Assembly: GCF_007860075.1 (NCBI RefSeq)
Contig: NZ_SJPP01000001.1
Span: 2,087,980 to 2,151,979 of the forward strand
From: Symmachiella macrocystis
GTDB taxonomy: Bacteria; Planctomycetota; Planctomycetia; Planctomycetales; Planctomycetaceae
DNA: 64,000 nucleotides
Direction of reading: 5' to 3'
Shown here: positions 1 through 64,000 of the stretch, piece after piece
How the letters are laid out: the number at the start of each line of letters is the position of its first letter
Numbering within the stretch: position 1 is the first letter of the stretch
Notes under the pieces: generated by a model
The model's input: the letters and a program-made list of their open reading frames with translations, nothing else
The model's database searches: none
Told to the model about the DNA's origin: nothing
Made by a program: the position numbers and the translations under genes

Positions 1-1
1 C

Positions 2-943
2 ACCGAATACGATGTTGATCCCGCATGGCCGCAACGGCCGGAATCCATTAGCGGTGCCGGTTGGGTGTCCGGGTTAGCAGTCGATGACAAGGATCAGGTG
101 TGGTTCTTTCGCAAAGGCCCTGATCCGGTTCAGGTCTATTCGGCCAGCGGCGAATTCGTCCGTTCTTGGGGCAAGGATCGATTCCTCAATCCACACCAAT
201 TGCGGATCGGTCCCGATGGGAACATCTGGGTGGCCGATTTTGGTTTGCATGTCGTGCAGAAATTTACTCCCGAAGGAGAACTGCTACAGACGCTCGGCGT
301 CCGCGGTGAAAAAGGGGATGATGAGCTGCATTTCAATATGCCGACCGATATGGTGATTACGCCAAAAGGGGATATTTTCGTCACCGATGGTTATGGGAAT
401 CGCCGGATTGTGCATTTCGACAAGGACGGCAAGTTTGTGAAGGCCTGGGGGAGTTACGGTACGGAACCGGGCAAGTTTGTCTTGCCGCACGCGATTCAAC
501 TCGACTCCCAAGGCTTGTTGTATGTCGCCGATCGCAACAGCGCGCGGATTCAGATCTTTACGCAGGAGGGCGAATTGGTCGATCAATGGTCCAATTTAAT
601 CATGCCTTGGGGGATTTCGATCAACAAAAAAGATGAAGTCTGGGTCTGCGGATCGTCACCCCACTGGTGGGTCCGGGACGGCAAAGCGCCGGAATACAAG
701 GACCAATTGTTCATGCGTTTCAACACCGATGGCCGCGTCCAACAAGTCTGGTCGATCCCCCTGGGCGACATCGGCGAGAACAAAGACAAACCGGACGTCT
801 CGCGGCTGAAGCCGGGCGAAGCGGTCGGTGTGCACTGTATTGCACAGGACTCGCAGGGCAATCTGTATGTGGGCGACATCTACGGCGAACGGGCGCAAAA
901 ATTCGTTCCGGTGACCCAACGCGCGCCGGCCAAAAGTAAATAG
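2..943 (+). CDS. NHL-repeat beta-propeller protein, 5' partial
   Basis: The reading frame is open from base 2, so the gene starts before the window and the GTG at 65 is probably internal. The visible ~313 residues are tandem NHL-type blades, each with a pattern like D-x-x-G-N-I-W-V-A-D followed by a segment such as V-Q-K-F-T-P-E-G-E-L. Six-bladed NHL propellers are usually extracytoplasmic binding scaffolds, and some are peptidylglycine lyase-like or gluconolactonase-like enzymes. The visible part does not allow a choice between these. It ends in a short lysine-containing tail with no membrane anchor. No downstream gene is close enough to suggest an operon. Confidence 0.85.
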   Translation, partial: TEYDVDPAWPQRPESISGAGWVSGLAVDDKDQVWFFRKGPDPVQVYSASGEFVRSWGKDRFLNPHQLRIGPDGNIWVADFGLHVVQKFTPEGELLQTLGVRGEKGDDELHFNMPTDMVITPKGDIFVTDGYGNRRIVHFDKDGKFVKAWGSYGTEPGKFVLPHAIQLDSQGLLYVADRNSARIQIFTQEGELVDQWSNLIMPWGISINKKDEVWVCGSSPHWWVRDGKAPEYKDQLFMRFNTDGRVQQVWSIPLGDIGENKDKPDVSRLKPGEAVGVHCIAQDSQGNLYVGDIYGERAQKFVPVTQRAPAKSK

Positions 944-953
944 CCGAGCGAAA

Positions 954-1193
954 TCAAGTTACACATTTCGGCGGGCGAAGGGCGGTTGCGGATTTGTCGC
1001 ACCGCCGCAGCGCCGTGGTGAGATACCCTTTCATCTCGTCGAGTGTGACCTGTGATAGGTCGATGCGGCGCCGCGCCATATCGTCAACAATGGCATCCAC
1101 GGTCGCTTTTACGGTGGATGTTTGGCAGATCGCCTGCAGTGTATCGATATCGCAGGATGTTTTTTGCGGATTTCTATTAAAGCACGCGGACAT
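954..1193 (-). CDS. hypothetical small protein (79 aa), uncertain
   Basis: This ORF lies convergent to the NHL gene, 10 bases from its stop. A purine-rich GGGGGGAA stretch about 8 bases before the ATG could be a ribosome binding site. The product has a plausible helical segment (I-D-L-S-Q-V-T-L-D-E-M) and four cysteines, and its codon choice is not unlike that of its neighbours. I recognise no family. It could be a chance ORF. Confidence 0.35.
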   Translation of the reverse strand: MSACFNRNPQKTSCDIDTLQAICQTSTVKATVDAIVDDMARRRIDLSQVTLDEMKGYLTTALRRCDKSATALRPPKCVT

Positions 1194-1742
1194 TCTCAGG
1201 TTCCCCCCTGGTCATGATTGCGATTGATTGTTTTTGGCTCGTGAACAGACGTCACGTCATGTCACGCCATTGGCATACGCAAGACAAATGCCAAATGCGG
1301 CTAAAATCCGTTGCTGGGGCAACCCGTCCGCCGCAACCTTGGGTTTGGTATTTGGTTGCATTCCTGCAAATTCCCGCGCTGCGGATCGCGCGACTTCTAT
1401 CTCAGTCCATCTCGAACCGCCAATTCGGCAAGAGTTACAACCCGCATTGGCAAAGTTGCAGCGGTGGCTGACTGAACGACACGAACAAACGCCGGCAGTT
1501 CGCGCGGTACGGGTTGTGACGATAGGGACCGTTCCACCAATGCTGCGGGAACGACGGCCAGCTATACACGCGGGGGTCGGTCGGGGATTTTTGACAGGTC
1601 ATGATACGCAACCTAGGGTTTCACTGCGGTTCATTCTTGCGCATTGTGGACCGTTCTCTTTCGAGATTGATCATGGCGAACGGATTGCCGACTTTTTTGC
1701 AAACTACAGTCAGACTTTTTCGTCACACCAGAGGTTTCAACA
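1194..1742. other. gene-poor stretch upstream of the kinase cluster
   Basis: A 220-codon ORF starts at 1228 but runs into the kinase gene in another frame and looks like no family, so I did not call it. The stretch probably holds the promoter of the kinase cluster. I see no clear promoter hexamers, RNA gene or repeat. Confidence 0.4.
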
Positions 1743-3797
1743 GTGGCTGCCGTTATCGATAACGCAATTTCTCCACAAAGTGATGAATCGCAACTCATCG
1801 CCGCCGACTCTACAGTGGCTGTCGCCATCGATACGCGCCCCATTCTCGAAGCAGCGTTGGCAAAACAAAAACTCATTGAACTGCAATTAATTACGCTTGA
1901 GGAATGGGATGCAGCTGCCGAGGCAGCCGGCTCGCCGGAGGACTTGGTCCCCATTCTCGCGCAACTGCAATTGATGGATGCGAGTTGGAATTCCGGGTCC
2001 GATGAACGGTTTCCGGTGCTGACGTCGTTTCAAGCACAAAAAACAATGGCGGGTAAGCCCGAGGATTTGTGGCTAGACCACTATATCCTGCTGGAAAAGC
2101 TGGGCAGCGGCGGGATGGGAGATGTGTTCAAAGCCCGCAACACGCGTTTGCCGCGGTTAGAAGCGATCAAGACGATTCAGACCGCCACCGGAATTGGACA
2201 GTCAGATGCCAGCTTGAACTTGGAACGCTTTCAACGGGAAGCACAGCTGCTGGCGCAACTGCAACACGCACATCTCACGACTATTTTCCACGCGGGGCAC
2301 GACCGGGACGTTCAATTCATTGCGATCGAATACGTTCGTGGGCGAAACCTCAAACAGTATGTCGAGGAACTTTACAGCGACGGCGGTGAGATGTCGATCG
2401 GCATGGCGATTGATTCGGTGATCACCGTCGCCGAAGTCTTGGCGCACGCGCATGACCGCGGTGTGATCCATCGCGATATCAAACCGGCCAACATCATGGT
2501 CACACCGGACGGCGGCTTGAAGGTTCTCGATTTGGGAATCGCGCAACTGCGGGATCCGGAATCGACGAAGCGCCGAAGTTCGTCACAACTGACCCAGGGA
2601 GCGGTCTCCTTAGGCACACCGGAAGTAATGGCTCCCGAACAATGGGCCGATGCGCAGAGCGTGACGGCGGCTGCGGACATTTACAGCCTGGGTTGTACTT
2701 TGTTTTACATGCTGACCGGGCGGATGCCGTTTGTGAGCGAGACGCGCGAAGAGTTGCTGTGCGCGGTGGTGAGTGCGCCGCGGCCCAATGCGACTGACTT
2801 TCGCGAGGATGTCCCACCGGAACTATCGACGGTTATTCGTCGCATGTTGGCGCACTATCCACAGGACCGCTATCAATCGTGTGCCGAAGTGATTGCAGCG
2901 TTGTTGCCATTTGCCAATCGCATTACCGCCTCGCCGTTGGCTGATACGGGCGAACACAAACACAAGGTCCGAGTTTTTGCTTTAATCGCGGGGATTATGG
3001 GTGCATTGGCGGTGGTGGCTGCGGCAGGTTGGCAACATTCCTCCGCAACCCAGCCAGTCGCACGTGCTCCGCAGGGCGATGAGTTGTTGGGACGTCCATT
3101 TGAAAATCTCGCAACCCCCATGATTCCCGCATATGCTGCGGATGACGAAGCGAAAGTGCTCGCAGCTTACAACAACGACAGTTTTCTGCACACGGCTCAA
3201 TGGCTGTTGGAACTTCAATCGGCCCCACAATGGCGGCACGACAGCAATTTGGACGTTCAGATGCTGGTTGCCGGCAAACCATCCGAAACCGTGTTTGTCG
3301 ATGACGACGAAATTCCACAACCGGATGAATTTGCCACGATCCGCGTCCGCGCCCCCAATGGCGGCTATCTCACGATGCTTGTCTTTGGCAGCGACGGTAA
3401 CTTGTTTCAATTTCATTGGACCAAGCCGCTTGAATCGGGACGTTGGCTCACTGCCTTTGAACCGAGTGCCGCTTCAGAGGGTGACGATCTCGTGGTGTTG
3501 TATCTCACCGAAAGCGATCCATTGCAAGGTGCGCCGCAACGACCGAATTCTGCTGCTCCGCTTAATTTCGATAAACGGGACCATTTTGTACAAGGCCAAT
3601 TCGGCGCCATGTACACAAAAGGCGATCTGCACAACTTGGAAGCGGCGTTTGCGAAGCCGTCTATTTTTCAAGCTGTGATTCAAAAATTGAAGACGGGAGA
3701 ACCCTACCCGTTCACCAAGCCCCCAATACCGCCGGCAACGTGGTGGGCCAGGAAAGCCGTTCCGTTGCATGTTGTGAACCGGAGCACTGAGAATTGA
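1743..3797 (+). CDS. membrane-anchored Ser/Thr protein kinase (PknB-like)
   Basis: A Hanks-type kinase of 684 residues starting at GTG, with GAGGT about 8 bases upstream; the frame closes at a stop at 1668-1670. After an N-terminal extension of ~105 residues the domain shows the glycine loop G-S-G-G-M-G, the ATP-anchoring lysine in E-A-I-K (K143), the catalytic H-R-D-I-K-P-A-N (D245), and D-L-G (D263) in place of the common D-F-G. An A-P-E-Q-W motif follows. A single membrane helix lies near residues 410-430, so the kinase domain is cytoplasmic and the ~250-residue C-terminal part extracytoplasmic. That tail has the look of a beta-rich sensor, and I cannot name its family. The gene heads a cluster with a DUF4384-like protein, a surface protein and a CHAT protein. 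Confidence 0.92.
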   Translation: MAAVIDNAISPQSDESQLIAADSTVAVAIDTRPILEAALAKQKLIELQLITLEEWDAAAEAAGSPEDLVPILAQLQLMDASWNSGSDERFPVLTSFQAQKTMAGKPEDLWLDHYILLEKLGSGGMGDVFKARNTRLPRLEAIKTIQTATGIGQSDASLNLERFQREAQLLAQLQHAHLTTIFHAGHDRDVQFIAIEYVRGRNLKQYVEELYSDGGEMSIGMAIDSVITVAEVLAHAHDRGVIHRDIKPANIMVTPDGGLKVLDLGIAQLRDPESTKRRSSSQLTQGAVSLGTPEVMAPEQWADAQSVTAAADIYSLGCTLFYMLTGRMPFVSETREELLCAVVSAPRPNATDFREDVPPELSTVIRRMLAHYPQDRYQSCAEVIAALLPFANRITASPLADTGEHKHKVRVFALIAGIMGALAVVAAAGWQHSSATQPVARAPQGDELLGRPFENLATPMIPAYAADDEAKVLAAYNNDSFLHTAQWLLELQSAPQWRHDSNLDVQMLVAGKPSETVFVDDDEIPQPDEFATIRVRAPNGGYLTMLVFGSDGNLFQFHWTKPLESGRWLTAFEPSAASEGDDLVVLYLTESDPLQGAPQRPNSAAPLNFDKRDHFVQGQFGAMYTKGDLHNLEAAFAKPSIFQAVIQKLKTGEPYPFTKPPIPPATWWARKAVPLHVVNRSTEN

Positions 3798-3814
3798 ACA
3801 GGGGAGGTACCACC

Positions 3815-4594
3815 ATGATTCGCTACTTTGTCACGCTGTGCGTTGCCGTTTTGACTGCCGGATCGGCCCTCAGCGCATTCGCTGACGACAGTTCATCCAA
3901 CACATCCGCGCCGCGCCGCCAAGTCGACAGCGATGGCAAGGTTGTCGGCGAAGGTCTATCGACAACGGGCCTGAAACGGGTCACGTCCTTGCGGTACTCA
4001 ATCATTCTTCGCAACGAGGATGGTACCGAATCGGCCGTCGATGAGGCGAAACACACATTCAAAATAGGGCAGGAGTTTCGCTTAGTGGTCGAAGCCGATA
4101 CGGAATTGTTTCTGTATGTGTTTCATGAATCAAGCCACGGGTTGCGGAGTTTTTTAGTCCCCGACCGACATGATTCGGCCGGATACGTTCCGCGTTTGGA
4201 GCCGGGCAAACCACTGACGATTCCACAAGATGGTTATTTTGAAGTCACGCCCCCATTGGGCATTGAACGCCTGATGGTCTTCGCTACACCTGAAAAACGG
4301 CCGGAATTGACATCGACCGAAGCTTTCACCGAACCGGCACAATTGACGAAAAGCCAGCGCTCACAGCTGAAAAAACAGCAAGACCGCGTCTTCAACACGG
4401 CGATGAATGTGAATCCAGGAAAGGGCCGGCCCCAGCGTCGGGACCTGAATGGACCGCGGATTCGATTGCGAGGTATGTCCTGGCAACCCAAAACCAAACC
4501 AGGCCATACCGGCAAAACGGTGGTCGTCGGTTCCTACGATGACAAAGTGAAACCCGACCTATTTTTGACGATTCCCTTGTCGAGTCGCGAATGA
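3815..4594 (+). CDS. secreted DUF4384-like protein
   Basis: I place the start at the ATG at 3815 because GGGGAGG lies about 7 bases upstream and the product then begins with a signal peptide (hydrophobic core ~residues 5-20, ending S-A-F-A-D). The TTG at 3794 overlapping the kinase stop is also in frame but would include the ribosome binding site. The middle (~residues 50-165) resembles DUF4384: F-K-I-G-Q-E-F-R-L-V-V-E-A-D, then L-F-L-Y-V-F-H-E, L-V-P-D, and P-P-L-G-I-E-R-L-M-V-F-A-T. DUF4384 domains are often found next to kinases, caspase-like and CHAT proteins, which fits this context. The molecular role is unknown. The basic C-terminal third has no match I know. Confidence 0.75.
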   Translation: MIRYFVTLCVAVLTAGSALSAFADDSSSNTSAPRRQVDSDGKVVGEGLSTTGLKRVTSLRYSIILRNEDGTESAVDEAKHTFKIGQEFRLVVEADTELFLYVFHESSHGLRSFLVPDRHDSAGYVPRLEPGKPLTIPQDGYFEVTPPLGIERLMVFATPEKRPELTSTEAFTEPAQLTKSQRSQLKKQQDRVFNTAMNVNPGKGRPQRRDLNGPRIRLRGMSWQPKTKPGHTGKTVVVGSYDDKVKPDLFLTIPLSSRE

Positions 4595-4687
4595 CCCCTT
4601 CGCAATTCGTTTCAGAATCTGCTCGCTATCCTGAGTAATGGCTCCTCAAATTATTTCAAGGAAGAACTGAACTTCAAACGGTCTTCG

Positions 4688-7600
4688 GTGCCAATCGTGG
4701 GAACCACTATGCTGGGAAACATCGGCGAACATCTTATCCGCAAGCTGGAACGCATCATCGGGCTACCAGCCGATGCGCGAACTCCGCGCCTGCGGCAAAT
4801 GATGGGACTGGGCAGAGATCGGTGCGAACTCGCACTATTTCGGCGGTTAGATTTCGAATGCATGGAAGGACGGACGCTTCTGTCCGCCGACCTAGGATTT
4901 GCCTTCGGAGTTGGCGATAACCAGGACGATGTTGGTTATGAGTTGGACACCGATAGCGCAGGGAATGTTTATGTCACCGGTGAGTTTCGCGGGACTGTTG
5001 ATTTTGATCCGACGGCCGGTGTGACCGAGTTGGTGAGCAATGGAGGCAGCGACGCATTCATTGCGAAGTACGACTCTGATGGCAACTTTTTGTGGGCCAA
5101 AGGTTTTGGCGGGACGGGGGACGACACCGGACAGGGTATTTCGGTGGATGCAAGCGGCAAGATTTATGTCATTGGAAACTTCGACGGCACAGTCGGCGTC
5201 GATTTCGATCCCGGCGTTGATACGGACGTCAAAGCTGGAGGCAGTACCGCCGACGCGTTCGTACTTAAACTCGATGCTGCCGGCGAATATGTTTGGAGCA
5301 ATACCTTCATCGGCGCCGGCTTCATTTCCGGAAATGATCTCGCAGTCGACGCTGCCGGTAGTGTTTATGCCGCCGGATCATTTACCGGATCAGCGGACTT
5401 CGACCCGCTCGCTGGAGTCATCGCACCGATCGACTCCAACGGTTCTTTCGACGCGTATCTCGCAAAAATGGACAGCGACGGTGATATGGTCTGGGTCGAA
5501 ACATTCGGTGCCGGCCGCATTGACGGGATCTCAGGAATCGACTTGGATTCGTCAGGCAATATCGTGACGACCGGTTACTACATGGACACTGTCAACTTCG
5601 ATACGGGGTCCGGTATGTCCTTCGGAATCAGTGGTGCCGATAGCTTCGATACGTTCGTCTCGAAGTTTGACTCGGATGGTGCGTTTTTATGGGCCGCCAC
5701 CACTCGGGGGGCGGGTGAGAACGTTGCGCGAGACGTGGTGGTCGATGCGGATGACAATATTGTGTTTGTCGGCAGCTACACAGGCACGGTCGACTTTGAC
5801 CCAGGTGCGGGTGTCACCTCGCTAAACAGCGAAGGCGGCTACGATATATTTGTCACAAAACTAGATTCATCCGGAGCACTGCTTTGGACCGCCAGCATGG
5901 GGGGAGAAGACGAAGATTACGCCTACGGCGTGGATGTCGATTCTAATAACAACGTCTTTGTGGTTGGAGAATATCAAAACACAGCTGACTTTAACCCCTT
6001 GGGGCTCGATATTTTCAACCTGATTTCAACGGCTTCCCATTCAGCCTTTTCCGTAAAACTGAACTCAGCAGGTGAATTTCAATGGGCGGCCACCTCCTCC
6101 GGCACGGGCGACGCATTTGCCTATGGTATCGCCATCGACATCAACGGTCGGCTGTTGAGTACCGGTTCGGTCTTTGGCACTACGGACCTGGATCCCACCG
6201 CCTCAACGGAGACAGTCGTTTCCTCGGGCGGTTCGGATCTCTTTCTTCAAGTATTATTCGATAACACCCCACCGACGACGGCTGGAATCAGCGACGTCAA
6301 CACTACTGAAGACGGCGCCGATGCGGTGGTCGACCTCTTTACTGCCTTCAACGATAATGAAAGCGCGGATGCCGATCTAACGTACACCATCACGGGCAAT
6401 ACGAATGCCGCGCTCTTTTCGGGGATCCTCATTAATGGTGTGGCCGGTACATTGACGCTTCAGTTCGATGCAAACGCCTACGGCAGTTCGGTCATTACCG
6501 TACGGGCCACCGATAGCGATGGCGCTTATGTCGAAACGGCATTTACGGTAAACGTTGCAGCGGAAAATGATGATCCTACAACGTCTGGGGTCGGTAATGT
6601 CTCTGTTGCTGAAGACGCAGCGGATACGGTGATCAATCTGTTCACCGCATTCGCCGATGTTGAAGATGCCGACTCAGCTTTGATCTACTCGATCACCGGC
6701 AACACAAACGCCGGCCTGTTTTTCGGCATCAACATTGATGGCGGCGCGGGAACACTCACGCTGTCCTATGCGGCAAACGCCTTCGGAACGAGCTTGATCA
6801 CCGTACGGGCGACCGACACGGAAGGCCAGTTTATTGAGACCACTTTCACGGTGACAGTCGCGCCCGAGAATGACACACCGACCACAGTCGGAATTGCGAA
6901 CATTACCGTTCTTGAGGATTCTCGCCTCAACCTCATCGATTTGTTCGACGCGTTTAACGATGTGGAGGATGTGGATTCGGCGCTAGATTATACGGTGACC
7001 AACAATACCAACCCCCTGCTCTTCTCCGACATCTCCATTGACCCGGTGACCGGAAAATTGGCGGTGAATTTAGCCTCGAATCAATTCGGGGCGTCGGACA
7101 TCACCATTCGTGCACGAGATACCGGCGGGGAATGGGTGGATACGACATTCTCGATCACGGTGATATCACAAAATGACACTCCGCTTTCCGAAGATGACTC
7201 GTATCAGCTTTGGCAAAATAGTCGATTGAACACGAACGAAAGCGTGCTCGACAACGACTTGGATGTGGAGTCATCCGATCTGCAAGCGGTGTTGATCCGA
7301 GGGGCAGCCCATGGTCGGGTGATTTTGGCATCCGATGGTACGTTCTCGTATATTCCCGATGCGGGTTTTTATGGAATCGATCAATTCACCTACGCGGCCA
7401 GCGATGGCAGTGCCATTTCTGAGACATCGACAGTGACATTGTCAGTGGCCCGATTGCCGACAGCCGAGGGTGATGACTTTGCGGTCATTGCAAACACACC
7501 ATTGTTGGTCAGTGATGGTGGCGTCTTGAACAATGACAACCCCGCCGATGGAGACATTGGGCAGGTGGAACTTGTCTCCGGACCGGCACACGGAACGGTT

Positions 7601-8560
7601 AGATTGCATACCAGTGGGGCGTTTATCTATACACCCGATGCCGACTATGTCGGTCAAGACAGCTTTAGCTACAGAATCGTCGGGTCGGACTCAACCTCGG
7701 CAGCGGCCGTAGTCACGATTGATGTCCAACCGCCACCACTGGTATTGAATGACGTTGATACAGGTATTGAGAATCCATTTGACTCGACGAATGAACTCAT
7801 CAGTTCTTCGCAGGCAGCGATCGCCATTTCAGACGCGGTCGCGGCCCAAACGTCTTCGCAAGCTTTGCATCTGAATTATGTGACCGATGTCGTTGAATCG
7901 AACTATTTCATATTTCACGGATCGGACAACGACCTTGGTCTGTACTCCCTCGCCGGCGGTGGGGTGACTGACCCGCAAGCTGCGGGACAATTTACGGACG
8001 CGCATTCTGATGCGCCTCTGGGCGACGTAGATGCCGCTGGTGGTAACGGCGCGTTGGTGGCTGATAGTAATAACGCGATGCAACTTCGGACCGGAAGCTG
8101 GGCCGTGCCTGTCGACGATGACTTGTTGCTGAACTCCGCCTATTTTGAAGGGGATGAAAGCGCGTTTGTCTTTGACCGGATCATCGAACAAAGCTCGACA
8201 GCCCATAATAAGGACGCTGTGAATCCAGAGGATGTTCAGCCCGTCATCTTGGCCGAAAGCGATGCCAATTTGGTGCCATCTGTTCCAGCGATGGTCCCCT
8301 GGCAGCAACCTGTAGGAGATGAATCACAGCAAGCTGTCGACGAAATGTGGCACACTGCCCCAGTGCCTGCGGAAGACTCGGAGTCCTATTTTGGTTCCGG
8401 CGATGAACTCACCCCAACACATGTCGACCAATCGGTGCTGGCTGTCATCGCAACAACGATCGCCGCCGGGCATGTCTCCCATCGGAAAAGTACGCAGCAG
8501 CGCAAAGCAGCGCGTACACGCAGGTTTTCTCCCCCCCTCAACGAGAATCCCAAGTCATGA
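4688..8560 (+). CDS. giant surface protein with SBBP-type and cadherin-like repeats and LEPR-XLL-like N-terminus
   Basis: A 1290-residue protein. The start is GTG 4688 or ATG 4709. Near residues 55-68 it has M-E-G-R-T-L-L-S-A-D, which fits the LEPR-XLL signature (L-E-x-R-x-L-L-S) at the start of very large planctomycete exported proteins. Residues ~70-520 hold about seven SBBP-type propeller repeats, each with a V-D-F-D-P-x-A-G-like stretch and G-N-x-x-W. Residues ~525-835 are three tandem ~100-residue cadherin/Ig-like repeats (E-N-D-x-P-T-T). Two more cadherin-like domains with D-N-D-x-D follow to ~1020. The tail is unassigned until a hydrophobic segment (V-L-A-V-I-A-T-T-I-A-A-G) and an Arg/Lys-rich end. 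That end looks like a sorting or anchor signal. The stop overlaps the CHAT gene start. Confidence 0.88.
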   Translation: MPIVGTTMLGNIGEHLIRKLERIIGLPADARTPRLRQMMGLGRDRCELALFRRLDFECMEGRTLLSADLGFAFGVGDNQDDVGYELDTDSAGNVYVTGEFRGTVDFDPTAGVTELVSNGGSDAFIAKYDSDGNFLWAKGFGGTGDDTGQGISVDASGKIYVIGNFDGTVGVDFDPGVDTDVKAGGSTADAFVLKLDAAGEYVWSNTFIGAGFISGNDLAVDAAGSVYAAGSFTGSADFDPLAGVIAPIDSNGSFDAYLAKMDSDGDMVWVETFGAGRIDGISGIDLDSSGNIVTTGYYMDTVNFDTGSGMSFGISGADSFDTFVSKFDSDGAFLWAATTRGAGENVARDVVVDADDNIVFVGSYTGTVDFDPGAGVTSLNSEGGYDIFVTKLDSSGALLWTASMGGEDEDYAYGVDVDSNNNVFVVGEYQNTADFNPLGLDIFNLISTASHSAFSVKLNSAGEFQWAATSSGTGDAFAYGIAIDINGRLLSTGSVFGTTDLDPTASTETVVSSGGSDLFLQVLFDNTPPTTAGISDVNTTEDGADAVVDLFTAFNDNESADADLTYTITGNTNAALFSGILINGVAGTLTLQFDANAYGSSVITVRATDSDGAYVETAFTVNVAAENDDPTTSGVGNVSVAEDAADTVINLFTAFADVEDADSALIYSITGNTNAGLFFGINIDGGAGTLTLSYAANAFGTSLITVRATDTEGQFIETTFTVTVAPENDTPTTVGIANITVLEDSRLNLIDLFDAFNDVEDVDSALDYTVTNNTNPLLFSDISIDPVTGKLAVNLASNQFGASDITIRARDTGGEWVDTTFSITVISQNDTPLSEDDSYQLWQNSRLNTNESVLDNDLDVESSDLQAVLIRGAAHGRVILASDGTFSYIPDAGFYGIDQFTYAASDGSAISETSTVTLSVARLPTAEGDDFAVIANTPLLVSDGGVLNNDNPADGDIGQVELVSGPAHGTVRLHTSGAFIYTPDADYVGQDSFSYRIVGSDSTSAAAVVTIDVQPPPLVLNDVDTGIENPFDSTNELISSSQAAIAISDAVAAQTSSQALHLNYVTDVVESNYFIFHGSDNDLGLYSLAGGGVTDPQAAGQFTDAHSDAPLGDVDAAGGNGALVADSNNAMQLRTGSWAVPVDDDLLLNSAYFEGDESAFVFDRIIEQSSTAHNKDAVNPEDVQPVILAESDANLVPSVPAMVPWQQPVGDESQQAVDEMWHTAPVPAEDSESYFGSGDELTPTHVDQSVLAVIATTIAAGHVSHRKSTQQRKAARTRRFSPPLNENPKS
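4900..6250 (+). repeat. tandem SBBP-type coding repeats
   Basis: About seven diverged copies of a ~60-codon unit lie inside the surface-protein gene. They are recognised by the recurring D-F-D-P or D-F-N-P core followed by a G-x-S-D-A/D-x-F-x-x-K-x-D-S-x-G element. They predict a bladed propeller. Confidence 0.7.
6265..7180 (+). repeat. three tandem ~300-bp cadherin-like coding repeats
   Basis: Three successive ~100-residue units share the order E-D-x-A-D-x-x-x-x-L-F-x-A-F, Y-x-I-T-x-N-T-N, G-T-L-T-L, S-x-I-T-V-R-A-T-D, T-F-T-V. The first two are closest to each other and the third more diverged, as expected from internal duplication. Confidence 0.75.
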
Positions 8561-11500
8561 ATGGCGCTAAAATGACTCATCTCCCGCGCGCAGCAATCCT
8601 TTGCTGTGGACTGCTCGTCGCGATCTTGGCAGATGGCCAGTCGGTCACTGCGTCGCCGTCTCATCGTGACATCATGCAACAGGCGCATGTGGCCTACAAT
8701 GCAGGTCGTTTCCTGCAGGCCGAGCAATTGTTTCGGCAAGTCTACGATGAAACATCCGAACAAGACCCGCAGGACATTGCCACTCGCCGGATCTGTACGG
8801 AGCAATTGTTTGAGATCTATTATCGGTTGGGACATTACGATAAAGCCATCCAACTGGGGGTCGGATTGCGGACGGCGTTGGAAACAGCGGGAGAATCGAG
8901 CCGCCTGCGATCCACCGACATACGACTGGGTAAATGCTACTTCACATTGGCACATTACCGGCAGGCAGAACGTTTCTATCAGCAAGCGCTAGCACTCCAG
9001 GTCGATCGTCCGTTGGACCCGGTCCTGAAAATGGAGGGACTGGTGACGTTGGCTATGATCGCCGATCGTCTTGAAGAGCAAGACATCACAGACCGGCGCT
9101 GGCGGACGGCTGCAAATTTTGCAGAGACGATACTGCGCGACCATCGCGAGGCGTTGCCGCTGAGAGACCAAATCGTCCTGGGCCACAATTTGGCTCGGGC
9201 ACTTCGCAAAACGGGACAGGCCGAACAATCTGTCGCCCAGTTGCAATCACTCCTGAGATTATCCGCCACTCATGATTACGTACGAGGCCGACAAATACTA
9301 TTGGCCGAACTCGCAAATCAATACGAGGCGATGGGTGATCTCGGTCGTGCGATTGGTGCCCTGAAGAGCGCCTTGGCACTCAATACCAACGACAGTCTCG
9401 CGACTGCGATGTCTCGCGGCGATCTGTACAGCCAGTACTCGATTCTATTGAATCGCTATGGCCAATCCGACGCCGCGCGACAAGCCGCCGAACAAGCGGA
9501 ACAACTTTACAAAAACATCATTCAACATGCGGCCGGGAAAGGCCACGACTCGTTGGAGTCGATGAATGCATTTTGGAAGCTCAAAGACCTGCTGCGCTAC
9601 ACACAACAATACCGACAAGCGGTCGAATTGGTTTCGGATCAGCCCTGGAATTGGTCCAAGGACAGCCTACCGGCCTATCACCTCACCAGTGAGCGCGGCG
9701 CATTGCACGCAGCTGTTGGCTCCTATCCCGAGGCCCGCCGGTTTTTGACACAAGCTTTAAAGGTGCGACGGCAGCAGGATCCGCTGGACCTCAGCCAGTT
9801 GCCGCGCACTTTGAATAACTTAGCGCTCGTCGAACAGGCAACAGGCAATCTGGCCGAAGCCAACGCGCTGTGCGAAGAGTGTCTCCAACTCTACCAGCAA
9901 TACGCACTGCCGGAAGATCGCGATCTCGCTGAAACCTACAACCTGCTTGCGACCAACGCAGCCTTAGCCGCGAATTATTCCACAGCCGTGAGACTGTACC
10001 GCCGCGGCATCGAAATCTGCCGCAAGTGCGGCACAAAGGCGGACGGCCATCGCGGTAACTTATTGCTCAACCTGGCAAAAACCTACAAGTCCCAAGGTCA
10101 ATACGCCGAAGCGATTAAGCAATGTGAAGAAGCACTCACTATCGCCAAGTCGTCGGGGATGTCGTCCGCCAATTCGGTCAGCGAACCCGCGGTCTATTGC
10201 GCTTTGGCAACGATGTATACCGCTGAAGAGGATTTTGAAAAGACTCGAGAATTCGCCAATAAGACGCTGCAACTCTGCGAACAAATGAACGTCCCCGACG
10301 GCCCTGTGATGAGCTCGGCTCAACACTGCTTGGCGATTGTCGCACTGGTCGATAAGGACTATGCACAGGCCGATGCACTCTGGAAACAGGTTCTCCAGCA
10401 ACAACAAAAATTGGGACAACATGCCCTCACCGCGCGGAGTTATAACTATCTGGGTGCGACGGCGCAATTGCAGGGCGATTTGAAACAAGCAGAACAATCG
10501 TATCGGGCAGCATTGCATGTACTCGACGGCGATTCCGACACCTATCCCGTCATGCGATTCGTCAGTTTGTGGAAGCTGGCGCAGCTTCGGCACCTGGACG
10601 GTGATGAACTGGAATCGCGAGAATTGCTAGACGAAGCGATCGACATCGCCGAAGAGACTCGTGTCGATACGTATGGAGCAGAACAACATCGCGCTGACTT
10701 CTTCTCGCAATTTGCCCCCGCTTTTGACGCCGTATTTCACCTAAGCCTCCGCGACGGAGATTTCGCACAAGCCTTGGCCTATGCCGAACGAGGTCGCAGC
10801 CGCACGTTTCTTGACCAACTCAAATCAGCTGGTGTCGATCCCCGCCAGGGACTATACGGCACAGCGGATGAACCACTGTTGCAAAAAGAACAGAACCTCA
10901 AGCGCCGCATCAATCACGTGCGCTCCCAGGCACAACAGATGGCCGAGTCGGATGCCACCAGTGAAGAGACCCAACTACTCGTGGCCGAGTTGCAACACGC
11001 CCAAGATGAATATGCCAAAATCTGGCATCAGATTCTCGATGCCAGTCCTCAATACCGCAATCTGCTGGTCAAAAACCTAAACCAATGGAGCCAACTGCAA
11101 CGCGAAGTGGTCCGTCCGGGAACGATGCTGTTGTACTACTATTTGGGCCGCAGTCGCGGTTATTTGGTGGTTATCGGCGACCAAATGAAACAACCGGAAG
11201 TCTTTATGTTGGACATCCCGGTCGGATATCACGTGAATGCAAACGTGGTCACAGCACGGCAACAGCGCATGGCGTTGTCGACTCGCGGACTGAAACGACA
11301 GCGTGTTAATATCCCCACCCCCGCCGGGATCCAGGTTACTAAAAAGCCTTTGCCATTAACCCGCGCCCGCGCAGACGTGTTAGTCGACAACTACCTGCAA
11401 TCGTTGATGGTCGACGGGGTCGAGTCTGTGCGCGGTGTCCGAAGAAAACGCATCAAAAAAGAGGAAGATGCATTCGGACCAAGTTCCACAGCCATGGCCG

Positions 11501-12507
11501 ATATTCTATTGCCGGCAGCGGTACGGGATCACATTCGTCAATCGAAGCCCGACCGGCTGATCGTTGTTCCGGACGGTGCGCTGCATAAACTTCCCTTGGA
11601 AGCATTGGTGCTTAGCGATAAACCGCAACCGCGGTATGTCTTGGATGAATTTCCGCCGATTTCATATGCTCCTTCCGCGGGTGCCCTGGCCGCGCTCGTA
11701 GCGCAGCCGCGCAACGATACGCGCGGTGCTGCGACCTTGCTTACGATCGGCGATCCGGCCTATCCGCTTTCAAATCGTTCTCAGAAATTAGTAGCTGCAG
11801 CCGATCCGATTGGCAGTGACTATCTCGGCATGCGGGGCCAAGTCGACCGGTTACCGAACACCGACGCGGAAAGTCGTCGCGTCGCTAGCCTGTTTGACCA
11901 GAAACGCGTGACTGTGCTGCGGGGTGAGCAAGCGACTGAGACCAACGTGCTGGCAGCATTGCCGGGGCAACGTTATTTGCACTTTGCCGCTCATGCGTTC
12001 GTTGACCAACAGCATGGCAACCTGTTGGGAGGCATTCTGTTAACGCCGCCCCACAATGCGTCGGATGCAAAACAGTCTGACGGTGTGCTGGCGCTGAATG
12101 AAATCTATACCTTGAAACTCAACCAATGCGAGTTAGCTGTACTCAGTGCCTGTGAAACCAATGTCGGTCCGGATGGAACGATGGAGGCTGGCTTTAGCCT
12201 GGCACGCGCCTTTTTCAAAGCGGGTGCGCGGCGCGTGGTTGCCAGTCACTGGACGGTCGAAGATGAGTCCACCTCGGAACTGGTGGGAGAATTCTTTGAA
12301 GAGATGGCCAATCAGTCCAAATCGGATCAGCCGGTCAACTATGCCAAAGCATTACAAACAGCCCGCCGCCGCGTCCGTAATAATTCCCGGTGGTCTCACC
12401 CCTTCTTCTGGGCACCGTTCGTATTGATTGGTCCTGGCGTGGAAGATCCGTCGGTCCCTCAACGGCCGCTCTCACACGACGGATTGGGCGACTTATCGCG
12501 AAAATAA
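8557..12507 (+). CDS. secreted TPR-CHAT caspase-like protein
   Basis: A 1316-residue protein whose ATG overlaps the TGA of the surface-protein gene by four bases, implying translational coupling. A signal peptide covers about residues 9-32. Residues ~35-720 are tetratricopeptide repeats, with several Y-x-x-A-x-x-x-x-x-x-A-L units. A spacer follows, and the C-terminal ~350 residues are a CHAT domain. The predicted catalytic dyad is present: H1146 in H-F-A-A-H-A and C1199 in L-S-A-C-E-T, with the S-H-W-T-V block after it. CHAT domains are clan-CD peptidases related to caspases and separase, and activity often depends on the partner bound by the TPRs. The coupled surface protein is a candidate partner or substrate by position only. 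Confidence 0.92.
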   Translation: MNGAKMTHLPRAAILCCGLLVAILADGQSVTASPSHRDIMQQAHVAYNAGRFLQAEQLFRQVYDETSEQDPQDIATRRICTEQLFEIYYRLGHYDKAIQLGVGLRTALETAGESSRLRSTDIRLGKCYFTLAHYRQAERFYQQALALQVDRPLDPVLKMEGLVTLAMIADRLEEQDITDRRWRTAANFAETILRDHREALPLRDQIVLGHNLARALRKTGQAEQSVAQLQSLLRLSATHDYVRGRQILLAELANQYEAMGDLGRAIGALKSALALNTNDSLATAMSRGDLYSQYSILLNRYGQSDAARQAAEQAEQLYKNIIQHAAGKGHDSLESMNAFWKLKDLLRYTQQYRQAVELVSDQPWNWSKDSLPAYHLTSERGALHAAVGSYPEARRFLTQALKVRRQQDPLDLSQLPRTLNNLALVEQATGNLAEANALCEECLQLYQQYALPEDRDLAETYNLLATNAALAANYSTAVRLYRRGIEICRKCGTKADGHRGNLLLNLAKTYKSQGQYAEAIKQCEEALTIAKSSGMSSANSVSEPAVYCALATMYTAEEDFEKTREFANKTLQLCEQMNVPDGPVMSSAQHCLAIVALVDKDYAQADALWKQVLQQQQKLGQHALTARSYNYLGATAQLQGDLKQAEQSYRAALHVLDGDSDTYPVMRFVSLWKLAQLRHLDGDELESRELLDEAIDIAEETRVDTYGAEQHRADFFSQFAPAFDAVFHLSLRDGDFAQALAYAERGRSRTFLDQLKSAGVDPRQGLYGTADEPLLQKEQNLKRRINHVRSQAQQMAESDATSEETQLLVAELQHAQDEYAKIWHQILDASPQYRNLLVKNLNQWSQLQREVVRPGTMLLYYYLGRSRGYLVVIGDQMKQPEVFMLDIPVGYHVNANVVTARQQRMALSTRGLKRQRVNIPTPAGIQVTKKPLPLTRARADVLVDNYLQSLMVDGVESVRGVRRKRIKKEEDAFGPSSTAMADILLPAAVRDHIRQSKPDRLIVVPDGALHKLPLEALVLSDKPQPRYVLDEFPPISYAPSAGALAALVAQPRNDTRGAATLLTIGDPAYPLSNRSQKLVAAADPIGSDYLGMRGQVDRLPNTDAESRRVASLFDQKRVTVLRGEQATETNVLAALPGQRYLHFAAHAFVDQQHGNLLGGILLTPPHNASDAKQSDGVLALNEIYTLKLNQCELAVLSACETNVGPDGTMEAGFSLARAFFKAGARRVVASHWTVEDESTSELVGEFFEEMANQSKSDQPVNYAKALQTARRRVRNNSRWSHPFFWAPFVLIGPGVEDPSVPQRPLSHDGLGDLSRK

Positions 12508-12762
12508 CGCTTACAGCACTCGGAAAAACCCCCTGCATCGAGCGGCTCACTATATCGATTTCCGCATACAACCGCTGCTTTTCCTACGATTACGATTCAC
12601 AACCACGGAAACTTACGCAGAGAGTTTGCTTAGAAGCATTTCGCGAGCCACACTTCAATGTATGGCTGGAAAATTGTGCCGACATTCCGTCGGAATCGTT
12701 GCGGTGGATTGTCCCGGTTGACCTTTCCAGAAACTGCGGATCGTTTCCCAGAGTAGCTCGTC
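12508..12762. other. intergenic spacer
   Basis: No gene is supported here. The overlapping frames that cross it are not protein-like. It may hold the terminator of the CHAT gene and a promoter for the FHA-EAL gene, but I see no clear stem-loop with a T run. Confidence 0.4.
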
Positions 12763-13860
12763 ATGACAACTCAAATACTACCCGCAACTGATCAAGAACT
12801 TTGGTTCTTGGAAGGGCTCATCGATCAGCGCGATCGGGTGCAACATATTCCAATCAACTCGGTCCCGTTTCGCATCGGTCGCTCCGCCGAGCTGGGGCTC
12901 TGCTTGCCCTCTCCCGCGGTTTCCAAAGCACATGCCGAAATTGTATCGGTAGGAGATAAACTCTTTCTCCGAGATTTGGATAGCACCAATGGAACATTCG
13001 TCAACGGCCATCGCGTCGCCGGGACGACTCCGATTGGCGAAGGAGACTTGATCCAATTCGCCACAATCGATTTCCGAGTGAAACGTGAAGCCGCAAAGAG
13101 CTTTAACAATACCATTTCAGATTCCTCGTGCGACCTGAGTGGGATGCTGGCACGGTTTCACAACCTGATGTCTTCCCGCGCGGTCGTTCCGGTATTTCAG
13201 CCAATCATCGCATTCGCCGACAAGAGCGTCATCGGATATGAAATCCTGTCGCGGAGTCGGATCGATGGTCTGGAAACTCCACGTGACATGTTTCTGGTGG
13301 CCGAACGACTGCACTTGGCCGCGGAATTGAGCACGATGCTACGCTGGGAAGGGGTGCGAACCGGCGATCAAATCATTCCCGCGACCAACTTGTTTATTAA
13401 CACACACCCGTGTGAAAAAATGACGCTAGGACTGCTCGACAATTTGCGTGAACTCCGCGAACGATTTCCCCAGCGGCCATTAACCATTGAGATTCACGAA
13501 GGTGCTGTCACAGATTTGGAGGAGATGCAAACGTTCCGGGAGGCGATCACCGACCTAAATATTGGGTTGGCCTACGACGACTTCGGCGCCGGGCAGACGC
13601 GATTGCTCGACCTAGTTGCGGTTCCCCCCGATTACCTCAAGTTCGACATCAAACTCATTCGCGACATCCATCTCCACCCGCAACAGCAACAAATGGTCGA
13701 ATCGCTGGTCACGATGGTTCGTGATTTCGGAATCGCCGCTCTGGCTGAGGGGATTGAGCGCCCCGAAGAAGCTGAAATCTGTCAGCAAATCGGGTTTGAT
13801 TTCGCGCAAGGGTATTTCTTCGGCCGCCCGATGCTGGTCGACTCCGTCCCGGTTGCGTGA
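12763..13860 (+). CDS. FHA-EAL fusion, probable cyclic-di-GMP phosphodiesterase
   Basis: This 365-residue protein has no signal peptide or membrane segment, so it is cytoplasmic. Residues ~25-105 are an FHA domain with F-R-I-G-R-S, S-K-A-H-A-E and D-S-T-N-G-T-F-V-N-G, the phosphothreonine-binding pattern. Residues ~130-360 are an EAL domain. The metal and catalytic positions look intact: Y-E-I-L-S-R for the EAL motif, the Asn in N-T-H-P, E-I-H-E, Y-D-D-F-G-A-G, the Lys in F-D-I-K, A-E-G-I-E and the Gln in A-Q-G-Y. The EAL family hydrolyses cyclic di-GMP to pGpG. An FHA input suggests control by Thr phosphorylation, and the kinase encoded upstream is one possible partner (inference). Confidence 0.9.
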   Translation: MTTQILPATDQELWFLEGLIDQRDRVQHIPINSVPFRIGRSAELGLCLPSPAVSKAHAEIVSVGDKLFLRDLDSTNGTFVNGHRVAGTTPIGEGDLIQFATIDFRVKREAAKSFNNTISDSSCDLSGMLARFHNLMSSRAVVPVFQPIIAFADKSVIGYEILSRSRIDGLETPRDMFLVAERLHLAAELSTMLRWEGVRTGDQIIPATNLFINTHPCEKMTLGLLDNLRELRERFPQRPLTIEIHEGAVTDLEEMQTFREAITDLNIGLAYDDFGAGQTRLLDLVAVPPDYLKFDIKLIRDIHLHPQQQQMVESLVTMVRDFGIAALAEGIERPEEAEICQQIGFDFAQGYFFGRPMLVDSVPVA

Positions 13861-13971
13861 GCTGCCCACAGTGGCTCTGCTTGATTGCTATCGCCGCGCA
13901 ATTGTATCATCGTGCCATCGCGCTGAAGTTGCGCGGCTGAGTTTGTTCCCCGCCGCCGGAACCGTTGCTGC

Positions 13972-14967
13972 ATGGACATTGACGTTGAGATTCCCGATCT
14001 GCCGGCCGCGTTGCGGGATTTGATAGCCCAGATTCCACCGGGCCGCGTGACGACCTATGGAGCATTGGCTGCGGCGCTAGGTAGCGATAGCGCAACCCGC
14101 TGGGTCGGCAGTTATGTCCTGGATCCGTTAGTCGCAGCCGCATTGCCAGTACACCGCATTGTCCTCGCCGCTGGCGAACTGGGTTTGTACTATACGGGGG
14201 ACGCGGCCGACAAATGCCTTCGATTGCAATCCGAAGGAATCGAAGTCGAGAAAGATCGCATTGAGTTACCGCGGTGGTTTTTCGATGGCTTTCAATCATC
14301 ACAGCCGCTGCGGACATTGAGCGCACTGCAAGAGGACTACACCAAGCGACTGCAACTGACGCGTCCTGCGGCGCGACCGCAAACCGTTGGCGGCGTGGAT
14401 CTCTCTTATATCACTGACGGGAGAGCCGTCGCCGGATACGCGTTGATCGATGTGGCCACACGCAAATTGTTATGGTCGACCACCCTGACTGCGGAGGTCG
14501 CGTTTCCGTACATCCCTACGTTTTTGTCCTTCCGGGAATTGCCCTTGTTGTTGCGGTTGTTGGATCAAGTCCGCCGGGAGGATCGCATGCCGGATCTGGT
14601 CTTTGTCGATGGCAACGGTGTCATGCACGACCGCCGCATGGGCATCGCCTGTATGTTGGGTATTGCCGCTGACGTGGCAACGGTGGGGATCAGCAAGAAA
14701 TTATTGTGTGGCCAAGTTGAGACCGATGACATGGCGCATCGCGAAGCGCGTCCTGTGGTGGATGGCGAAGAAGTTTTGGGGATGGCGCTCAAATCGCGGA
14801 ACAGCTCGAAGTTGATTTATGTTTCCCCGGGGCATCGCATCGATTTTGCCACCGCCTTAGAAGTCACGCAAAGCCTGCTGGCTGGCCATCGTCTTCCAGA
14901 ACCGACTCATTGGGCCGATAAACTAAGCCGCGATGAAGTCCGCCGCATTTCCGCCGCTCAGTCGTAG
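13972..14967 (+). CDS. alkyltransferase-like domain fused to endonuclease V
   Basis: A 331-residue fusion. Residues 1-~95 match the DNA-binding domain of O6-alkylguanine-DNA alkyltransferases, with G-R-V-T-T-Y-G-A-L-A and R-W-V-G. The acceptor motif P-C-H-R reads P-V-H-R, so the acceptor cysteine is Val60. That makes it an alkyltransferase-like (ATL) module that could bind but not repair alkylguanine. Residues ~110-325 match endonuclease V, with G-G-V-D-L-S-Y (D143), the Y-I-P-x-x-L-S-F-R-E block (E189) and V-D-G-N-G (D213), which correspond to the metal ligands of the family. Endonuclease V cuts near deoxyinosine in DNA, or inosine in RNA. The frame is continuous with no sign of a sequencing frameshift. 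The start ATG lies 111 bases after the FHA-EAL stop. Confidence 0.9.
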   Translation: MDIDVEIPDLPAALRDLIAQIPPGRVTTYGALAAALGSDSATRWVGSYVLDPLVAAALPVHRIVLAAGELGLYYTGDAADKCLRLQSEGIEVEKDRIELPRWFFDGFQSSQPLRTLSALQEDYTKRLQLTRPAARPQTVGGVDLSYITDGRAVAGYALIDVATRKLLWSTTLTAEVAFPYIPTFLSFRELPLLLRLLDQVRREDRMPDLVFVDGNGVMHDRRMGIACMLGIAADVATVGISKKLLCGQVETDDMAHREARPVVDGEEVLGMALKSRNSSKLIYVSPGHRIDFATALEVTQSLLAGHRLPEPTHWADKLSRDEVRRISAAQS

Positions 14968-15036
14968 CACTCACTCGGCCCACTGACTATTCGGTTGCGG
15001 AGTCATCCCCAGTGCGGATTCATCTCCTGGGGCAGG

Positions 15037-17823
15037 CTATTCATCGGCTGCGGGCTGCGCGTCGGCTGGTGGGTCTTCGCCGGGCAGTTTTCCAGAAATG
15101 ACTTCTTGGAGAGCTTTGCGCAATTGTTCTCCGAATTGCGGTCCCCCGCCGACGAACAGCCGCACAATTTTTCCGTCTCGGTCGATGATCACCGTCTGTG
15201 GGATGGATGTGGCGGAATACTTGTCCGCGACTGCCCCATCTTGGTCCAACGCAACTGTCGGCGACAACTTCAGGCGTTCCAACGTTTGACGGATCCGTTC
15301 GGGATTTTCTTCCAGGTTTACGGTGACCAATTCGACTTGTTGTCCCTCGAACTCGCGTGCCACGCCGTCCACTTGCGGCATCGCCTGCATACACGGACCG
15401 CACCAAGTGGCCCAGAAATCGAGCACGATGATTTTCCCTTTCTGGTCCGCGAGGTGAAAGTCGCCCCCTTGCATGAGCTTTAAGGTAAAGTCGGGTGCCA
15501 TTTCACCCACCAACGAGGAGTCCAGGCCGGTATTTTGCGCGCCCGACGCGGACAGGTAGCTGGGTTCGACGGCGTGCTTGAGTTTCCATTGATGGTAGGT
15601 CAACTTGGATGCCGCCTCTTCGATGGCATCGCCGAAGATCAATTGATCGACAAGCTTCAGCTCGACCTGGCATTGCCCCAACACATCGCTGGTGCCCGAA
15701 ATCGTTGCATTGGCCACTGCGTCTGGTTCGAAGGTCAGCCGGGAGTTGTCACTCCGCATGGTTTGCACCCGTAATTTGGTAAGCGGTTTCGCAACCGGGT
15801 CTTCGTCAGCCGATTCATCGAGATTCAGGTCATCACCATGCAACCAAATGATACGCGAAACATATTCGCGGCGAATCTTCTTGGTTTCCAACCGGACTTC
15901 GACGGTGAGGTATTCCTCGTCCATGTCCAAGATCCGTGCTCGCAAGTAGTCCCCTTTGATTGACCGAATCATGTGCGTGGGAGGATTGTGTTTTTGCATG
16001 CGCGGCAACGTTAACAACCGCTCCCGCTTTTTCTTGCTGAATTTAATCGTCGATTGCGCTCTGATAAACTCCACGGCTTTGACTTTTTCGTTGGGTACAA
16101 ATTTGGCGTCGGTCATCGTCGAATCGAAGTAGACCCCCTTTTCGTCAATGCGCTTCACCTTACCGGGAATCACATCCCCGGTATAAAGATGTATGGCTCG
16201 TCCGGAGGGTCCCGAGACCGCGCCCGCTGGATTTCCGGTGGAAAGTTTTTCGATCACGCCTCCCCAAAAACCGCGCCGCTGTCGGACCACTCGTCTTCGC
16301 TGCTGCTGCACCTGTTTTTTCGGTTGCGGCGGCGGGGGATCGCGATAGACGATTCTTCCGGAAACCTCTGCTCCAAGTGGGCTGCTGGAGAGCCCTTCCC
16401 GCGGATGAAACATCAGGCAACTGCCATCGGCTTTCACCTGAGCGTCGACCAAGTAGCCTCGTAGGCGAAGACCGGGGATCTCTAATCGACCTTCGCGTTC
16501 TTCACGAGCCTGCGGAGGTAGTTGCTTGATACTGGAAGCGAGTGAATGCAAATCCGTGGCAGGAAACACGAGTTCGTTTTCGATACCCGGGGATTTGATG
16601 GACACCTTGCCCTTTTCGATTTTGACAATCGACCCGCTAATGCGATTGTTGTCGGGAAAAATCGCGCTAATCACACGCGGTTCCTCGGGCGTCTCAGCGG
16701 GCATAGAGAAACTGACAGCTTGGCCTTCTTTGATACGGACCGGTTTGTCATCTCTGAGCATAATGAATTCGTCTGTGTCCGCGTCATAAGATTGCACAGT
16801 GCCGTTGATGATTGTGCCATCGGCAAGGTGGGCGCGCGATGCATTCCCCTGGACATCATGGGGGGCTTCACCATTCCATTCCGTAATCCGCAAGCGGTCC
16901 AATCTTAGGTCGCCGCGTTTGTTCATCACGCGCAATCCGGAGAGCGTAAAAGCGGCGGGGGAGTTTGACTTGGCGACTTCCAGATCTCCCAACCGACGGC
17001 CGTCAGCCGTATAGGCAAAGATGCGGTTTTTTTCTTGGTCAAGATAAATCTGCAAATGCAATTGCCCGCCACCGGCTTTGAGTTTGAGCAGCGACGTGAC
17101 GTCGACCTCGTCATCGGTTTCGCGCATTAAGACCAAGTCCTGTTCCCAGACTTCGAGGCGAAACGCTTGTTGGATATTCTTGGGGTTGTCATCGACACCC
17201 AGCGCGATCACAAAGTCGGCTTTTTTCTTCCAGGAGATTTCCAATTCAATGCCGGCGCGGCTCGGAATTTCCAGATCGCGCTGCAAGAAGGCGTCCTGGT
17301 TGTTCGTGACCAATTGCCCCCCTTCCTCTGTCCATTTGGCTTTCTCGCCGGAGTGATCCCAGCCTCCCAAACCGCTGGGGCCTTGCCAGACGACCTTGGC
17401 GCCTTCGCCCCAACTGAGAATCCGGCGGATGTGACTGCGGGCGATCTTGAGTTTGCCAAACCGCGTCGAGTCAAGCACCATATCCGTCGGAGACAAGCTG
17501 ACCAATTCGCCGAACAGTTGGTCACCGCCGGCAAGCTCCACGCAATAAGAGCCCTTCGGTGCGGGCCGGTCGAGGCCCACGGGAAAATGTACCGAAACCA
17601 CCCGCCCAGCGGGAAAGGTCAACGGCTTTGTAAATGGCGGCGAATTCCAGGTCACGACATCGGGCGTCGCGGAATCGCCCAGGCTGCCGGTCATATAGTC
17701 GCCGCTTGCCAATCGCAAAATGGCATCTTCGCGAACATCATCCGCGGCGCACAGCGATCCGCCCAAACCGGCGAGGGCCGATAAGCACAATATCGACGTC
17801 AAAACAACGCTTTTAAAAGTCAT
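15037..17823 (-). CDS. secreted protein with beta-rich repeats and C-terminal TlpA-like thioredoxin domain
   Basis: A 928-residue protein. A signal peptide spans residues ~1-27, ending L-C-A-A-D. The long middle has several units of the form G-D-x-x-x-G-x-V followed by D-x-x-x-V-x-F, resembling small Sm/SH3-like barrels repeated about four times. One linker is rich in Gln/Arg (about residues 500-530). The C-terminal ~150 residues are a TlpA/ResA-type thioredoxin fold with W-C-G-P-C (C808 and C811) and a cis-proline region S-I-P-Q-T. TlpA-like proteins reduce disulfides outside the cytoplasm. The gene sits at the 3' end of the minus-strand block, four bases after the preceding gene stops. Confidence 0.85.
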   Translation of the reverse strand: MTFKSVVLTSILCLSALAGLGGSLCAADDVREDAILRLASGDYMTGSLGDSATPDVVTWNSPPFTKPLTFPAGRVVSVHFPVGLDRPAPKGSYCVELAGGDQLFGELVSLSPTDMVLDSTRFGKLKIARSHIRRILSWGEGAKVVWQGPSGLGGWDHSGEKAKWTEEGGQLVTNNQDAFLQRDLEIPSRAGIELEISWKKKADFVIALGVDDNPKNIQQAFRLEVWEQDLVLMRETDDEVDVTSLLKLKAGGGQLHLQIYLDQEKNRIFAYTADGRRLGDLEVAKSNSPAAFTLSGLRVMNKRGDLRLDRLRITEWNGEAPHDVQGNASRAHLADGTIINGTVQSYDADTDEFIMLRDDKPVRIKEGQAVSFSMPAETPEEPRVISAIFPDNNRISGSIVKIEKGKVSIKSPGIENELVFPATDLHSLASSIKQLPPQAREEREGRLEIPGLRLRGYLVDAQVKADGSCLMFHPREGLSSSPLGAEVSGRIVYRDPPPPQPKKQVQQQRRRVVRQRRGFWGGVIEKLSTGNPAGAVSGPSGRAIHLYTGDVIPGKVKRIDEKGVYFDSTMTDAKFVPNEKVKAVEFIRAQSTIKFSKKKRERLLTLPRMQKHNPPTHMIRSIKGDYLRARILDMDEEYLTVEVRLETKKIRREYVSRIIWLHGDDLNLDESADEDPVAKPLTKLRVQTMRSDNSRLTFEPDAVANATISGTSDVLGQCQVELKLVDQLIFGDAIEEAASKLTYHQWKLKHAVEPSYLSASGAQNTGLDSSLVGEMAPDFTLKLMQGGDFHLADQKGKIIVLDFWATWCGPCMQAMPQVDGVAREFEGQQVELVTVNLEENPERIRQTLERLKLSPTVALDQDGAVADKYSATSIPQTVIIDRDGKIVRLFVGGGPQFGEQLRKALQEVISGKLPGEDPPADAQPAADE

Positions 17824-17826
17824 GGC

Positions 17827-18918
17827 TTATCGCTCGTAAATCGGCAGAAATCGGTAATTCAACGCCAAAGCCAGCAGATTCATGGATGTGCTCAATGACG
17901 CTCCGAACTGACCTTGAAAGCTGCCATTGGCTTGTTGAACGGTCTTGAGTCGACGAATGAGAATCTTGTTCCACTTTTCCCAGGCTTCGACATCCCCTTG
18001 AAACAACGCTTGCGCCTGATAGTAGCGAGCGTATTCCGGCCAGCTGCTGGCTTCGGTTTCTAGTCGGTCGGTGAGATATTTGACGGTCGCTTTATATTTG
18101 TCCAAGTCTTTACGATGCGCGATGGCGTAGACCAAAGTGGCGATGGAACTTCGCGCCAACGATTCGCCAAACCCACCCAAGCCGGAATAGCCGACTTCGC
18201 CCGAACCGGACGTCATGCTGGCGAAATAGGCCACGGCTTTATCGATTGCCGTGTCGGGAACCTCAATCCCCGCGTTCCGCGCGGCGAGCAAACCGACCAT
18301 GACCGATCCACTCACCGAGGTATCCGCATCGTTGGAATCGGGCGAATACCTCCACGCATTGAGCGAGTTTTTTTTCTGCGACGTGATTGCTGCACGGACA
18401 GCCAACTCCAACGATTCGCCGATGGAGCGGGCGTTGTTCTTTTTCCCTACAGGCCACAAGTTGCGCTCATCAACTGCACCATAAGCCTCCGCCAGCCCCA
18501 ACATCGCGAACCCGTGGTGATACATGCTGTTGCCGAAAAAGCCGGTCCCCGCGTTTTGTTCGGAAATAATGCTCCGCAAACAACGCCGGATGTTACTGCT
18601 GTATTTTCCGTAATTTGGATCTTCTCCCGATGCGAGAAACACCATCAATCCTAAGCCTGTGACGCCGGGGCCGGTTTGACCATCGGACCAGGAACCGTCC
18701 GCCGCTTGTGTGGTGGCCAAGAATTGCAAACCCCGGTCATACATTTCACGGACATCGCGTGGCACGACGTCGCCGTGGCGGATACCCGGCAATGGTGCTT
18801 GCGCTTTCGCCGCGGCGGGCGCTAGAATCAATCCCCCCATCACTGCCGCAAGCAGCAGGTGCATGGCAAAGCGCGGCGAGCGGATGTGTCTCGGTTGTCG
18901 TGGGTCGGTTTGAGTCAT
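17827..18918 (-). CDS. secreted prenyltransferase/squalene-cyclase-like alpha-barrel protein
   Basis: I chose the ATG at 18918 (363 residues) because GGAAGG precedes it and a signal peptide follows within ~45 residues (A-A-V-M-G-G-L-I-L-A). The longer TTG start at 18972 would overlap the upstream gene. The mature part has alpha-hairpin repeats with A-D-G-S-W and A-N-G-S-F at their turns, like the QW-type repeats of squalene cyclases and related alpha/alpha barrels. The D-x-D-D-type acid motif of true cyclases is not evident. Enzymatic function is therefore doubtful. Many planctomycete paralogs are secreted proteins of unknown role. Confidence 0.75.
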   Translation of the reverse strand: MTQTDPRQPRHIRSPRFAMHLLLAAVMGGLILAPAAAKAQAPLPGIRHGDVVPRDVREMYDRGLQFLATTQAADGSWSDGQTGPGVTGLGLMVFLASGEDPNYGKYSSNIRRCLRSIISEQNAGTGFFGNSMYHHGFAMLGLAEAYGAVDERNLWPVGKKNNARSIGESLELAVRAAITSQKKNSLNAWRYSPDSNDADTSVSGSVMVGLLAARNAGIEVPDTAIDKAVAYFASMTSGSGEVGYSGLGGFGESLARSSIATLVYAIAHRKDLDKYKATVKYLTDRLETEASSWPEYARYYQAQALFQGDVEAWEKWNKILIRRLKTVQQANGSFQGQFGASLSTSMNLLALALNYRFLPIYER

Positions 18919-18968
18919 CAAGTTCGTGCCTTCCGGCAAATGGTCGAATAATAAATGCACCTTCGAGA

Positions 18969-19853
18969 TCAAGGGATATACCCCTCGCGTTTGAGTGTCT
19001 GCCGCATGCCCTTCCCTTGCCTCATCTGTGGTTTAAAAACCTCCCATTGCGCGTCGTCAAAAATCTGCTTGAGTGTTGCCTCGGGGATCTGGGAGGCGAA
19101 ATACCAAACTACATATCGGTCGTATTGCCCGAATCGCAGCGGTGGTGGGGCGACCTCTGAAATTAATTTGATCAATTGGCTACGCTGCGCCTCGGTCAGG
19201 GGCATGCGGCGTTCCAACAAACTGACCGCTACCGCTACCTGGGCCTTGAAGCGGAAATTGCGCCGCTTGAGTTCGGCACGGTCATATTTTACCCGTTGCT
19301 TGGGCGTCAATGTGCCGCGGATTGTTTTGTGAAACAATGAATCCGTTTCGAATAGTCCAGAACTGACTTTTTGTTGCAGCGGTTGGATCTCCTGCCAGAT
19401 ATTTCCAAACGCATTGCGGTCGTTGCGGACGGCCATGAATTTGGCACGCATTTTTTCGACATCGTCATAAAACCGTTTGATGTCGCCCGCGGCGGCCAAC
19501 GACAGTTTCCGTTTTTGAGTCTGATCGAGTCTGCAGATGCGGTGGATTTCGTTCATCCGCATCGTCAATTGCGAGTCCAGCCGCTTGCGAGCTTGCCGTG
19601 CATTGCCATTGCCGCGAAAGACCCATTGATCGAATTGATCGGGATTGATTTGAAACCGATTAACGGCCACCGGCTGCGGCGCGTCTCCATCCACCAAACC
19701 ATCGTCGTCTTGTCCACAAGCCGTCCCACTCCAGAAACCGGACAGCAACAGCAACCCGCCCCATAACGCGCGACGCAGAAACTGCGCCACCTCAGTCCGT
19801 CCACGAAGTGGGCGGGAGGGTAATGTTCGGGTTGTTGTGACGTCGGTCTGCAC
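18969..19853 (-). CDS. secreted helical protein of unknown function
   Basis: This 294-residue product starts at GTG, with AAGGAACC upstream. The N-terminus has a hydrophobic segment (G-G-L-L-L-L-S-G-F-W) ending in a possible signal-peptide or lipobox-like A-C-G. The body is helical and basic, with a segment L-D-Q-T-Q-K-R-K-L-S-L-A-A. It resembles the next gene upstream (19883-20941), in which M-S-P-Q-Q-R-E-Q-V-A-V-A-A occupies the same place. The pair look like paralogs. I recognise no named family. Confidence 0.7.
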   Translation of the reverse strand: MQTDVTTTRTLPSRPLRGRTEVAQFLRRALWGGLLLLSGFWSGTACGQDDDGLVDGDAPQPVAVNRFQINPDQFDQWVFRGNGNARQARKRLDSQLTMRMNEIHRICRLDQTQKRKLSLAAAGDIKRFYDDVEKMRAKFMAVRNDRNAFGNIWQEIQPLQQKVSSGLFETDSLFHKTIRGTLTPKQRVKYDRAELKRRNFRFKAQVAVAVSLLERRMPLTEAQRSQLIKLISEVAPPPLRFGQYDRYVVWYFASQIPEATLKQIFDDAQWEVFKPQMRQGKGMRQTLKREGYIP

Positions 19854-19882
19854 CGGCTTGGTTCCTTGTTGTTGGACGGCCG

Positions 19883-20941
19883 TTACTCAATCAATACGTT
19901 GACTCCGCCTTCAATGAGCACATCGCCTCCGCCACCCAAGCGTTTGGCCTTTTCCTGATTCTTAGGATTTTTAGCCTCGGGCAATTCAAAGTCGTCAACA
20001 ATTTCGTTGACGCGGCCTCGCCCAAAAATGCCAGCGTGTTGTGGTCCAATTCTTTGCAGCGTCCGCCAGACATCTTTTTGGTAGTCGTCTAAAATCGCCA
20101 TGAGCGACCCGCTGGAGACTTGTGGGACGTACATGGGGTTGCTCATCAACACTTCAACTGTCTGGCCGTACTGATCCCGCCAATTGTCTTCCAGCGCTTT
20201 TTGAAGTTTTGTACGTTGCTCCTCTGTCAGGCGTAACTTCTCGTCAATGCGGGCCACAAAAAACTGGACGGTCGCCTGCTGAAACCGCTCTTCGCGCTTG
20301 GTGAGCTCGTCGAGGTATTGAGCGGCCTGTTCGGGACGTAAATTTGTATCGACCAGTTTCTTGATTTCCGCTTGCACCGTTGCCCGCTGGTCGACACTCA
20401 AGGTCGCTTGACCGTTGATGAGCCCTCCGCCCCGCGCGCGACGGTTCTTTTTCTTACTGAGTTTCTCAATGAAGACGTCTATCGATTCCACAGCTGCAAC
20501 CGCCACTTGCTCACGCTGCTGCGGCGACATATCGCAGATGCGGTTTGCGTAGGCCAGCTCGACTTTATACAAATTCCTGAGTTGCGTACGGACTTGATCC
20601 GCCCGCATTGCTCGACCGTTTTGTAGAAAGATGACGTCGGCGGCAACTGCATCAGCTGCTGCCGGGCGTTTCGGCCTTGGTTTTTTGGCAGCGGCCTTCA
20701 ACTTCTTTACCACAGCCGCGCGCTTAGCCGCCGCTGCGGCCTGCTGTGCCGCTGCCTGCTTTGCCACTGCGGCTTTTGCCTTCTGTTGAGCATCGTTCCG
20801 CGCAGCCACTTCGGTTACGGTCGCCTTCTTTTCGTCGGCCGTATTTTTCTTCGCAGCAGCTTCCTCGCCTCGCGCCGCAGGACTGCCAAAACCAAGGCAG
20901 AAACAAACTGCGAGGAGGATTGCTCGCATTGGGTATCGCAT
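19883..20941 (-). CDS. secreted Ala/Lys-rich helical protein
   Basis: A 352-residue protein with a signal peptide (A-I-L-L-A-V-C-F-C-L-G-F, cleavage near A-R-G-E-E) and GGAAGGAAG before the ATG. Residues ~25-95 are a low-complexity Ala/Lys/Gln stretch likely to be an extended or coiled linker. The rest is helical with L-T-E-E-Q-R-T-K-L-Q-K-A. That pattern is shared with the downstream paralog and with Spy/LTXXQ-like proteins, but I would not assign it to that family. It is the first gene after the large membrane protein at 20959-24228. Confidence 0.7.
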   Translation of the reverse strand: MRYPMRAILLAVCFCLGFGSPAARGEEAAAKKNTADEKKATVTEVAARNDAQQKAKAAVAKQAAAQQAAAAAKRAAVVKKLKAAAKKPRPKRPAAADAVAADVIFLQNGRAMRADQVRTQLRNLYKVELAYANRICDMSPQQREQVAVAAVESIDVFIEKLSKKKNRRARGGGLINGQATLSVDQRATVQAEIKKLVDTNLRPEQAAQYLDELTKREERFQQATVQFFVARIDEKLRLTEEQRTKLQKALEDNWRDQYGQTVEVLMSNPMYVPQVSSGSLMAILDDYQKDVWRTLQRIGPQHAGIFGRGRVNEIVDDFELPEAKNPKNQEKAKRLGGGGDVLIEGGVNVLIE

Positions 20942-20958
20942 CGTGAACTTCCTTCCGG

Positions 20959-23900
20959 TTATCGACTCGGGCGTTCGAGTTGATTGAAGTACTCGTCCAA
21001 ACCGGCGCGGAATTCTTCGGGCAACCCCGATCCCGTTTCGCCCGTCGCTTGTTGCGCGCCATGATCTTCGCGAACTTCTTTCTCGTTCACGCCGCTGCCG
21101 ATCAGCGCGATGGCCGCGTCCTGTGTGTCGCCGCCACCGCCGCCACCCGGGTTGGAACCCCCGCCGCCACCGCTCCCGGGCTTGATCCGTTTCGAGGCCA
21201 ACAGCAGTTCAATGACCTCCGTCTCAGCGGCAATCGCGGGTGCATCGGTATTCGGCGATGCCAGAATTTCGGCCGCTTCCTGCATGACTGCGGCGACTTT
21301 TTGCATCAAGGCAATTTCCTTACCGAAGAGTTGTTCGCCATCCTTCAGAGCGCGAATCCGTTTCTCCACATCTTCGATCTTGGCTTTCAATCCCTTCTGA
21401 GTATTCGCCAGCTTATGCGCTTCGCCTTCATATTTTTCTTCAGCCAGCGCGGCTTTTGCCTGCTGGGCAACGCGCGTATCCTCGCGGAGGTTGATTTCCG
21501 CTTCTAAGACCTGCAGCACCGCCAGGATGATCGAAGGGGGTAAGCTGCCTTTCGATTTGCATCCCGGACATTGCCCGGCACAGGCAGGGTCGACCAAGTC
21601 TTCGGCCCAACGGTCCAGCGAGTCGGACCAATACTCGGCTTGCGCGATCGAGAGTCCATGTTCTTTGGGAAGGTCATCTCCCAATTGACGCAGGTTGCCA
21701 ACGACATCCTGTTCCTTCATGTCTTCCAATGTCGACTTAAATTTCATCATCTTGCGGCGTTCAAAGTAAGCCTGCATGTCGTCCATGATCACCGACACGT
21801 TTTGGCTACTTTGTTCTTCGCGGCCGGAAAGACCGGTGAACACTTCGCGACTTGGCTTTTTAATACGCGAAGTCGCCACGCCGAAGGCTCCATCGATCTG
21901 GTCACCGATTTTGCCGGCGATCTTGTACTGTTCACGAGACGCCGCTTTGAGCCGTTTGACCAACGTGCTGCCTTCGAGATTGGCCAGAATGTTGTTCAAC
22001 TCATCAGCAATGCGGTCAAACTCGGCCAACAAGTCTTCCTGTTCGGCGATCGCCTCGTCCATCTTCTTTTTCTGCGGCGGTTTTTTGCCGCTGGAAGGCC
22101 CGCCGCTATCCATCAATGTGGTTACGGGCAACTTCAATGACGGGCTGCTCGGATTCTTCGGTTCTTGTTTTTCTTCCGGCTTTTTATTCTTGTCCGCCAA
22201 CTGCTGCGACGATTCCACGTCGGAGATTCCCGGCACGGCTGTCGGCTTCGCGTCTTTGTCTTCTTTGGTCGGAGCCGGTTGTCCCGATTTGATGTCGCGA
22301 ACATTCCCAATCGTGGGAGCCTTATTGGCCGGCTGGTTGGATGCGGTCTTTTGGGCTTTGGATGCTTCTTTGAGTAGGTCCGCCACCGAGGGCATACGAT
22401 TGTCCGAAATGTCTTTAAGAATCTGCAACATTTCGGCCCATTGTTCCAGATGTCCCACACCAAATTCCGGGTTGCGCGAAGCTTGGCGAATCAACTCCGT
22501 GCCGCTGTCGGTCAAACTCGACAGGCGGCGTCCATTGGCTCGCTCCGCTGCAGCTTGGCGGTCAATGCGTTCCCGGTTTTCCGGCTTGTCCAGATCGTCC
22601 GGGGTGAGTTCACGCAATTCCTTGTTGACCCCATACAATTGCAATTCGCGGTCACGAACTTCCAACGACTGGCGATGCCAACGACTCAGTTGGTCGGTGA
22701 GCCAAATCGCGTGCTGCTCGGCATTGAGCACGTACATCACGTACTCGGGCGAATAGACTCGCTCACGGCCGGGGAAGTAATCCTCGACGAAGATGCGGAG
22801 GCTAATCGGTTGTGGCTCGATCCCCTGCGATTGCGCGGAGAAGGTGCCGGTGATATCAAGAGCGGCCAGTTCGCTGCCGCCGGCGGCGAGAATGCGTTCC
22901 CCTTCCGCCCGGTTTTCGACAAGTGTTTCATCCAGACCTTGCCATTCCATGCCGATGCGGCGAACGCCGAAGTCGTCGCGGGCTTTGACCTGAAACGTCA
23001 GTTGTTCCGAATCGAGCACCACTCGTTTTCGCGGCAGGTTTTCGCAGGAGAGTGTCGGGGCCTCATCGTCGTGTGCTTTGACCATTAGATTAAACGGCTC
23101 TTTGCCGGCCAAACCGAATTCGTCGCGCCATTCGATCACCAGCTCGCGCGATTCATCGGCGGTCACCGGGATGCCCGCAATGTCAGCCCCTGAGGCTTTG
23201 ACCGGTTGGCCATTGACCGAAGCGGCCAACAAATTGCGTCCGGCTGTCATCGAAAACGTGGCTTGGCTGCCTTTGACCATTGAGATCGATCCGCCACGGA
23301 CGTCGCGTTCAAACGGCTTGTCTTGCTCTAAATAGTCCGGCAATCGCACGTTGGCAACGACCGAAGTCAACTCGGGCCGCAGTGTCGGGCGGATCAACAG
23401 ATTTTGTCGCGAATCACCAATACGAACCTTCATTGGCCCGTCGTCGATCTGGGGCGGAATTTCAAATTCGTAGGCACCATCTTTCAACTGCGCGGCAATC
23501 GCTTGTTGCCGCCCCACTTGAATCTCACCCTGCAACGGCTGCCACTTCGAGTCGTCCTGCAGGACAATCTGCAATTGGTGCGGTTCACCATGGGCGATGA
23601 CCAATTCTGCCGGCAAAGCTTCGACGGCGGCAAAGGTGTAGCGGGGGGTGTTGTTCCAGGGCGTGAGCAAGCGCGCCCAGGCATTGCTGGCAGCTGCCGG
23701 AACAAAGAGCAACAAACCAGCTGCAATGGCAACGGCGCCAATCGCCAGTCCGCTCCACAAGCGATGCCGCGTTCGTGGAGTCGCGGTTTGAAAATTCTTG
23801 TTGCGCGCGTCCTCGGCAACCTGAACGATCGCCGCTTCACACAGCGTGCGCGAGCGGGCTTGTTCGGAATCGCTCCGGACCAATTCGATGATCCCCAGCA

Positions 23901-24228
23901 GGTGATCGCCCAGCAGCATTTTCTTGCCCAGCAATCGCGCCAATTGATCCGGGCGACGTTGATTCCAAATCCAGCGATGCAAATACAACGGCACAATCAA
24001 ACACGCCCCCAGCGCCGCGAAGAAGACACCCAATCGCAACGCCTGCGGCGTATCCCACAAGCGGTCCAGCACGAAGACCGACAAGAAGGCTACGACCACA
24101 GCGAAGACGGCCACGCAGGCGGCTTCGATCATTTTGATCGTCCACACCCGGCGACGAAATTCGTCGAGCTGGGAATTGAGTGACGGCGGCAGTTCCAAAT
24201 GGTGAGTGGGCTTGGAAACAGTGCTCAT
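20959..24228 (-). CDS. large membrane protein with coiled coils and a cysteine cluster (MoxR operon)
   Basis: The start at 24228 is preceded by AAGGAA at a good distance; the upstream in-frame start at 24249 is less likely. The product is 1089 residues. Two or three membrane helices lie in residues ~30-95 and another near 165-185. A long periplasmic region with Ig-like stretches follows, then helical coiled-coil regions rich in Glu/Lys/Gln and a Lys/Pro-rich linker. Near residue 920 there is C-A-G-Q-C-P-G-C, a possible zinc or metal site. The C-terminus has glycine runs. The architecture resembles DUF4175-type proteins, but that is not certain. Proteins of this type typically accompany MoxR/VWA operons. 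Confidence 0.75.
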   Translation of the reverse strand: MSTVSKPTHHLELPPSLNSQLDEFRRRVWTIKMIEAACVAVFAVVVAFLSVFVLDRLWDTPQALRLGVFFAALGACLIVPLYLHRWIWNQRRPDQLARLLGKKMLLGDHLLGIIELVRSDSEQARSRTLCEAAIVQVAEDARNKNFQTATPRTRHRLWSGLAIGAVAIAAGLLLFVPAAASNAWARLLTPWNNTPRYTFAAVEALPAELVIAHGEPHQLQIVLQDDSKWQPLQGEIQVGRQQAIAAQLKDGAYEFEIPPQIDDGPMKVRIGDSRQNLLIRPTLRPELTSVVANVRLPDYLEQDKPFERDVRGGSISMVKGSQATFSMTAGRNLLAASVNGQPVKASGADIAGIPVTADESRELVIEWRDEFGLAGKEPFNLMVKAHDDEAPTLSCENLPRKRVVLDSEQLTFQVKARDDFGVRRIGMEWQGLDETLVENRAEGERILAAGGSELAALDITGTFSAQSQGIEPQPISLRIFVEDYFPGRERVYSPEYVMYVLNAEQHAIWLTDQLSRWHRQSLEVRDRELQLYGVNKELRELTPDDLDKPENRERIDRQAAAERANGRRLSSLTDSGTELIRQASRNPEFGVGHLEQWAEMLQILKDISDNRMPSVADLLKEASKAQKTASNQPANKAPTIGNVRDIKSGQPAPTKEDKDAKPTAVPGISDVESSQQLADKNKKPEEKQEPKNPSSPSLKLPVTTLMDSGGPSSGKKPPQKKKMDEAIAEQEDLLAEFDRIADELNNILANLEGSTLVKRLKAASREQYKIAGKIGDQIDGAFGVATSRIKKPSREVFTGLSGREEQSSQNVSVIMDDMQAYFERRKMMKFKSTLEDMKEQDVVGNLRQLGDDLPKEHGLSIAQAEYWSDSLDRWAEDLVDPACAGQCPGCKSKGSLPPSIILAVLQVLEAEINLREDTRVAQQAKAALAEEKYEGEAHKLANTQKGLKAKIEDVEKRIRALKDGEQLFGKEIALMQKVAAVMQEAAEILASPNTDAPAIAAETEVIELLLASKRIKPGSGGGGGSNPGGGGGGDTQDAAIALIGSGVNEKEVREDHGAQQATGETGSGLPEEFRAGLDEYFNQLERPSR

Positions 24229-24277
24229 GGCCGTGTTCCTTGAGAGCATGAGGAAATGGTGTTTAACCGCAGTATTA

Positions 24278-26473
24278 TCATATCAGCCCGGCCGCCTTGC
24301 GTCCTACCCAAAATACGCCAAACAGGGCGATCAGACAGGCTGCCGGGATCGGATGACTCCACAACTGTACACGCCGCACCGAGGCGGGTGGATCTGGTAG
24401 TGCAGCCAATGAGTTCATGACATCATCGATTTTGCCCGCTGCGATAACTTTTCCGCGGGTGACGCGGGCCAATTCGTCCAAGACTTCCGGCCGCGCCGGC
24501 CGGCCGGCCCGTTCGTTGGCCACCCCTTGAACGAAAAACGAGGTTTCTAAGGTTGTGCCAGTTTGCTTGCAGGACAGCACCATTTCGTGCTGACCTGGCT
24601 CAGCGGTGGTGAACCGACCCGCGAAGGCGCCCCATTCATCCCCCGCCGAAACAAACCGCACGGTTTCCAGTTTTCCGGAGGGAGAAGTGATCCGGGCAAC
24701 AACGTCTCCCTTGGTCAATGGTTCGCCGCTCTTCTCCATCACGTTGGCATTAAACATGACCGTTTGATCGATTTGTGGTTGGTCGGGCGAGTAGTACAAC
24801 CGCATCGATTCGCCTTTGGCCATATTGCGCTGGTACGCCATCCAGCGGACCACCTGACCCCAGAAACGATAGTGGTATTTGTCCTCCACCCCTTTCCGCC
24901 AGCGCCAGGCGCCGTCGGTTCCCATAAATAAAACTTTGCCGGCACCATAAGTCCGCGTCACCAGCAAGGGCACGCGGCCATTTTTGTTGGTTTCACTTTC
25001 GTGGACGCTCAGCACGTCGGTCCCTGCTCGTGCGCGGAGCACAGGTGCGTGCCATTGAAAGCCGGGCAATCCGCTCCAGACTTCGATATTGTCCTCGCGC
25101 GTGTCGGCCAGTTTGGTTAACAAACTCCGCCGGCCCAATTCGGTCAATTCAAAATGACTCGGCGTTCGCGAACCCCACCCCCCCGGTTGCGCTTCGTCGA
25201 GAACCACTGGATACAACGCATCCAACTCAGTTTCCAACAACGAAAATTGCCGTCCGTAAAACCCGGGCATGAACACCAAGCCGCTCGCCTGATGTTCGAC
25301 AAGCCCTTTGAGCAATCGGCACTGTTCGACGGTCAACTGCCCGTCATCCAATCCCACATCGCCCAAGAAAACCACATCGTACTTCGAGAGTTCGTCCAGC
25401 CCGTCGGGGAACTCCTTGATGTAATCCCGATTGCCGCCGCCGACCTTGCTCAGGCCGGGGTGAAACAATAGGCAGGAAACCTCGACGCCCGGATCACGTG
25501 ACAGGGCGTTGCGCAGGTAACGGTATTCCCAACGCGGGTAGGATTCGACAACCAGCACCCGCAGTTTTTCTTCGCGGATCGATATCGGCGCGGAAAGCTC
25601 ATTGTTGTCGGTCAGCGATTCATCGTGATGCGTGGGGACATTGACCGTGAGTTGGTAATCGCCGATTTTCTCCGGCTTCCAGATGATCCAATCGCTCGTG
25701 CGGCCCATGGCCTTGACGTTGACTTCTTTCTGCAACTCCTCACCATCGGATGTCCGCATGGTTACTGTTGCGACGTGATCGCGCGGCAGCGAACTGTTGA
25801 TGGAAAACGGAATGCGGACCGATTTACCGGCCACGCCAAACGTGGGCGCATCGAGGCTCAATAATTCCACATCCGGTAACGGGATCGAGCTCCCGACTGG
25901 AACCGCGAAAATGGGGACCTCTTTCAGCCGCATGCGGGTTGCCGCCTGCACGGGCGGCGGGCCTTCGTTCCAATCCCCATCCGAGGCAAAGACCACGCCC
26001 AACAAATTGGTTTGTTTCTCCATAACATCATTGAGCGGTTGGTACAGATTGCTTCCCGAGCTTTCCGGGGTCGAGAATGGTTGCAGGACCACGTCGATCC
26101 GCTCGTGCAATTTGTGCCATGCCGCGGATTCTGTCAGCGGAGCGATGGCGTCGCGACGTGTTGTCAGCGCATCGCCCGATTGCCCAGCGTTTTTGACATC
26201 CCGCGTTTCCATGCTCCGCGAGTCATCCCAGAGGACCACCACCGACGGCTTTTCATCCGGCAAGAACTCTTCGATGTATTCCGGCTGGTTGAACATGACT
26301 GCCGCAAAGATCACCAACAACAGCCGTAACAACTCCAGCAAACCGAATGTCCGTTGGTAGCCGCTGCGGCGCCAAGCGGCGTAACAATAGGCGGCTGTCA
26401 CCAGCACCACGACGATGGAGATGCCCAACGACCAACCGGTCCACTGAAATGTCAGCGTGCGTGTGGTGTTCAT
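24278..26473 (-). CDS. membrane VWA/glutamine-amidotransferase-like protein
   Basis: The ATG at 26473 overlaps the stop of the upstream gene by four bases (ATGA) and follows AAGGAG, so I prefer it to the longer start at 26566. The product is 731 residues. Two N-terminal membrane helices are followed by a von Willebrand A-like strand with a MIDAS-like D-D-S-R-S. The middle has a class I glutamine-amidotransferase-like fold (V-L-V-V-E-S-Y-P-R-W-E-Y-R-Y-L) without an evident catalytic cysteine. A C-terminal membrane helix ends the protein. Members accompany MoxR ATPases and DUF58 proteins, and their role in the envelope is not established. Confidence 0.85.
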   Translation of the reverse strand: MNTTRTLTFQWTGWSLGISIVVVLVTAAYCYAAWRRSGYQRTFGLLELLRLLLVIFAAVMFNQPEYIEEFLPDEKPSVVVLWDDSRSMETRDVKNAGQSGDALTTRRDAIAPLTESAAWHKLHERIDVVLQPFSTPESSGSNLYQPLNDVMEKQTNLLGVVFASDGDWNEGPPPVQAATRMRLKEVPIFAVPVGSSIPLPDVELLSLDAPTFGVAGKSVRIPFSINSSLPRDHVATVTMRTSDGEELQKEVNVKAMGRTSDWIIWKPEKIGDYQLTVNVPTHHDESLTDNNELSAPISIREEKLRVLVVESYPRWEYRYLRNALSRDPGVEVSCLLFHPGLSKVGGGNRDYIKEFPDGLDELSKYDVVFLGDVGLDDGQLTVEQCRLLKGLVEHQASGLVFMPGFYGRQFSLLETELDALYPVVLDEAQPGGWGSRTPSHFELTELGRRSLLTKLADTREDNIEVWSGLPGFQWHAPVLRARAGTDVLSVHESETNKNGRVPLLVTRTYGAGKVLFMGTDGAWRWRKGVEDKYHYRFWGQVVRWMAYQRNMAKGESMRLYYSPDQPQIDQTVMFNANVMEKSGEPLTKGDVVARITSPSGKLETVRFVSAGDEWGAFAGRFTTAEPGQHEMVLSCKQTGTTLETSFFVQGVANERAGRPARPEVLDELARVTRGKVIAAGKIDDVMNSLAALPDPPASVRRVQLWSHPIPAACLIALFGVFWVGRKAAGLI

Positions 26474-28452
26474 GCGGCGGCTCCTTGAGTCGGCCGAATT
26501 TTCGGCAAGCAGAGCGCGGCTTCCACAATCATCGACACCATCATGACGGCTAAGAACACCCGCCAAATTTCCTCGATCAACGAATTGATCGTTCCCGCTT
26601 CATCATCCACACGGGCGAAATCGAGTCCATTGAACAGCCCCGCTACCTTCTCATCGGCTAACAGGGAGGCCTGTTCTTCTTCGGCCGAACGGTTGACCGC
26701 CAACAAGCGATCACCAGCCGTATAAACGCCGCGATGAAATGCGTACTCCGTGGACAACCCTTCTTCGTCGCCGGTCAATCGCTCCCAAGTGGTCGCCAAT
26801 TCAATTGGCTGTTCGCCGGCGATCAATTGTCGCGTATTACCCAACGCCTCGGCTCCGGACGCCAAGGCCCGTTGCACAGCGACGTACAGCACAATGCCGT
26901 TGGTGGCCAGCGACGAATCACTCGGTGCTGGGGTGGTTGCACAAAAATACACACCGCCATGATCGGTCGTCATGCGTGCCAACAGAGGCTTGCCACTGGG
27001 TAACTGAGCCAGAGGAGTCACTTCACCGGACAGTTCACAGTATTCGCGAATCTGCAGTTCGCCAACCGGTAACGAGGTGCCGCTGAGCGTGTGCGCGAGT
27101 ATATCCTGATCGCTCCGCCAGGTTTCGATGCCGATTTCCTTCGGGGGTTTCTGCCAGTCTTGCCAAGCCACGCCCATGAATTCCCGTCCACTGGTTGACC
27201 GCGGGGGGAAAAACACAACACGGCCGCCACGGCTGACAAAATTGGTCAGTTGTTGGGCGACATCTGCGTCGGGTAGTGGAGCATGCCACAGCACCAATGC
27301 CATTTGCTCCCATTCGACGGTTCCCAACTGATCTTCGGTCACGACCGTGGCAACGCTCTTGGCTTGCGGATCGGGAGATATCGAAGCGGTCAGTTGCAGT
27401 GGCCGGACGTTGGTGGGATCGTCGGCCACAATCAGTGTGTGCCGCTCGGGGGGTTCATCGAAGGCAAAATAGAAATCGTTGTCGGCCGGATTGGCGTCGG
27501 CGGGTATCGACACGCGGCCCCAGCCCTGTTTCTGATTTTCCGTCAGGCCGATGCGGTAATCCTTGAGTTCGTATTGCGCCCCCACCATGTCGACGTTGAT
27601 TTCCGATCGGGCGCCGTCGATCTCCAACTGCACCGGGACCGCTAACCGTTCGTCCGAATCCCCTTCCCGCGTCAAATGCAGCGACACCAACAACTCAACA
27701 CCCTCGCTGGTTTGTTGCCGTCGTACGTCCGTCACACGAACGGCGACGTTTTGCGGTGCGGCGCGGGGATAGGCCAGTAGATGGAAACGCACACCTTGGG
27801 AGAATTCCAAAAAGCTGTCCCGCAGTGATTTCCATCGGCTGCTTTCGGCGTTCCAATCGTTCTCGCGCAAGTCGGAACAGATCCAGATCTCCGTCCGGCC
27901 CGATTGGTTGGCCGCAATGTAACTGTGGGCTGCCTGCAACATCGCCGGGAGGTCGGCGGACGTACTCGTCGGTTCCGTTTCCGGCAGGTTCAACAAGTCT
28001 GTAGGATCGTTCAATTCGCGCGGGACGTTTTTGGTGCTTTCAATCAGCACGTACCGCGTCGATCCCAGCGTTTCGAGAGTTTTAGCCAATTGCTGCCGCC
28101 CCGTTTCGAGCTTTGAGACGACTGCTCCCGGGCCGAGTTGTTGCATGCTGGGCGAACGGTCCAACAGAATGATCGTTGTATCCGTGCGGCCCCCGGCGGT
28201 CACTCCCAGCCAACCGCTGGCCAACGGGCGGCTGATGGCAAAGATCAAACCGGCGATTGCCAGCGTGCGAAACAGTAAAATCAACCATTGCCGGATGCGC
28301 GCATACCCTCGCGACATGCGATTGGCGGCGAGTAAAAACATCATCGCCGCCCAGCGCGTCGTTTGGTAACGGCGTTGGTTGATCAGATGGATGATGATCG
28401 GCAGCGCAATTATTGGTAACGCCGCCAAGAGCATCGGCTGCAAAAAACTCAT
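26470..28452 (-). CDS. BatA-like N-terminal membrane domain with VWA domain
   Basis: A 660-residue protein. It begins with the aerotolerance-regulator (BatA) N-terminal pattern: two membrane helices around I-I-I-H-L-I-N-Q-R-R and a basic cytoplasmic loop. A VWA domain follows with the MIDAS motif D-R-S-P-S. A long extracytoplasmic part and a C-terminal helix (F-L-A-V-M-M-V-S-M-I-V) complete it. It overlaps both neighbours by four bases (ATGA junctions), so translation of the three genes is probably coupled. BatA/VWA proteins with MoxR ATPases act in stress tolerance or metal insertion in other bacteria. The role here is inferred from the operon. Confidence 0.88.
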   Translation of the reverse strand: MSFLQPMLLAALPIIALPIIIHLINQRRYQTTRWAAMMFLLAANRMSRGYARIRQWLILLFRTLAIAGLIFAISRPLASGWLGVTAGGRTDTTIILLDRSPSMQQLGPGAVVSKLETGRQQLAKTLETLGSTRYVLIESTKNVPRELNDPTDLLNLPETEPTSTSADLPAMLQAAHSYIAANQSGRTEIWICSDLRENDWNAESSRWKSLRDSFLEFSQGVRFHLLAYPRAAPQNVAVRVTDVRRQQTSEGVELLVSLHLTREGDSDERLAVPVQLEIDGARSEINVDMVGAQYELKDYRIGLTENQKQGWGRVSIPADANPADNDFYFAFDEPPERHTLIVADDPTNVRPLQLTASISPDPQAKSVATVVTEDQLGTVEWEQMALVLWHAPLPDADVAQQLTNFVSRGGRVVFFPPRSTSGREFMGVAWQDWQKPPKEIGIETWRSDQDILAHTLSGTSLPVGELQIREYCELSGEVTPLAQLPSGKPLLARMTTDHGGVYFCATTPAPSDSSLATNGIVLYVAVQRALASGAEALGNTRQLIAGEQPIELATTWERLTGDEEGLSTEYAFHRGVYTAGDRLLAVNRSAEEEQASLLADEKVAGLFNGLDFARVDDEAGTINSLIEEIWRVFLAVMMVSMIVEAALCLPKIRPTQGAAA

Positions 28453-29360
28453 CGTACGCCTCGCGCTCGCGTCCGCCCGGCCAAGAATTGTGTCAAAACT
28501 TTTTCGTAATCTTCATCGATCACCGTGCGGTGGTAATCGATTCCCGTCTGTAACACGACCTGTTTGAGATTCTCCAAATATTCTTGGAGTGCTTTGTGAT
28601 AACGGTCGGCGATCTCGTTCGGCTCAGCAAAAATGGCCGGTCCGCCTTCCATATCCAAAAACCGCATCGGGCGGCGAAATTCGAATCCCAATTCCTGTGG
28701 ATCCAACAAGTGGAACGCGGTGACATCGTGTTTACGAAATTGCAGATGCTCAAAACAGCTCCGCAACTCTGCCGGTTCCACAAAAAAGTCCGAGATGATC
28801 ACAATCAACGCCCGTTGGCGAATCGTTTCAGCTAACTCGTGCAACACGCTCGTCAACTGCGTGCCATCCTTGGGGACGGCTTTTTCCAACGTGTCAAAAA
28901 CGTGCATCAGATGCGCAGGATTTCGTCGCGGCGGGATATTTTGAATCATGTCCTCGGCCACACAAGAGAGGCCGATGGCGTCCCCTTGTTGGACCGCTAG
29001 ATAACTCAATGCGCCGGCGATTTTGAGGGCATACTGCAACTTGGTGATGTCGCCGCTGCCGAAGTCCATCGAGCCGCTGGTATCTAGCACCAGGCAACAC
29101 CGCAGGTTGGTGTCCGCCTCGAATTCCTTGACATAGAAACGGTCGGTCCGACCGTAAGCCCGCCAATCGAGCCTTCGCAAATCGTCGCCCGGGACATATT
29201 TCCGGTACTCCGCAAACTCCACGCTGGCGCCGCGGTGCGGACTGGGATGCCGACCGGAAACGCTGCCCATCATCGGTCGCCGCGCGAACAGCGGCAGCCC
29301 CGATAAGCGCGACAGCGCCGACGGATCCAAGAACTCCCGGCGATTACCATCCGGAAACAT
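28449..29360 (-). CDS. DUF58 domain protein
   Basis: I chose the ATG at 29360 (303 residues) because AAGGAG lies 7 bases upstream. The longer start at 29459 would begin inside the intergenic inverted repeat. The protein shows the DUF58 signature Y-V-P-G-D-D-L-R-R-L-D-W-R-A-Y, then a VWA-like strand with D-T-S-G-S. DUF58 proteins are regular partners of MoxR AAA+ ATPases. No membrane segment is evident, so it is probably cytoplasmic or peripheral. Confidence 0.92.
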   Translation of the reverse strand: MFPDGNRREFLDPSALSRLSGLPLFARRPMMGSVSGRHPSPHRGASVEFAEYRKYVPGDDLRRLDWRAYGRTDRFYVKEFEADTNLRCCLVLDTSGSMDFGSGDITKLQYALKIAGALSYLAVQQGDAIGLSCVAEDMIQNIPPRRNPAHLMHVFDTLEKAVPKDGTQLTSVLHELAETIRQRALIVIISDFFVEPAELRSCFEHLQFRKHDVTAFHLLDPQELGFEFRRPMRFLDMEGGPAIFAEPNEIADRYHKALQEYLENLKQVVLQTGIDYHRTVIDEDYEKVLTQFLAGRTRARGVR

Positions 29361-29427
29361 CAACGACTCCTTCACCAGTCGAATCGACAGGTTACAGAAA
29401 ACCCGCACACAACTCTGGATACCAGCT

Positions 29428-29453
29428 GTGGCAAGGTCTCCCGACCTTGCCAC
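29428..29453. repeat. perfect intergenic inverted repeat inside the moxR operon
   Basis: An 11-base arm GTGGCAAGGTC is followed by four bases and its exact complement. Transcribed in the operon direction it would form a stable hairpin with a four-base GGGA loop, between moxR and the DUF58 gene. There is no T run, so it is not a classic terminator. It may be an mRNA processing or attenuation element, or one copy of a dispersed palindrome. A half-copy-like GTGGCAAGGTT is found at 47062. Confidence 0.75.
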
Positions 29454-29509
29454 CTTCACAACAGCAGGTCTCTACAGGTAGTTTCAAAACCCATGCAAAG
29501 ACCCGGCTG

Positions 29510-30535
29510 TTATTCGTCAGTGCTGGTTTCCTCAATCAGACGCCGCACGATTTCCTTCGCGCTGATGCCCTCCGCTTGCGCAGCAAACGTCGTGATCACC
29601 CGGTGCGTTAATACCGGAGCGGCGACTTCCTGAATATCTTCCAGCCGCACCATGTAACTACCCATCAATGCCGCCCGCGCTTTGGCAGCCAGAATCAGAT
29701 TTTGCACCGCCCGCGGACCGGCTCCCCAGGCCACCAGCGGCTTCAGCCATTCGGGTGCGGAGTCGCCGGCTGGTCGCGTCTGCCGCACCAATCGCGCGGC
29801 GTACGTATAGATATGATCGGGCACCGGAACGCGGCGTACTAGATTTTGATGGGCGATGATCTCCGCCGCATGCACCAAGTGTTCCAATTCCGGCAACGCA
29901 TCGCCGGTTGTGGTCCGGGCGATTTTCACTTCCTCGGCTTCGGAGGGATAATCGAGTTCGATCAAGAACATAAACCGATCCAATTGCGCTTCAGGCAACG
30001 GATAGGTTCCTTCCTGCTCGACCGGATTCTGCGTCGCTAGCACCAGGAATGGTTGTTCCAGCGGAAACGTTTTTCCGACAGCGGTCACTTTATGCTCTTG
30101 CATCGCTTCGAGCATCGCCGCTTGGGTCTTGGGAGGAGCGCGGTTGATTTCGTCGGCTAACACCATATTGGCGAAGACCGGGCCGTGCACGAACTGAAAT
30201 TCTCGCCGCCCGTGCTCGCTATCCTGCAGAATATCCGTCCCGGTGATGTCCATCGGCATCAGGTCGGGAGTAAACTGAATTCGGCTGAATTTCAGCGACA
30301 TGGTTTCGGCCAACTTGCTCACCAAGAGCGTTTTGGCCAGCCCCGGCACCCCCATCAACAGAGCATGCCCGCGGGCGAACAGGCAGATCGACAAGCGTTC
30401 GATCGTTTCTTCCTGACCAACGATGACGCGCCCCAACTCCGTGCGGAGCCGACCATAAAGGTCGCGCAGATCGTCAATCGCCTGGACATCGTTTTCCGAA
30501 AGCTTCATTTCCGGCAGCGCTACAGATTCCGGCAT
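29510..30535 (-). CDS. MoxR family AAA+ ATPase
   Basis: A 341-residue protein with the P-loop G-V-P-G-L-A-K-T, Walker B region L-A-D-E-I-N-R-A, a Q-A-A-M-L-E-A-M-Q block and sensor 1 T-Q-N-P-V-E. All are typical of MoxR, a chaperone-like ATPase that works with VWA proteins. It is the first gene of a minus-strand run through DUF58, BatA-like and large membrane proteins. Its start is an ATG at 30535 and the upstream DNA holds a 16-base palindrome. Confidence 0.95.
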   Translation of the reverse strand: MPESVALPEMKLSENDVQAIDDLRDLYGRLRTELGRVIVGQEETIERLSICLFARGHALLMGVPGLAKTLLVSKLAETMSLKFSRIQFTPDLMPMDITGTDILQDSEHGRREFQFVHGPVFANMVLADEINRAPPKTQAAMLEAMQEHKVTAVGKTFPLEQPFLVLATQNPVEQEGTYPLPEAQLDRFMFLIELDYPSEAEEVKIARTTTGDALPELEHLVHAAEIIAHQNLVRRVPVPDHIYTYAARLVRQTRPAGDSAPEWLKPLVAWGAGPRAVQNLILAAKARAALMGSYMVRLEDIQEVAAPVLTHRVITTFAAQAEGISAKEIVRRLIEETSTDE

Positions 30536-31222
30536 GCGTGCTCCTCAATTGTCAATCAAACTATGATGAAACAGTCCGTGCCCACTGGGCCAATAGATAT
30601 GGCGTACAAGTGTAATTTGTCTAATCAATCTACGCGATTTCCAAGTTATTCGCAAGCGGCGGCCATTTATTAAACGCAGAGTTAGATCCTCCTGCGTCCT
30701 GCCCAGACAGTCAATCCCGCTTTGGCGGTCGTGACAATATTGTCACAAAGTCACCTAGCGAAACATTTGACCGCACGTTTTTCGAAGCCTGCCTCTTCGC
30801 CGATACTTAAACGGGTAACTGGCCTACTATTTCTTTCAATAGCACGATTTTTTCGCGACTCAGCGGACTTGGGGCAAAATTCGCCCCAATGTGATTTGCG
30901 CGGAGCAGCGCCAATTCATCGGCGAAGTTACCAAATTTTTAAAAGATGCAGTACGAATTCGCCCTTTCTGCGTGTGGAATAACCCACCACGGCGCCGATC
31001 GCCTCAGCGTGGGACGCGCGCCGGCCGAGTTTGGTTCCAAATTTCTCGCTCCCGAGCACCAATCGTTGAAAATCGACCTGGCGGACAAACCGCAGCTATT
31101 CACCAAGACGCAGCATGTGCACCCTATATCACGCGATTCGTAGATCGTTGCCTCAAGAATCGCCCGGTCGCGGTGAGACGTGACCGGTCGAAATGATATC
31201 GTGCGTCTTCCGAGGTAGAGGA
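30536..31222. other. gene-free upstream region of the moxR operon
   Basis: About 690 bases contain no convincing coding frame on either strand. The part nearest 30535 should hold the moxR promoter, and the far end lies downstream of the membrane-protein gene at 31223-32968. The only clear structure I see is the perfect palindrome at 30731-30746. Confidence 0.5.
30731..30746. promoter_or_regulatory. perfect 16-bp palindrome, candidate operator
   Basis: GTGACAATATTGTCAC is perfectly self-complementary and lies about 195 bases before the moxR start in otherwise unstructured DNA. Its length and symmetry suit a dimeric repressor or activator. No regulator gene is adjacent, so the partner is unknown. 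Confidence 0.45.
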
Positions 31223-32968
31223 TTATTCGATCGGCCCCCAATTATTCACATCAAACAATTCGTCGGGAATCTCCGCCTCGAAGTCGACGTAGAACCGCAA
31301 AAACGTATCGTTGGTAGTTCCGTCGTCCAAGTTCACAGAGTTTTGAAGCTCGCGGACCACTCGGGGATACCACAGGCCGCTGGGCGAAACGGCCAATTCT
31401 TCCATCTCCACGCGGCCTCCGCGGGATTGATCCGCCTGCCCGGTCTTCAGCCATTGCGTTTGCTGAACCACATACCCACGCGACGGGTCCACCCAATAGC
31501 GGGCACCGCGAATTCGACCGGGTAATTTCGAGGGACTCTTCTTTCGCGAATCCACAAGCACAGTCCGCGGCGGGCCTTCGGTAGGATGTGCGTCGACGTT
31601 GATTTGAAAACCCCAGATGCCCGCACCGAACAGGAACGGATACGCGTGGAACTCCGGCATGATGCGGTAGTCGCGCGGCCGCGGGTCGGTCGTCCGCGGC
31701 CGAAATGTATTCGTAGCGACAGGTTTGTACGATACGATTAAAATATAACGAGGGTTACTCGGGTCAGGCTGACGGGGTTGTACCTTGATCTTTTCGAGTC
31801 GAATTTCCTGTGTACCATCCGAGACCGACTCCGGCATCTTCTCCCACTCATAGCCCCGTTCTAACCACCATGAGCGGGGTTCTTCCCCCTCGGGGACTTC
31901 GTCCGCATGAGGGCCTTGCCCCAATCGAACGGGCTGCCGCAATTGCTCGACGCGCCATTTCAGCCCTTGACGCCACACCTGATAGACCAGAGAACCATTG
32001 GCATGGTGATCGGCGGAATTCGATTCTACCACGACCGCGCGGTAAGAATCGAACTCGGTCCGCCCCGTTTTCAACGCGGCCAGAATGCGTTCCTGATCGG
32101 GGCTGGGAGTCTGATCGAGAACCTCCACGTCGCGGGGAATGCCCAGCGCATAAATGGTCTGCGGGCCGGTCGCTGGAAAATCGACCCGGCAAGAAAAGAC
32201 CCGCGTCTTTCCGATTTTCGATTCCCACGCGACCGGAAGTTCAGTTTCGGGGTCCACGCGAAGCACGGTTTCGGTCGGTTGTTTATTTTCGGCAACGCGC
32301 GTCGTGAAACGATGTTCGATGAAAATATCATCGCCATCGTGGATCGTCTGCTCCGTATGGCCGGTGATCTCCAGTTCCTCTGCGGCAGCTCCCTGCAACG
32401 GACGTCCGAAGAAGAGAGAATTCAACGTGCTTTCACCGGACGAGAATTGTTTCCGCTGGTCTTTATCGATCGGCAGCCGCGACAACAACGGATTCCCTGC
32501 CCCATCCTTCTTGTAAAACTCGATCGTGTCTTGCCCCACATTGGCGAAGAGCGTTTCCGCCACCTCTTTCCGCCCCTGGCGCATGGCAATGATTCTATGT
32601 TTAGGGGAATACCACATCTCGATGGCAACTCCATTCGGTCCCTGACCTTGGGCGTGCAGCCAGGTTTTATTGGAGACCGCTTTGACGACATCCGCCAAAA
32701 CCGAGCGGTTTCCTAAGTGCCAAATGAACGCAACCATCACCACCGCCGCAGTGCCGACAGCAAAGCCCAGCCAACGCCGCGGCACCCATCGGCCGCGATG
32801 TCGCGACCGTTCGGGGGGCGCAACGGAAACAGACGGGATGTCCAATGCCCGGACAATCGCACGCTGCAACACTTCATCCGGAACTTGCTCCGCACGCACG
32901 GCTTCAACCGCCTCGCGCAATGGCGATTCCAAATGTTCTTCATTGTTCAATGCATTAGCGTTGGTCAC
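31223..32968 (-). CDS. membrane protein overlapping an ECF sigma gene, probable anti-sigma or sensor
   Basis: A 581-residue protein from GTG, with CAGGAG 7 bases upstream. The gene overlaps the end of the sigma gene by 14 bases. A cytoplasmic N-terminal part of ~70 residues is followed by one membrane helix (F-A-V-G-T-A-A-V-V-M-V-A-F-I-W) and a large extracytoplasmic region. That region has two halves resembling beta-rich LolA-like or outer-membrane-lipoprotein-sorting folds. In planctomycetes such proteins often follow ECF sigma genes and act as anti-sigma factors. No zinc-binding ZAS motif (H-x3-C-x2-C) is visible, so that role is inferred from position. Confidence 0.72.
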   Translation of the reverse strand: MTNANALNNEEHLESPLREAVEAVRAEQVPDEVLQRAIVRALDIPSVSVAPPERSRHRGRWVPRRWLGFAVGTAAVVMVAFIWHLGNRSVLADVVKAVSNKTWLHAQGQGPNGVAIEMWYSPKHRIIAMRQGRKEVAETLFANVGQDTIEFYKKDGAGNPLLSRLPIDKDQRKQFSSGESTLNSLFFGRPLQGAAAEELEITGHTEQTIHDGDDIFIEHRFTTRVAENKQPTETVLRVDPETELPVAWESKIGKTRVFSCRVDFPATGPQTIYALGIPRDVEVLDQTPSPDQERILAALKTGRTEFDSYRAVVVESNSADHHANGSLVYQVWRQGLKWRVEQLRQPVRLGQGPHADEVPEGEEPRSWWLERGYEWEKMPESVSDGTQEIRLEKIKVQPRQPDPSNPRYILIVSYKPVATNTFRPRTTDPRPRDYRIMPEFHAYPFLFGAGIWGFQINVDAHPTEGPPRTVLVDSRKKSPSKLPGRIRGARYWVDPSRGYVVQQTQWLKTGQADQSRGGRVEMEELAVSPSGLWYPRVVRELQNSVNLDDGTTNDTFLRFYVDFEAEIPDELFDVNNWGPIE

Positions 32969-33461
32969 AATTGGGCTCCTGGAGAGTTTCGGTGAGCGCC
33001 GTCTTCAGATTCCGGCGAGCCTTGGAGTGAGCAGTCGAAACCGCGCCGACCGTGGTTCCCAGCGTAGTGGCAATCTCTTCGCGATTGAGATGTTCAAAAT
33101 AGAACAGCGAAAACACGGCCGCCTGCTGTTCGGGAAGTTGGCACAAGCAGCCTCGCAATCGATCGGCCAACTCGCGCGCTAGCATGCGATCGTGGGGCGC
33201 TTCAGCGGTGTCCACAAGATGGTCTTCCGTCAGCGGCGCATGCGAACGTCGTCGCCGAAGTTTGTCGAGCGAACGCAACACAGCCAGCCGCCGCAACAAC
33301 CCCGGCCAGTTAGCCACTTGTTGAGAGGCTTGAATTTGCCATGCTTCGCAGAACACATCCTGGGTCACGTCTTCAGCATCGGGAAGGCCGCCAAGAATGC
33401 GAACGGCAATTCGCAAAACGGCTGGTCCGTGCTCGCGCACCAGGGCATCCCAATCGGGCAT
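32955..33461 (-). CDS. ECF RNA polymerase sigma factor
   Basis: A 168-residue sigma-70 family protein. Region 2 shows D-A-E-D-V-T-Q-D-V-F-C-E-A-W, the core-binding and -10 recognition helix. Region 4 shows the helix-turn-helix L-N-R-E-E-I-A-T-T-L-G-T-T-V-G-A-V-S, which reads the -35 element. The length is typical of an ECF factor. The downstream overlapping gene is its likely regulator. Confidence 0.93.
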   Translation of the reverse strand: MPDWDALVREHGPAVLRIAVRILGGLPDAEDVTQDVFCEAWQIQASQQVANWPGLLRRLAVLRSLDKLRRRRSHAPLTEDHLVDTAEAPHDRMLARELADRLRGCLCQLPEQQAAVFSLFYFEHLNREEIATTLGTTVGAVSTAHSKARRNLKTALTETLQEPNCDQR

Positions 33462-33652
33462 GATTGTCCTTATTTAGAAAATCGGTCGTGTGAATCATCC
33501 GTTCTAATGACCTTGTCGTACCAGAACGAAAAACCTTACCAATTCTCCGACCTTAATGTTTTGGACAACACAATTGGCTGCTCTCAGGCAGCCAGCTTCC
33601 ATGCGGCGACGGCGTGCGGCGACTGCCCGACCTAGGCAGCTGGGTTCGTCGT

Positions 33653-35083
33653 TTACGGCGAGACGATTTCCCCTTCGCGAAACTCGACCTCTCGGCCGAC
33701 GGTTTCGAAATCCAGGCCGGGCAGATCAACCACCGGCCAGAGTTCATACTTTCCAGTAAAACTTCGGGGTATGGACCACGAATTGCCATTCTCACCAAGA
33801 ACGATTCCGTTGCGAACTGGCCATGTCGCCACGGGACGTTCGTTGGAATCGAGCACAATGAGACCGGGGGGTGCTACGATTTCTCGATCTTCGTTGTACA
33901 AATAGTTCTCGCCGCGGTTGCCAACAATCTGCATGCGAAGTTTCACCATGCGGGCGCGATTTTCTTGCGGTTCAACTTCCAATTCAACACGGAGCGGTTC
34001 CCCGAACTCGAACTTCAATATTTCACCTTTGGCGACGACCAGTTTGGGGCGATCTTTGTCGATGCGGGAAACCAAGCTCCACTCCAAGGACTCCCCTTTG
34101 GGTGACGTGAGTTCGACAGAATGCACCTCGTAAGCACCAACAATTGCCTCGGCCCGGCCTTCATTGAAAACCAAGTCCAATGTTTGCGACGACGACCGCA
34201 CTGACACACGTTTGATGTGCGGCGATGCTTCAAGCACGCCCACCGGCGGATCGGCTGCTGCGACTTTAGCACGTGATCCATCAGGACTGGGAACAATCGA
34301 AAACCACCGCCCAGCCACAGATGTGAACCGGCTTAAAGGGAACGATTCATTTTTTTTCGGGTCATCGAAACTGCGGAAACGGCCATCGCCGTCCAAATCG
34401 ATCAGCAAGCGATCCCCTTTAAACAGCTTGGGTTCGTAATCGTTGTAGCGGCCGTTGCTGTTCAGATCCAAAACGATGAACTTGTGTCGACGCCCCTCGA
34501 AATCTGCCTCACCCAGATAGTATGAACTGTTGCGAAGATTGGCGTGGACCTTTTTTTGCGGGTGTTTTTTATCCCGATACCGGAACGCAGTGAAATCGAC
34601 GTAATAGGGAGTGATGATGTCACCGTTTGCCACCAACAAACGAATCCGCACGGGCTTCGTTTTAGATGAGGATCCCAACGTGAAAGGAAACCGTTCCGTT
34701 TCGGGGTCAATGCGGTTATCGTTGTCCGCATCGGCATAGACGACGTCGTATCCCTGATCCGTGCCGTCGCTCTCATCGATCACGAATGTAAACACACGGT
34801 CATCCGCCTCGCCAAACTTGGCAGCATAAAACACCGGATTCTCCGACACCAACTCCGGCAGCTGCAACTCCGGTTCCTGGCATTTGTCGTGCGGGTGTAA
34901 CCATTGGCAATTGCCGTAACCGTGTTGCTCATTACCGTCCTGGCCAGCAAGTTCCATTTCGATGGTTTGCGGCGAGTCGGCGCGGGTTGGTGTTGCTGAG
35001 CAGGCGAGCGTCATGAAAATAAGGCACTGTGCGAGCAGGACTGAGATATGCCGCTGCCATTTACGCTCTGTTCCCATCGTCAT
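33653..35083 (-). CDS. secreted protein with three EF-hand-like loops
   Basis: A 476-residue protein with a signal peptide (hydrophobic residues ~14-28). L-A-C in that stretch could be a lipobox. Residues ~120-260 contain three calcium-loop-like motifs: D-A-D-N-D-N-R-I-D, D-L-N-S-N-G-R-Y-N-D-Y-E and D-L-D-G-D-G-R-F. The second fits the 12-residue EF-hand or dockerin-type loop well. The C-terminal half looks beta-rich. I recognise no family. It is separated by ~190 bases from the sigma gene and is not obviously in the same operon. Confidence 0.75.
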   Translation of the reverse strand: MTMGTERKWQRHISVLLAQCLIFMTLACSATPTRADSPQTIEMELAGQDGNEQHGYGNCQWLHPHDKCQEPELQLPELVSENPVFYAAKFGEADDRVFTFVIDESDGTDQGYDVVYADADNDNRIDPETERFPFTLGSSSKTKPVRIRLLVANGDIITPYYVDFTAFRYRDKKHPQKKVHANLRNSSYYLGEADFEGRRHKFIVLDLNSNGRYNDYEPKLFKGDRLLIDLDGDGRFRSFDDPKKNESFPLSRFTSVAGRWFSIVPSPDGSRAKVAAADPPVGVLEASPHIKRVSVRSSSQTLDLVFNEGRAEAIVGAYEVHSVELTSPKGESLEWSLVSRIDKDRPKLVVAKGEILKFEFGEPLRVELEVEPQENRARMVKLRMQIVGNRGENYLYNEDREIVAPPGLIVLDSNERPVATWPVRNGIVLGENGNSWSIPRSFTGKYELWPVVDLPGLDFETVGREVEFREGEIVSP

Positions 35084-35147
35084 CTGCCCTTGAAATCATG
35101 AACGCGATTCATCTTGGGTAAATTCGATCCGCCGAGGACAGCCTAAC

Positions 35148-36470
35148 CTACACCACCGGCAAATCCCACTCCTTGCGATACTCACGCCCCAACAGCGCGT
35201 TCGCTTCGCTATCATTTCCGCAACTCATTGTTGCCGGGTCGAATTGGATATCGCGGCCGATGCGGTAGGCGACGTTGCCGAGGTGGCACATCGCGCTGGT
35301 GATGTGGCCGATCTCGATGTCCGAGGTCGGCGTCTCGCGGGTCTTGATGCAGTGGATGAAGTTTTCGTGGTGCGTCCGCGCTTGGTCGCTGGTGTCGGAG
35401 GTGGGGGCGTCTTTTTGATCGTAGACTTTCCAGCCGCCGCGATCGACGATCAGCGTGCCGTTGTCGCCGTAAAAACCGGCGGCGGCGCTGCGGCCTTCTT
35501 GACCGTGATTCGTCCACAACCGATGCTCCCAAGTGATCATTGCATCGTCGTAGCGATAGTGCACCAAATGCGTGTCGGGTGTCTGTTGGTCGTCGTCAAA
35601 ATAAAACTTGCCGCCGCTGGCCGAAACGTGATTCGGCAAATCGACACCCATTCCCCAACGGGCGATGTCGAGCATGTGCACGCCCCAGTTGCCCATCTCT
35701 CCGGTGCCGTAATCCCAGAACCAATGCCAGTTGTAGTGGAAGCGATTGGGATTGAACGGACGCGATGCTGCCGGACCCAGCCACATGTCATAGTTCACAC
35801 CGGCGGGCGTCGGCGCGTCCGCTTTGTGGCCAATCGGTTTTCGCGTGTGAATTGTCCAAGCTTTGGCGAGTCGAACCTTGCCCAGTTTTCCGCTACGGAC
35901 GTAATCGACCGCCGACTGAAAATGCGAACCGGACCGTTGGTGGATACCCGACTGCACGACGCGATTGTGCTTGCGAGCTGCCTCGACCATGCGGACCCCT
36001 TCCAGCACGTTGTGCGAGACCGGTTTTTCGACATAAACATCTTTGCCGGCTTGGCAAGCCATGATGGCAATCAATGCATGCCAATGATCGGGTGTGGCAA
36101 TCACGACCGCATCGATCGATTTGTCGTCGAGCACTTTGCGGAAATCGGTTTCGAATTGCGGAGCTTTGCCCTGCGCATCCTGAATTGATTTCGCAGCGCG
36201 GGGCAGCAGATTTTCATCGATATCACAAACCGTGGCGAGATTGACGTCGGGTAGCGACGCCATGCTGGAGGTCACAAACTTGCCCTGTCCGCGAATTCCA
36301 ATGCCGGCAACATTGATCCGCTCATTGGGCGCCGCTTTAGCAACCGCTCCGGCGCTCGCCAATCCCACCATCCCCACCGCCATGCCAGCGGCGTTCTTGG
36401 CGCTGGAATTGAGAAATTGGCGACGATTGATCGGAGGATTCACAAAATCGATCGGCTGCATATCAGTCAT
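35148..36470 (-). CDS. Gfo/Idh/MocA family oxidoreductase with Tat signal
   Basis: A 440-residue NAD(P)-binding oxidoreductase. The N-terminus carries a twin-arginine signal N-R-R-Q-F-L-N followed by a hydrophobic stretch, so the protein is probably exported folded with its cofactor. The Rossmann part has G-I-G-I-R-G-Q-G-K, and the family motif E-K-P-V-S appears at the expected place. W-D-Y-G-T-G-E-M-G-N-W-G-V-H-M-L-D is typical of planctomycete sugar-oxidoreductase paralogs. The sugar substrate cannot be read from sequence. It appears to be monocistronic. Confidence 0.93.
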   Translation of the reverse strand: MTDMQPIDFVNPPINRRQFLNSSAKNAAGMAVGMVGLASAGAVAKAAPNERINVAGIGIRGQGKFVTSSMASLPDVNLATVCDIDENLLPRAAKSIQDAQGKAPQFETDFRKVLDDKSIDAVVIATPDHWHALIAIMACQAGKDVYVEKPVSHNVLEGVRMVEAARKHNRVVQSGIHQRSGSHFQSAVDYVRSGKLGKVRLAKAWTIHTRKPIGHKADAPTPAGVNYDMWLGPAASRPFNPNRFHYNWHWFWDYGTGEMGNWGVHMLDIARWGMGVDLPNHVSASGGKFYFDDDQQTPDTHLVHYRYDDAMITWEHRLWTNHGQEGRSAAAGFYGDNGTLIVDRGGWKVYDQKDAPTSDTSDQARTHHENFIHCIKTRETPTSDIEIGHITSAMCHLGNVAYRIGRDIQFDPATMSCGNDSEANALLGREYRKEWDLPVV

Positions 36471-36558
36471 CAGAACTTCATCCCATTGGTCAACGTGTCA
36501 TCAAAATAACGCAGAGACTCTATTATGGCGCCCCCGTGAGGGGATTCCAAGGTTGAAA

Positions 36559-36736
36559 AGGCTTGAGGCGTGAGGGTACAGGCTTGAGGATCAGCCGTTG
36601 CAGTGTTTTTCTGGCCACCGGCCACTCGCCACTGGCTACTTAATCAGGCTTTAGACCGCAGGCTGTCGGGTGGGAAAGGTTTACGTCGTGCAAGCCACGG
36701 ACACTTCTCTTTCTGTCTACCGTCTACTGCCTACTA
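36559..36736. repeat. short-period degenerate intergenic repeats
   Basis: Three types of imperfect short repeats lie in the gap between two genes. First is a run of GGCTTGAGG-type units (36559-36590). Second is a run of GGCCAC(T/C)-GCCACTGGC-type units (36611-36640). Third is a run of TCTAC-CGTCTACTGCCTACTA (36714-36736). The last run extends into the stop codon of the NagB-like gene. I know of no named element that fits. Confidence 0.6.
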
Positions 36737-37687
36737 ATTACACTCCGCCACCAACGGACCGGCGAGTTCCTCTAGGTAAAACAGTTTGCCCGGTAGTGTC
36801 GGCATGTAGCTGGAGGGGATCCAGGTGCTGGGGCCGTGGCGGAGTGTCATCCATAGGCTGAGGCCTTGCCACATCATGCCGCGACCCAGGATGCCGTCGG
36901 CGCCGCCGATGATTTTGTCGGCTTGCAGGAATAACCCTGGGCCGATTGTGTTGGCGAAGGCGGGCACCAGGGTGGTGCGGCTTTTGAAACTGGTGATCGC
37001 GTTTTGCTCGATGGTCAGCGGATGCAGTTTTGCGCCGATGCGGTGCGTCTGCGCTTTCCACTCTGCTTCGGTATCATACTCAGCGGCAAATTGCGGTTCC
37101 CAAAACGCGATGTGACAGACGCGGCCGATTCCAAAGATGACACCCAGTTTCGCCCCCGCTGATTTGAGGTTGCCGATTTTCTCGCCGAAGGTCGGCAGGT
37201 TTTCTTTGGTCGCAAAATTGCGCTGTGTCTGTGGAACGGTCAAGTCCCCGAGCGGTCCGTAGAACGCTTGCTCCATTGCATATTGAAACGCGCCGCTATT
37301 GTCCGAGGGCAGCGTGTTGCCGTCGGCATCACTCCACTCGTCCATATTGAAACCGTGTACATGATCACAGGCGACACCCCATTGCTGGAGGAAATAGACC
37401 GCCCAGCGATACATGCCCATGGGACCGACAGGAAGAATCAGCGCCAGTTGCTCACCGGCGTCGCGACTGAGCCGAATGGTGTGGGCGATTTCATGCCCCA
37501 GCATCGCATCGAAGTCACCGACGTTCGCGCAAGGGACCGGCGAAAACTCGGGATGCCAAAAACCTTGGCGATCCGTGATCGATGCCGGGTTGTCATCGAC
37601 ACAGGCATCGATTTTAGCCAGATCCCAACCGGCAGGAAAAAAACCTTCCAACAACGAGCCGTCAATCGTACTCAACAAGTCCATCAT
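36734..37687 (-). CDS. NagB-like (glucosamine-6-phosphate deaminase fold) protein, active-site variant
   Basis: A 317-residue protein. It contains P-V-G-P-M-G-M-Y where NagB has the phosphate-binding P-T-G-S-T-P-x-G-x-Y, and F-N-M-D-E-W, the NagB catalytic block (D116). [13 protein letters not shown] stands where NagB has G-x-G-x-D-G-H-I-A-F-N-E-P. H192 and E197 are kept, but the aspartate is Val190. That Asp takes part in ring opening in E. coli NagB, so deaminase activity is doubtful. A sugar isomerase, lactonase-like or binding role is possible. The start has CGGGAG upstream. Confidence 0.78.
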
Positions 37688-37741
37688 GCTACTCCCGAGG
37701 TGTAACGCTATTGCCGTTTGATTGGCCCATTTAGAGGCTTC

Positions 37742-37862
37742 TCACCACGGAGGCTGAAAGAGACCTTAGGCTTTAGACTGTAGGAATTGGCGTTGGACGA
37801 TCCTGTCTTTTTCCTAAGGTCTACAGACTAAAGCCTACGACCTCTTTCAGCCTCCGTGGTGA
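37742..37862. repeat. long imperfect inverted repeat between ldt and the NagB-like gene
   Basis: Two arms of 42 bases (37742-37783 and 37821-37862) pair around a 37-base loop. The outer 21 bases are exact complements. A 4-base block is mismatched at three positions, then ten and six bases pair with one mismatch between. The inner part contains TAGGCTTTAGACTGTAG, related to repeats at 45945-45980 and 36650-36660. It lies just downstream of the L,D-transpeptidase gene and could end its transcript. Confidence 0.85.
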
Positions 37863-37926
37863 ATCATTCCCGTAATGGAAACGATTCCCATGTTAGCCGT
37901 TGGCAGCGAGGGTACAAGTCACCGCG

Positions 37927-39147
37927 TTAGCGGCGGATCCAGACGGTTGAGCCGACGGTTAGAAAATCGTAGACCTCGGCGACGTCGTTGTTGAGCATGC
38001 GAATGCAGCCGCGGGATTCGCTTTTGCCGATCGATTCGGGATCGATCGTGCCGTGGATGCCGAAGCTGTCGCCGATGTCGATCCAGCGTTCGCCGAGCGG
38101 ATTGTCAGGACTGTCGTTGGCGATCACGCCGTCGGGACCGTAATAGACCGGGTCTTCGAGCTTGTCCTTGACGGTAAATTTGCCAATCGGCGAAGTGCCA
38201 TCCTTGCCGATTCCGACGCTGTATTGCCGGACGAATTGTCCGCGGCAGAGAATGGTGAGTTGGTATTCACTGAGATCGACGACGGCATCGAACGGGCCGT
38301 TGACGATCTTCAACTTTTGACCGACGCGGATTTTGCGAGGATTCACTTGATTGAGCCGCGCCAGATATTGCCAGGAGAGTTTGTATTGCTTGGCGATCTT
38401 GCGCAGCTGATCGCCCGATTGGACAACATATGCCTCTTCATAGTGCGGTTGTGGAGAGAAATAGATCGACCGGGCCAATTGTTCCATCGGCTCTTGGAAT
38501 CGCGGGCGGTCCTGCGGATGGTTCCAGTACCAAGCGGATAGCTGTTTGTGGGCGGCTAGCTCTTTACCGTTTTCGATGAGCTGGTTGATTTCCAAAAGGT
38601 GTTCCGACGAGATCGCACTGTCGGTCGTCGTGGATTGTGCAGCGGGTTCGGTTCCGGCCACCGTGATGATCGAGGCGTCCCGCGATGTCACTTGCCCACC
38701 GCTCGCCCTGCGGGCGCGGGGGGTGACGTCGATTTCTTGAGTCTCAAACACATCAGACTCAAAAACGTCCGTGCCAATCTCGGTTGTCTCGCCTGCAGCC
38801 AACTCAGTGGGCGTGGAATCAAACAATTCAACGGTATCAAAATCCGTTTGCGGCGATTCGGGCTCCGTCACGATTTCGGGTTCGGTTTCGAACACGAAAT
38901 CCTGCTGCAGCGGCGGTTCAGCTGCTTCGCCGGAAGCGGATTGATTGGGAGCGCTAGCGGCGTGCGGAGCGAGCGACTCGTTGTCAGCCTCTGGGGGTGT
39001 TTGGGTGATTGCCTCTAAGTCGGGATTGGCTAGGAACCTCGGGATGCCATTCATGCGTAGCGGATCAACCTGCCAAATCACGGCGGCACCGATCCCCATT
39101 AACAAGGTGACACCTAACAGCGAGCGCATCCGTTTTTTCTTTTTCAT
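37927..39147 (-). CDS. LysM-L,D-transpeptidase (YkuD)
   Basis: The ATG at 39147 follows AAGGAGGG at 6 bases, so I prefer it to the upstream GTG-like starts; the product is 406 residues. Residues ~10-30 form a membrane anchor. A long acidic Glu/Thr/Pro-rich spacer follows. A LysM domain (Y-V-V-Q-S-G-D-Q-L-R-K-I-A, near residue 240) binds peptidoglycan. The C-terminal YkuD domain has H-G-T and S-R-G-C-I-R-M, the nucleophilic cysteine motif. These enzymes form 3-3 peptidoglycan cross-links or attach proteins. Confidence 0.95.
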   Translation of the reverse strand: MKKKKRMRSLLGVTLLMGIGAAVIWQVDPLRMNGIPRFLANPDLEAITQTPPEADNESLAPHAASAPNQSASGEAAEPPLQQDFVFETEPEIVTEPESPQTDFDTVELFDSTPTELAAGETTEIGTDVFESDVFETQEIDVTPRARRASGGQVTSRDASIITVAGTEPAAQSTTTDSAISSEHLLEINQLIENGKELAAHKQLSAWYWNHPQDRPRFQEPMEQLARSIYFSPQPHYEEAYVVQSGDQLRKIAKQYKLSWQYLARLNQVNPRKIRVGQKLKIVNGPFDAVVDLSEYQLTILCRGQFVRQYSVGIGKDGTSPIGKFTVKDKLEDPVYYGPDGVIANDSPDNPLGERWIDIGDSFGIHGTIDPESIGKSESRGCIRMLNNDVAEVYDFLTVGSTVWIRR

Positions 39148-39279
39148 CCGATCCCTCCTTGGATTTGTTGGCCCGTACATTTCCAAAACGGGCAAGAATC
39201 TAGCACAACTGGGGAGGTCGGTGAATGCGGGTTTTCTCGGCGCTGCTTGGCAAGGCAGCCACTCGAATCTCCCGGCGTT

Positions 39280-42138
39280 TTAAGATAACAGATTGGGGTT
39301 ATCCGTCGTCGTAAAATCAATCGGTGAATCGGGTTGAGGCAGTGCCTCTTCCTGCTCCCGTGACCGGGCTCCGCGATCGCGGGGCATGGCGCGGCCCTCG
39401 TCGGTGAACCGCCAGGGGTGGGACTTGGGGGTCTCTCGCGAAAACAATGTTAACAAAGCCGGCAGCATCACCAACGAAACGAATAGACAAGCCCCCACGC
39501 CGACCACAAGCACGAGTCCCAAGCTATACAGCCCACGATGTGAGGCGACCATCATACTGCCGAAACCGATCATTGAGGTCAGCGACGTCAACACGATGGC
39601 ATTGGTTGTGCTGGCCGACATTCGGTAATTTGCCGTTTGCTGGCGGAAGTCGTGCACAACGTGCACGCCATCGTCGACACCGATGCCGATCACCAACGGC
39701 AAGACGATCAGATTCGCCGGATTGAGATCCACTCCCAAAAGTCCCAGGACTCCCATCATCAGAGCGCCGCCGGCCAATGGAGGCAACAGCGCCAACAGTC
39801 CATCCTTGATGCTATGGAAATCGATCAACAGAACAATAAAAACGGTGATCAAAGCATAGATCGCGACTCGTTCGTAACTGGTCGCAATTTGCTGTGCTGC
39901 TTCATAGTTTTGGAGTGGCGTCCCAGTGACGTTGGGATCGACTTCACGTACTTCCTGCACAAATCTTTCCAGCGGTTCGTGATCCCAGATTTCATACGCG
40001 GGATAGATCTGCAATAACCATTTGCCTTTGTCGCTGACCATCCGTGACCGGACGGTTTCGGGGAAATCGTCGATGGTCACCGGCTGGACGTCGGAGGCGT
40101 CACGGATTTCGTAGAGCTGGCTGAGCAAATCGGCCGTCATGCGATCTTCGTAGGCGGCGATCAGTTTGACCTGTTCTTCGGCGGTGAGTTCGTCGAAGCG
40201 GTTGAGAAACTTATCCAAAGAATTTGTGGCAGCCTGAGAGAGCGGGGTGGGGAATTTCTGTAATTGTTCCCACAATTCCTCAACGCGAAGCCCCACTTTG
40301 TCAGGCTCGACTTCATACGTTTTTCCGGCAAGCTGCGCGATCGATGAGTTGCGGGGCGGTAAGTTTGCCAAGCGGACGTTGATCGCTTGCACGAGTAGCG
40401 ACGTATCTTCGGAAGCGGTCTTTGGTAATTGCGAGGCCAATTCGACGACGCGTTTGACGCCGTCGAGTTTCAAGAATTTTTCTTTGAGCTCCAACGCCTG
40501 TTCCGGCGAGTCGGCGACCGAGACGGCGAACAGCAACGAGCCATCCGATTGTTCGAAGACCCGTGATTGGACTTCGACCGACTCCAGGTTTTCCGCTTGC
40601 AGGTTCAACAAATTGTAGTCGTATTTGACATTCAGCCCGTAGACACCGACATAACCGGTCATGGCTAACGTAACGGCAACCACAAGCACCGGATGCCGCG
40701 ATATGAGCCGTTTGAGCGCGCGGCCTTGAAAAGGAATGGGCAATTGTCGCGGTTCGGTATGTTGATCACCCAGCGTCACTAGGGCGGGCAGCATAATGAA
40801 AGCGGCAACCACACACAGCAAAATGCCGGTGCCGGCAATGATGCCCAACTCGGCAACGCCTAAAAAGTCAGTAAACGCGGCGCAATAAAATGCCAGCGCC
40901 GTTGTAATGCCCGCAGTCACGATCCCCGGCCCCACGCTGGTCGCCGTATCCACAAGAGCCGACTGTAATTCTTCGCCCGCATGTCGCAATTCCAGATATC
41001 GCGCCAAATAATGGATCGCAAAATCGATCCCCAGCCCGATCAGAATTGCAAAAAACGAAACCGACAGAATGTTCAAATGCCCGATGATTCCCGTCGCGGC
41101 CCCCAGCGACCATGCCATCGCCACCAACAACATGGCCAGCGCCATCAGCGGATGCCGCACGCCGCGAAAACCGATGATCAAAAAGATGGCTACGCCGCCA
41201 AATGAAATTCCCGACGCCCACAACATCGCCTGTTGTGATTGCTGCATCTCGTCGAACTCAAGAACAGGGATGCCGGTCAAACCGATTTTCGCATCGGGAT
41301 AACTGCCCCGTAACGTTTCGAGCACCTCTCGTAATCGTTGAATCGATGCCGAAGCGCCGGCGAAGTCGTTTTCCTCGACCACAGCCCGGACTTTGAGAAA
41401 GCCCATCGTTCCGGCGGCATTCATCAAATGAAGTTCTTGCCGGTCGGACTCGGGGAGATCCGCACCGATGGCCGACATACTCTGCCAGGGCGAAACAAAA
41501 ACACTCTTCTTGGCGGCGAAACGGTCTAAGCTATTGGCGAATAGTTGAGCCTGATAAAAAAGCGGCTCCATCGCGGGGGACGGTTCATTGCTCGTTCCCG
41601 GATCGGCACGTTCAACTTGGTGGCGTAAGCCGAGAAAGATCGACGAGATGTTGAACAGACCCCACTGCCCTTTGAGTACACGGCTCAATTCATCCAGCCA
41701 GCGGTCGATCTGGTGCAACTCGTCGGTGTTCAAAAATTGCAGTCCCTTGGCGCGCAGCGCGGGGGCTTTGGCATCGGTGCGATACAGCACTTGCGAAAAG
41801 TGTTCCGTGTCTTGTTCGAGATGCCAACCCAGGTCATCGATGACTTGTTTGATGTCGTCCGGATTTTCGCCTTCGACGACGACGACCATGTCCGATTGGT
41901 CGCCGAAGCTGTCGGTATAGTTCAGCCAGCGGCGATGATATTCGGCCGACGGGTCGATCAAGTCAGCCCGTTTCGTCTTGAATCCCAGACTCATGCCGGA
42001 ATAGGCCACACCGCCGGCGCCGAATGCAATCGCTATCAATAGTGCCCAGACCGGGTGCCGGATCGCCCACTCTGTGATTGAGCGCAACGGCAATTTGGCT
42101 GACGTATGCCGGCCCGGCTCAAAGGAGGAATGGGACAT
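39280..42138 (-). CDS. MMPL/RND-family transporter (HpnN-like)
   Basis: A 952-residue protein with two similar halves, each having a first helix, a large extracytoplasmic loop and five further helices. Motifs such as G-L-G-I-D-F-A-I-H and G-I-G-V-D-D-G-V-H-V lie in the fourth helices of each half and are typical of RND/MMPL pumps, where the acidic residues carry protons. MMPL proteins of this type export lipids. HpnN moves hopanoids in some bacteria, but no hopanoid genes are nearby, so the substrate is open. Confidence 0.9.
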   Translation of the reverse strand: MSHSSFEPGRHTSAKLPLRSITEWAIRHPVWALLIAIAFGAGGVAYSGMSLGFKTKRADLIDPSAEYHRRWLNYTDSFGDQSDMVVVVEGENPDDIKQVIDDLGWHLEQDTEHFSQVLYRTDAKAPALRAKGLQFLNTDELHQIDRWLDELSRVLKGQWGLFNISSIFLGLRHQVERADPGTSNEPSPAMEPLFYQAQLFANSLDRFAAKKSVFVSPWQSMSAIGADLPESDRQELHLMNAAGTMGFLKVRAVVEENDFAGASASIQRLREVLETLRGSYPDAKIGLTGIPVLEFDEMQQSQQAMLWASGISFGGVAIFLIIGFRGVRHPLMALAMLLVAMAWSLGAATGIIGHLNILSVSFFAILIGLGIDFAIHYLARYLELRHAGEELQSALVDTATSVGPGIVTAGITTALAFYCAAFTDFLGVAELGIIAGTGILLCVVAAFIMLPALVTLGDQHTEPRQLPIPFQGRALKRLISRHPVLVVAVTLAMTGYVGVYGLNVKYDYNLLNLQAENLESVEVQSRVFEQSDGSLLFAVSVADSPEQALELKEKFLKLDGVKRVVELASQLPKTASEDTSLLVQAINVRLANLPPRNSSIAQLAGKTYEVEPDKVGLRVEELWEQLQKFPTPLSQAATNSLDKFLNRFDELTAEEQVKLIAAYEDRMTADLLSQLYEIRDASDVQPVTIDDFPETVRSRMVSDKGKWLLQIYPAYEIWDHEPLERFVQEVREVDPNVTGTPLQNYEAAQQIATSYERVAIYALITVFIVLLIDFHSIKDGLLALLPPLAGGALMMGVLGLLGVDLNPANLIVLPLVIGIGVDDGVHVVHDFRQQTANYRMSASTTNAIVLTSLTSMIGFGSMMVASHRGLYSLGLVLVVGVGACLFVSLVMLPALLTLFSRETPKSHPWRFTDEGRAMPRDRGARSREQEEALPQPDSPIDFTTTDNPNLLS

Positions 42139-42543
42139 CAAATACGTCCAAACGGGAAATGTTGGCTTTCAATACGCGGACAACGGGATCACGACAACCA
42201 TGATCGTCGCAAAAATGCCGCAGTCTGTTCGACCGAGGGACACAAATCGAAAGTCGATCATTGAGCCATATAATGGTTTAGGCCGCAACAAACGATTCTC
42301 AAATGACTTACAGCGAAGTCTTCCCATCACAGCCCGCATTCTAGTGCGAACCCCCCAATCGGGGCAAGTTGATTGTGTTTGAAGCGGATTCAGTGAACCC
42401 ATGTAACGTGATGTTGCGGCGGCAATGCGATTCACTCGCCCGTTTGTCATCCCGAGCCTCTGGTTGTTATTCCCTTCGCCGAAGAGTACAACAAACCGGT
42501 GCGCCTCACCGAAATCATGCGGACCTCAACAGAGAATGAACAC
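42139..42543. other. divergent promoter region, no gene called
   Basis: About 400 bases separate the divergently transcribed MMPL transporter and PQQ-propeller genes. The short frames crossing the stretch do not look like proteins. It should hold promoters for both genes, but I see no convincing elements. Confidence 0.4.
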
Positions 42544-43899
42544 ATGAGAATATTGGGCAAAACGCGTTTGATCCTTGCTATGGTGGTACTGACCGGTTTT
42601 TGGTCAACAGTTACAAACGGCGAGGAGAATTGGCCTCAATTCCGCGGTCCCGGTGCGCGAGGCGTTTCGGAGGAAACCGACCTGCCCACCATCTGGAGCG
42701 CCACAGAGAACGTCGCCTGGAAACAAGAATTGGCCGGCCGGGGATGGTCGTCCCCGGTAATTTGGGGCGATCGGGTTTTTCTGACCACGGTGGTCAACGA
42801 AGGAGACACCGAGAAGCCTAAAAAAGGGCTGTATTTCGGTGGCAATCGCCCCACCGTGCCGACGACCGTGCATAGCTGGAAGGTGATTTGCCTGAACCTC
42901 AACACCGGTAAGCCGATGTGGGAGTCCGTCGCCTACAAGGGGCTCCCGAAAGGCCCGCTGCATTTGAAGAACAGTTACGCCTCCGAAACGCCCGTCACTG
43001 ACGGCCAGCGGGTGTATGCCTACTTCGGCAACCTGGGGATTTTTTGTTACGACATGGAAGGAAACGAAGTCTGGTCGCAACCGCTGCCGGTCACAAAAAC
43101 CCGCTACGATTGGGGCAGCGCCGCTTCGCCGGTACTCCACGGCGACCGGTTATATTTCGTCAACGACAACGAAGAAGACTCGCGGCTCGTCGCACTCGAT
43201 AAACGGACCGGTGACGAAATCTGGAACATAAAACGAGACGAGAAAAGCAACTGGGCGACGCCCTACATCTGGGAAAACGAACTCCGCACCGAAATCATCA
43301 CGCCCGGCACGGGAAAAGTTCGCGCATATGATCTCGCCGGCAAGCCGCTCTATGAATTCGGCGGTATGTCGAGCATCACCATTGCTACGCCATATGCGGA
43401 CTCCGGTTTGTTGTACGTCAGTTCGGGGTACGTGCTCGACAAAAAGAAGCCGCTGTTCGCGATTCGCCCGGGCGCCACAGGCGACATCAGCCTGGGCAAA
43501 GAAGAGACTAGCAACGACTACATCGCCTGGTGCCAAAAACAAGCCGGCCCCTACAATCCCTCGACGATTGTCTACGGCGACCTGTTGTACGTTTTATTGG
43601 ATCGCGGTTTTTTTGCTTGCTATGACGCCCAAACCGGCAAACAGGTATATGGCAAGCAGCGGATCCCCAACGGCAAAAATTTCACCGCTTCGCCCTGGGC
43701 TTATGAAGGCAAGATCTTTTGCCTCAATGAAGATGGGGTCACATTCGTGTTCCGCGCGGGGCGGGACTACGAATTGTTGAGAACCAATTCGCTCACCGAT
43801 GACACGATGTGTATGGCCACCCCGGCGATGGCCCAAGGCAAATTGTTGATCCGCACGGATAGCGGGATCTATTGCATCGAACAGGCGGCTAAGAAATAG
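42544..43899 (+). CDS. PQQ-type beta-propeller protein
   Basis: The start at 42544 places a signal peptide (A-M-V-V-L-T-G-F-W, cleavage near T-N-G-E) at the N-terminus; earlier in-frame starts at 42499 and 42517 are possible. The 451-residue product has W-P-Q-F-R-G-P, a hallmark of planctomycete PQQ-like propellers. Blade elements such as V-W-S-Q-P, L-D-K-R-T-G-D-E-I-W-N and Y-D-A-Q-T-G-K-Q-V-Y follow. Such proteins are usually extracytoplasmic. I see no sign of a complete PQQ-dehydrogenase active site, so the role may be binding or assembly. Confidence 0.9.
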   Translation: MRILGKTRLILAMVVLTGFWSTVTNGEENWPQFRGPGARGVSEETDLPTIWSATENVAWKQELAGRGWSSPVIWGDRVFLTTVVNEGDTEKPKKGLYFGGNRPTVPTTVHSWKVICLNLNTGKPMWESVAYKGLPKGPLHLKNSYASETPVTDGQRVYAYFGNLGIFCYDMEGNEVWSQPLPVTKTRYDWGSAASPVLHGDRLYFVNDNEEDSRLVALDKRTGDEIWNIKRDEKSNWATPYIWENELRTEIITPGTGKVRAYDLAGKPLYEFGGMSSITIATPYADSGLLYVSSGYVLDKKKPLFAIRPGATGDISLGKEETSNDYIAWCQKQAGPYNPSTIVYGDLLYVLLDRGFFACYDAQTGKQVYGKQRIPNGKNFTASPWAYEGKIFCLNEDGVTFVFRAGRDYELLRTNSLTDDTMCMATPAMAQGKLLIRTDSGIYCIEQAAKK

Positions 43900-43961
43900 C
43901 AGGGCTGGACGACTGGTCAGAGTCCATCATAATGACTACCGCGAATTGTGTTTGAAATATT

Positions 43962-44693
43962 ATGAGCACGCTCTATCTGGTTCGGCACGCCCAAGCGTCG
44001 TTTTTTGAAGACGATTATGACCAGCTCTCGGAACGGGGTTGTGAACAGGCGCGGCAATTGGGAAAAGCGCTGGCGGACCGCCGCGTACAATTTGATTGTG
44101 TGATCACCGGACCGGCAAAACGTCATCGCGACACGGCCGCTTGGACCGCCCAAGCGTATCAAACTGCTGGTTTGCCTTTTCCCGAACCCATGGTCATTGA
44201 TGAACTCGACGAACATGGCGCCGATGTCATTTTGCGACAGTCCTTGGATACGATCATCGGCGAGCACCCCCATTTGCTAGAACTGGCGGAAAATTATCGC
44301 CGCAGCCGTGAGGGCGACAACCACGATCGGAATGCGATCCAAAAACATTTTCAACGGCTGTTTGAAGCGGTCACCAAACTGTGGGTGGCTGACAAAATTG
44401 TGGTGGCCGGTGTCGAACCTTATGCGCAATTCCATGCGCGGGTATGCCTCGGATTAAAAAAAACAACAGGCAACCAACCCCGCGGTAGTCATGTTTTGGC
44501 GTTCAGTTCGGTCGGGCCGATGACGGTGATTTTGCAACAATCGCTCGGTTTGGAACACGAGGCTGCTTTACAACTCGGTTGGCGGCTGCGAAATTGTACG
44601 CTGAATCGATTTCTGTTCAGCGACGACCGGCTGACACTTGATTCGTTCAATTCCGTCGCCCATCTCGAAGACGACATCGTCACTTACCGCTAA
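43962..44693 (+). CDS. histidine phosphatase family protein
   Basis: A 243-residue protein with L-V-R-H-A-Q at residues ~6-11, where H9 is the phospho-acceptor, and a conserved arginine region (G-P-A-K-R-H-R-D-T-A). E-R-G-C-E-Q-A fits the phosphoglycerate-mutase/SixA superfamily. It is 27 bases before the acyl-CoA dehydrogenase gene, which suggests an operon with it and the APH-type kinase. The substrate is unknown. Confidence 0.9.
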   Translation: MSTLYLVRHAQASFFEDDYDQLSERGCEQARQLGKALADRRVQFDCVITGPAKRHRDTAAWTAQAYQTAGLPFPEPMVIDELDEHGADVILRQSLDTIIGEHPHLLELAENYRRSREGDNHDRNAIQKHFQRLFEAVTKLWVADKIVVAGVEPYAQFHARVCLGLKKTTGNQPRGSHVLAFSSVGPMTVILQQSLGLEHEAALQLGWRLRNCTLNRFLFSDDRLTLDSFNSVAHLEDDIVTYR

Positions 44694-44720
44694 TCTCTCG
44701 AAGCTATAGGAATCCGACCG

Positions 44721-45920
44721 ATGGATTTTTCGATCCCGACAGATATTCAAGACATGCTCGCCAATGTGGGACAATTCCTCCGCGAGGAAGTGTATCCGTT
44801 GGAAGAACGCTTCGTCAGCGGCACGTTTGCCGATTTGGTCCCCACGCTCGAAGAGAAACGGACACGTGTCAAGGAGATGAAACTCTGGGCCCCTCAAGTG
44901 CCGGCCGAATATGGCGGCGTCGGCTTGGGGTTTATGCAACATGCGATGCTGAGCGAAGAACTAGGCCGCACTCCGATGGGACACTATGTCTTCAACTGCC
45001 AAGCTCCCGATGCGGGCAACATGGAAATTCTTGCTGAGTTTGGCACCGCTGCGCAAAAGGAACAATTCCTGTTGCCGTTGGCCGCCGGAAAGAGTCGCAG
45101 CTGCTTTGCCATGACCGAGCCGGAATGCGCCGGTTCGAATCCAGTCTGGATGAAAACCACAGCTGTCCGCGACGGCGACGAGTATGTCATTAACGGCCAC
45201 AAATGGTTTTCTTCTGCGGCCGATGGCGCTGCGTTTGCCGTCGCCATGGTTGTGACCAACCCCGACGCTGAGCCGCATCAGCGGGCCAGTCAAATCATCG
45301 TCCCTACCGATGTTCCCGGTTATCGCTGGATTCGCAACATTCCGGTGATGGGACATGCGGGAGATGGATGGCCCAGCCACAGTGAATTGCGTTTCGATAA
45401 CGTCCGCGTGCCGGTGTCCAATCTGCTGGGAGAAGAAGGGGCCGGTTTTTCCATCGCTCAAGCGCGATTGGGACCGGGCCGCATTCATCATTGCATGCGC
45501 TGGATCGGCATCTGCGAACGTAGCTTTGACCTGATGTGCCAGCGGGCTGCCACGCGGGAGTTGGCACCGGGAGATCCGCTCGGCAACCGGCAGACCGTTC
45601 AAAATTGGATCGCCGAAAGCCGCGCAGAAATCAACGCCGCCCGGCTGATGGTGCTGCATGCTGCTTGGAAGATTGACAACGAGGGGACCAAAGCAGCCCG
45701 TGAGGAAATCTCAGCGATCAAGTTTTACGTGGCCGGTGTTCTGATGGCGGTCGTCGACCGCGCGATCCAAGTTCACGGAGCTTTGGGCGTCAGCGACGAT
45801 ACGATCCTGCAATACTTCTATCGCCAAGAACGGGGCGCTCGCATTTATGATGGGCCAGACGAAGTGCACAAAACTGTTCTCGCCAAACGCGCGCTGCGGA
45901 GTTTCGGTATGAAAAAATAA
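44721..45920 (+). CDS. acyl-CoA dehydrogenase, ACAD10/11 type
   Basis: A 399-residue flavoenzyme with the FAD-binding C-F-A-M-T-E-P region and G-H-K-W-F-S-S-A. The C-terminal Y-D-G-P-D-E-V-H-K is characteristic of the ACAD10/ACAD11 branch. A ribosome binding site AGGAA precedes the ATG. In animals ACAD10/11 carry both an APH-like kinase domain and this dehydrogenase domain, and act on 4-hydroxyacyl-CoA via a phosphorylated intermediate. Here the two parts are adjacent genes, so a similar pathway is a reasonable inference. Confidence 0.93.
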   Translation: MDFSIPTDIQDMLANVGQFLREEVYPLEERFVSGTFADLVPTLEEKRTRVKEMKLWAPQVPAEYGGVGLGFMQHAMLSEELGRTPMGHYVFNCQAPDAGNMEILAEFGTAAQKEQFLLPLAAGKSRSCFAMTEPECAGSNPVWMKTTAVRDGDEYVINGHKWFSSAADGAAFAVAMVVTNPDAEPHQRASQIIVPTDVPGYRWIRNIPVMGHAGDGWPSHSELRFDNVRVPVSNLLGEEGAGFSIAQARLGPGRIHHCMRWIGICERSFDLMCQRAATRELAPGDPLGNRQTVQNWIAESRAEINAARLMVLHAAWKIDNEGTKAAREEISAIKFYVAGVLMAVVDRAIQVHGALGVSDDTILQYFYRQERGARIYDGPDEVHKTVLAKRALRSFGMKK

Positions 45921-45944
45921 TGTCACCCAGCATCAAACATTCCC

Positions 45945-45980
45945 CTCAAGCCTACAGCCTAAAACCTATAGCCTAAACCC
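45945..45980. repeat. short tandem repeat before the APH-type gene
   Basis: The stretch is built from imperfect AAGCCTA-CAGCCTA-AACCTA-TAGCCTA units, ending four bases before the ATG at 45984. It is the complement of the TAGGCTTTAG unit of the inverted repeat at 37742. No clear Shine-Dalgarno is left before that start. Confidence 0.65.
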
Positions 45981-45983
45981 CCT

Positions 45984-47054
45984 ATGTCCATTCACCTCGA
46001 TCAACCGGCGGATGTTCGCGAGGGCGAACAATTGGATACCGACAAACTTGGCGAGTATCTGCGCACTCATCTTCCCGATGCGTCGGGACCGTTGGTCGTG
46101 GAACAGTTTCCGTCCGGATTTTCGAATCTGACCTATCTGTTGCGGTTGGGGGATCGGGAACTGGTGCTACGGCGACCGCCATTTGGGAACCGTGTCAAAT
46201 CGGCGCACGATATGGGGCGTGAGTTTCGCGTCCTTTCTCAATTGTCCGGCGTCTATGACTTGGTGCCGCAGCCGTTGGTCTACTGCGATGATGACGACGT
46301 CCTCGGTGCTCCGTTCTATGTGATGCAGCGCTGCCAAGGGGTGATTTTGCGATCGCCGAAGCAGCAGAAATACGATTTAGATGCAGCGACGCTGCGCGGG
46401 CTGGGAGAGTCGTTCGTCGACAATTTGGCGGCGCTGCACGCCATTGATTTCGAAGCGGCCGGACTGGGCGACCTTGGCAAGCCGGAAGGATTCATTGAAC
46501 GGCAAGTCGCAGGCTGGACCAAGCGCTACCAACAGGCCCGCACCGATGATTTTCCCGAGATGGAAAATATCGCGCGGTGGTTGGCCGATCATATTCCTCC
46601 CTCGAGCGGCGTGTCGTTGATTCACAATGACTTCAAGTTCGACAACTTGGTGTTGGATCCGCAGGACCTGACAAAAATCATTGCCGTACTCGACTGGGAA
46701 ATGTGCACCTTGGGAGACCCGTTGTTGGACTTGGGGGTCTCATTGTCGTACTGGGTCCAGGAAGATGACGAGCCGGCGCTGAAAGCCTTCATTGCCGGGC
46801 CGACCAATTTGCCGGGGAATTTAACGCGGCTGGAGATTGTGCGTCGTTACCAAGAGGTTACCGGGCGCGATACTTCCGGAATTTTGTTTCATTATTGCTT
46901 CGGGCTGTTTAAGCTGGCAGTGATCGTGCAGCAGATTTATTACCGGTACGCCGAAGGGCATACGCGCGATCCTCGATTTGCCGGCTTGAATCGAGCAGTG
47001 GAGAGTTTAGGGGTCGCTGCCCTGCACGTGGCTGATCGCGGCGAGATGATTTGA
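45984..47054 (+). CDS. APH-type phosphotransferase (ACAD10/11 kinase-like)
   Basis: A 356-residue protein of the aminoglycoside-phosphotransferase/choline-kinase fold. It has G-F-S-N-L-T-Y-L-L near the N-terminus, the catalytic block H-N-D-F-K-F-D-N-L, and the metal-binding L-D-W-E-M-C-T-L-G-D-P-L-L-D-L. These are close to the kinase half of ACAD10/11. It follows the acyl-CoA dehydrogenase by 63 bases. Antibiotic phosphorylation is unlikely given the context. A hydroxyacyl-CoA kinase role is inferred. Confidence 0.92.
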   Translation: MSIHLDQPADVREGEQLDTDKLGEYLRTHLPDASGPLVVEQFPSGFSNLTYLLRLGDRELVLRRPPFGNRVKSAHDMGREFRVLSQLSGVYDLVPQPLVYCDDDDVLGAPFYVMQRCQGVILRSPKQQKYDLDAATLRGLGESFVDNLAALHAIDFEAAGLGDLGKPEGFIERQVAGWTKRYQQARTDDFPEMENIARWLADHIPPSSGVSLIHNDFKFDNLVLDPQDLTKIIAVLDWEMCTLGDPLLDLGVSLSYWVQEDDEPALKAFIAGPTNLPGNLTRLEIVRRYQEVTGRDTSGILFHYCFGLFKLAVIVQQIYYRYAEGHTRDPRFAGLNRAVESLGVAALHVADRGEMI

Positions 47055-47182
47055 CCGCGGTGGCAAGGTTTTCGCGAGTGAGGGCGTGTCGGTGCGAATG
47101 GGGAGGAGTTTCCAAAAATTGTCGAATTCCTCACTTTTTTGTAGACAAACCGGCCCAGCAATGGCATCTATGGAAGTAGAAC

Positions 47183-47752
47183 ATGATGGACGCATCTACC
47201 TCACATTTCTCGGTTTGCGTCGCTGAGTTTGCTCGGCAGCTCGGCCAGGGAGAAATGTGCGCGCTGGCTAAACTCTATGATTACACGGCGTCACGGCTGT
47301 TGCGCTACGCGGAAACGTTGACGCGGAACAGAGAAGACGCCGAAGACGCGCTGCAAGCGGCCATGGTGCGAATGACGTTGCGGCCCAAGGCTTTGGCCGG
47401 AGCGGATCATCCTTGGCCCTACTTTTTGAAGGTTGTCCGCAATGAAGCGTTGAAGATTCTACGGAAGAAACGCGCAGCCTGTTCCTTGGCGACGGTGGCT
47501 CCGATCGGTGTGACCGAGAGTTGCCAACTCGACCAGCAAGAAGCCAATGCACAAATCCGAGCTGCGATTCGCGAACTACCTCCCGCACAAGGCGAGGTCG
47601 TTGTACTAAAAATCTGGGAAGGGATGACGTTTTTGGAAATTGCCGAAGTCCTCGGTGAATCTCCCAACACCGCCGCCAGCCGATATCGCTATGCGCTTGA
47701 AAAACTTACTCATCTTCTGCAGCCCATGGCAAATGAGGTCACCTATGCGTGA
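47183..47752 (+). CDS. ECF RNA polymerase sigma factor
   Basis: A 189-residue sigma-70 family protein. Region 2 has N-R-E-D-A-E-D-A-L-Q-A-A-M-V-R-M, and W-P-Y-F-L-K-V-V-R-N-E follows. The region 4 helix-turn-helix has M-T-F-L-E-I-A-E-V-L-G-E-S-P-N-T-A-A-S-R. Two ATG codons (47183 and 47186) are possible. The stop overlaps the next start by eight bases. Confidence 0.92.
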   Translation: MMDASTSHFSVCVAEFARQLGQGEMCALAKLYDYTASRLLRYAETLTRNREDAEDALQAAMVRMTLRPKALAGADHPWPYFLKVVRNEALKILRKKRAACSLATVAPIGVTESCQLDQQEANAQIRAAIRELPPAQGEVVVLKIWEGMTFLEIAEVLGESPNTAASRYRYALEKLTHLLQPMANEVTYA

Positions 47753-48137
47753 CAAGCAATTCAGCAATATCGAGCAGATGATTTTCGCGGCCCGTGATTA
47801 TCCCGAGCCTTCGTCGGCATTGCGTCGTCAAGCACTCGCCAAATCGGTCCGCGCCTATCATGAGCGCGCACAGCGTCGCCGCGTCTGGGTCGCAGCGGCC
47901 TTGTTGTTTGGCGTGATTTGGACAGCCGGATCAGCACAACGTCTCCTGGCCCAACCGGCACGCGCTTTTGTCGACCGGCAGCAGACGCAACTGGAGGACA
48001 ACGCCGACTGGTTGTCGGAGTCGGCCGGCTCTCACGGGGACGAATGGGGAACAGTCGAGCGATCATTTCAGTCGCGCTTCAAACAGTCGCGGATTCTGAG
48101 AGCGGCACTCGGTACACCCACGGCGCCCGGATCGTAA
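47745..48137 (+). CDS. small single-span membrane protein paired with the sigma factor
   Basis: A 130-residue protein. Its ATG lies within the last codons of the sigma gene, with GAGGT before it, so the two are probably translated together. Residues ~1-40 are cytoplasmic and basic, one membrane helix (A-A-L-L-F-G-V-I-W-T-A-G) follows, and ~70 extracytoplasmic residues end the protein. Position suggests an anti-sigma or sensor subunit. No zinc motif is seen and I recognise no family. Confidence 0.72.
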   Translation: MRDKQFSNIEQMIFAARDYPEPSSALRRQALAKSVRAYHERAQRRRVWVAAALLFGVIWTAGSAQRLLAQPARAFVDRQQTQLEDNADWLSESAGSHGDEWGTVERSFQSRFKQSRILRAALGTPTAPGS

Positions 48138-48207
48138 GCGCAAACCCTCGGCTGTTGTGCCGGATTGTTGCCGCTGCAATCAAACCAGCCAAGCTAGTTC
48201 TGCGAGG

Positions 48208-50397
48208 TCATTCGGCGGATGTGGTTCCGGCCAACTCTCGGATGAGGCCGAATAGCTCTTCGCGTTGGATTGGCTTAGTTGTGTATTCATCGCAACCGGC
48301 GTCGAGGCATTTTTGCCGGTCGGTTTTCATGGCATGGGCGGTCAAAGCAATGATCGGTCGGCGGTATTCGGCTTCACGGAGTTTGGTTGCAGCCGTATAG
48401 CCATCCATGACCGGCATTTGCATATCCATCAAAATGACATCGAACGGCTCGCCGGCCGCAACCGCTTCTAAAGCTGCGTTGAGTGCCAACTCGCCGTTGT
48501 CGACGACTGTCACTTCCATGCCCGCTTTTTTGAGTAGAAAACTGATCAGCCGTTGATTGTCAGGACCATCCTCGGCCAACAAAACGCGGCATTGCAGCCC
48601 CTGCTGAGATAACGAACAACGCGCAGCGGGTCGTTTTTCCGAATCAACGTTCGCTGTCGTGGCATCGGTTAGGAGTCGCACATTGTTCAAGTCACCGGTG
48701 GCGACGGAAACTCGAAATGTACTCCCCTGCCCCTGTTCGCTCTCGACCATGATTTGGCCGCCCAGCATCTCCGAAAGCCGATGCGAGATGGCCAAGCCAA
48801 GCCCTGTTCCGCCGAAACGACGTGTGACGGACGAATCCGCTTGAGCAAATGGTTTGAATAGTCGATCCATCTGATCTGGCGTGATGCCAATACCGGTGTC
48901 GATGACTTCAAACATCAATTTCGGGGAAGACGTATTTTGGCCAGCCAGTTCCATGGCAATTTTGACGCCTCCAGTCTCAGTGAATTTGATTGCGTTGCCG
49001 ACAAGATTCACCAAAATTTGCCGCAACCGTGTGGGGTCAGATTTAATGGATTCGGGAATCGGTCCACGGCATTCGATGTCAAGAGTTAATCGCTTGGGAA
49101 CAGCGCGGACACTCATCAATGAGGTGACGTCTCGAACAATCTGAATGGGGTCGACCGACATTAATTCGACTTCAATCTTTCCCGATTCAATTTTTGACAA
49201 ATCCAGGATGTCATTGATGATTTCGAGCAGATAGGTACCGTTACGCAGGATAGTGTTGATGGCTTCGATCTGGTCTGGGTGAGCGTTGCTTTCCCGCAGA
49301 ACTTCGGCAAATCCTAAAATTGCGGTCATCGGAGTACGAATTTCGTGGCTCATGTTCGCCAGAAACTCGCTTTTGGCTTTATTGATCGCCTCCAACCGTT
49401 CGGTTTGCGAGCGGATAAGTTGTTCGGTTTCCTTTTGTTGGGTCACGTCACGCATGATGACGGTAAACAGGCAGCCGCTTTCGATCTTGACTGAACTGAC
49501 TGCAAAGTGCATGGGAAACTCAGAGTCGTTTAGACGCTTAGCGGTGAACTCATGATCCACACATTTCACATGACTCGATTCCGTAGAACCGAACCCGCCT
49601 TCGGCTAAGATCCATTGCACCGATTCGCCCAGCAACACCGACACGTGCATGCCGACGACTTGATCTTGGGAATACCCGAACATGGAATCGGCAACACGGT
49701 TACACGATTGAATCACCCCATCGCGATCAAACGTAACAATGCCGTCAGGAGCTGTATCCAAAATCGAACGCGTTTCCGCTTCACTGACCATCAAGTCACG
49801 AGTCCGCGCATCGACCTCCATTCTCAATTGCGTGGCATATCGCTGATGCTCGCGCATTCGCGCGTCGCTTTCGTTGAGATTCATTTCAACGATGCGCAAG
49901 TGTTCTTCTTGAAACGCGCGATGCTGCTGTTCCATCTGCTTGGTCCGCGCCTCGGATTCCACAGCGGCTTCGGTTTGTTCGCTGACAGTCATGACCGCTG
50001 TCCCCGCAGCGCGAATCCACGGCAACTGCTGCCGTATTTGTTCGGCTTCGAATTCGACAGCAGGCGTATGACTGAACTCGGCTACCAGAAAACCGGTGGG
50101 CAACCCTTGATGCCCCAACGGCACCGCTAATTGAGCGCGGCCATCGTGATTGGTTGACCACTTGTGCCCATCACAGGACGAATCCATGGTCCCCAAACCG
50201 GCACTGGTGTCTTCTGCGGACTCCAAATCCATCGACGGCCAACTCGCACGGCAGCGACCATCGGTATCCCACACGGACAGTTGCCGGATATCGAACGGTT
50301 CTAACGCCGCCTGGATCAACTCCAAACAGGATTGCGACTCGCTTTTCGCCGTGTCACACCCAAAGATTTCATCGGTTAGTAAATCCACGTTAGACAT
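48208..50397 (-). CDS. hybrid sensor histidine kinase
   Basis: A 729-residue protein without membrane segments. Residues ~20-135 may form a GAF-like sensor, a coiled coil runs ~140-210, and a PAS domain lies at ~210-325 ([12 protein letters not shown]). The HisKA H-box is M-S-H-E-I-R-T-P-M (H351). The HATPase has N-A-I-K-F-T and D-T-G-I-G-I-T-P, and [10 protein letters not shown]. The C-terminal receiver carries [11 protein letters not shown], with D658 as phospho-acceptor. There is no output domain, so phosphotransfer to another protein is likely. The HDOD gene lies just upstream on the same strand. Confidence 0.94.
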
Positions 50398-50409
50398 CGT
50401 CAGCCCCGG

Positions 50410-51288
50410 TTAGAGTTCGTATAGGTCTCGTGATTTTTCAAGCTCTATGTCAAGATCTTGAAACAAGACCTTCAATTCATTTCGCCCAATAGAGAGTGCG
50501 GCGAACGTCTCACCCGCAGGGGCGGGGATGTTCATCAACCCCATGGCGGTGATGTTCTTTTTCGTACAGAAGAAATTCGCGACTTCGACAGCTTGTGCGA
50601 TGGGACGAACTTCGGGATCGCAACGCGACGTATCATGGTGGTATTTGATCGTTTGCAGCACACTCGTGGGAAAACCCCATCTCTGGGACACTTCGGAACC
50701 AAGCTGTGTGTGGTCAAAACCCAAGATGCGGCGTTCGGTGACTAAGGTTGGTTCCTCGGTAGAGATGGCTTCAACTACCTCGAGAAACCCTTTGTGATTG
50801 TGCTGATCCATTAATACAATCCCGATGTCATGCAAAAGCCCGCACATGTACGCTTCGTCGAATTCTTGAATTCCACTCCGCGAGGCGATCATTCGTGATG
50901 CCACTGCGACACAGACAAGGTGTTTCCACAGTGCGGCGCGGCTGTAGGTGCCGATGTTGGTTTTGTCCTTAAAGATTTGCGCAATCGATGCCGTGACTGC
51001 CAAATCCTTGACGGCGTTGAATCCCAGCAGCGCGATGGCGCGATGGATGCTGTCGACGCGCGTGCTCAAACCATAGGCAGATGAATTGGCGGTTCGCAAA
51101 ATCCGTGCGACCAATGCGGGATCGCTTTCAACAATCAACCGCAAATCGGCGACTGCCGAATCTGGGGAACTGACAACTTCAATCACGCGCATCGCGATAT
51201 CGGGAAGACTTGAAATCTCGTCGATTCGCTTCACGAGTCGATCCAGCGCCGCCATTTGCTCGCTGAGTGTCATCGTACTACCGACCAT
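50410..51288 (-). CDS. HDOD domain protein
   Basis: The ATG at 51288 follows GAGGGA and is preferred to the upstream start at 51303; the product is 292 residues. It has the HDOD pattern L-P-x-I-A-M-R-V-I, then L-V-A-R-I-L-R-T-A-N-S-S, typical of this HD-related domain. Y-M-C-G-L-L-H-D-I-G resembles an HD site. HDOD proteins act in signalling, often in motility or cyclic nucleotide pathways. It is 12 bases before the hybrid kinase, so the pair is probably an operon. Confidence 0.9.
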   Translation of the reverse strand: MVGSTMTLSEQMAALDRLVKRIDEISSLPDIAMRVIEVVSSPDSAVADLRLIVESDPALVARILRTANSSAYGLSTRVDSIHRAIALLGFNAVKDLAVTASIAQIFKDKTNIGTYSRAALWKHLVCVAVASRMIASRSGIQEFDEAYMCGLLHDIGIVLMDQHNHKGFLEVVEAISTEEPTLVTERRILGFDHTQLGSEVSQRWGFPTSVLQTIKYHHDTSRCDPEVRPIAQAVEVANFFCTKKNITAMGLMNIPAPAGETFAALSIGRNELKVLFQDLDIELEKSRDLYEL

Positions 51289-51303
51289 GGTTTTCCCTCG
51301 CAC

Positions 51304-51657
51304 CTAAAAAATCACTGCTTTTTAGTGGATTGGATCCTTTCCGACCCCATTAAAGTTACTGGCTAGAATTTGGCGCTTATTCTGCACAGACTGACGTTCG
51401 GCGCTTTTCCATGATGTGTCATCAATGACAACTTAGGATACGTTTCAAAGCACTGACGTTCAGGACAGAGGAATGTGTTGAGATATGGCATCATGTCGTA
51501 AACCGTAGGGAATATGACGGTTGAAACTCCGCCGACCCCCCGGTAGAACTACCTATTTGAGTAGATCCCTCAAAGATTTGGGTGAGTCATAACGGTAGTT
51601 GGAGTCTTGTCAGAGTGGTGGACGGAGCAGGAATACGTCCCCTCTTGGGAGTTGCGC
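51304..51657. other. divergent intergenic region with a small inverted repeat
   Basis: About 350 bases separate the HDOD gene (minus) and the SUI1 gene (plus). TGTCAT-CA-ATGACA is an inverted repeat at 51417-51430, and ACTGACGTTC occurs twice (near 51390 and 51453). These may be regulator sites for either gene. An in-frame TTG at 51607 could extend the SUI1 gene upstream. Confidence 0.45.
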
Positions 51658-51999
51658 ATGCATTTATTCGAAGGAACCCAGTGGGACCGCCCGCCGCATT
51701 GCCCGCAGTGTGAGCAACTCGAGGCGGACTGTACCTGTCCGCCGCCTGAAGTGGAAATTGTGCCGCCGGGAAAACAGACCGCCAAACTAGCGGTCGAAAA
51801 GCGGCGCAAAGGCAAAGTCGTGACCGTGATCCGCAATCTCAATGATGAAGCGGACCATCTGCCGCAGTTGCTGAAGAAAGTCAAATCCGCTTGCGGCGCC
51901 GGCGGGACGCTCAAAGAGGGGGCCATTGAAATCCAAGGCCGTCAATTGGATCGGGTCCGCGACGTATTGACGACTTTGGGTTATCGCACGCAAGGCTGA
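51658..51999 (+). CDS. bacterial SUI1/eIF1-type translation factor
   Basis: From the ATG at 51658 the product is 113 residues and begins M-H-L-F-E-G-T, which fits my recollection of planctomycete homologs; GGGAG precedes it. Cysteines at 15, 18, 25 and 27 could form a zinc ribbon. The SUI1 domain has K-R-R-K-G-K-V-V-T-V-I-R-N-L and G-A-G-G-T-L-K-E-G-A-I-E-I-Q-G. Its eukaryotic relatives check start codons. The bacterial role is not well defined. The TTG at 51607 would add 17 residues. Confidence 0.9.
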   Translation: MHLFEGTQWDRPPHCPQCEQLEADCTCPPPEVEIVPPGKQTAKLAVEKRRKGKVVTVIRNLNDEADHLPQLLKKVKSACGAGGTLKEGAIEIQGRQLDRVRDVLTTLGYRTQG

Positions 52000-52106
52000 G
52001 TACGGTACGGTTCCCGGCGACATTGCCGAGACGACGTCGCTGGCCGTCACGGCAGGTGCTTCGCCCCACCCCATTCTCAAGACACGCTCCTCGATTGGGT
52101 GCCCGG

Positions 52107-53180
52107 TCAGGCTGCAGAGGCGGCTTTGTTGTTGAGGCGGTAGACGTAAGCCAAAATTTCGGCGACCGCTTCGTAGAGATCGACCGGAACGGCTTGGCCC
52201 GGTTTGATGTTTTTGTAGAGCGCTTGCGCGAGCGGCTTTTTCTCAACAATGGGGACGCCATGTTGGGCGGCGAGTTGCCGGATGCGGGCGGCGAATTCTC
52301 CGGCTCCTTTGGCGACAACAATCGGCGCGTCCATGTTCTCTGCGTCGTACTTGATGGCAACGGCCAATTCGGTGGGATTGGTTACGACCACGTCGGCTTC
52401 CTGCACTTGGCGTAATTCCTGCGAAGTGGCTAATTTGCGATGAGCCTCTTTGCGCCGCTGCCGTATGTGCGGATCGCCATCCATGTTTTTCATTTCCTCA
52501 CGGACCTCTTGTTTGGTCATCATGAGGTCTTTATTGAATTTCCACAGTTGGAATCCATAGTCGAGCATCGCCAAAATGATTAGCGCAGCGGCCAGTTGAA
52601 ATGCTAAGGTCACCATCGACGCGCCGATGTCGGCGAAGAAAATACCGGTTTCAAAATTGATGGTCTCCAAAAAATGTCCCATCTGTTCGGTGACGAACCA
52701 GCCGGCAATGGTGGCGACGATGGCGATTTTCCCGATACTGACTGCCAACTTCACCAAACCGGTGATCGACAAAATTCGTTTGGCCCCCTCCAGTGGATTC
52801 AACCTGGAGAATTTGGGAATCAGCGGTTCGGTGGTGGCGAAGAAGCCAACTTGCACCAGGTTTAATACGAGCGCAGCGGCTGCCATGGCGACCATGAACG
52901 GCAGGATGCCTGTCGCCAACAGAGAAAAGACATCCCACAACAGTTTAGAGATCAACGGAGCATCGACAGTTTCCCAATCGCGGGGAGCAAGAAACATCCT
53001 CAGCACTTTCACAAGGGCTTCGACGAGACCCGGCCCCAGAAACTTCAAACTCGCGGCTGCCGCCAACAACAAACCGGCGGTATTCAGGTCCTGACTGCGC
53101 GCAACGTTTCCCTTTTCGCGGGTTTGACTCCGCTTGCGATCTGTTGGTTCTTCTGTCTTGTCACCAAGATCGTCCGCCAT
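52107..53180 (-). CDS. flhB: flagellar export protein FlhB
   Basis: A 357-residue protein with E-K-T-E-E-P-T-type start (D-K-T-E-E-P-T-D-R-K-R), four membrane helices and the cytoplasmic FlhB/YscU domain. The autocleavage motif N-P-T-H appears as N268-P-T-E271, so the last residue differs. The following L-A-V-A-I-K-Y is typical. FlhB switches the export apparatus from hook to filament substrates after self-cleavage. The gene is downstream of fliR, at the 3' end of the flagellar cluster. Confidence 0.96.
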   Translation of the reverse strand: MADDLGDKTEEPTDRKRSQTREKGNVARSQDLNTAGLLLAAAASLKFLGPGLVEALVKVLRMFLAPRDWETVDAPLISKLLWDVFSLLATGILPFMVAMAAAALVLNLVQVGFFATTEPLIPKFSRLNPLEGAKRILSITGLVKLAVSIGKIAIVATIAGWFVTEQMGHFLETINFETGIFFADIGASMVTLAFQLAAALIILAMLDYGFQLWKFNKDLMMTKQEVREEMKNMDGDPHIRQRRKEAHRKLATSQELRQVQEADVVVTNPTELAVAIKYDAENMDAPIVVAKGAGEFAARIRQLAAQHGVPIVEKKPLAQALYKNIKPGQAVPVDLYEAVAEILAYVYRLNNKAASAA

Positions 53181-53252
53181 GAATCAGATTCCGCCGCAGC
53201 GCAACAAGGTGAAGAGGATTGTGTGGTACGGGTAACCGCCTGACGTGGTTTT

Positions 53253-54248
53253 CTAAAGCGGAGGGACACCGACGATGGCATATTCCAACTGTTCAATGCA
53301 CGTTTCGACTGCCTCGACAATCACGCCACCAGCGCCAACGAGCGTCAAACTCACCACGACCAAGCTGATGGTCGCGCGAATGGGAAAGCCGACAACCAGC
53401 ACGTTGATTTGCGGGACCGACAGCCCTAAAAATCCCATCGTGACGGCGATCAGCGACATCACGGCCAACACCGGAGCGGCGACTTGCAGAGCTAAGGCCA
53501 ACGAACGTATGAAGAGGTTGTGCAGCAGATCAATTGCGCCGCTATCGACGAAACCTTCCCCAATCGGAAAGGCCTGATAGGTTTCGAGCAGTGCGGACAC
53601 CATGCTGAGTTGGCCGTCAACAGCCAGAAAGATCGCCAATCCCAACCAGGATAACAAGCGCGCGGTCACAGTTTCCGAGGTATTGAACGCCGGGTTGAAG
53701 ATTTCTCCTACCGCCGTCCCGCTTTGTTGATCAATCATGTGCCCCGCAAGTTGCAGTCCCGAAAGAATAATCGTGACGCCGATGCCTAACACCAGCCCGA
53801 GAGAGAATTCGCCCACTCCCGACCAGAGATAATCGACCAACGACTTCGGCGGTTCGATTGATGTGACGAGCTGTTGCGGTGAGACGGCGTCTTGCCTGCC
53901 AGGGGGCGCGGACTCCAATAGGCGGGCAATGCGGGGTTGCATCTTGACCGGCGCTTCGTCAATTGCCAGCAGCCCATCGCCGTTGACGTCATACTTGGCG
54001 ACCGTCTGCCACGGAGCCTCGGCGAAGATCGCTGGCGTGACCAGCATCGACAGTGCGACCACCAACAGCACGCGGACATTCACCGGCAAGCCGGGATGGC
54101 CGAAGACCGGTCCAATGGTCATCAGCCCGGCCATACGCAACATGACAAATGTGAAGGCGTAGAAATATCCAATCGCCGTACCGGTCAGTGCATTGAGTGC
54201 ATTGGACCCGGCGGTCTCATGGAGCAAATTGGAGAGAAGTTCGGTCAC
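53253..54248 (-). CDS. fliR: flagellar export protein FliR with an EF-hand insertion
   Basis: A 331-residue export-gate membrane protein starting at GTG. The N-terminal helix region (F-T-F-V-M-L-R-M-A) and C-terminal P-Q-I-N-V-L-V-V-G-F-P match FliR. FliR is usually near 260 residues. The excess is in an early loop, residues ~80-140, where D-V-N-G-D-G-L-L-A-I-D-E (residues 87-98) matches a canonical EF-hand loop with all ligand positions. Calcium binding is therefore possible and would be unusual for FliR. FliR, FliP and FliQ form the gate. Confidence 0.94.
   Translation of the reverse strand: MTELLSNLLHETAGSNALNALTGTAIGYFYAFTFVMLRMAGLMTIGPVFGHPGLPVNVRVLLVVALSMLVTPAIFAEAPWQTVAKYDVNGDGLLAIDEAPVKMQPRIARLLESAPPGRQDAVSPQQLVTSIEPPKSLVDYLWSGVGEFSLGLVLGIGVTIILSGLQLAGHMIDQQSGTAVGEIFNPAFNTSETVTARLLSWLGLAIFLAVDGQLSMVSALLETYQAFPIGEGFVDSGAIDLLHNLFIRSLALALQVAAPVLAVMSLIAVTMGFLGLSVPQINVLVVGFPIRATISLVVVSLTLVGAGGVIVEAVETCIEQLEYAIVGVPPL
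53955..53990 (-). other. EF-hand loop coding segment within fliR
   Basis: Encodes residues 87-98, D-V-N-G-D-G-L-L-A-I-D-E. Positions 1, 3, 5 and 12 are D, N, D, E, and position 6 is Gly. This is the full consensus for a calcium-binding EF-hand loop. Confidence 0.8.
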
Positions 54249-54317
54249 GTGCGAAGAGGGCGGCTGTGCGCCTCGCGGGAGAGCTCCTGGTGAATCCGGG
54301 AGAGGATTCCAAGGAGC

Positions 54318-54425
54318 TTAGGAAAGGATTCTGCGAGCCAATTCAGTCGGCATGGACTGAGCGAAGAACAGGACGGCGGCCGCCAAGGCGAGCACCGAAA
54401 AGACCATGGTGAAAAAGTTATTCAT
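54318..54425 (-). CDS. tiny membrane protein between fliQ and fliR
   Basis: A 35-residue ORF too short for usual gene calling. Its ATG follows AAGGATG at about 6 bases. The product starts M-N-N-F-F-T-M-V-F-S and has one hydrophobic helix (V-L-A-L-A-A-A-V-L-F-F-A), then a short polar tail S-M-P-T-E-L-A-R-R-I-L-S. It starts 49 bases after the fliQ stop and ends 69 bases before the fliR start, on the same strand. It may be a small export-gate accessory or a chance ORF. Confidence 0.55.
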   Translation of the reverse strand: MNNFFTMVFSVLALAAAVLFFAQSMPTELARRILS

Positions 54426-54474
54426 AACGGGCATCCTTGCCTGTCTGGAATCGGGAACCATAGCGGCACGTGCG

Positions 54475-54741
54475 TTAAAACATGCCAGGAATACTGTGAA
54501 ATAAATCTTCCGAATATTCGACGATGAGGGTGATCGACCAAGGAAGTAACAACAATGTCGTAACGAGCATCAGAATGATCTTAGGGACGAAGCTCAAAGT
54601 CTGATCTTGGATTTGCGTCACGGCTTGACCAATACTAATCACCAAGCCAACCAATGTGGCTACGCCCATAATCGGTACGCTGAGCAAGAGCGTCAGCACG
54701 ACGGCGCTGCGGGCCAATTCAACAGCTTGATCAGGATTCAT
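54475..54741 (-). CDS. fliQ: flagellar export protein FliQ
   Basis: The start at 54741 gives 88 residues, the family's usual length; the longer 54804 start adds a non-homologous head. Two membrane helices with the FliQ pattern (S-I-G-Q-A-V-T-Q-I-Q-D-Q-T-L-S-F-V-P-K) are present. It forms part of the FliPQR gate. It follows fliP and precedes the tiny membrane ORF. Confidence 0.95.
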   Translation of the reverse strand: MNPDQAVELARSAVVLTLLLSVPIMGVATLVGLVISIGQAVTQIQDQTLSFVPKIILMLVTTLLLLPWSITLIVEYSEDLFHSIPGMF

Positions 54742-54865
54742 GCCACTGTCTTTGGAGGAACGCCGATGGAAATGGTACGGGCTATTAAGCCACAGATTGA
54801 ACACTTTGGAAACGTGGATCCAAGAGACGATCGCCGCTACCTGGAATCCATTGTCCTTACGGATG

Positions 54866-55885
54866 TCATACGAATGGGGGTGGTAAATGGGCTAGAGCAG
54901 ATAATGACTCGGAGACGGTGACGCTTTCCAACAGCATGCCGACCGTGAGCGTCCAGCCGTCGATCAACACGAATAGCAACAATTTGAATGGCAGCGAAAT
55001 CAGTACCGGCGGTAACATCATCATGCCCATGCTGATCAATACCGAGGCGATGACCATATCGATGATCACGAACGGCAAATAAATCACAAAGCCGATGATA
55101 AACGCCGTCTTCAGTTCGCTGAGCATGAAGGCCGGCAATAGCGCCCAGATGGAGACATCGTCGTAGGTTTCCGGCTCAACAAATCCAGGCCGTCCCCGTT
55201 GATAGTCGACAAACAGCATCAATGAGTTCTCATTGTTACCGATGTCGATTTGCCAGATCATGAAACTACGCAGCGGACGCGTGGTATTGATGAATGTCTG
55301 CGTGAGCCGATCGTTTCCGTCTTCGAGAACAATCTCTTCGTTGTTCGTATAGGGGCGGATGCCCGATTCGTAACTCTGCTGCCAGATCGGCCCCATCACG
55401 GCAAAGGTGAGAAACAACGCCAAGGAAACGATGACTTGATTGGGGGGGAGTTGTTGCGTGCCCAGTGCTTGCCGCAACAACCCTAACACCACGATGAAGC
55501 GGATGAAGCAAGTGGTCATGATGAAAATCGACGGGGCCAGCGTCATCACCGTCAGCGTGAGCATCAGGTTCATAGTCGAAGTCATGCCGTCGGGCGAGAC
55601 GAGTGCCTCGGGGCTAAAATCACCAACGATCGGCAGGCCGTTTTGCTTTGCGGCAGGGAGGTTCGGGCCGGGATCAACCGGCAGTGGTGCTCCGGGAGCG
55701 CGAACGGCACCCTGGTTGGCACGCGCGCGGGGCCGTTTGCCTTCGCCGCCATTTTGCGCCCAAGAATCAGCCGGAGCGACGAGCACGCTCACCAAAACCA
55801 ATCCGGCAAACAAGAGCGCCAAACGTCGCGCGCGGAGGATTGCTGATTTGAGATAGTCCTTCGTCGCAGCGGGGGATTTATTCAT
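54866..55885 (-). CDS. fliP: flagellar export protein FliP, N-terminally extended
   Basis: A 339-residue protein; its ATG overlaps the fliO stop by eight bases. A signal peptide and a ~60-residue Pro/Ala-rich segment precede the FliP core. The core shows F-I-R-F-I-V-V-L-G-L-L-R-Q-A-L-G-T-Q-Q-L-P, F-M-L-S-E-L-K-T-A-F and G-M-M-M-L-P-P, typical of FliP. The periplasmic region between the first helices is also longer than in E. coli FliP (~245 residues). FliP is the major gate subunit. Confidence 0.95.
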   Translation of the reverse strand: MNKSPAATKDYLKSAILRARRLALLFAGLVLVSVLVAPADSWAQNGGEGKRPRARANQGAVRAPGAPLPVDPGPNLPAAKQNGLPIVGDFSPEALVSPDGMTSTMNLMLTLTVMTLAPSIFIMTTCFIRFIVVLGLLRQALGTQQLPPNQVIVSLALFLTFAVMGPIWQQSYESGIRPYTNNEEIVLEDGNDRLTQTFINTTRPLRSFMIWQIDIGNNENSLMLFVDYQRGRPGFVEPETYDDVSIWALLPAFMLSELKTAFIIGFVIYLPFVIIDMVIASVLISMGMMMLPPVLISLPFKLLLFVLIDGWTLTVGMLLESVTVSESLSALAHLPPPFV

Positions 55886-56684
55886 ACGAACCCTCCGCTC
55901 CGGGCGGCGAGAATCGCGAGGAATCGCCAGACGGACCGAGGCGGCCTAATCGCTCCTTCAGTGAACGTTCGGGCGTCTCGGCTGATGTCTCGGTCATGGA
56001 TTGATGTGGCGGACTTTGTGATGCATCCGTCGCCGGATCAGTCCGTCGCATCTTCGACGACAGCGCCCCCATGGGATTGGCAGGCGCTGCTGTTTCGTCG
56101 CTCATCTCGCGATAATTTTGAAAGAGACGCGAAAAGGCGGATGTGACGGAATGGGGGTGGTCTTGGCGGCACAACCCGGCGAGATAATCGACCTCGACCG
56201 GATCGGTGATTTCGCTCAACGTGGTCAGGCCGTTGGGAGTCGCGCCGAGGACTAATATCCGTGAGCCACAACGAATCAATTGAATCATCTGCCGTTGTCC
56301 GACAGCCCGCTGTCCGAGAATTTGCACAGCTTCAGAAGGAAGTGCAGTATTGGCTTGCGGCAAATATCGTTTGGCCCAGGCCGCGACGATGAGAATCAGG
56401 CAAAGCACGAATGCCAAACCCAATACCGATTGCACCAACGATCCGCTTTTTTTCTTGCGCTGTGTCTCTGATGGGGATGCCGAGGATTTCTTAGCTGAGC
56501 TCGCTTGCGGAAACTTTTTGTCAAGCGGATTTTGAAAGCCCTGTGCTTGTGCTTCACCGTTGACCGCGGGGGGATTCGAATGGCCGATCGTTGTTCCCGG
56601 AGGTGCGGCGAGAGATGCAGCGGGCAGCGCGCACCCTGCCCAGACACACAGCCCGACGAATGCAAATAATTGGTTTCGTGTCAT
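55878..56684 (-). CDS. fliO: flagellar protein FliO
   Basis: A 268-residue protein with a signal peptide, a ~70-residue Ser/Lys/Gln-rich extracytoplasmic segment, one membrane helix (L-G-L-A-F-V-L-C-L-I-L-I-V-A-A-W-A-K) and a cytoplasmic domain containing L-G-Q-R-A-V-G-Q-R-Q. The FliO family assists assembly of FliP. The C-terminal ~90 residues are low complexity. Position before fliP supports the call. Confidence 0.85.
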   Translation of the reverse strand: MTRNQLFAFVGLCVWAGCALPAASLAAPPGTTIGHSNPPAVNGEAQAQGFQNPLDKKFPQASSAKKSSASPSETQRKKKSGSLVQSVLGLAFVLCLILIVAAWAKRYLPQANTALPSEAVQILGQRAVGQRQMIQLIRCGSRILVLGATPNGLTTLSEITDPVEVDYLAGLCRQDHPHSVTSAFSRLFQNYREMSDETAAPANPMGALSSKMRRTDPATDASQSPPHQSMTETSAETPERSLKERLGRLGPSGDSSRFSPPGAEGSYE

Positions 56685-56773
56685 AGTCTCGAGAACGAAT
56701 GAGTCGCAGGAAACTTCAAGTCAGCTGCATTGCTGCGTACTGAAAAATCTTCACGTGGTGCAAGGACGTCCGA

Positions 56774-57553
56774 TTAGAGATGTGGGGGCAGGATTTCCGT
56801 AATTCGTACGCAGAAGTTGTCGTTCAGAACCAAAACCTCGCCACGGGCAATCAGGCGTTCATTGACGATCACGTCCACAGGATCGCCGGCCAGTTTGTCG
56901 AGGGGAACCACCGATCCATCGCGGAGTTGGAGGACTTCTTCGATCAACAATTCCGTACGGCCCAGTTCGATGCGAATGTCCAATTCCACGTCGTGCAGCG
57001 TATTCAGCGCGACGTTTGCGGCACTGGAATCAGATTTCCCGAATTCTTCGAAGGTGTAAGGTTGTGGGTTTCCAAAGGGTCCCGGATTGCCTCGTGCACC
57101 GCCATCGGAGGAAATGGCGGCCGCCAATCCTGCTTCGGCTTGTCGCAGCAATTCGTCGGTTTCGGCGGAAAGGTTTGACGCCGGTGCCGAGGTCGCAGCG
57201 GTCGCGGGACTGGCAGCAGCACCAGAATCCTGCGCATTGAGTAGTTGTTCGATTTCACTGGGGTCAAGCAAATCACCGTCGTTATCCTGGGGCGGCGCGG
57301 CGGCTGCTGGCGGTTTCGGCTGCGATTCCAGCGGCGCTGTACCGCTTGTCGCTTCGGCCATGAGACGATCCAAATCGTCCTGCGACAATTGGTCACTCTC
57401 CTCATCCGGTGTACTCGGAGCGTTCGGGGGAGCATCTGCGTCCGGCGAAGTTGCCTGTGGCGGAGGAGGAGTCGGCGCGTCACCAGCACCTGCTTCGTTG
57501 AGCAGTGCTTCAATTTCCGCCGGATCGAGGAGATCGTCGTTTTCGTCGGACAC
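56774..57553 (-). CDS. fliN: flagellar switch protein FliN/FliY-like with repeated FliM-type motifs
   Basis: A 259-residue protein from GTG. The C-terminal ~80 residues are the SpoA/FliN domain (L-H-D-V-E-L-D-I-R-I-E-L-G-R-T, V-D-V-I-V-N-E-R-L-I-A-R-G-E-V). The first 150 residues are acidic, Pro/Ala-rich and hold four similar segments: L-L-D-P-A-E-I-E-A-L-L-N (residues 8-19), L-S-Q-D-D-L-D-R-L-M (56-65), L-L-D-P-S-E-I-E-Q-L-L-N (95-106) and L-S-A-E-T-D-E-L-L (128-136). They resemble the L-S-Q-x-E-I-D-A-L-L motif by which FliM and FliY bind phosphorylated CheY. No fliM is found between fliL and this gene. Confidence 0.92.
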   Translation of the reverse strand: MSDENDDLLDPAEIEALLNEAGAGDAPTPPPPQATSPDADAPPNAPSTPDEESDQLSQDDLDRLMAEATSGTAPLESQPKPPAAAAPPQDNDGDLLDPSEIEQLLNAQDSGAAASPATAATSAPASNLSAETDELLRQAEAGLAAAISSDGGARGNPGPFGNPQPYTFEEFGKSDSSAANVALNTLHDVELDIRIELGRTELLIEEVLQLRDGSVVPLDKLAGDPVDVIVNERLIARGEVLVLNDNFCVRITEILPPHL

Positions 57554-57613
57554 GGTTGCTCTCGCTTGTAGAGACGTTTTAACGCCTGTCGTGGTTTCGT
57601 CACAACAATGGCA

Positions 57614-58171
57614 TTAACGTTCCATCGTTTGCCAGTCGGGAATATGGATCTTCACGATATAATGTTTGCGAACGATGCGGTTGATACCTTCGCGAAATTC
57701 ACGTTTGAGTGTGTCTAAAGCTGGGTCGTTGAGGTCGTCGCGACTGGCGCTGCGGGCCACGCGATTGACGATGTCACGGATCCGTGCCTCATACAAATCC
57801 TTGGCATCAAGAAAATTTTGTTCGTTGCTCTTTTGGACTTCGGCAACCAACGAAAAATTCACGTGTACGCTGATGTCGATCCCTGCGCGTGAGTTGGTGC
57901 AATTGAATTGGCCAATCTCGACTTCGGCGGTATCGTCCTCGATTTCGGATGCGGCTAGGGCGGACTCATCATCTTCAGCAAGATTTTCCGCGCTGCTTTC
58001 GGGCATGAACATATAGCCGACGCCCATCATGACGACCGTGAGCCCGATGACTAAACCAGCGGCCTTGATCTTTTTTTTACGTGCGGCGACTGCGGCGTGA
58101 GCGACTTCCAGATCGTCGGGAAGTTCCTCCGCTGTGTCATTACCGGGGTCGTCGGTGGTGGCCGTCGCCAT
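57614..58171 (-). CDS. fliL: flagellar basal-body protein FliL-like
   Basis: The start at 58171 follows GGAGG and gives 185 residues; the in-frame ATG at 58186 overlaps that site. One membrane helix (A-G-L-V-I-G-L-T-V-V-M-M-G-V-G-Y) is followed by an acidic linker and the FliL domain (I-G-Q-F-N-C-T-N, I-D-I-S-V-H-V-N-F). FliL surrounds the stator and supports torque. It is downstream of motB. Confidence 0.88.
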   Translation of the reverse strand: MATATTDDPGNDTAEELPDDLEVAHAAVAARKKKIKAAGLVIGLTVVMMGVGYMFMPESSAENLAEDDESALAASEIEDDTAEVEIGQFNCTNSRAGIDISVHVNFSLVAEVQKSNEQNFLDAKDLYEARIRDIVNRVARSASRDDLNDPALDTLKREFREGINRIVRKHYIVKIHIPDWQTMER

Positions 58172-58396
58172 TGAACCATCCTCCATGACGGTATTGGCTG
58201 ATTCGTGCGGAATGTACGTTGACTTCGCGAATTGTCTCTATCGACGACAGGCCGACAACAGACAAACATCGAAACCCGCCGCGCCACGATTCGCGAACCA
58301 TCGACAATCCAATCCGAGCTGCCAATACGCGTGTTGATCACGTCGCGCGAGGCTGCCGTCGATGTATCCGTCGGTCGATTTTGAGAAATCCTACCG

Positions 58397-59116
58397 CTAA
58401 CGGTGTTTTGAAGACCGCTCTATATAGGAATCTATCAAATACACGTCAACCCGACGATTGAGCGCTTGGTGCTCAGAACCGCGACGTAGAGAGCGCGGTT
58501 CGTTGTCTCCGGCAGCACTGACCAGGATCCGCGAAGGGCGAATCTCTTTTGAGATAAGATACTTGGCAACGGCATCGGCGCGGGCGAATGACAAGTCGAA
58601 GGCATCTCGAAACTTGCTGTTCTTGGGCAATGCCGTGGGCGCAGCATGCCCCCGCACTTCAATCCGCCGCGACCGCTTTCGCAAAACGTCCGCAATCGAA
58701 TCCAGACTCCGTTTCAGCTCGTTGGATAGCTCCGCCTCAAAAGGCTTAAACATGGCTGCACCGCCCAATGTGACGACGGTCCCTTCGCGAATTCGTTGCA
58801 CCGGGTCGTATTTACCCGCAGCACCTCGATTTTTCAGCGCCGATTCGCGCGTGCCCCCCAACGAAAGATTCCCCACCGAACTCAGCTTACTGAGCACGCT
58901 GGTCGTTTGGAACGAATCGCCGGGTGATCCCATCATCGCTTGTTCATTGCCAAATGCCTCGCTGATGGCATCCAAAGCGGCCCGCATCTTCCCTTCCTCT
59001 TTCATCTCGCTCATCGAGACAAGCATGATGAAGAATGTCAGCAGCAGCGACATCATGTCACCGTAGGTCACAACCCATTCGGGAACGCCGGGAGCGGGAT
59101 CGTCTTGAACAGGCAT
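58397..59116 (-). CDS. motB: flagellar motor protein MotB
   Basis: The start at 59116 gives 239 residues, beginning M-P-V-Q-D-D-P-A-P-G-V-P-E-W-V. The family's helix has the proton-binding Asp in T-Y-G-D-M-M-S-L-L-L-T-F-F. The C-terminal OmpA-like domain (V-R-G-H-A-A, S-F-A-R-A-D-A-V) binds peptidoglycan. It follows motA and pairs with it as the stator. Confidence 0.95.
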   Translation of the reverse strand: MPVQDDPAPGVPEWVVTYGDMMSLLLTFFIMLVSMSEMKEEGKMRAALDAISEAFGNEQAMMGSPGDSFQTTSVLSKLSSVGNLSLGGTRESALKNRGAAGKYDPVQRIREGTVVTLGGAAMFKPFEAELSNELKRSLDSIADVLRKRSRRIEVRGHAAPTALPKNSKFRDAFDLSFARADAVAKYLISKEIRPSRILVSAAGDNEPRSLRRGSEHQALNRRVDVYLIDSYIERSSKHR

Positions 59117-59239
59117 GAGTCGCGCCTCGGCCGAGATGATTTCCGGTAAAAGGAAAAGCGGGGCCAACTAATCGTTGCCCGCTCAGGAGAGCAAATCTTG
59201 GATATAGGCGGCCCGCTTCCAACGGCCCCCATTGGCTCG

Positions 59240-60022
59240 TTAAGCGGCGTCTGCCATTTCGTCCGAACCGCGTTGGTCGGCCGGCAGGCAGGTCTTCAGT
59301 TTTTGCTCCACCACGCGCGGGTTGTCCCCTTGTTGGATGGAGAGAATTCCTCGCACGATGATTTCTCGGATTTCCACTTCGCGTTTACTGTAATAGGCCA
59401 ACTTGTCGGCCAATGGGAGGCAAACTAAGTTGGAGACGATGGCTCCATAGAGCGTCGTGATCAAGGCGACCGCCATACCGGGACCGATCGCGTCGGGGTC
59501 GTCCATGTTTCCCAACATGATGATCAAACCCATTAACGTCCCGATCATGCCGAATGCCGGTGCGTAACGGCCTAGCGTGTCCAACAACATCTTGCCGGTT
59601 TTGTGGCGTTCGGCGACTGAATCGACTTCGGTGCGGAGCAATTCCTCCATCAATTCCGAGTCAATGCCGTCGACCGCCATTTGGATGCCCAGCAAAATGA
59701 ACGGGTCTTCGATCTCTTCCGTTTTTTGCTCCAACGCCAGAATCCCGTCTTTACGGGCGACTTCAGCCAGACCGACTAGCTCCGCAATCACCGGAGCGGC
59801 TTCTAAGGCATTGGGTTGCAGGGTCTTTTTGATGACCCGCGGAAACTTGAGCAGTGCCACCACGGGAAAGGCGATTGCCGTTGCCGCGATCGCGCCCCCC
59901 ACGACGACGGCGGCGGAGGCGGTATCCCAAAACGCTGAGAACTTTGATCCAGGCGCAACGAACACCGCGATGACCAACAATGCGACTCCGCTCGCCAATC
60001 CGCCAATTGTTGCTTTGTCCAT
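59240..60022 (-). CDS. motA: flagellar motor protein MotA
   Basis: A 260-residue protein with four membrane helices, the ExbB/MotA pattern A-P-A-F-G-M-I-G-T-L-M-G-L-I and G-M-A-V-A-L-I-T-T-L-Y-G. The start is ATG. It forms the stator with the downstream MotB. The residues expected to face the MotB Asp lie in the third and fourth helices. Confidence 0.95.
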   Translation of the reverse strand: MDKATIGGLASGVALLVIAVFVAPGSKFSAFWDTASAAVVVGGAIAATAIAFPVVALLKFPRVIKKTLQPNALEAAPVIAELVGLAEVARKDGILALEQKTEEIEDPFILLGIQMAVDGIDSELMEELLRTEVDSVAERHKTGKMLLDTLGRYAPAFGMIGTLMGLIIMLGNMDDPDAIGPGMAVALITTLYGAIVSNLVCLPLADKLAYYSKREVEIREIIVRGILSIQQGDNPRVVEQKLKTCLPADQRGSDEMADAA

Positions 60023-60157
60023 GAGCCTGTTTTCATCCCTGAACGCTGAGTCGACACATTTGGCTTGACGGCACTATGACCGGGTTGCCTGTCCGCTCAA
60101 AAATTACCAACAAGATCCGTCACCCGGTCTTCGAAACCATTTCTATCCGACAGTGTG

Positions 60158-60349
60158 TTAGACGATGCCGCCGCGAATCTGACGCGAGTACTGGATCGAG
60201 CGCTGTACAACCTCATCCATACTTTCACGTACGACAAAGCGATCGTCTGTGGTGAGCGTGATGTACGTATCAGGGCGACTTTCCACAAAGCGGATCAATT
60301 CCGCATTGAGCACGAACTGGTCGCCGTTGAGCCGCGTGAGTTGAATCAT
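60158..60349 (-). CDS. flbD: FlbD-family small flagellar protein
   Basis: A 63-residue protein with M-I-x-L-T-R-L-N-G-x-x-F-V-L-N, the FlbD signature, and E-S-R-P-D-T-Y-I-T-L. FlbD-family genes are common next to hook and stator genes. The function is not firmly known. It lies between flgE and motA. Confidence 0.9.
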   Translation of the reverse strand: MIQLTRLNGDQFVLNAELIRFVESRPDTYITLTTDDRFVVRESMDEVVQRSIQYSRQIRGGIV

Positions 60350-60399
60350 GGCCGCCTACCTTCAGAAAGTTTTGCCGCAATCACCGATTGAGTCGTTGA

Positions 60400-62106
60400 T
60401 TATCGGCCCAACAGCAACAGCTCATCCACGAGCCGATTCGTGGAATCGATGACACGGGCATTGCCGCGATAGTTGGTTGAGGCCACGATTAAATCGACGA
60501 GACTTCGTCCGATGTCGGTATTGGACAATTCGATAGCACCGGCACGAATGGTTCCGGCACCGAATGTCCCGGGTGTGCTCACCAACGGTTCACCGGAACT
60601 GACCCCTTCCCGGAACGTATCGCCGCCATCTTGCAACAGGCCGCCCGGATTGGTGAAACGGGCCAATACGACTTGCCCTAAAGTTCGGATGACCCCGTTG
60701 TCAAAAACGCCGTTGATCACCCCTTGTTCATCAATCACAAAACTCGTCAATACACCGGGACTGGAACCGTCTTGCGATTTCAAGTTGAGGTTACTACCCG
60801 ACGATGAAATTCCTGAGATCGCCGACATATCGACCTCAAAAACCATCGGACTGACGGCGGCACTCCCGTTCCGATCGACCGAGAACGAGTTGTTGGGTTG
60901 GTCGGCGACATTACCGACGCTATCGAATACCACCGTACTGCTTCCCAAGGCGATATCGACATCGCCGGGGACTCCCGAACTGTTGTTATCGCTTTCCAAA
61001 ATATAGCGAAACGTCGTGCTACTGGTCGTTTCAGCTTCTTTGTAGGCGCTCATCCGCACGGTCAGTGCTTCGCCCAACGAGTCGAAAACGACGAACGTGG
61101 TGAATGTGCTTTCTCCGTCAGCAGCTTCGCCATTTCGAGGAATATCCAAGCCAACGACACCACCGTTCATGACCATCGAACCCACAGGAACGGAAATGTC
61201 GTTGACGGACCCACGATTTCCTTTGGCACGAATCATGCCACCACTGAGGTCGACACCCACGGCAATGCCATCGGCATCGGTGGGTACGCTGTTCGACTGC
61301 AAGCCCAGGGTTTCATCGAGAAAGTCCATATAGTCCTGGACGGTCGTCGTCGCGGTGACCGCCAAAGTCTTTGTATCAAGTGTTCGTCCCCCCTTGACTC
61401 CGGTCAGTTCCAAATCGGCAGGGATGCCAGTAAACAATGGCGTGGCGGGATCGGAAGCTAATCGGACGGCCGAAAGCAAAGTCGCCGTAGAGCTAAGTGC
61501 TGTGCCGGCGCCATCAATGACCAACGGTGCTGTTTCCAACAACGTCCCATGCGTACCAATTTCGCCCTGCGGGGAGAGAGCTCCACTCATCACCACATTT
61601 TCGGTGGCTTCAGCGATACTCAATTCACCGAGCGGAATTTGCACGCCCTTCAATTCAGTATTGATGATGTTGAAATCGTCATCCACACCATAAGCTTGCA
61701 CCCGCAGACCTTGGCTATTGGTGAGTACGTTCTCGCTGTTGAGACGGAACGTACCATTCCGCGTATAGACGTTGCCTTCCTGGCTTTCGACGATGAAAAA
61801 ACCATCGCCTTGAATCGCCAAGTCCGACGGTGTCGTTGTATTAGTGATACTGCCCTGGCTGAAGTCGGGTATAATCGCCGCGACCGTGGCCCCCAGGCCG
61901 ATTTGTTTGGCGTTGGTCCCGCCGTTTGTCGCGGTGGGACGCGAACCAAAACTGAGCGTACGAGCCAACTGCGTCGAGAACTGAACCTGAGACGACTTAA
62001 ACGCGTTGGTCCCCGCGTTGGCGATATTGTTACTTAAAACATCAATCGCAGTTTCGTTCAAAGACAAGCCGTTCAAAGACGTATTCAACGCGGACGTAAG
62101 ACCCAT
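60400..62106 (-). CDS. flgE: flagellar hook protein FlgE
   Basis: I chose the ATG at 62106 (568 residues) because the product then begins with the family's M-G-L-T-S-A-L-N-T-S-L-N-G-L and has GGGGGG upstream. The 62217 start is not family-like. N-L-I-A-N-A-G-T-N-A-F-K-type (N-N-I-A-N-A-G-T-N-A-F-K) and the C-terminal V-D-L-I-V-A-S-T-N-Y-R-G-N-A-R-V are the conserved ends. The variable middle is long. FlgE forms the hook. Confidence 0.95.
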   Translation of the reverse strand: MGLTSALNTSLNGLSLNETAIDVLSNNIANAGTNAFKSSQVQFSTQLARTLSFGSRPTATNGGTNAKQIGLGATVAAIIPDFSQGSITNTTTPSDLAIQGDGFFIVESQEGNVYTRNGTFRLNSENVLTNSQGLRVQAYGVDDDFNIINTELKGVQIPLGELSIAEATENVVMSGALSPQGEIGTHGTLLETAPLVIDGAGTALSSTATLLSAVRLASDPATPLFTGIPADLELTGVKGGRTLDTKTLAVTATTTVQDYMDFLDETLGLQSNSVPTDADGIAVGVDLSGGMIRAKGNRGSVNDISVPVGSMVMNGGVVGLDIPRNGEAADGESTFTTFVVFDSLGEALTVRMSAYKEAETTSSTTFRYILESDNNSSGVPGDVDIALGSSTVVFDSVGNVADQPNNSFSVDRNGSAAVSPMVFEVDMSAISGISSSGSNLNLKSQDGSSPGVLTSFVIDEQGVINGVFDNGVIRTLGQVVLARFTNPGGLLQDGGDTFREGVSSGEPLVSTPGTFGAGTIRAGAIELSNTDIGRSLVDLIVASTNYRGNARVIDSTNRLVDELLLLGR

Positions 62107-62405
62107 AATGACCCCCCACGGTCTAGCATGACAATTCGGCTCGACCAATCCAATCATTCGGTCGAGACAGGTGACAGTCGTTTTCAGCGCGAAATGTGAC
62201 TCCCCAGGGCGGAACAATTTCGCACAGTCGTTTTATCGACCGGATATTTTGCAGCCGGTACAATTGTCTGGGCAATGACGGTCCGGGGAACTTGGTAATC
62301 TGGGAAGTTCGCTTGATCCACTTCGTCACAGCGCAGCAAGAACCACCGCGCGCCAAAGGGGATTTCGGCCGACGGTGGAGTTCTATTCTATTCAGTCCGG
62401 AAACG
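62107..62405. other. intergenic region between flgD and flgE
   Basis: About 300 bases without a gene. It is the largest gap in the flagellar cluster and may hold a separate promoter for flgE. I see no clear sigma-54 or sigma-28 match, and no strong stem-loop. Confidence 0.4.
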
Positions 62406-62834
62406 TTATTGGGCGAACAGCGCGTTCACCTGTGTGACATTTCGGACCGGGATTTCTTGCTCGCCGATTCCGAGATAGGCAGATCCTTCCCGCATGACGA
62501 CGCGGTCCACAACCCCATCCACGGCGACATTTTGGTCGTTGTCACCCGTGACATACGATCCCAAAAACGCAGCACCGTCGGTCAATTGCTGGTTGGAGAC
62601 GATATCCTTGAGCGTGTCGCCCAATTCAATACTCGATGCCAAACTCTGCATGGACGAGAGCTGGTTGAGCAGCTCTTCGTTGCTCGTAGGCTCCGAGGGA
62701 TCCTGATTCTGAAGTTGCGTTAATAACAACTTCATGAAATCGTCGGCATTCAATGCTGCAAAACCCGTTTTGCCGGACTCTACAGTCGTGGCCGTCGACG
62801 AAGCGCCGGTACTCGTGGTTGTATTGACATCCAT
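62406..62834 (-). CDS. flgD: flagellar hook capping protein FlgD
   Basis: A 142-residue protein. It has F-M-K-L-L-L-T-Q-L-Q-N-Q-D-P, the FlgD signature, then L-N-Q-L-S-S-M-Q-S-L. It lacks the longer C-terminal domains of E. coli FlgD (~230 residues), as in many short versions. GGAAGGAA precedes the ATG. It is the scaffold for hook assembly before flgE. Confidence 0.93.
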   Translation of the reverse strand: MDVNTTTSTGASSTATTVESGKTGFAALNADDFMKLLLTQLQNQDPSEPTSNEELLNQLSSMQSLASSIELGDTLKDIVSNQQLTDGAAFLGSYVTGDNDQNVAVDGVVDRVVMREGSAYLGIGEQEIPVRNVTQVNALFAQ

Positions 62835-62983
62835 GATCGGTTCCTTCCGAGAGCCGGCCTTCTATGTCGCCGGCTGACATTCAACAAACAAATTGATCAA
62901 CAATTTGTGGAACAGCCAATGTGAAACGTTGTGTCGTCGGTTGCCAATTTTTGCGAGTTTGCGTGCCGGATTCCGACCGGCGT

Positions 62984-64000
62984 CTAGATGGTTATATCGA
63001 GTTCAAGCATGCCGCGATTTCGGGTGATTCCTGGGGCCGCTGGCGCTGCGGTTTCCAATGTCTCTTCGGCTTCGGCCAAACCGCGACCGTCGTCTCCATA
63101 AGTCGATTGGTCCCGCGGCGCGTTGCCCGGTTCGCCTTGTTCCGTAAATCCCTGTCCCAGAGCGCCACCTTGGTCATTCGGCGAGTTGTCGGCCAGCATC
63201 ACTTCAATGCGTTCCACACTCGCTCCGTTTTGGACCAGTGCTTCTTTCAATTGCGGCAGGCTGTCGAGGAGAATTTTCTGGGCTGCCGACGATTGTGCGT
63301 CAATCCGCGCCGAGACCTTTCCCTGTTCGACAGCGACTTGAATACGCAACGCCCCCAATTCCGGTGGCGTGAGGCGCATGGTGACCTCTTGGCGGTTATC
63401 GGCTGAGGTGCGGACTGCGTTGGCGACGCGCATCGCAAAATCAGGACGCTGAACATCCACAGCTGTTTCCACTGTGGTGGTCGCGGTTGTCCCGACAGTT
63501 CGTGAGACATCCGACTGCTGCGAAATGGGTGCGGGCCCGCCCAAAACCGGCTCGGTCGATTCCTGACCGGTCGCCGAATCATCAGCCGGGACAAGAGGAC
63601 TTTGTAGGCTTGCTGCTTCGCTCGTCTTCGTCAACGAATCGGCAAATGGCGCCGAGTTCGACGATTGCTGCTGTGATTGATCGTCGGACGAACCGCTTTG
63701 CGACTGCTGACCGTCCAGTGTGGTATCCAGCGGTTGTTGCGGTCCGGCTTTGTCAGAGGAAACCGTATCGGTGGTCTCAGAGTTTTTTGCGGAACTGCCT
63801 GCTGTTGTTGTTGGCGGTGGGGTAGGCTGCGGATCAGTCCCCTCGTCCGCAGTTGCCAATCCATTTGTATATTCAACGACCGATTGTTGCTGCGCGGTCT
63901 TCGATGTCTCGGTTGGCTGTTGTGGCGAATTTTTCGGCGCGACTGGTGGTTCATTGGTCTCCGGCACGACGTTTTCCGCATTCTGACCGGTCGAGACCTG
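62984..64000 (-). CDS. fliK: flagellar hook-length control protein FliK, 5' partial
   Basis: The frame is open to the window edge, so the N-terminus is missing and the GTG at 63967 is probably not the start. The visible part is a low-complexity Ser/Thr/Gln/Pro-rich region, then the Flg_hook domain (V-T-M-R-L-T-P-P-E-L-G-A-L-R-I-Q-V). This order is typical of FliK, whose disordered part measures hook length. It precedes flgD. Confidence 0.88.
   Translation of the reverse strand, partial: QVSTGQNAENVVPETNEPPVAPKNSPQQPTETSKTAQQQSVVEYTNGLATADEGTDPQPTPPPTTTAGSSAKNSETTDTVSSDKAGPQQPLDTTLDGQQSQSGSSDDQSQQQSSNSAPFADSLTKTSEAASLQSPLVPADDSATGQESTEPVLGGPAPISQQSDVSRTVGTTATTTVETAVDVQRPDFAMRVANAVRTSADNRQEVTMRLTPPELGALRIQVAVEQGKVSARIDAQSSAAQKILLDSLPQLKEALVQNGASVERIEVMLADNSPNDQGGALGQGFTEQGEPGNAPRDQSTYGDDGRGLAEAEETLETAAPAAPGITRNRGMLELDITI

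Follow-up and report, generated by a model that had tools for sequence, protein, structure and literature searches.

The window analyzed here, a stretch of 64,000 nucleotides from Symmachiella macrocystis, carries four co-oriented genes that encode a membrane Ser/Thr protein kinase, an exported DUF4384 protein, a large surface protein, and an exported TPR-CHAT protein (Table 1). The original prediction had described this set from the sequence alone, together with an ATGA stop/start overlap of the last two genes and an intact His/Cys dyad in the CHAT protein, and our analysis confirmed the genes, the overlap, and the dyad. The 1,290-residue length given for the surface protein holds for a frame opened at GTG 4688, but relatives favor ATG 4709, which yields 1,283 residues.

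The CHAT protein scores 197.8 bits against PF12770 (cutoff, 24), and with its dyad intact it is probably a cysteine peptidase, as predicted from its sequence. A signal-like segment (amino acids 9 to 25) is followed by the TPRs, with no further 17-residue segment above the threshold for a transmembrane (TM)-like segment. The DUF4384 gene likely starts at ATG 3815, seven bases downstream of a GGGGAGG; the resulting protein of 259 amino acids has a signal-like N terminus and scores 34.3 bits against PF14326 (cutoff, 27). One strong TM-like segment, at amino acids 411 to 427, crosses the kinase, whose extracytoplasmic C-terminal part, unlike that of the kinases of other genera, has no recognizable DUF4384. 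The genome's single CHAT match (E ≤ 1e-5) and single DUF4384 match (E ≤ 0.1) both lie in this cluster.

Table 1. Genes and sequence features of the cluster, in window coordinates
Feature	Positions	Strand	Remarks
Membrane Ser/Thr protein kinase	1743..3797	+	Pkinase 146.6 bits; TM-like segment
Exported DUF4384 protein	3815..4594	+	PF14326; frame open from TTG 3794
R-G-M of DUF4384 protein (R226 counted from 3794)	4469..4477	+	41 residues before end; position of the kinase motif in relatives
Large surface protein	4709..8560	+	SBBP propeller, cadherin-like/tandem-95 repeats; open from GTG 4688
LEPR-XLL-like N-terminal stretch MEGRTLLS	4862..4885	+	no match from curated model NF012209
C-terminal tail: short hydrophobic segment SVLAVIATTIAAG, then basic stretch (net +7)	8432..8557	+	similar tail in L036
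ATGA start/stop overlap, surface-protein gene/CHAT gene	8557..8560	+	same 4-base overlap in L035 and L036
Exported TPR-CHAT protein, 1,316 aa	8557..12507	+	CHAT profile, TPRs, signal-like N terminus
CHAT loop 1, R910-G-L	11284..11292	+	inside pLDDT<50 segment, model residues 220-250
CHAT loop 2, R959-G-V	11431..11439	+	inside pLDDT<50 segment, model residues 278-299
Catalytic His1146	11992..11994	+	12/12 and 18/18 proteins
Catalytic Cys1199	12151..12153	+	12/12 and 17/18 proteins; Gly in L060

Conservation of the gene neighborhood

Both same-genus genomes that we found (L035 and L036) keep all four genes in the same order, so the cluster is more than a chance arrangement; identity to L036 ranges from 52% (surface protein) to 67% (DUF4384 protein). 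In other genera of the family, the DUF4384 unit that is a separate protein in the window forms the ectodomain of the kinase, and this kinase clusters with a giant surface protein and with CHAT. To these ectodomains, the DUF4384 protein of the window shows only a weak alignment (E = 0.0045; probability, 7.7). Across the order, a kinase gene accompanies 13 of 14 assessable high-scoring CHAT loci (counting G144, where a C-terminal kinase piece lies at a contig end) versus 4 of 59 lower-scoring ones, and the kinase-DUF4384/CHAT pair is also present in metagenome-assembled genomes (MAGs) of Krumholzibacteriota and Eisenbacteria. DUF4384 matches occur in 18 of 20 CHAT genomes versus 28 of 170 overall (P = 2.5e-15, uncorrected for descent; 37 matches listed, 30 of them with loci). 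Genes for extracytoplasmic function (ECF) sigma factors adjoin the module in L043, L045, L061, L071, and L180/L073 and a second kinase gene in L228; ECF sigma profiles matched all six neighbors tested.

A scan of genome contigs with a single protein returned no relatives, and a phylum search with A1 returned 1 of 392 genomes, the source genome itself; only two candidates per genome were scored, so the latter is weak evidence of absence. A literature search over titles and the starts of abstracts returned nothing on this gene set.

A conserved gene neighborhood had been set beforehand as the test of the proposal that the four genes share a function; because relatives do preserve it, that proposal is supported. 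That the genes are four chance neighbors, each with its own task, is highly improbable: promoter and terminator scans of the cluster stayed at chance level, which such a scenario would allow, but the neighborhood is conserved and, as described below, a peptide covaries between two of its products.

An Arg-led peptide in the CHAT and DUF4384 proteins

The peptide RG[IVL]xGxxxTxKG and its variants occur in two disordered loops of the CHAT protein and in one disordered loop near the end of the DUF4384 ectodomain; all three loops have pLDDT values below 50 in the models. The window copies are eroded to RG and one hydrophobic residue. A degenerate pattern drawn from these same proteins matched 11 times in 4 of 6 genomes, always within the CHAT/DUF4384 pair, and its reversed control gave no match. 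A profile of the peptide was built on 13 instances from these same proteins, in which matches are thus expected; the informative point is that its 32 matches above 16 bits fall in kinase or CHAT ORFs (shuffled sequence gave 6 above 11 bits, the highest at 17.7). Codons of the peptide copies differ at wobble positions, and all 11 pattern matches fall within the pair; we therefore rejected recent copying or a mobile DNA repeat as the origin of the motif. The motif Arg is one of six invariant columns in 12 kinase ectodomains, an invariance that is lost when the kinases of the window and L056, which have neither the Arg nor a recognizable DUF4384, are counted.

Over 11 clusters, the peptides of CHAT and DUF4384 proteins covary with a permutation p of 1e-5 to 4e-5, and over 13 clusters with gapped alignment p is 1e-5; the position of the motif was known when the stretches to scan were selected. 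G092 and G081, in which the CHAT and kinase genes lie on different contigs, belong to both sets, and for G081 one of several DUF4384 genes was taken as the partner. A protein's own partner is the row maximum in 6 of 11 clusters with 9-mers, 3 of 11 with 13-mers, and 4 of 13 with gaps. Motif matches are weak in the window and L061: of the 11 clusters, 2 have their best own 9-mer outside the motif. In the gapped test, the matches of L089 and L130 do not rise above noise.

Since matching Arg loops lie in both the CHAT protein and its partner, they suggest that the enzyme cuts both itself and that partner. A docking site would give the same motif picture as a cleavage site, however, and the exported TPR-CHAT protein could instead be a nonproteolytic, ligand-dependent sensor that binds the DUF4384 loops, as the CHAT part of DdvA would. 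This alternative, which we consider somewhat unlikely, draws on the ECF sigma genes that adjoin the module and, in L228, a second kinase gene, and on DdvA itself, a strong structural match (E = 5e-10) and the only PDB profile match at E ≤ 0.001. It sits poorly with a dyad retained almost throughout (of 18 proteins counted in A2, all have the His and 17 the Cys), and the Cys-less protein also has lost or eroded loops. In genome G146, the Cys, the motif, and the DUF4384 match are lost together.

The surface protein and its C-terminal tail

The window surface protein resembles LEPR-XLL proteins in its N-terminal stretch and giant repeats, but the model of that family, NF012209, gave no match at E ≤ 0.1; among six cluster surface proteins of relatives, that of L061 passes it (17.6 versus 17 bits). 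These proteins differ among relatives, yet they have in common a short hydrophobic, basic tail, the sequence of which differs between genera. No NCBIfam C-terminal sorting signal matched the window tail (E ≤ 0.1). By thresholds fixed after the cluster tails had been seen, 9 of 10 cluster surface proteins have such a tail versus 16 of 561 controls, the 9 including near-identical tails of L043, L045, and L073. The genome holds 11 LEPR-XLL matches, 2 of them over the curated cutoff; of 10 places inspected, 9 have a LEPR-XLL-like stretch, and none of these 9 other proteins passes the tail thresholds (the nearest is L145, with a hydropathy of 2.09 and a net charge of +1). The tail is thus not a general LEPR-XLL property. 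A surface protein flanks the kinase-DUF4384/CHAT pair in 10 of 11 loci with a readable flank and in L061 besides.

PorU removes or transfers C-terminal tails of type IX secretion system (T9SS) clients, and the CHAT protein might likewise be a dedicated caspase-fold, sortase-like enzyme that acts on the tail of the surface protein encoded with it. The ATGA overlap that the window has in common with L035 and L036, the enrichment of the tail in cluster proteins and its absence from the other LEPR-XLL-like proteins, the recurrent flanking position, and a CHAT fold that matches gingipain-like proteins are all consistent with such a role. We nonetheless regard it as unlikely: the tail sequences differ between genera, two downstream neighbors in Krumholzibacteriota look T9SS sorted (TIGR04183, 30.4 and 22.1 versus 23 bits), and the CHAT and surface proteins of these loci have no motif in common. 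Of the processing or sorting envisaged in the original prediction, sorting has in its favor the sorting-like tail common to the surface proteins, whereas their processing by the CHAT protein is unsupported, because the sole element linking CHAT to a partner, the Arg loop, ties it to the DUF4384 ectodomain and to itself and is absent from the surface proteins.

Known caspase-fold systems and a candidate signaling module

The CHAT fold matches Csx29, DdvA, separase, and gingipain R. The best Foldseek match (E = 7e-12) is to Csx29, the TPR-CHAT protease of the type III-E CRISPR complex Craspase. According to PMC10028731, Csx29 cleaves its partner, Csx30, within a small, flexible loop, a cut that relieves the inhibitor of an ECF-like sigma factor. 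Csx29 shares the TPR-CHAT fold but is RNA activated inside the CRISPR complex, whereas the window protein is export-like and scores 23 bits against the Csx29 model NF041237 (cutoff, 300). DdvA (PDB 8rot and 8rw5), from Myxococcus, shares the fold and a sigma connection (profile E = 5e-11). In proteins of its type, a cytoplasmic anti-sigma part is joined through a TM segment to TPR-CHAT. By its entry title DdvA is a transmembrane anti-sigma factor; the window CHAT, with its signal-like segment, TPRs, and no other TM-like segment, is a separate exported protein that accompanies a kinase.

DUF4384 accompanies caspase-fold proteases, as noted in PMC8283722, and does so in L182. In DUF4384-caspase (C14) proteins and orthocaspases it shares one chain with C14, whereas here it stands on a kinase or alone, with an Arg loop that matches CHAT. 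A fold search with the DUF4384 ectodomain gave nothing at E ≤ 0.001, and a PDB sequence search with DUF4384 gave nothing useful.

Because CHAT occurs in Craspase and SAVED-CHAT, the cluster could also be a conflict or suicide system, in which the kinase frees CHAT as an effector protease upon infection. PADLOC profiles match the kinase and the TPRs, but these are its only matches, with none for DUF4384 or the surface protein; the N termini of the CHAT and DUF4384 proteins are export-like, and inspection of the neighbors by eye recognized no defense gene. We judge this scenario very unlikely.

Our best explanation, which we favor tentatively, is a conserved envelope signaling module in which the CHAT peptidase and the DUF4384 unit are direct partners, most likely protease and substrate, with the surface protein as the object served or sensed. 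It builds on the neighborhood, the export-like N termini, the intact dyad, the covarying Arg loops and their disorder in models, and the tail; we infer cleavage at Arg, the direction of signaling, and the role of the surface protein. In this module, the exported peptidase would cut matching flexible loops just after their Arg: two cuts in CHAT itself would activate it, and one or two in the DUF4384 unit, ~40 residues before its end, would alter the signal that the membrane kinase passes to the cytoplasm. Several relatives have an ECF sigma factor gene next to the module. What the module serves or senses would be the surface protein, which ends in the short hydrophobic and basic tail.

DegS reads the tails of outer membrane proteins (OMPs). 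A more specific and rather speculative version of the module, which we consider unlikely as a whole, is an outside-in protease-kinase relay, in which the exported caspase-fold enzyme recognizes a concertedly evolving Arg-led peptide that its own loops share with an ectodomain loop of a Ser/Thr kinase, and its cuts turn the state of the surface protein, perhaps through a free tail as with DegS, into kinase and ECF sigma output.

The best-studied TPR-CHAT protease is cytoplasmic and works with CRISPR. For DUF4384, a domain of unknown function, an exported TPR-CHAT protease with a predicted substrate loop would provide a role open to testing. Such an enzyme would also demonstrate that peptides covarying between two unrelated proteins can reveal substrate sites. 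Finally, it would tie the giant surface proteins of planctomycetes to a signaling path.

Conserved gene neighborhood

All four ORFs claimed by the original prediction are real, and both the ATGA overlap it described between the surface-protein and CHAT genes and the intact CHAT His/Cys dyad (H1146 and C1199) were recovered. Comparison of the upstream sequence and of relatives' sequences makes ATG 3815 (DUF4384) and ATG 4709 (surface protein), rather than the first start codons, the likely starts. The kinase has a single strong TM-like segment and no recognizable DUF4384 in its ectodomain, the DUF4384 and CHAT proteins each begin with a signal-like segment, and the surface protein, which has none, bears a LEPR-XLL-like stretch to which the NCBIfam model gives no match. 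Searches of the genome itself hit a single CHAT gene (E<=1e-5) and a single DUF4384 gene (E<=0.1), both in this cluster.

Features of the window and of compared loci
Feature	Location	Strand
Ser/Thr kinase	window, 1743-3797	+
DUF4384 protein	window, 3815-4594	+
Surface protein	window, 4709-8560	+
TPR-CHAT protein	window, 8557-12507	+
EAL-FHA protein	window, 12763-13860	+
MGMT-type domain/endonuclease V fusion	window, 13972-14967	+
EAL-FHA homologue on the G081 CHAT contig	L054:548-1765	
CHAT without Cys (G146)	L060:1-3417	
Lower-scoring CHAT locus with adjacent kinase	L130:4847-11005	
LEPR-XLL paralogue of the surface protein (own genome G000, contig C2)	L181:9862-15372	-
Neighborhood of TPR-CHAT and C14 caspase genes	L182:1728-8271	

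CHAT relatives occur in 19 of 150 genomes of the order (E<=1e-20) and, by profile, in 20 of 170 genomes (E<=1e-90). Both same-genus genomes found, G062 and G051, keep all four genes and the flanking NHL, EAL-FHA, and endonuclease V genes. The standalone DUF4384 protein itself turned up in 4/150 genomes, three of them within the genus; outside the genus, the kinase ectodomain is DUF4384 (among 10 kinases tested, PF14326 was over the cut-off in four, below it at E<=0.01 in five, and without a match in that of locus L061). Gene order in other genera is surface protein, kinase, CHAT, and at L061 kinase, surface protein, CHAT.

Sixteen loci score >750 bits with the CHAT profile in the 170 genomes; two (G144:C966 and G146:C9) begin within CHAT, and a kinase lies within the cluster in 13 of the 14 assessable loci, a count that includes G144:C1658, with only the C-terminal piece of a kinase at a contig end, and G113, whose kinase is downstream of CHAT. 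No kinase adjoins CHAT in the remaining locus, G092 (1.26 kb of upstream sequence readable), or in G081 (CHAT, 625 bits), where a kinase-DUF4384 gene adjoins a LEPR-XLL giant on a different contig. Among lower-scoring CHAT loci, a kinase is directly adjacent in 4/59 (L071, Krumholzibacteriota; L072, Eisenbacteria; L089; L130), at least 1 kb of upstream sequence being present in 45 of the 59, so that some misses are uninformative; five same-order regions with other TPR-CHAT genes (L049-L053) have no directly adjacent kinase. A giant or LEPR-XLL surface protein stands beside the kinase/CHAT pair in 10/11 loci with a readable flank and, besides these, at L061; the exception is G113, where the upstream side lies beyond the contig. 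The surface proteins of G065 and G128 are cut off at the N-terminus, which puts the place of the LEPR-XLL stretch out of view.

ECF sigma genes adjoin the module in L043, L045, L061, L071, and L180/L073, and a second kinase-DUF4384 gene in L228; all six neighboring ECF sigma proteins tested pass PF07638, and none is seen beside the window's four genes. The EAL-FHA gene immediately follows CHAT in the window and in the same-genus loci L035 and L036, and its FHA domain could recognize phosphothreonine produced by the kinase and relay the signal to c-di-GMP. The adjoining fusion (PF01035, 55 bits; PF04493, 199 bits) also neighbors EAL-FHA in G062 and G051; its MGMT-type DNA-binding domain reads PVHR in place of the PCHR of alkyltransferases. 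Other planctomycete TPR-CHAT genes are accompanied by C14 caspases (profile matches in L182, judged by eye in L051-L053), one of which, in L182, is joined to DUF4384; these gene sets are a second kind of DUF4384/CHAT neighborhood.

Surface-protein tail

The surface protein ends in a short hydrophobic segment and a basic stretch, and we infer that the former resembles a sorting signal more than a classical TM segment. With thresholds chosen after the cluster tails were seen (a 13-mer of mean hydropathy >=1.3 within the C-terminal 70 residues, followed by a net charge >=+4 over >=8 residues), 9/10 cluster surface proteins pass, three of the 10 having near-identical tails and that of L037 failing by charge (+3). 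Control ORFs pass in 23/568 cases; seven are further cluster surface-protein copies, leaving 16/561. None of nine other LEPR-XLL-like proteins of the same genome passes; L145/L181 comes nearest, and its repeats are 52% identical to those of the window protein over 308 residues. The L181 paralogue has a somewhat similar tail, no kinase or CHAT was recognized near it, and it is possibly a client in trans.

Arg-led loops

CHAT holds two copies of an Arg-led peptide (RG[IVL]xGxxxTxKG and variants; loop 1, R910; loop 2, R959), flanking one helix ahead of the CHAT core.

Arg-led peptides at four loci
Locus	CHAT	Kinase
L037	RGIGGTVETDKG; RGIGGTVETTKG	RGIGGIVETDKA
G092	RGLGEAVPVPKG	RSLGQAVPVPKG
G081	TREVVGTEQTERGGQLEE	TREPTGMVSSQKGGQIKE
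G113	RGQVRRLK	RGTVKRLK

Counting back from the C-terminus, the motif Arg occupies position 38 to 44 in 13 planctomycete kinase ectodomains, 45 in L071, and 53 in L072, and the three genus members have the RGM Arg of their standalone DUF4384 protein at position 41; R[GAS][ILVM] occurs 35-60 residues from the end in 1 of 18 other DUF4384 ORFs read (G038). The motif Arg is among six invariant columns of 12 aligned kinase ectodomains, several from close relatives, and ceases to be invariant once the window and L056 kinases join; the R959 column is conserved in >=90% of 18 CHAT sequences. All three loops have pLDDT <50 (modelled for half of the window CHAT protein and for the L058 ectodomain), as do four further CHAT segments and the ectodomain N-terminus. 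From 18 plus 14 sequences, this evidence is suggestive only. The window's own loops are reduced to RGL and RGV (CHAT) and RGM (DUF4384), the remaining motif being lost; an unforced profile alignment sets RGM against the motif of the kinases with a weak score (E 0.0045, probability 7.7), and the case made for the window draws on position and relatives.

Covariation and a putative protease-substrate pair

In stretches selected with the motif known, and with the G081 kinase one choice from several DUF4384 genes of that genome, own CHAT/DUF4384 pairs outscore shuffled pairs in a set of 11 clusters, where 9-mers give p 1e-5, the lowest value the test can return, and 7-mers and 13-mers each give 4e-5. 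By gapped alignment they do so in a set of 13 (p 1e-5). The own pair is the row maximum in 6/11, 6/11, and 3/11 clusters (7-, 9-, and 13-mers) and 4/13 (gapped); the signal is a summed effect over clusters, prominent in only some in a wider scan of pairs. In 9/11 clusters the highest-scoring own 9-mer coincides with the motif or overlaps it; the exceptions are the window cluster and L061. A degenerate pattern derived from these same proteins finds 11 matches in 4/6 genomes, every one within the CHAT/DUF4384 pair, and reversed it finds none in the six; wobble positions differ between motif copies. At L130, a short RGP(R/K)xP..PRP-like stretch recurs in the ectodomain of the kinase and in an insert in the C-terminal part of CHAT; it is possibly a further variant elsewhere in CHAT, with a score not above noise.

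In the CHAT protein of G146, Gly replaces Cys (TGT to GGT relative to L058; a sequencing error is possible), the loop 1 motif is absent, and loop 2 is eroded; this genome, 92% complete and with its contig beginning within CHAT, has no DUF4384 match. G113 likewise has none in the DUF4384 search across genomes, and its kinase gives a weak match (16.4 bits) when tested directly.

Several sites changing together around a fixed Arg would be the expected imprint of a multi-site protease, and a docking partner could also yield such change. The CHAT model structurally matches Csx29, DdvA, separase, and Arg-gingipain; orthocaspases cleave after positively charged residues (PMC6426788), and Csx29, by cutting Csx30 in a small flexible loop, acts on a sigma-factor inhibitor (PMC10028731). 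Given these protease precedents and the concerted change, we favor CHAT and DUF4384 as protease and substrate, while doubting it more than believing it; a direct partnership between the two is better supported than cleavage itself. If protease and substrate they are, the exported CHAT protein would cut itself and its DUF4384 partner at the Arg loops, outside the cytoplasm.
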